NCBI GenBank assembly: GCA_943324575.2
Contig: CALPMD020000018.1
Location: 1 to 10,412 of the forward strand
Source: Akkermansia muciniphila
GTDB taxonomy: Bacteria > Verrucomicrobiota > Verrucomicrobiia > Verrucomicrobiales > Akkermansiaceae
Length of the DNA: 10,412 nt
Direction: 5' to 3'
Positions 1 to 10,412 of this stretch are shown in pieces. Every line of letters begins with the position of its first letter. The stretch's first letter is position 1. A program made the translations under genes and the position numbers. Under the pieces are notes generated by a model. That model saw only the letters and a program-made list of their open reading frames with translations. It did no database searches and was not told where the DNA came from.

Positions 1-68
1 CCTTTGTGATTGCCTGCGATGATTTCGACTTGGTCACCTTTTTTGACGTGGGTCTTGATGCGGCTCAT
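1..68 (-). CDS. rplX: 50S ribosomal protein L24, N-terminal part (cut by window edge)
   Basis: Only the first 22 codons are inside the window; the gene continues past position 1. The peptide MSRIKTHVKKGDQVEIIAGN is the start of L24: a basic N-terminus leading into the KOW motif (KKGDQVEIIAGN). L24 is a large-subunit assembly initiator that binds the 5' domain of 23S rRNA. It follows rplN by 41 bp, the standard spc order (rplN-rplX-rplE). The ATG at 66-68 is the only sensible start, and no Shine-Dalgarno sequence precedes it. The identification rests on a short fragment plus position, which together are convincing. Confidence 0.93.
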   Translation of the reverse strand, partial: MSRIKTHVKKGDQVEIIAGNHK

Positions 69-109
69 GAAATTAGAGGGTAAATGGAGTGGATTGCGGA
101 AGCCCGGGT

Positions 110-475
110 TCAGAGAACCTCAGGTGCGAGAGAAACGATTTTCATGAACGCGCGCTCACGAAGTTCACGGGCCACAGGTCCGAAGATCCGGGTACCACGT
201 GGGTTGTTGTCCTTGTCGATGATCACAACAGCGTTGGAGTCGAAACGGAGGATCGAACCGTCAGCACGACGGATCGGGTAAGCGGTGCGAACGACAACCG
301 CCTTAACGACACTGCCCTTTTTGACAGCAGCGGTAGGGATGGAATCGCGAATGTGGCAGGTGATCACATCACCAATAGAGGCGGTGCGGCTGCGCTTGCC
401 GAGCACGCCGATCATTTTTGCGCTGCGGGCGCCGGTATTATCGGCGACGGTCAGCATGGTTTCCATCTGGATCAT
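110..475 (-). CDS. rplN: 50S ribosomal protein L14
   Basis: L14 binds 23S rRNA at the subunit interface, contacts L19 and forms bridges to 16S rRNA. The 121-residue product matches the usual 122. It opens with [20 protein letters not shown], the classic L14 N-terminus, and has the conserved central stretch around residues 36-62 ([20 protein letters not shown]). It is the first gene of the conventional spc cluster, 60 bp after rpsQ, so it appears to be transcribed through from the S10 cluster. The upstream bases are pyrimidine-rich with no Shine-Dalgarno motif; the start is fixed by homology. Nothing is truncated or unusual. Confidence 0.98.
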
Positions 476-515
476 GACAGTAAAATAGGGACTGGTGAGA
501 AAAGTTGAATCAAAC

Positions 516-528
516 CCGGAGAATCCGG
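516..528 (-). other. Small hairpin in the rpsQ-rplN gap
   Basis: A perfect 5-bp inverted repeat, CCGGA-TTC-TCCGG on the minus strand, sits just after the rpsQ stop in one of the two longest gaps of the cluster (60 bp). In E. coli this junction separates the S10 and spc operons. No U-tract follows immediately, so an intrinsic terminator is unlikely. It could be an RNA processing or stabilising element. The sequence is seen directly; the function is unknown. Confidence 0.35.
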
Positions 529-535
529 AATATGC

Positions 536-805
536 TTAGTGAGAAATGACTTCGGCGAGCGACCAGCACTTCAGCTTCGAAAGAGGACGGGTTTCGACGA
601 TGCGAACCCGGTCACCGATCTGGCCTTGGTTGGACTCGTCGTGCACGTAGTACTTCTTCGAGCGTTTGACGATTTTGTTGAACTTAGGGTGCGGAACACG
701 GGCGACGTGTTCGACGACGAGGGTCTTGTCCATTTTATTGGAAATGACCACGCCAACGCGGGTTTTACGGAGGTGGATCTGTGCGTCCTGTGGAGTCTCG
801 CTCAT
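536..805 (-). CDS. rpsQ: 30S ribosomal protein S17
   Basis: S17 is a primary 16S rRNA-binding protein that helps fold the 5' domain of the small subunit. The 89-residue product has the OB-fold core, with [16 protein letters not shown] at about 18-33 and the family signature [16 protein letters not shown] at about 64-79. It starts [18 protein letters not shown], a slightly extended polar N-terminus. It follows rpmC by 33 bp in the standard rplP-rpmC-rpsQ order. The bases before the ATG (CTTATTCCTACC) contain no Shine-Dalgarno site. Confidence 0.98.
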
Positions 806-838
806 GGTAGGAATAAGGTGCGGCGTTGGGAACTAGGA

Positions 839-1039
839 TTAAGCGCTCTTCAGGGCCGTGATGGCCGTGCAGATGCGAGCGGCTTCGCGACGCACCTGAC
901 GGATGCGAGCAGGATTTTCCAAGGCACCCGTGGCGCGTTGGATACGGAGATTAAGAGCTTCGTGCTTCAGATCGCGAAGGCGAACTTGGAGTTCAGCTTC
1001 GGTCAGTTTGGCAGTGTCTTTGGCTTTAGTGGTGGCCAT
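839..1039 (-). CDS. rpmC: 50S ribosomal protein L29
   Basis: L29 is a small helical-hairpin protein near the polypeptide exit tunnel, beside L23, where it contributes to the docking site for SRP and trigger factor. The product has 66 residues, normal for the family. It has a basic N-terminus (MATTKAKDTAKLTEAEL), the conserved central segment ELQVRLRDLKHEALNLRIQR and a second helix with NPARIRQVRREAARI. It lies 28 bp after rplP and 33 bp before rpsQ. No Shine-Dalgarno motif precedes the ATG. The family is short and variable, so operon position supports the call. Confidence 0.96.
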   Translation of the reverse strand: MATTKAKDTAKLTEAELQVRLRDLKHEALNLRIQRATGALENPARIRQVRREAARICTAITALKSA

Positions 1040-1067
1040 GGTTCAGACGGATATTGGATTAGATGGA

Positions 1068-1487
1068 TCAGGCGTGCGGATTGCGGACGACAAGGCGGGT
1101 GCGGATGCCGAGTTTGTAGGAAGCGAGACGCATGGCCTCCTTCGCTGCGGATTCTGGCACACCGCCGATTTCGAAGAGCACGTTGCCCGGGCGGATCACA
1201 GCGACCCAACCTTCGACAGCGCCTTTACCTTTACCCATCCGTGTTTCAGGAGGACGCGAGGTGATCGACTTGTGTGGGAAAATCCGAATCCAGACTTTTC
1301 CTTTACGCTTCAGAGAGCGGTTAATAGCGATCCGGCAAGCTTCGATCTGGCGGTTGGTCATCCATCCGCGGTCGAGGGTTTGCAGACCGAAGTCACCGAA
1401 GGCGACAGTGGTTCCGCGCTGGGCATTACCAGAGCGGCTTCCGCGCTGGGTCTTGCGGAACTTGGTTCGTTTGGGCATCAAAGGCAT
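1068..1487 (-). CDS. rplP: 50S ribosomal protein L16
   Basis: L16 binds 23S rRNA near the A site and is needed for tRNA accommodation and late 50S assembly. The 139-residue product shows the canonical N-terminus [20 protein letters not shown] and the conserved [19 protein letters not shown] at 83-101. Arg83 corresponds to E. coli Arg81, the residue hydroxylated by RoxA/YcfD there. Two start codons are possible, Met1 and Met4. A strong AGGAGG at 1496-1501 lies 8 nt before Met1 and 17 nt before Met4, which favours Met1. This is the only clear, full Shine-Dalgarno site in the cluster. Gaps are 51 bp from rpsC and 28 bp to rpmC. Confidence 0.98.
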
Positions 1488-1494
1488 AACTCGG

Positions 1495-1502
1495 TCCTCC
1501 TA
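1495..1502 (-). promoter_or_regulatory. Strong Shine-Dalgarno site of rplP
   Basis: The minus strand reads TAGGAGGA 8 nt before the rplP ATG. It is a full match to the anti-Shine-Dalgarno core and stands out because almost every other gene here has no such motif. It decides the L16 start in favour of MPLMPKRTK over the downstream methionine. Confidence 0.85.
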
Positions 1503-1538
1503 GAAAAGTATTGGTTGGAAAGTTGTAAAATTGAGAGA

Positions 1539-2270
1539 TTAGTTGCGATTGTTCGGGCGACGGTCGCCTCCACGATCTCCACCCCGATCACCGCCACGGC
1601 GGTCTGGGCGGTCACCACGGCCTTGTGGCTGTTTGCCAGTGCCGTCGTCTTCCTTCTTGTTGACCCAGCACTTCACGCCAATGATGCCGTAAAGGGTGCG
1701 GGCTTCGGCGAAGCCGTAGTCGAGAGGAACACGCAACGTTTGAAGAGGCACTTTGCCTTCGCGGTAGCCTTCAGCACGGGCGATGTCTGCACCACCGAGG
1801 CGGCCAGCGCAACGGAGACGAATGCCTTCAGCACCGAATTCCATGGCCGTTTGAAGAGCACGCTTCATGGCGCGGCGGAAACTGATACGACGCTCAAGTT
1901 GAACGGCGATCTGTTCTGCGACCAGTTGTGCATCGAGCTCAGGCTTGCGAATTTCGACGATGTCGATTTTCACTTGAGCGCCTTTGCAGAGACCGGTGAG
2001 GTCCTTGGTCATCACTTCGATTTCCTTGCCTTGGCGACCAATGATCAAACCAGGACGGGAAGTGTGAAGTGTCACTCGAACACTGTTCCAGGCACGCTCG
2101 ATGACCACACGGGCCAAACCAGCATTCTGGAGCTTATTCTTGAGATAGCCACGGATCGCGAGATCTTCGTGGAGCTTATCGGTGTAGTCTTTGCCTTTGG
2201 CATACCACTTCGAGCGCCAGTCTTTATTGACGGCGAGACGGAAGGCGATCGGATTTACTTTTTGACCCAT
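1539..2270 (-). CDS. rpsC: 30S ribosomal protein S3 with a Gly-Asp-Arg repeat tail
   Basis: S3 sits at the mRNA entry channel with S4 and S5 and contributes to mRNA unwinding. The 243-residue product begins MGQKVNPIAFRLAVNKDWRS and has a KH type II domain with the GRQG loop at residues 78-81 (RPGLIIGRQGKEIE). The C-terminal S3 domain (about 120-205) ends with YGIIGVKCWVNKKED. After that comes a tail of about 35 residues rich in Gly, Arg and Asp, with GGDR repeats at about 226-237. The core is of normal length; the tail lies beyond the conserved fold. It follows rplV by 33 bp, and no Shine-Dalgarno motif precedes the ATG. Confidence 0.98.
   Translation of the reverse strand: MGQKVNPIAFRLAVNKDWRSKWYAKGKDYTDKLHEDLAIRGYLKNKLQNAGLARVVIERAWNSVRVTLHTSRPGLIIGRQGKEIEVMTKDLTGLCKGAQVKIDIVEIRKPELDAQLVAEQIAVQLERRISFRRAMKRALQTAMEFGAEGIRLRCAGRLGGADIARAEGYREGKVPLQTLRVPLDYGFAEARTLYGIIGVKCWVNKKEDDGTGKQPQGRGDRPDRRGGDRGGDRGGDRRPNNRN
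1560..1598 (-). repeat. Three 12-bp in-frame repeats encoding Gly-Gly-Asp-Arg in rpsC
   Basis: Near the end of rpsC the DNA carries three successive 12-bp units of the form GGN GGN GAY CGN, encoding GGDR GGDR GGDR. The units differ at third codon positions, so the repetition is stronger in the protein than in the DNA. Such units can expand or contract, so tail length may vary between relatives. Confidence 0.75.
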
Positions 2271-2303
2271 GTTCGGTGAGGGATGAGATTAAGAGAGTGG
2301 ATT

Positions 2304-2729
2304 TCAGGCTTGTTCTTCAACCGCTGCAGTAGCGGCTGGAGTTTCTTCGACTTGTGGGGCGGCGGCCTTGCGAGCTGCCTTCTTTTTCTTCTCAGGGGCG
2401 GAGCCGACGAGAGTGATGGAGATGTGACTGGTGCGCTTAAGGATTGGACCCGCAGAACCCTTGGCACGCGGCTTGAAGCGGCGGAGCGTTGGACCTGCGC
2501 CAATGACGGCTTCCTTGATCACGAGCGAACCGGCATCAAGTGAGAAATTGTTTTCTGCATCCGCGATGGCGGTTTTGAGCGTCTTACCAATCAGCTGTGC
2601 GGCTTTCTTGGGAGTGAAGGTCAAAATGTCAAGGGCGCTCGATACGGCGAGACCTTGAATTTCACGGGCGACGTCACGCGCTTTTTTGGGCGAGAGACGA
2701 ACGAATTTTGTGGTGCTTTTGACTTCCAT
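2304..2729 (-). CDS. rplV: 50S ribosomal protein L22 with a Lys/Ala/Glu tail
   Basis: L22 contacts all 23S rRNA domains, and its long beta-hairpin lines the exit tunnel at the constriction. The 141-residue product has the standard L22 fold at residues 1-110: VRLSPKKARDVAREIQG at 10-26 and the tunnel hairpin at about 79-103 (GPTLRRFKPRAKGSAGPILK). Most bacterial L22 proteins end near residue 110. Here about 30 more residues follow, a lysine block (EKKKKAARKAAA) and then an acidic, alanine-rich end. The gene comes 20 bp after the unknown secreted-protein gene rather than directly after rpsS. No Shine-Dalgarno motif precedes the ATG. Confidence 0.98.
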   Translation of the reverse strand: MEVKSTTKFVRLSPKKARDVAREIQGLAVSSALDILTFTPKKAAQLIGKTLKTAIADAENNFSLDAGSLVIKEAVIGAGPTLRRFKPRAKGSAGPILKRTSHISITLVGSAPEKKKKAARKAAAPQVEETPAATAAVEEQA

Positions 2730-2749
2730 GGGTCGTCGGACGTGATTGT

Positions 2750-3475
2750 TTACTGCGCTGAGGCTTGTGTTTCGAGAACGGCGAGATCGCCGAGGCGTGG
2801 AGATTCGGTGACCTTGCCGAGGGATTCGACAAAGGCACCGCTGACGCCCTTGCGGACGTCTGCGAGAATTGCATTACCGTAGGGCTGTTGCCCGCGGGTG
2901 AGTTGAAAGGTCATACCAATTTTAGCACCTTGGCTTTCGCCTAAGTTCAAAACCAACATGCCACTTTCTTGATCGAGACTGACAATCCGTGCCTGCTGCA
3001 ATGAGCCGGAACGAATATCGGGGAGGGGCTTCTGGCGCAGTCCGAGGACAGCGTCAAGCTCTCTTAGTGAAGTTTCCACACGAAGTCTGGCGTCCGGGTC
3101 GGAAACCACCGCGAGGCGGAGGTAATCGTTGACCGCCGCAGCAAGCTTGGTGACCGAACTTTCCAGTTCGGTGGTGCGCTCGCTTGCAAGTTGCAAGTCC
3201 GCAGCAGCCTGGATCAGGCGGTCGTCTCCCCCATCAAGCAGATTCTTGCCGAGTGCTTCGAGGCGTTGGCGAACCTGAGCGAGTTGCTCGGAGGCTTGCT
3301 TCTCGCCGCGATTGGCCTCGATAAGGCTATGCTGGAGGGTTTGATTCTGCCCTTGGAGATCGTTGATGACCTCCTGGAACTCCGCCGCGCTCGGGGCCTG
3401 GCCCATACACACCCCGGCAATGGCCAACGACCCGAAGGAAGCGGCAAGTGCTTTGAGATGATATGAGTAAGCCAT
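2750..3475 (-). CDS. Unknown predicted secreted coiled-coil protein inside the S10 cluster
   Basis: I do not recognise this gene as a ribosomal protein. The 241-residue product starts with a likely signal peptide: a short n-region with Lys8, a hydrophobic stretch at about 9-24, and a possible cleavage after Ala27 (MGQA/PS). Cys23 is not in a good lipobox (AGVC), so a lipoprotein is less likely. Residues about 32-145 are Gln/Glu/Leu-rich with heptad-like spacing, interrupted by a GG turn near 82-83, and suggest a coiled coil. Residues about 156-237 look beta-rich (ARIVSLDQESGMLVLNLGES, then KIGMTFQLTR, later RLGDLAVLE). This loosely resembles small barrel domains such as the FlgT C-terminal or MreC type, which is inference only. 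It lies 27 bp after rpsS and 20 bp before rplV and lacks a Shine-Dalgarno motif. It uses GGG glycine codons several times in its first 80 codons, unlike the GGC-preferring rpsS. It probably acts in the periplasm or envelope and is co-transcribed with ribosomal genes. Confidence 0.88.
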   Translation of the reverse strand: MAYSYHLKALAASFGSLAIAGVCMGQAPSAAEFQEVINDLQGQNQTLQHSLIEANRGEKQASEQLAQVRQRLEALGKNLLDGGDDRLIQAAADLQLASERTTELESSVTKLAAAVNDYLRLAVVSDPDARLRVETSLRELDAVLGLRQKPLPDIRSGSLQQARIVSLDQESGMLVLNLGESQGAKIGMTFQLTRGQQPYGNAILADVRKGVSGAFVESLGKVTESPRLGDLAVLETQASAQ

Positions 3476-3502
3476 GAGCGTGAAGGAGTCGAAAGGAACA
3501 AA

Positions 3503-3775
3503 TTATTTCTTACCGATACCGCCGTGTGTCTTGAACAAACGGGTCGGGGAAAATTCGCCAAGTTTGTGGCCCACCATGTTTTCGGTCACGTAAACGGGAA
3601 CGAAGGTCTTGCCGTTGTGGACGGCGAAGTTATGGCTGACAAAGTCTGGCGTGATCATCGACTTGCGGCTCCATGTTTTGATGGGCTTGCGGTCGGATCC
3701 GGCTTCGGCGACTGCGTCAATCTTAGCAAGGAGCTTTTGATCGACGAACGGGCCTTTCTTGAGAGAGCGTGGCAT
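3503..3775 (-). CDS. rpsS: 30S ribosomal protein S19
   Basis: S19 lies in the 30S head, pairs with S13 and contacts the A-site finger of 23S rRNA. The 90-residue product is close to the usual 92. It has the canonical start [20 protein letters not shown], the central [17 protein letters not shown], and the signature around [20 protein letters not shown] followed by [13 protein letters not shown]. It follows rplB by 31 bp. The next gene is not rplV but the unknown coiled-coil gene, which lies in the same reading frame nine codons after the TAA. No Shine-Dalgarno motif precedes the ATG. Confidence 0.98.
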
Positions 3776-3806
3776 GAGATCGGTTAGTTAGATTGCTAAA
3801 AGTGAA

Positions 3807-4649
3807 TTACTTCTTCTTCTTGTGGCGGGACTCGACAATGAAGACACTGGTGGTCTTGCGCTTGTTGCGAGTCTTCTGACCCTTGGCGTGGCCCCATGGA
3901 CTGGTAAGGTGCTGACGACCACCACCGGACTTCGACTTGCCTTCGCCACCACCGTTCGGGTGGTCAACTGGGTTCATCGTCATACCGCGGACGGTTGGGC
4001 GAACGCCCTGCCAGCGTGTGCGGCCGGCTTTGCCCGAAGTTTCGTTCATGTGGTCACGGTTACCGACTTGGCCGATCGTGCAGAAGCAGCGATCATTGAA
4101 GCGACGGATTTCACCGGAAGGCATTTTCACCAGCGCCCAGCCGCCATCGCGGTTGGAGAGCACAGCGAGCTGGCCAGCAGCACGAGCGACTTTGCCGCCG
4201 TTGCCTGGGATCAGCTCGATGTTGTGAATCGAGGTGCCGAGTGGCACAGCGCTGAGTGGCATCGCGTTGCCCGTTTTCGGAGCGACGTTGGCACCCGCAA
4301 CCACGGTCGTGCCGACTTCGAGGCCGAGCGGAGCGAGGATGTAGGACTTTTGGCCGTCCTCATACTGGATGAGGGCGATGCGGCAAGTGCGGTTTGGATC
4401 GTACTCGATGCCGACAACCGTTGCAGGTGCATCGTGTTTACCACGACGGAAGTCGATCAGGCGATAGTGACGCTTGTGACCACCACCGATGTGACGGCAA
4501 GTGATACGACCAGTGTTGTTACGACCACCACTGCGCTTCAGGGGTGTGAGGAGACTCTTCTCGGGCTTGCTCTTCGTCACTTCCTCGAAAGAAGGAAGAT
4601 TCTTGTAGCGTGCGGATGGAGTGATTGGTTTGAAATTTTTCAGGGGCAT
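3807..4649 (-). CDS. rplB: 50S ribosomal protein L2
   Basis: L2 binds 23S rRNA domain IV and is needed for subunit association and peptidyl transferase assembly. The 280-residue product carries [20 protein letters not shown] at 40-59, the RNA-binding core [21 protein letters not shown] near 110-130, and [20 protein letters not shown] at about 212-231. His230 matches the functionally important E. coli His229 (numbered without Met). The following HPH of E. coli is HPN here (Asn232). The C-terminus is very basic (SRHKKKK). Gaps are 47 bp from rplW and 31 bp to rpsS; no Shine-Dalgarno motif precedes the ATG. Confidence 0.98.
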
Positions 4650-4696
4650 GACTCGCGGAACGGTAATTGTTACGTGTTGAGCAGCGGGTAAATCGC

Positions 4697-4981
4697 TTAG
4701 ACGAGGTCGAGCGATTCGCCTTCTTTCAGACGGACGATGGCTTTTTTCCAGTGGTTTGTGCGACCGGCATCGGCGCGACGTTGGCGGCGGAGTTTTCCGT
4801 CGTAGTTGGCTGTGCGAACGGCCAGAACGGTTTTTCCGAAGAGTTGCTCAACGGCTTGTTTGATTTCAAGCTTGTTGGCCTTGCGGTCCACTTCGAGGGT
4901 GACCTCGTTGTTGGTCTCTTGGAGAAGAGTCGCCTTCTCGCTGAGTCGGACGTTTTTAATGACCTGGTAAATGTCTTTCAT
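4697..4981 (-). CDS. rplW: 50S ribosomal protein L23
   Basis: L23 sits at the tunnel exit and is the docking site for trigger factor and SRP. The product has 94 residues, typical of bacterial L23. It shows the N-terminal [19 protein letters not shown], the conserved [20 protein letters not shown] at about 31-50, and [16 protein letters not shown]. It lies 23 bp after rplD and 47 bp before rplB, the standard order. The start is the first ATG; no Shine-Dalgarno motif is present. Confidence 0.97.
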
Positions 4982-5004
4982 GATCTCGGTAATTGGTCCG
5001 GGGT

Positions 5005-5613
5005 TCAGGCAGTGCGAGCTGCAAGCGTTTGAACGGCGTCACCCACGAGGATGACGGTGTTTGCGAGGAGGAGTTGCTCGACGTTGAGGTCGATCGCGTT
5101 GACCAACCAAGCCCATGCCACGTTGCGGCCAGCGAGGTAGGTGTTGTCGTCGAACGAATTGGCAACGATGAGAATCTTGCCCGGTTGGGCGAGGGTATCC
5201 AGAGCCGCGATGAACGACTTGGTCTTGCCGTCGGCGATCGAAAAGGTGTCAACCGTCTTGATCTTCTCAGCAGTGATGAGGTCACCCAAGGTGCGGCGCA
5301 AGGCGAGCTTACGGACGGTCTTAGGAACCTTCTTGGAGTAATCCCGTGGGCGAGGACCGAAGACAACACCACCACCGACGAAGATCGGGGCGCGCTTGTC
5401 ACCGTGACGTGCGCCACCGGTTCCCTTTTGCTTGTAGATTTTGCGGTTGCTACCGGAAACCTCGCCACGAGTTTTGGTACAGGCGGAGCCGGTGCGGCGG
5501 TTGGCGCGATAGGCGACCACGAGATCGTGGACGGCTTGGCGACCTTTCTCAGCACCCACCAAAATAAGGTTGGCTGCTTGAGCGTGTTCTGCGGTGAAAG
5601 TCTGTGCGGACAT
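5005..5613 (-). CDS. rplD: 50S ribosomal protein L4
   Basis: L4 is an early 50S assembly protein whose extended loop reaches the tunnel constriction opposite L22. The 202-residue product has that loop at about 41-92: TGSACTKTRGEVSGSNRKIY, KQKGTGGARHG and GGGVVFGPRPRDYSKK. The globular Rossmann-like part follows, with ILIVANSFDDNTYLAGRN. The N-terminus before VVAYRANRR resembles remembered Verrucomicrobia-type L4 proteins more than the E. coli form. In E. coli, L4 represses its operon through the S10 leader; here only 48 bp separate fusA from rpsJ, so no comparable leader is visible. No Shine-Dalgarno motif precedes the ATG. Confidence 0.97.
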   Translation of the reverse strand: MSAQTFTAEHAQAANLILVGAEKGRQAVHDLVVAYRANRRTGSACTKTRGEVSGSNRKIYKQKGTGGARHGDKRAPIFVGGGVVFGPRPRDYSKKVPKTVRKLALRRTLGDLITAEKIKTVDTFSIADGKTKSFIAALDTLAQPGKILIVANSFDDNTYLAGRNVAWAWLVNAIDLNVEQLLLANTVILVGDAVQTLAARTA

Positions 5614-5650
5614 GACTGGGAATCTTGAGAGGTTTCAGAATGCCACCCGA

Positions 5651-6286
5651 TTAGGCGGACTTTTTCTTGGCTGGGCGGACAGTCACGTAGTGACCGTTGG
5701 AACCGGGAACTGCACCAGAAACGAGGATCACACCATCTTCTGGACGGACGGCGACGATCTTGAGGTTCTGAACAGTGCTGCGGGTGGTGCCCATGTGACC
5801 GGGCATCTTTTGGTTCTTCCAAACGCGACCTGGGGTCGAGCGGCAACCAATGGCTCCCGTCCGGCGGTGCATCATGGAGCCGTGGGTCATCTTCAGACCG
5901 CCGAATCCGTGGCGCTTGACCGCACCTTGGAAACCGCGACCCTTGGATTCGCCGATCACGTCGACCCATTGGCCTTCCGTGAACGTTTCGAGACCTGGAT
6001 GAACGGTTGGAACTTCAGCGCCGTTTGCGAGGCGGAATTCTTGGATGAAACGCTTTGGCGTCGATCCGGCCTTCTTGAAGATGCCGAGAGCGGGCTTGGT
6101 AACGCGTTGCTCCTTTTGATCGCCGTAACCGACCTGCACGGCGGTGTAACCGTCGGTTTCAGGGGTCTTGACTTGGAGTACGGTGTTACCGGAAACATCG
6201 ATGACGGTGACAGGGATCATGATGCCGGCCTGTTGGTCGAACAGGCGGGTCATACCGATTTTTTTGCCGAGGAGGCCGAGTGACAT
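5651..6286 (-). CDS. rplC: 50S ribosomal protein L3
   Basis: L3 starts 50S assembly with L24 and reaches toward the peptidyl transferase centre. The 211-residue product begins MSLGLLGKKIGMTRLFDQQA, matching the family. Its central extension includes KGRGFQGAVKRHGFGG at 115-130 and TGAIGCRSTPGRVWKNQKMP at 143-162. The glutamine that PrmB methylates in E. coli (Gln150 in GQNQTPG) is Ser150 here, so that modification should not occur. The C-terminus is basic (RPAKKKSA). Gaps are 57 bp from rpsJ and 37 bp to rplD. No Shine-Dalgarno motif precedes the ATG. Confidence 0.98.
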   Translation of the reverse strand: MSLGLLGKKIGMTRLFDQQAGIMIPVTVIDVSGNTVLQVKTPETDGYTAVQVGYGDQKEQRVTKPALGIFKKAGSTPKRFIQEFRLANGAEVPTVHPGLETFTEGQWVDVIGESKGRGFQGAVKRHGFGGLKMTHGSMMHRRTGAIGCRSTPGRVWKNQKMPGHMGTTRSTVQNLKIVAVRPEDGVILVSGAVPGSNGHYVTVRPAKKKSA

Positions 6287-6343
6287 GGCTTAGAAAAGTT
6301 GAGAGTTGAGAATTTGAAACGTGAAATGCGGAACGGGCCGAAC

Positions 6344-6652
6344 TCAGATACGGATGGTGATGTCAACACCTGCGGGGAGGTTGAGCTTCTTCAGCTCATC
6401 CACGGTGCGTGCGGTTGGATCGACGATGTCGAGGAGGCGCTTGTGGGTCCGGATTTCGAACTGCTCCATCGACTTCTTGTTGACGTGAACCGAACGGTTA
6501 ACCGTGAACTTCTCGATGCGAGTTGGAAGTGGAATCGGGCCAGCAACGCGGGCGCCGGTGCGCTTCGCGGTTTCCACGATTTCTTGGGCGGAGCGGTCGA
6601 TCGCGCGGTGATCGAAGGCGCGCAGACGGATGCGAATTTTCTGATTTTCCAT
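6344..6652 (-). CDS. rpsJ: 30S ribosomal protein S10 / NusE
   Basis: S10 is a 30S head protein and, as NusE, binds NusB and NusG in transcription antitermination. The 102-residue product matches the usual length. It has [20 protein letters not shown] near the N-terminus, the extended loop with [17 protein letters not shown] at about 39-55, [20 protein letters not shown], and the typical end [11 protein letters not shown]. It directly follows fusA by 48 bp, with no tuf gene between them. The bases before the ATG include AACCTCCACT, the opposite of a Shine-Dalgarno sequence. Confidence 0.98.
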
Positions 6653-6700
6653 AGTGGAGGTTGTTTGACGGTTTACGTGGTGGGTCTACAGGGCGAGTAA

Positions 6701-8842
6701 TCAGCCTAAGCGGTCGCTTACGATTTCTTCGACGATATTGGTTGGGACTTGCTCGAAATGCGATGGTGTCATCGCATACGAAGCGCGGCCCGAGGATAAA
6801 GTACGAACGGCGGTTGAGTAGCCGAACATTTCTTTGAGAGGGACATTGGCATGCACAATGGAGAGCTTGCCTTTGGACTCGGTGTTTTGGATTTGCCCAC
6901 GGCGGCGGCTTAGATCTCCCATGACATCACCTTGGTAATCGTCAGGAGTGGAAACCTCTACCGCCATGATAGGCTCAAGCAAAATGGATTTGGCTTTTTT
7001 GAAGCCGTCTTTCATGGCGAAGATCGCCGCCATGGTGAACGCGTTTTCGTTCGAGTCGACGTCGTGGTATGAACCATCGAGCACTTCGACATGCACATCG
7101 ATCACGGGATAACCGGCGATGATGCCATTGGTCATCGACTCGTTGATGCCTTTGAAAACCGCGTTGATGTATTCCTTGGGAATCGCACCACCGATGAGTT
7201 TGTTTTCGATCGTTAGACCTTTGCCCTTTTCGTTGGGCTTCACCGACAGCACGACGTGGCCGTATTGGCCGCGACCGCCGGATTGCTTGATCAGCTTGCC
7301 TTCGCCGCCAGCGGCTTGGGTGATCGTTTCGCGGTAGGCGATTTGTGGAGCGCCGGTGTTGGCTTCCACTTTGAACTCGCGGCGAATGCGATCGATGATG
7401 ATCTCCAGGTGAAGTTCACCCATGCCGGAAATGATCGTTTGACCGGTTTCCTCGTCGGTCTTGACCATGAAGGTCGGGTCCTCTTCGGACAAGCGGCCGA
7501 GGGCGAGACCGAGTTTCTCTTGGTCTGCTTTCGTCCGTGGCTCAACCGCCATCGAGATGACGGGTTCCGGGAAAGTTGGGGGTTCGAGAACCACGTCGTG
7601 ATTGTCGGCGGCGAGCGTGTCGCCGGTGGTCACGTTTTTGATACCAACCATGGCAGCAATGTCACCCGAGTAACACGCGTCGATGTCCTTATGCTCGTTC
7701 GCTTGGATTTGAATCAAACGACCGACGCGCTCGGAGCGGCGGGTGCGGGGGTTGTAAACCGTGTCGCCCTTACGGATGACGCCGGAGTAAACGCGGAAGA
7801 AAACGAGTTTGCCAACGAACTTGTCGGCCCACAGCTTGAATGCGAGCGAGACGAACTTTTCGTTGTCGGAAGTGACGACCTCAATGCGGGTCTCTTCGTT
7901 GTCGGGGTCCATGCCGATCGCCGCTGGGATGTCGAGCGGGCTTGGCAGGTAATCAATCACTGCGTCGAGCAGGTATTGGACACCCTTATTTTTGAAGGCC
8001 GATCCACCTGCCACTGGCACCAATAGGTTCGCAATGGTCGCGCGGCGGATGCCTTGTTTCAACTCTTCGAGAGTGATTGACTCTTCGTTGAGGAATTTTT
8101 CGCCCACGGCTTCATCGACATCAGCAACCGCGTTGACGAGTTCGTCGTGGGCCTGTTGGCAGAGAGCGATGAGGTCGCCTTCAAGTTCTCTCACCGTGTA
8201 GGTCGAGCCGTACTTGTCGTCGTCGTTGAAGTAAACCGCCTTTTGGTTGACCACGTCGATCTGGCCGACGAGCTGATCTTCCGCGCCGATCGGGATCAAG
8301 ATCCGCACGGCGTTAGCACCGAGCTTCTCTTTGACCTCTTCGAAAACACTCTGGAAGTTGGCACCCGTGCGGTCCATCTTATTGACGAACACGATCCGCG
8401 GAACGTGGTACTTCGTCGCTTGGCGCCAGACGGTTTCGGTTTGCGGCTGGACGCCGGCAACACCGCAGAAAACGACAATCGCACCATCGAGAACCCGCAG
8501 CGAACGCTCAACTTCAGCAGTGAAGTCGACGTGGCCAGGAGTATCGATGATGTTGATGCGATTCTTCTGATTCGGGAAGAGCTTGGTCATCCCCTCTTCC
8601 GCGTGCTGCCACCATTCGGTGGTCACGGCGGCGGAAGTAATCGTGATTCCGCGCTCGCGCTCTTGCTCCATCCAGTCGGTCGTCGCGCCACCATCGTGGA
8701 CTTCGCCGATTTTGTGAATCATCCCTGTGTAAAACAGGATCCGCTCGGTGAGCGTCGTCTTACCCGCGTCAATGTGCGCAGCGATCCCGATATTTCGGGT
8801 GCGCTCGAGCACGTATTGGCGGTTAGGACTGTTAGGATTCAC
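6701..8842 (-). CDS. fusA: Translation elongation factor G (GTP start codon GTG)
   Basis: EF-G is the cytosolic GTPase that drives translocation of tRNA and mRNA and, with RRF, splits post-termination ribosomes. The 713-residue product has the P-loop AHIDAGKT at 22-29, switch I RERGITI at 62-68, DTPGHVDF at 100-107 with the conserved His104, and NKMD at 154-157. The long C-terminal part spans domains II to V, including GRGQYGHVVLSVKP (domain IV) and YSTAVRTLSSGRASYAM near the end. The stretch between TTEWW and RINIID is about six residues longer than in E. coli. The start codon is GTG (8840-8842), chosen because it gives the usual short lead before ERTRNIGI. No Shine-Dalgarno motif is visible. 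It lies 30 bp after rpsG. Confidence 0.98.
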   Translation of the reverse strand: MNPNSPNRQYVLERTRNIGIAAHIDAGKTTLTERILFYTGMIHKIGEVHDGGATTDWMEQERERGITITSAAVTTEWWQHAEEGMTKLFPNQKNRINIIDTPGHVDFTAEVERSLRVLDGAIVVFCGVAGVQPQTETVWRQATKYHVPRIVFVNKMDRTGANFQSVFEEVKEKLGANAVRILIPIGAEDQLVGQIDVVNQKAVYFNDDDKYGSTYTVRELEGDLIALCQQAHDELVNAVADVDEAVGEKFLNEESITLEELKQGIRRATIANLLVPVAGGSAFKNKGVQYLLDAVIDYLPSPLDIPAAIGMDPDNEETRIEVVTSDNEKFVSLAFKLWADKFVGKLVFFRVYSGVIRKGDTVYNPRTRRSERVGRLIQIQANEHKDIDACYSGDIAAMVGIKNVTTGDTLAADNHDVVLEPPTFPEPVISMAVEPRTKADQEKLGLALGRLSEEDPTFMVKTDEETGQTIISGMGELHLEIIIDRIRREFKVEANTGAPQIAYRETITQAAGGEGKLIKQSGGRGQYGHVVLSVKPNEKGKGLTIENKLIGGAIPKEYINAVFKGINESMTNGIIAGYPVIDVHVEVLDGSYHDVDSNENAFTMAAIFAMKDGFKKAKSILLEPIMAVEVSTPDDYQGDVMGDLSRRRGQIQNTESKGKLSIVHANVPLKEMFGYSTAVRTLSSGRASYAMTPSHFEQVPTNIVEEIVSDRLG

Positions 8843-8872
8843 GAGGAAGGAGCTAAAGCGCTGGGGTCTCGA

Positions 8873-9346
8873 TTAGAAACGGAAGTGAGCAAAGGCGCGG
8901 TTGGCCTGTGCCATCTTATGAACGTCGTCGCGTTTGCGGACGGCGCTGCCTTGATTGTTTGCAGCGTCTTTGATCTCGTTAGCGAGAGCGACGTGCATTG
9001 GCGTGCCCTTACGGTTGCGAGCGTAGTTGACGAGCCAACGCATGGAGAGCGACTCGGAACGATCGGCTGCAACTTCGAGCGGCACTTGATAGGTCGCACC
9101 ACCAACGCGGCGGGATTTGACTTCCACGCGTGGCTTGGTGTTTTCCACGGCGCGGGTGATCACTTCGAGGGGATCGATCGTGTCGACACCTTCGTTGGCG
9201 CGATCAATCGCGGCGTAAACAATCCGTTGGGCGAGTGAACGCTTGCCGGACTCCATCACCTTGGTGATGAGGTGACCGACGAGAGGACTGTCATAGCGAG
9301 GATCGCGACGGTCTGGCTTGGTAAAAATGCGCTTGCGGCGTGGCAT
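8873..9346 (-). CDS. rpsG: 30S ribosomal protein S7
   Basis: S7 nucleates the 30S head by binding the 3' major domain of 16S rRNA and lies near the E-site tRNA. The 157-residue product is of standard length. It starts MPRRKRIFTKPDRRDPRYDS and has the conserved PLVGHLITKVMESGKRSLAQ at 21-40, the beta-hairpin with VEVKSRRVGGATYQVPLEV at 74-92, and the helix ESLSMRWLVNYARNRKG. It ends MAQANRAFAHFRF. In E. coli S7 represses the str operon through the rpsL-rpsG spacer, but the gap here is only 35 bp. No Shine-Dalgarno motif precedes the ATG. Confidence 0.98.
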   Translation of the reverse strand: MPRRKRIFTKPDRRDPRYDSPLVGHLITKVMESGKRSLAQRIVYAAIDRANEGVDTIDPLEVITRAVENTKPRVEVKSRRVGGATYQVPLEVAADRSESLSMRWLVNYARNRKGTPMHVALANEIKDAANNQGSAVRKRDDVHKMAQANRAFAHFRF

Positions 9347-9381
9347 GGCAGTAGAAGGTAAGTTAGGTTATAACGGTTGAA

Positions 9382-9795
9382 TTACTTCTTCCCGCCTTTT
9401 TTGGCAGGAGCGGCGGCAGCACCGGGTTTCGGACGCTTGGCACCATACTTCGAACGGCTTTGACGGCGCTTGTCGACACCAAGGGTATCGAGCGAACCAC
9501 GAACGATGTGGTAACGCACACCTGGAAGGTCCTTCACCCGTCCGCCGCGAACGAGGACGATGGAGTGTTCTTGGAGGTTGTGGCCTTCACCGCCGATGTA
9601 GGCGATAACTTCGAATCCGTTGGTAAGGCGTACCTTGGCCACTTTACGGAGAGCCGAGTTTGGCTTCTTGGGCGTCCGAGTCATGACTTGTAGACATACT
9701 CCGCGGCGCTGTGGGCAGTTCACGAGAGCGGGTGACTTCGACTTTTCGGCCGGAGTGAGGCGTCCCTTGCGAACGAGCTGATTGATGGTCGGCAT
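9382..9795 (-). CDS. rpsL: 30S ribosomal protein S12
   Basis: S12 lies at the decoding centre and controls accuracy. The frame is open further upstream to 9831, but the family start [12 protein letters not shown] corresponds to the ATG at 9793-9795, preceded by AGGA four bases away. The resulting 137-residue protein carries [10 protein letters not shown] with Lys43 and VKDLPG with Lys88 and Asp89. Lys43 and Lys88 are the classical streptomycin-resistance positions, both wild-type here, and Asp89 is the RimO methylthiolation site in E. coli. The core ends at [10 protein letters not shown], followed by a [13 protein letters not shown] tail. It is the first gene of the cluster. Confidence 0.98.
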
Positions 9796-9799
9796 GATT

Positions 9800-9803
9800 T
9801 CCT
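9800..9803 (-). promoter_or_regulatory. Probable Shine-Dalgarno site of rpsL
   Basis: AGGA lies four bases before the rpsL ATG at 9795. Together with the family N-terminus it supports this start over the one 12 codons upstream. The spacing is rather short, so the site is moderate rather than strong. Confidence 0.6.
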
Positions 9804-9844
9804 GCGTGGTTTGATTTTCCCATGGGGGCAAACCGGAGCGCCGA

Positions 9845-9857
9845 CGAGGATTCCTCG
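9845..9857 (-). other. Small leader hairpin before rpsL
   Basis: The minus strand reads CGAGG-AAT-CCTCG, a perfect 5-bp stem with a 3-nt loop about 50 nt before the rpsL start. It falls within the untranslated leader if the promoter proposed here is right. No U-tract follows. A leader regulatory role is possible but unproven. Confidence 0.35.
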
Positions 9858-9907
9858 CAAGAGCTTTTTTCCGGAGCTACACCCGATAAATTTTCCCTGT
9901 AATTTGA

Positions 9908-9934
9908 GCCGCTTCGATCGAAATCGTCAGCGGC
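9908..9934 (-). other. Leader hairpin with a UUCG loop before rpsL
   Basis: On the minus strand a 6-bp outer stem (GCCGCT / AGCGGC) encloses a small asymmetric internal loop (GA opposite A). A 4-bp inner stem CGAT/ATCG is capped by TTCG. It lies about 113 nt before the rpsL start, inside the predicted leader. No T-run follows, so it is not an intrinsic terminator. It might act in mRNA stability or feedback by a ribosomal protein, which is inference. Confidence 0.5.
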
Positions 9935-9953
9935 CCTCGCTGTGGGGGGGGCG

Positions 9954-10013
9954 ACTCTAGGAGCCAAACCCAACCTGACAAGCCCTAATTTGCTCTTTCT
10001 TCTATTTTTTTAC
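9954..10013 (-). promoter_or_regulatory. Predicted promoter of the rpsL-led operon
   Basis: Read on the minus strand, TTGTCA (9976-9981) and TAGAGT (9954-9959) are separated by 16 bp. They match the sigma70 boxes at five and four of six positions. Immediately upstream is an A-rich run (9987-10013) resembling an UP element. Immediately downstream is a GC-rich discriminator, CG followed by eight C. UP element plus GC-rich discriminator is typical of strong, stringently controlled ribosomal promoters. The -10 box is weak and no start site is known. The operon could also be read through from the upstream tRNA. Confidence 0.45.
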
Positions 10014-10040
10014 AGAAGTGATCAAATCCGATGAAAAACC

Positions 10041-10115
10041 TGGTGGCTGCGGGTGGGTTCGAACCACCGACCAAGGGCTTATGAGTCCCCTACTCTACCG
10101 CTGAGCTACGCAGCC
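10041..10115 (-). tRNA. tRNA-Met (CAT anticodon), probably elongator
   Basis: A full cloverleaf is seen on the minus strand. The acceptor stem GGCTGCG/CGCAGCC is followed by A73 and an encoded CCA. The D arm is GCTC/GAGT, the anticodon loop CTCATAA with CAT at 10081-10083, and the T arm GGTGG-TTCGAAC-CCACC. The first pair is G-C and the anticodon stem lacks the three G-C pairs of initiator tRNA, so it is not fMet. The acceptor GGCTxCG matches E. coli elongator tRNA-Met. A tRNA-Ile2, in which TilS converts C34 to lysidine, shares the CAT loop and cannot be fully excluded. The last anticodon-stem pair is an A31/G39 mismatch. It is 60 bp upstream of the rpsL -35 box with no clear terminator between. 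Confidence 0.95.
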
Positions 10116-10125
10116 AGGCTCTTCA

Positions 10126-10167
10126 GGGGCGGATGCCCCGTCAGGAGACGGATTGGGTAATGCCCAA
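10126..10167. repeat. Three consecutive short hairpins upstream of the tRNA
   Basis: In plus-strand reading the stems are GGGGC-GGAT-GCCCC (10126-10139), CGTC-AGGA-GACG (10139-10150, sharing one base with the first) and TTGGG-TAATG-CCCAA (10153-10167). All are perfect over 4 to 5 bp. The first two have GGA in the loop. They begin 11 bp from the tRNA 5' end. They could belong to the tRNA precursor leader or to a plus-strand RNA; neither is shown. Confidence 0.45.
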
Positions 10168-10270
10168 CGCCATCCTTGTCCATCGGAAATTCAAAAAATT
10201 CTTCAATTGCTGGGGACTCGCTCTTTTGCAGCGTTTTCCAAGCCTTTAGTACAGTCCGACACCTGATTTC

Positions 10271-10354
10271 ATGTCGCAGCATGCCTTAATCACCGCTGTC
10301 ACAAGCATCGTGACCGTGGCGACATCCTTCGTGACCCTGGTGACCTCCCACTAA
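10271..10354 (+). CDS. Possible 27-residue hydrophobic small protein
   Basis: An ATG at 10271 opens a 27-codon frame ending in TAA at 10352-10354. The product, beginning MSQHALITAVTSIVTVATSF, is almost wholly Val/Thr/Ser/Ala/Ile/Leu with a recurring VTS/VAT pattern, long enough for one membrane helix. It would diverge from the tRNA. There is no Shine-Dalgarno motif and no convincing promoter, though most genes here also lack Shine-Dalgarno sites. The frame may be a by-product of the imperfect GTGACC-containing repeat at 10301-10345. I treat it as speculative. Confidence 0.2.
   Translation: MSQHALITAVTSIVTVATSFVTLVTSH
10301..10345 (+). repeat. Imperfect 21-bp tandem repeat with GTGACC motifs
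   Basis: Two adjacent 21-bp units starting near 10301 and 10322 agree at about 15 of 21 positions. GTGACC occurs at 10310-10315, 10331-10336 and 10340-10345, spaced 21 and 9 bp. On the minus strand these read GGTCAC, about 195-230 bp upstream of the tRNA. They might be protein-binding sites or the coding repeat of a short peptide. Confidence 0.4.
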
Positions 10355-10412
10355 CACCTAATCAGCGGATCTGAACTTACACAAAATTTTTGACACACCC
10401 GAATTAAGCGCG

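Follow-up and report, generated by a model that had tools for sequence, protein, structure and literature searches.

The S10 cluster has one of the most conserved gene orders of bacteria, and a gene whose product is predicted to be exported, lying between its rpsS and rplV genes, raises the question of whether it is a stray insert and, if not, what its product does. The DNA analyzed here (the window, 10,412 nucleotides) is an entire contig (C18) of a genome of 1.49 Mb, in 253 contigs and 70% complete. Open reading frame coordinates and Pfam matches confirmed the arrangement that an earlier sequence-only reading had described, with a gene of 241 codons (here called X) between short spacers:

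3503..3775, minus strand: rpsS (S19), the neighbor upstream of X (PF00203, E 3.1e-36)
3476..3502, minus strand: spacer of 27 bp between rpsS and X
2750..3475, minus strand: gene X, 241 codons with an ATG start, for a predicted exported coiled-coil / beta-barrel protein
2730..2749, minus strand: spacer of 20 bp between X and rplV
2304..2729, minus strand: rplV (L22), the neighbor downstream of X (PF00237, E 1.3e-34)

For comparison, the rpsS-rplV gap of E. coli K-12 is 14 bp. Searches of X against Pfam, NCBIfam, and, by sequence only, the PDB gave no match above cut-off, and among the matches listed no paper title or abstract opening described the gene. It must be noted that 'FliL' is an automatic JGI name on many of the homologues among the matches listed; this identity was not supported, as no FliL family appeared among the Pfam or NCBIfam matches of X at E <= 1.

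A homology search over the genus and the order revealed a homologue of X in 56 of 59 genomes, its own one counted. These comprised 33 of the 36 other genomes of the genus (all except G002, G020, and G027) and all 22 genomes from the order's other families. X lay between rpsS and rplV at every one of the 60 distinct loci of genus and order that included both flanks, a figure that measures place and not frequency because the loci were found through their match to X. They derive from 68 loci, from which L002 (without ribosomal genes) and L053 (its contig begins past rpsS) were dropped, leaving 66, and 6 repeats from the same contigs were then removed. Among the matches listed, the named relatives of X belonged to Akkermansiaceae and Luteolibacter and, more remotely, to Phragmitibacter, Prosthecobacter, and Roseimicrobium. 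All homologue names were from the same phylum, or the homologues were nameless, except for P0202 (among the matches listed, 120 of 992, 120 of 933, and 120 of 214). P0202, in the same lists, is a metagenome protein labeled Pseudomonadota. The record titles of L034 ('Akkermansia muciniphila') and L042 ('Prosthecobacter debontii') look wrong for their family position.

That X is a maintained gene rather than debris, as had been claimed, was borne out by its recurring position, its open frames, and selection. Against 11 same-genus loci, the dN/dS of X (Nei-Gojobori) ranged between 0.16 and 0.28, and that of rplV, rpsS, rpsC, and rplB, by the same method and at same-genus loci, between 0.008 and 0.12, apart from an rpsS pair whose 0.21 is based on few changes and an rplV pair that showed no changes at all. 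X is therefore under purifying selection, with a constraint weaker than that of the ribosomal genes. Its glycine codons are indeed less biased than those of rpsS: GGG accounted for 5 of 20 in X, 0 of 8 in rpsS, 0 of 170 over 13 of the window's ribosomal-protein genes (rpsL left out), and 4 of 60 in fusA. This would fit a lower expression or translation of X, one of the two causes that the sequence-only reading had offered. Both the weaker constraint and the less biased codons would agree with a neutral passenger or an error of assembly, but such readings are hardly credible for a gene whose dN/dS is far under 1 and whose frames are open and of similar length at the same site in many genomes.

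The survey of rpsS-rplV gaps that had been proposed as a check found X in that gap in the order and directly before rplV in much of a sample of the phylum, which by its named records is Verrucomicrobiota. The sample consisted of 106 genomes and is uneven, 12 of them coming from the single genus g18; S19 was located in 102 and L22 in 103, G116, G331, and G342 having no rplV match. In the 104 genomes with either gene, rpsS and rplV were close in 66 (14 at <110 bp, 18 at 110-300 bp, and 34 at a distance of at least 300 bp) and not close, or one of them absent, in 38. According to the loci read and the positions of profile matches, X was directly upstream of rplV in 54 of the 103 genomes with rplV and in 17 of 29 families: f1 (13/13), f4 (1/1), f13 (3/3), f14 (1/1), f17 (2/9), f25 (1/1), f39 (1/1), f64 (9/18), f66 (1/1), f68 (2/2), f69 (6/9), f73 (3/3), f74 (3/3), f76 (1/1), f78 (4/4), f80 (2/2), and f82 (1/1). 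The families without X before rplV were f12 (0/4), f19 (0/2), f65 (0/4), f67 (0/3), f70 (0/3), f71 (0/6), f72 (0/3), and f75, f77, f79, f81, and f83 (each 0/1). The absence of X at rplV from 49 genomes was determined by reading the locus in 30 and from the gap alone (<=151 bp) in 19; some genomes of this kind had weak matches elsewhere (f12, f17, f67, f70, and others). The two f19 genomes without X are of 0.9 Mb, and a larger f19 genome beyond the sample has it (G151, L128). At L119 and L139, X precedes rplV and the rpsS match is absent from the stretch. The tallies of 181/236 (class) and 194/387 (phylum) contain paralogues and were unused as presence counts. The other cause offered for the glycine codons, a later arrival of X, does not agree with its presence in so many of the sampled families.

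In f64, f69, f74, f80, and f82, rpsS and rplV are on different contigs or on opposite strands of one. Of the 33 genomes with rplV from these families, 21 had X immediately before that gene. Five genomes read on both sides (G290, G305, G311, G321, and G341) had no rplV after rpsS and no rpsS before X-rplV within the stretch; in f82, the X side alone was read. The alignment between the X of the split lineages and the window's family took in the helices and spanned 219 columns (hhalign probability 98.8), and the short X gave a profile match to that family over the barrel only (98.1). In f70 and f75 the operon is also split, with no X at rplV. In split S10 operons, then, X mostly remains with rplV, and because the observed breaks separate rpsS from X, the gene can serve as a marker for the evolution of the S10 operon in the phylum. 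Because X occurs at the same spot or just before rplV in many distant families, it is old and maintained, not a stray insert. Just upstream of X at L161 and L163 (f64), where X precedes rplV, are ORFs that resemble tatA and tatC.

Genus g155 (f64) departs from this arrangement: none of its 9 genomes with rplV has X before that gene, and in 9 of 10 sampled genomes a homologue is found elsewhere, outside the operon (E 1e-25 to 1e-46). G331, without rplV match, is counted in this 9 of 10 and not in the 103; G347 had no homologue at E <= 1e-3. We read the g155 homologue as a relocated X, presumably orthologous. In 4 of 9 a same-strand gene for an AcrB-type RND pump ends 0, 3, or 14 bp before it or overlaps it (Pfam was used to check one of these four genes, to which the other three were compared by BLAST), and in the other 5 no RND pump gene is upstream of it. 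ORFs near the homologue in 4 of the 9 loci (L225-L233) resemble those of FtsH-like AAA proteases. Since X is outside the operon in g155, its job would not be tied to its place at rplV; therefore it seems to be retained for a function of its own and is unlikely to act at rplV purely in cis.

With respect to the protein, three regions were recognized:

3395..3475, minus strand: signal peptide region, residues 1-27, with a hydrophobic core and a small-residue end (hydropathy scan and alignment, not a dedicated predictor)
3047..3388, minus strand: helical, coiled-coil-like region, residues 30-143, with AlphaFold helices at 30-79, 85-121, and 127-143
2768..3001, minus strand: C-terminal beta-barrel domain, residues 159-236, with a FlgT-C-like fold; the best-conserved part

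X thus reads as a signal peptide or N-terminal anchor followed by long helices and a C-terminal beta-barrel, and the earlier prediction of an exported product with helices plus a beta domain is supported; the signal peptide and coiled-coil calls draw on hydropathy, heptad periodicity, and the AlphaFold model only. Heptad-like periodicity of residues 30-115 was equaled by 10 of 2000 shuffles. The N-termini of the homologues had a hydrophobic stretch in 133 of 137, a positive n-region in 115 of 137, and an [AVSG]xA motif in 115 of 137, although rplC and rplD equal them in hydropathy. Structure comparison gave the barrel the fold of the FlgT C-terminal domain (PF16538), and some X are without the long helical part. 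In addition, several genomes encode, at other places, further proteins that combine helices with this barrel (L100-L105, L115, and L118), as judged for L100-L105 by profile comparison, and no Pfam family over cut-off was found in the five such paralogues scanned.

This architecture bears on two alternatives. SecM and VemP are secretion-monitoring leader genes acting in cis, and X could control rplV in the same way: its product is predicted to be exported, and the gene immediately precedes rplV, a position it keeps in many lineages whose operon has split. It is very improbable that it does so, given that its best-conserved part is a folded domain, that the homologue is away from rplV in g155, and that many lineages have rplV without X; the C-terminal tails also differ between families in length and sequence, yet an alignment of 97 sequences showed a tail variability not exceeding that of the helices (1.81 bits), and the short X have a common Lys-Thr end. 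The second alternative, a Skp-like periplasmic chaperone or holdase whose synthesis alongside ribosomes keeps up with the export load, would account for the helices plus a beta body, the predicted export, and the location among translation genes. We consider it unlikely, as no OmpH/Skp family was among the Pfam matches of X at E <= 1 and the barrel, not the helices that some X lack, is best conserved. Furthermore, the sole other match of X in its own genome, a weak one (E 0.12) at L002, is in what we take to be a separate OmpH/Skp-like gene adjoining an lpxD-like ORF.

The membrane anchor, coiled coil, and beta domain of MreC follow the same layout, and X might be a wall-synthesis scaffold with a related role. 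The structural and profile resemblance is weak (Foldseek matches to 2j5u, E 3.7e-3, and 9a5z_B, E 6.7e-3; a profile match to MreC 9dvb, E 0.45), X had no match to PF04085 at E <= 1, and a distinct MreC match exists in its own genome (G000:C12). PF04085 was matched in 94 of the 106 genomes. The exceptions, each with X, are the 12 sampled members of genus g18 (G060-G148), which belongs to the window's family; every one of the 49 genomes that have no X at rplV gave a match. Since X occurs without an MreC match in g18 and MreC without X at rplV in the 49, X neither needs nor replaces MreC, and we hold the scaffold role to be quite unlikely.

FlgT is a flagellar H-ring protein, and X, sharing its C-terminal domain fold, presumably has its coiled coil where FlgT has its other domains. 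A place for X in a flagellum, like that of FlgT, or in a secretin-linked machine, like that of TsaP, would explain this fold match as well as a weak TsaP profile match (E 0.22). It gave, however, no match to the FlgT_C profile (PF16538) at E <= 1; four of five relatives of X scored 14.4-16.7 bits and the fifth none, below the curated cut-off of 27 bits. FlgI was found in 11 of 106 genomes, including 6 of the 49 without X at rplV and 4 of the 54 with it; it is missing in the remaining 50 of these and gave no match in the window's own genome, which is 70% complete. Secretins were present in all 54 genomes with X at rplV (Fisher p 0.048, the genomes being treated as independent though related), but this test is no evidence by itself and has little power because 102 of 106 genomes have a secretin and the 4 without belong to one family, f12, which has no X. 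A part of such machines is thus an improbable role, and flagellar, MreC-dependent, late-arrival, and junk readings of X all fit poorly.

Non-ribosomal genes within a ribosomal-protein operon are exemplified by secY and adk in the spc operon. X is likewise non-ribosomal inside a ribosomal cluster, but it has a different operon place and, unlike them, encodes a predicted exported helix-plus-barrel protein. The PVC signature protein CT421.2, of ~53 to >80 aa, is also small, lineage-wide, and without a known role; the accessible portion of its description makes no tie to rpsS or rplV (PMC3444138).

In attention to the above, we propose, with about as much belief as doubt, that X is an old coiled-coil adaptor of the periplasm, headed by a FlgT-C-like domain, whose gene was set before rplV early and whose dosage follows growth. 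As a member of an old protein family of Verrucomicrobiota, X would leave the cytoplasm by means of its signal peptide or, in certain lineages, stay anchored in the membrane through an N-terminal segment. In the periplasm its long helices would probably oligomerize into a coiled-coil stalk presenting the conserved barrel, which may bind a partner in envelope assembly. The gene would have been placed before rplV early in the phylum, and in most lineages with X its mRNA would be made together with those of the ribosomal proteins, so that the supply of an envelope part tracks growth. The short spacing suggests co-transcription with rpsS and rplV and hence coupling to growth rate, a coupling which is not obligatory because g155 has X outside the operon. 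In a scan of 2200-4700, sigma-70-like sites were absent (0.6 expected) and the terminator-like sites numbered two, each on the plus strand (3.7 expected); the scan says little because hardly more are predicted in shuffled sequence. It seems rather doubtful that X is, in addition, a phylum-wide envelope protein with its dose set by ribosome synthesis through the rplV mRNA since early times and growth-essential in some members.

Being lineage-wide, predicted to be exported, and without a family over cut-off, X offers a handle on a possible tie between envelope growth and ribosome production. Its role is testable now, because a transposon map and targeted mutagenesis have been reported for Verrucomicrobium spinosum; X is not named in the accessible portion of that essential-genome paper (PMC12283558).

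Regarding the rest of the window, the tRNA at 10044-10115 was the only Rfam match above the gathering score. Both rpsC (1539-2270) and rplV (2304-2729) extend past their usual domains, with an Arg/Gly/Asp-rich and an Ala/Glu-rich tail, respectively. At 6344-8842, in ORFs that we take to be fusA and rpsJ, rpsJ directly follows fusA with no tuf between them, so that the str and S10 clusters are joined.
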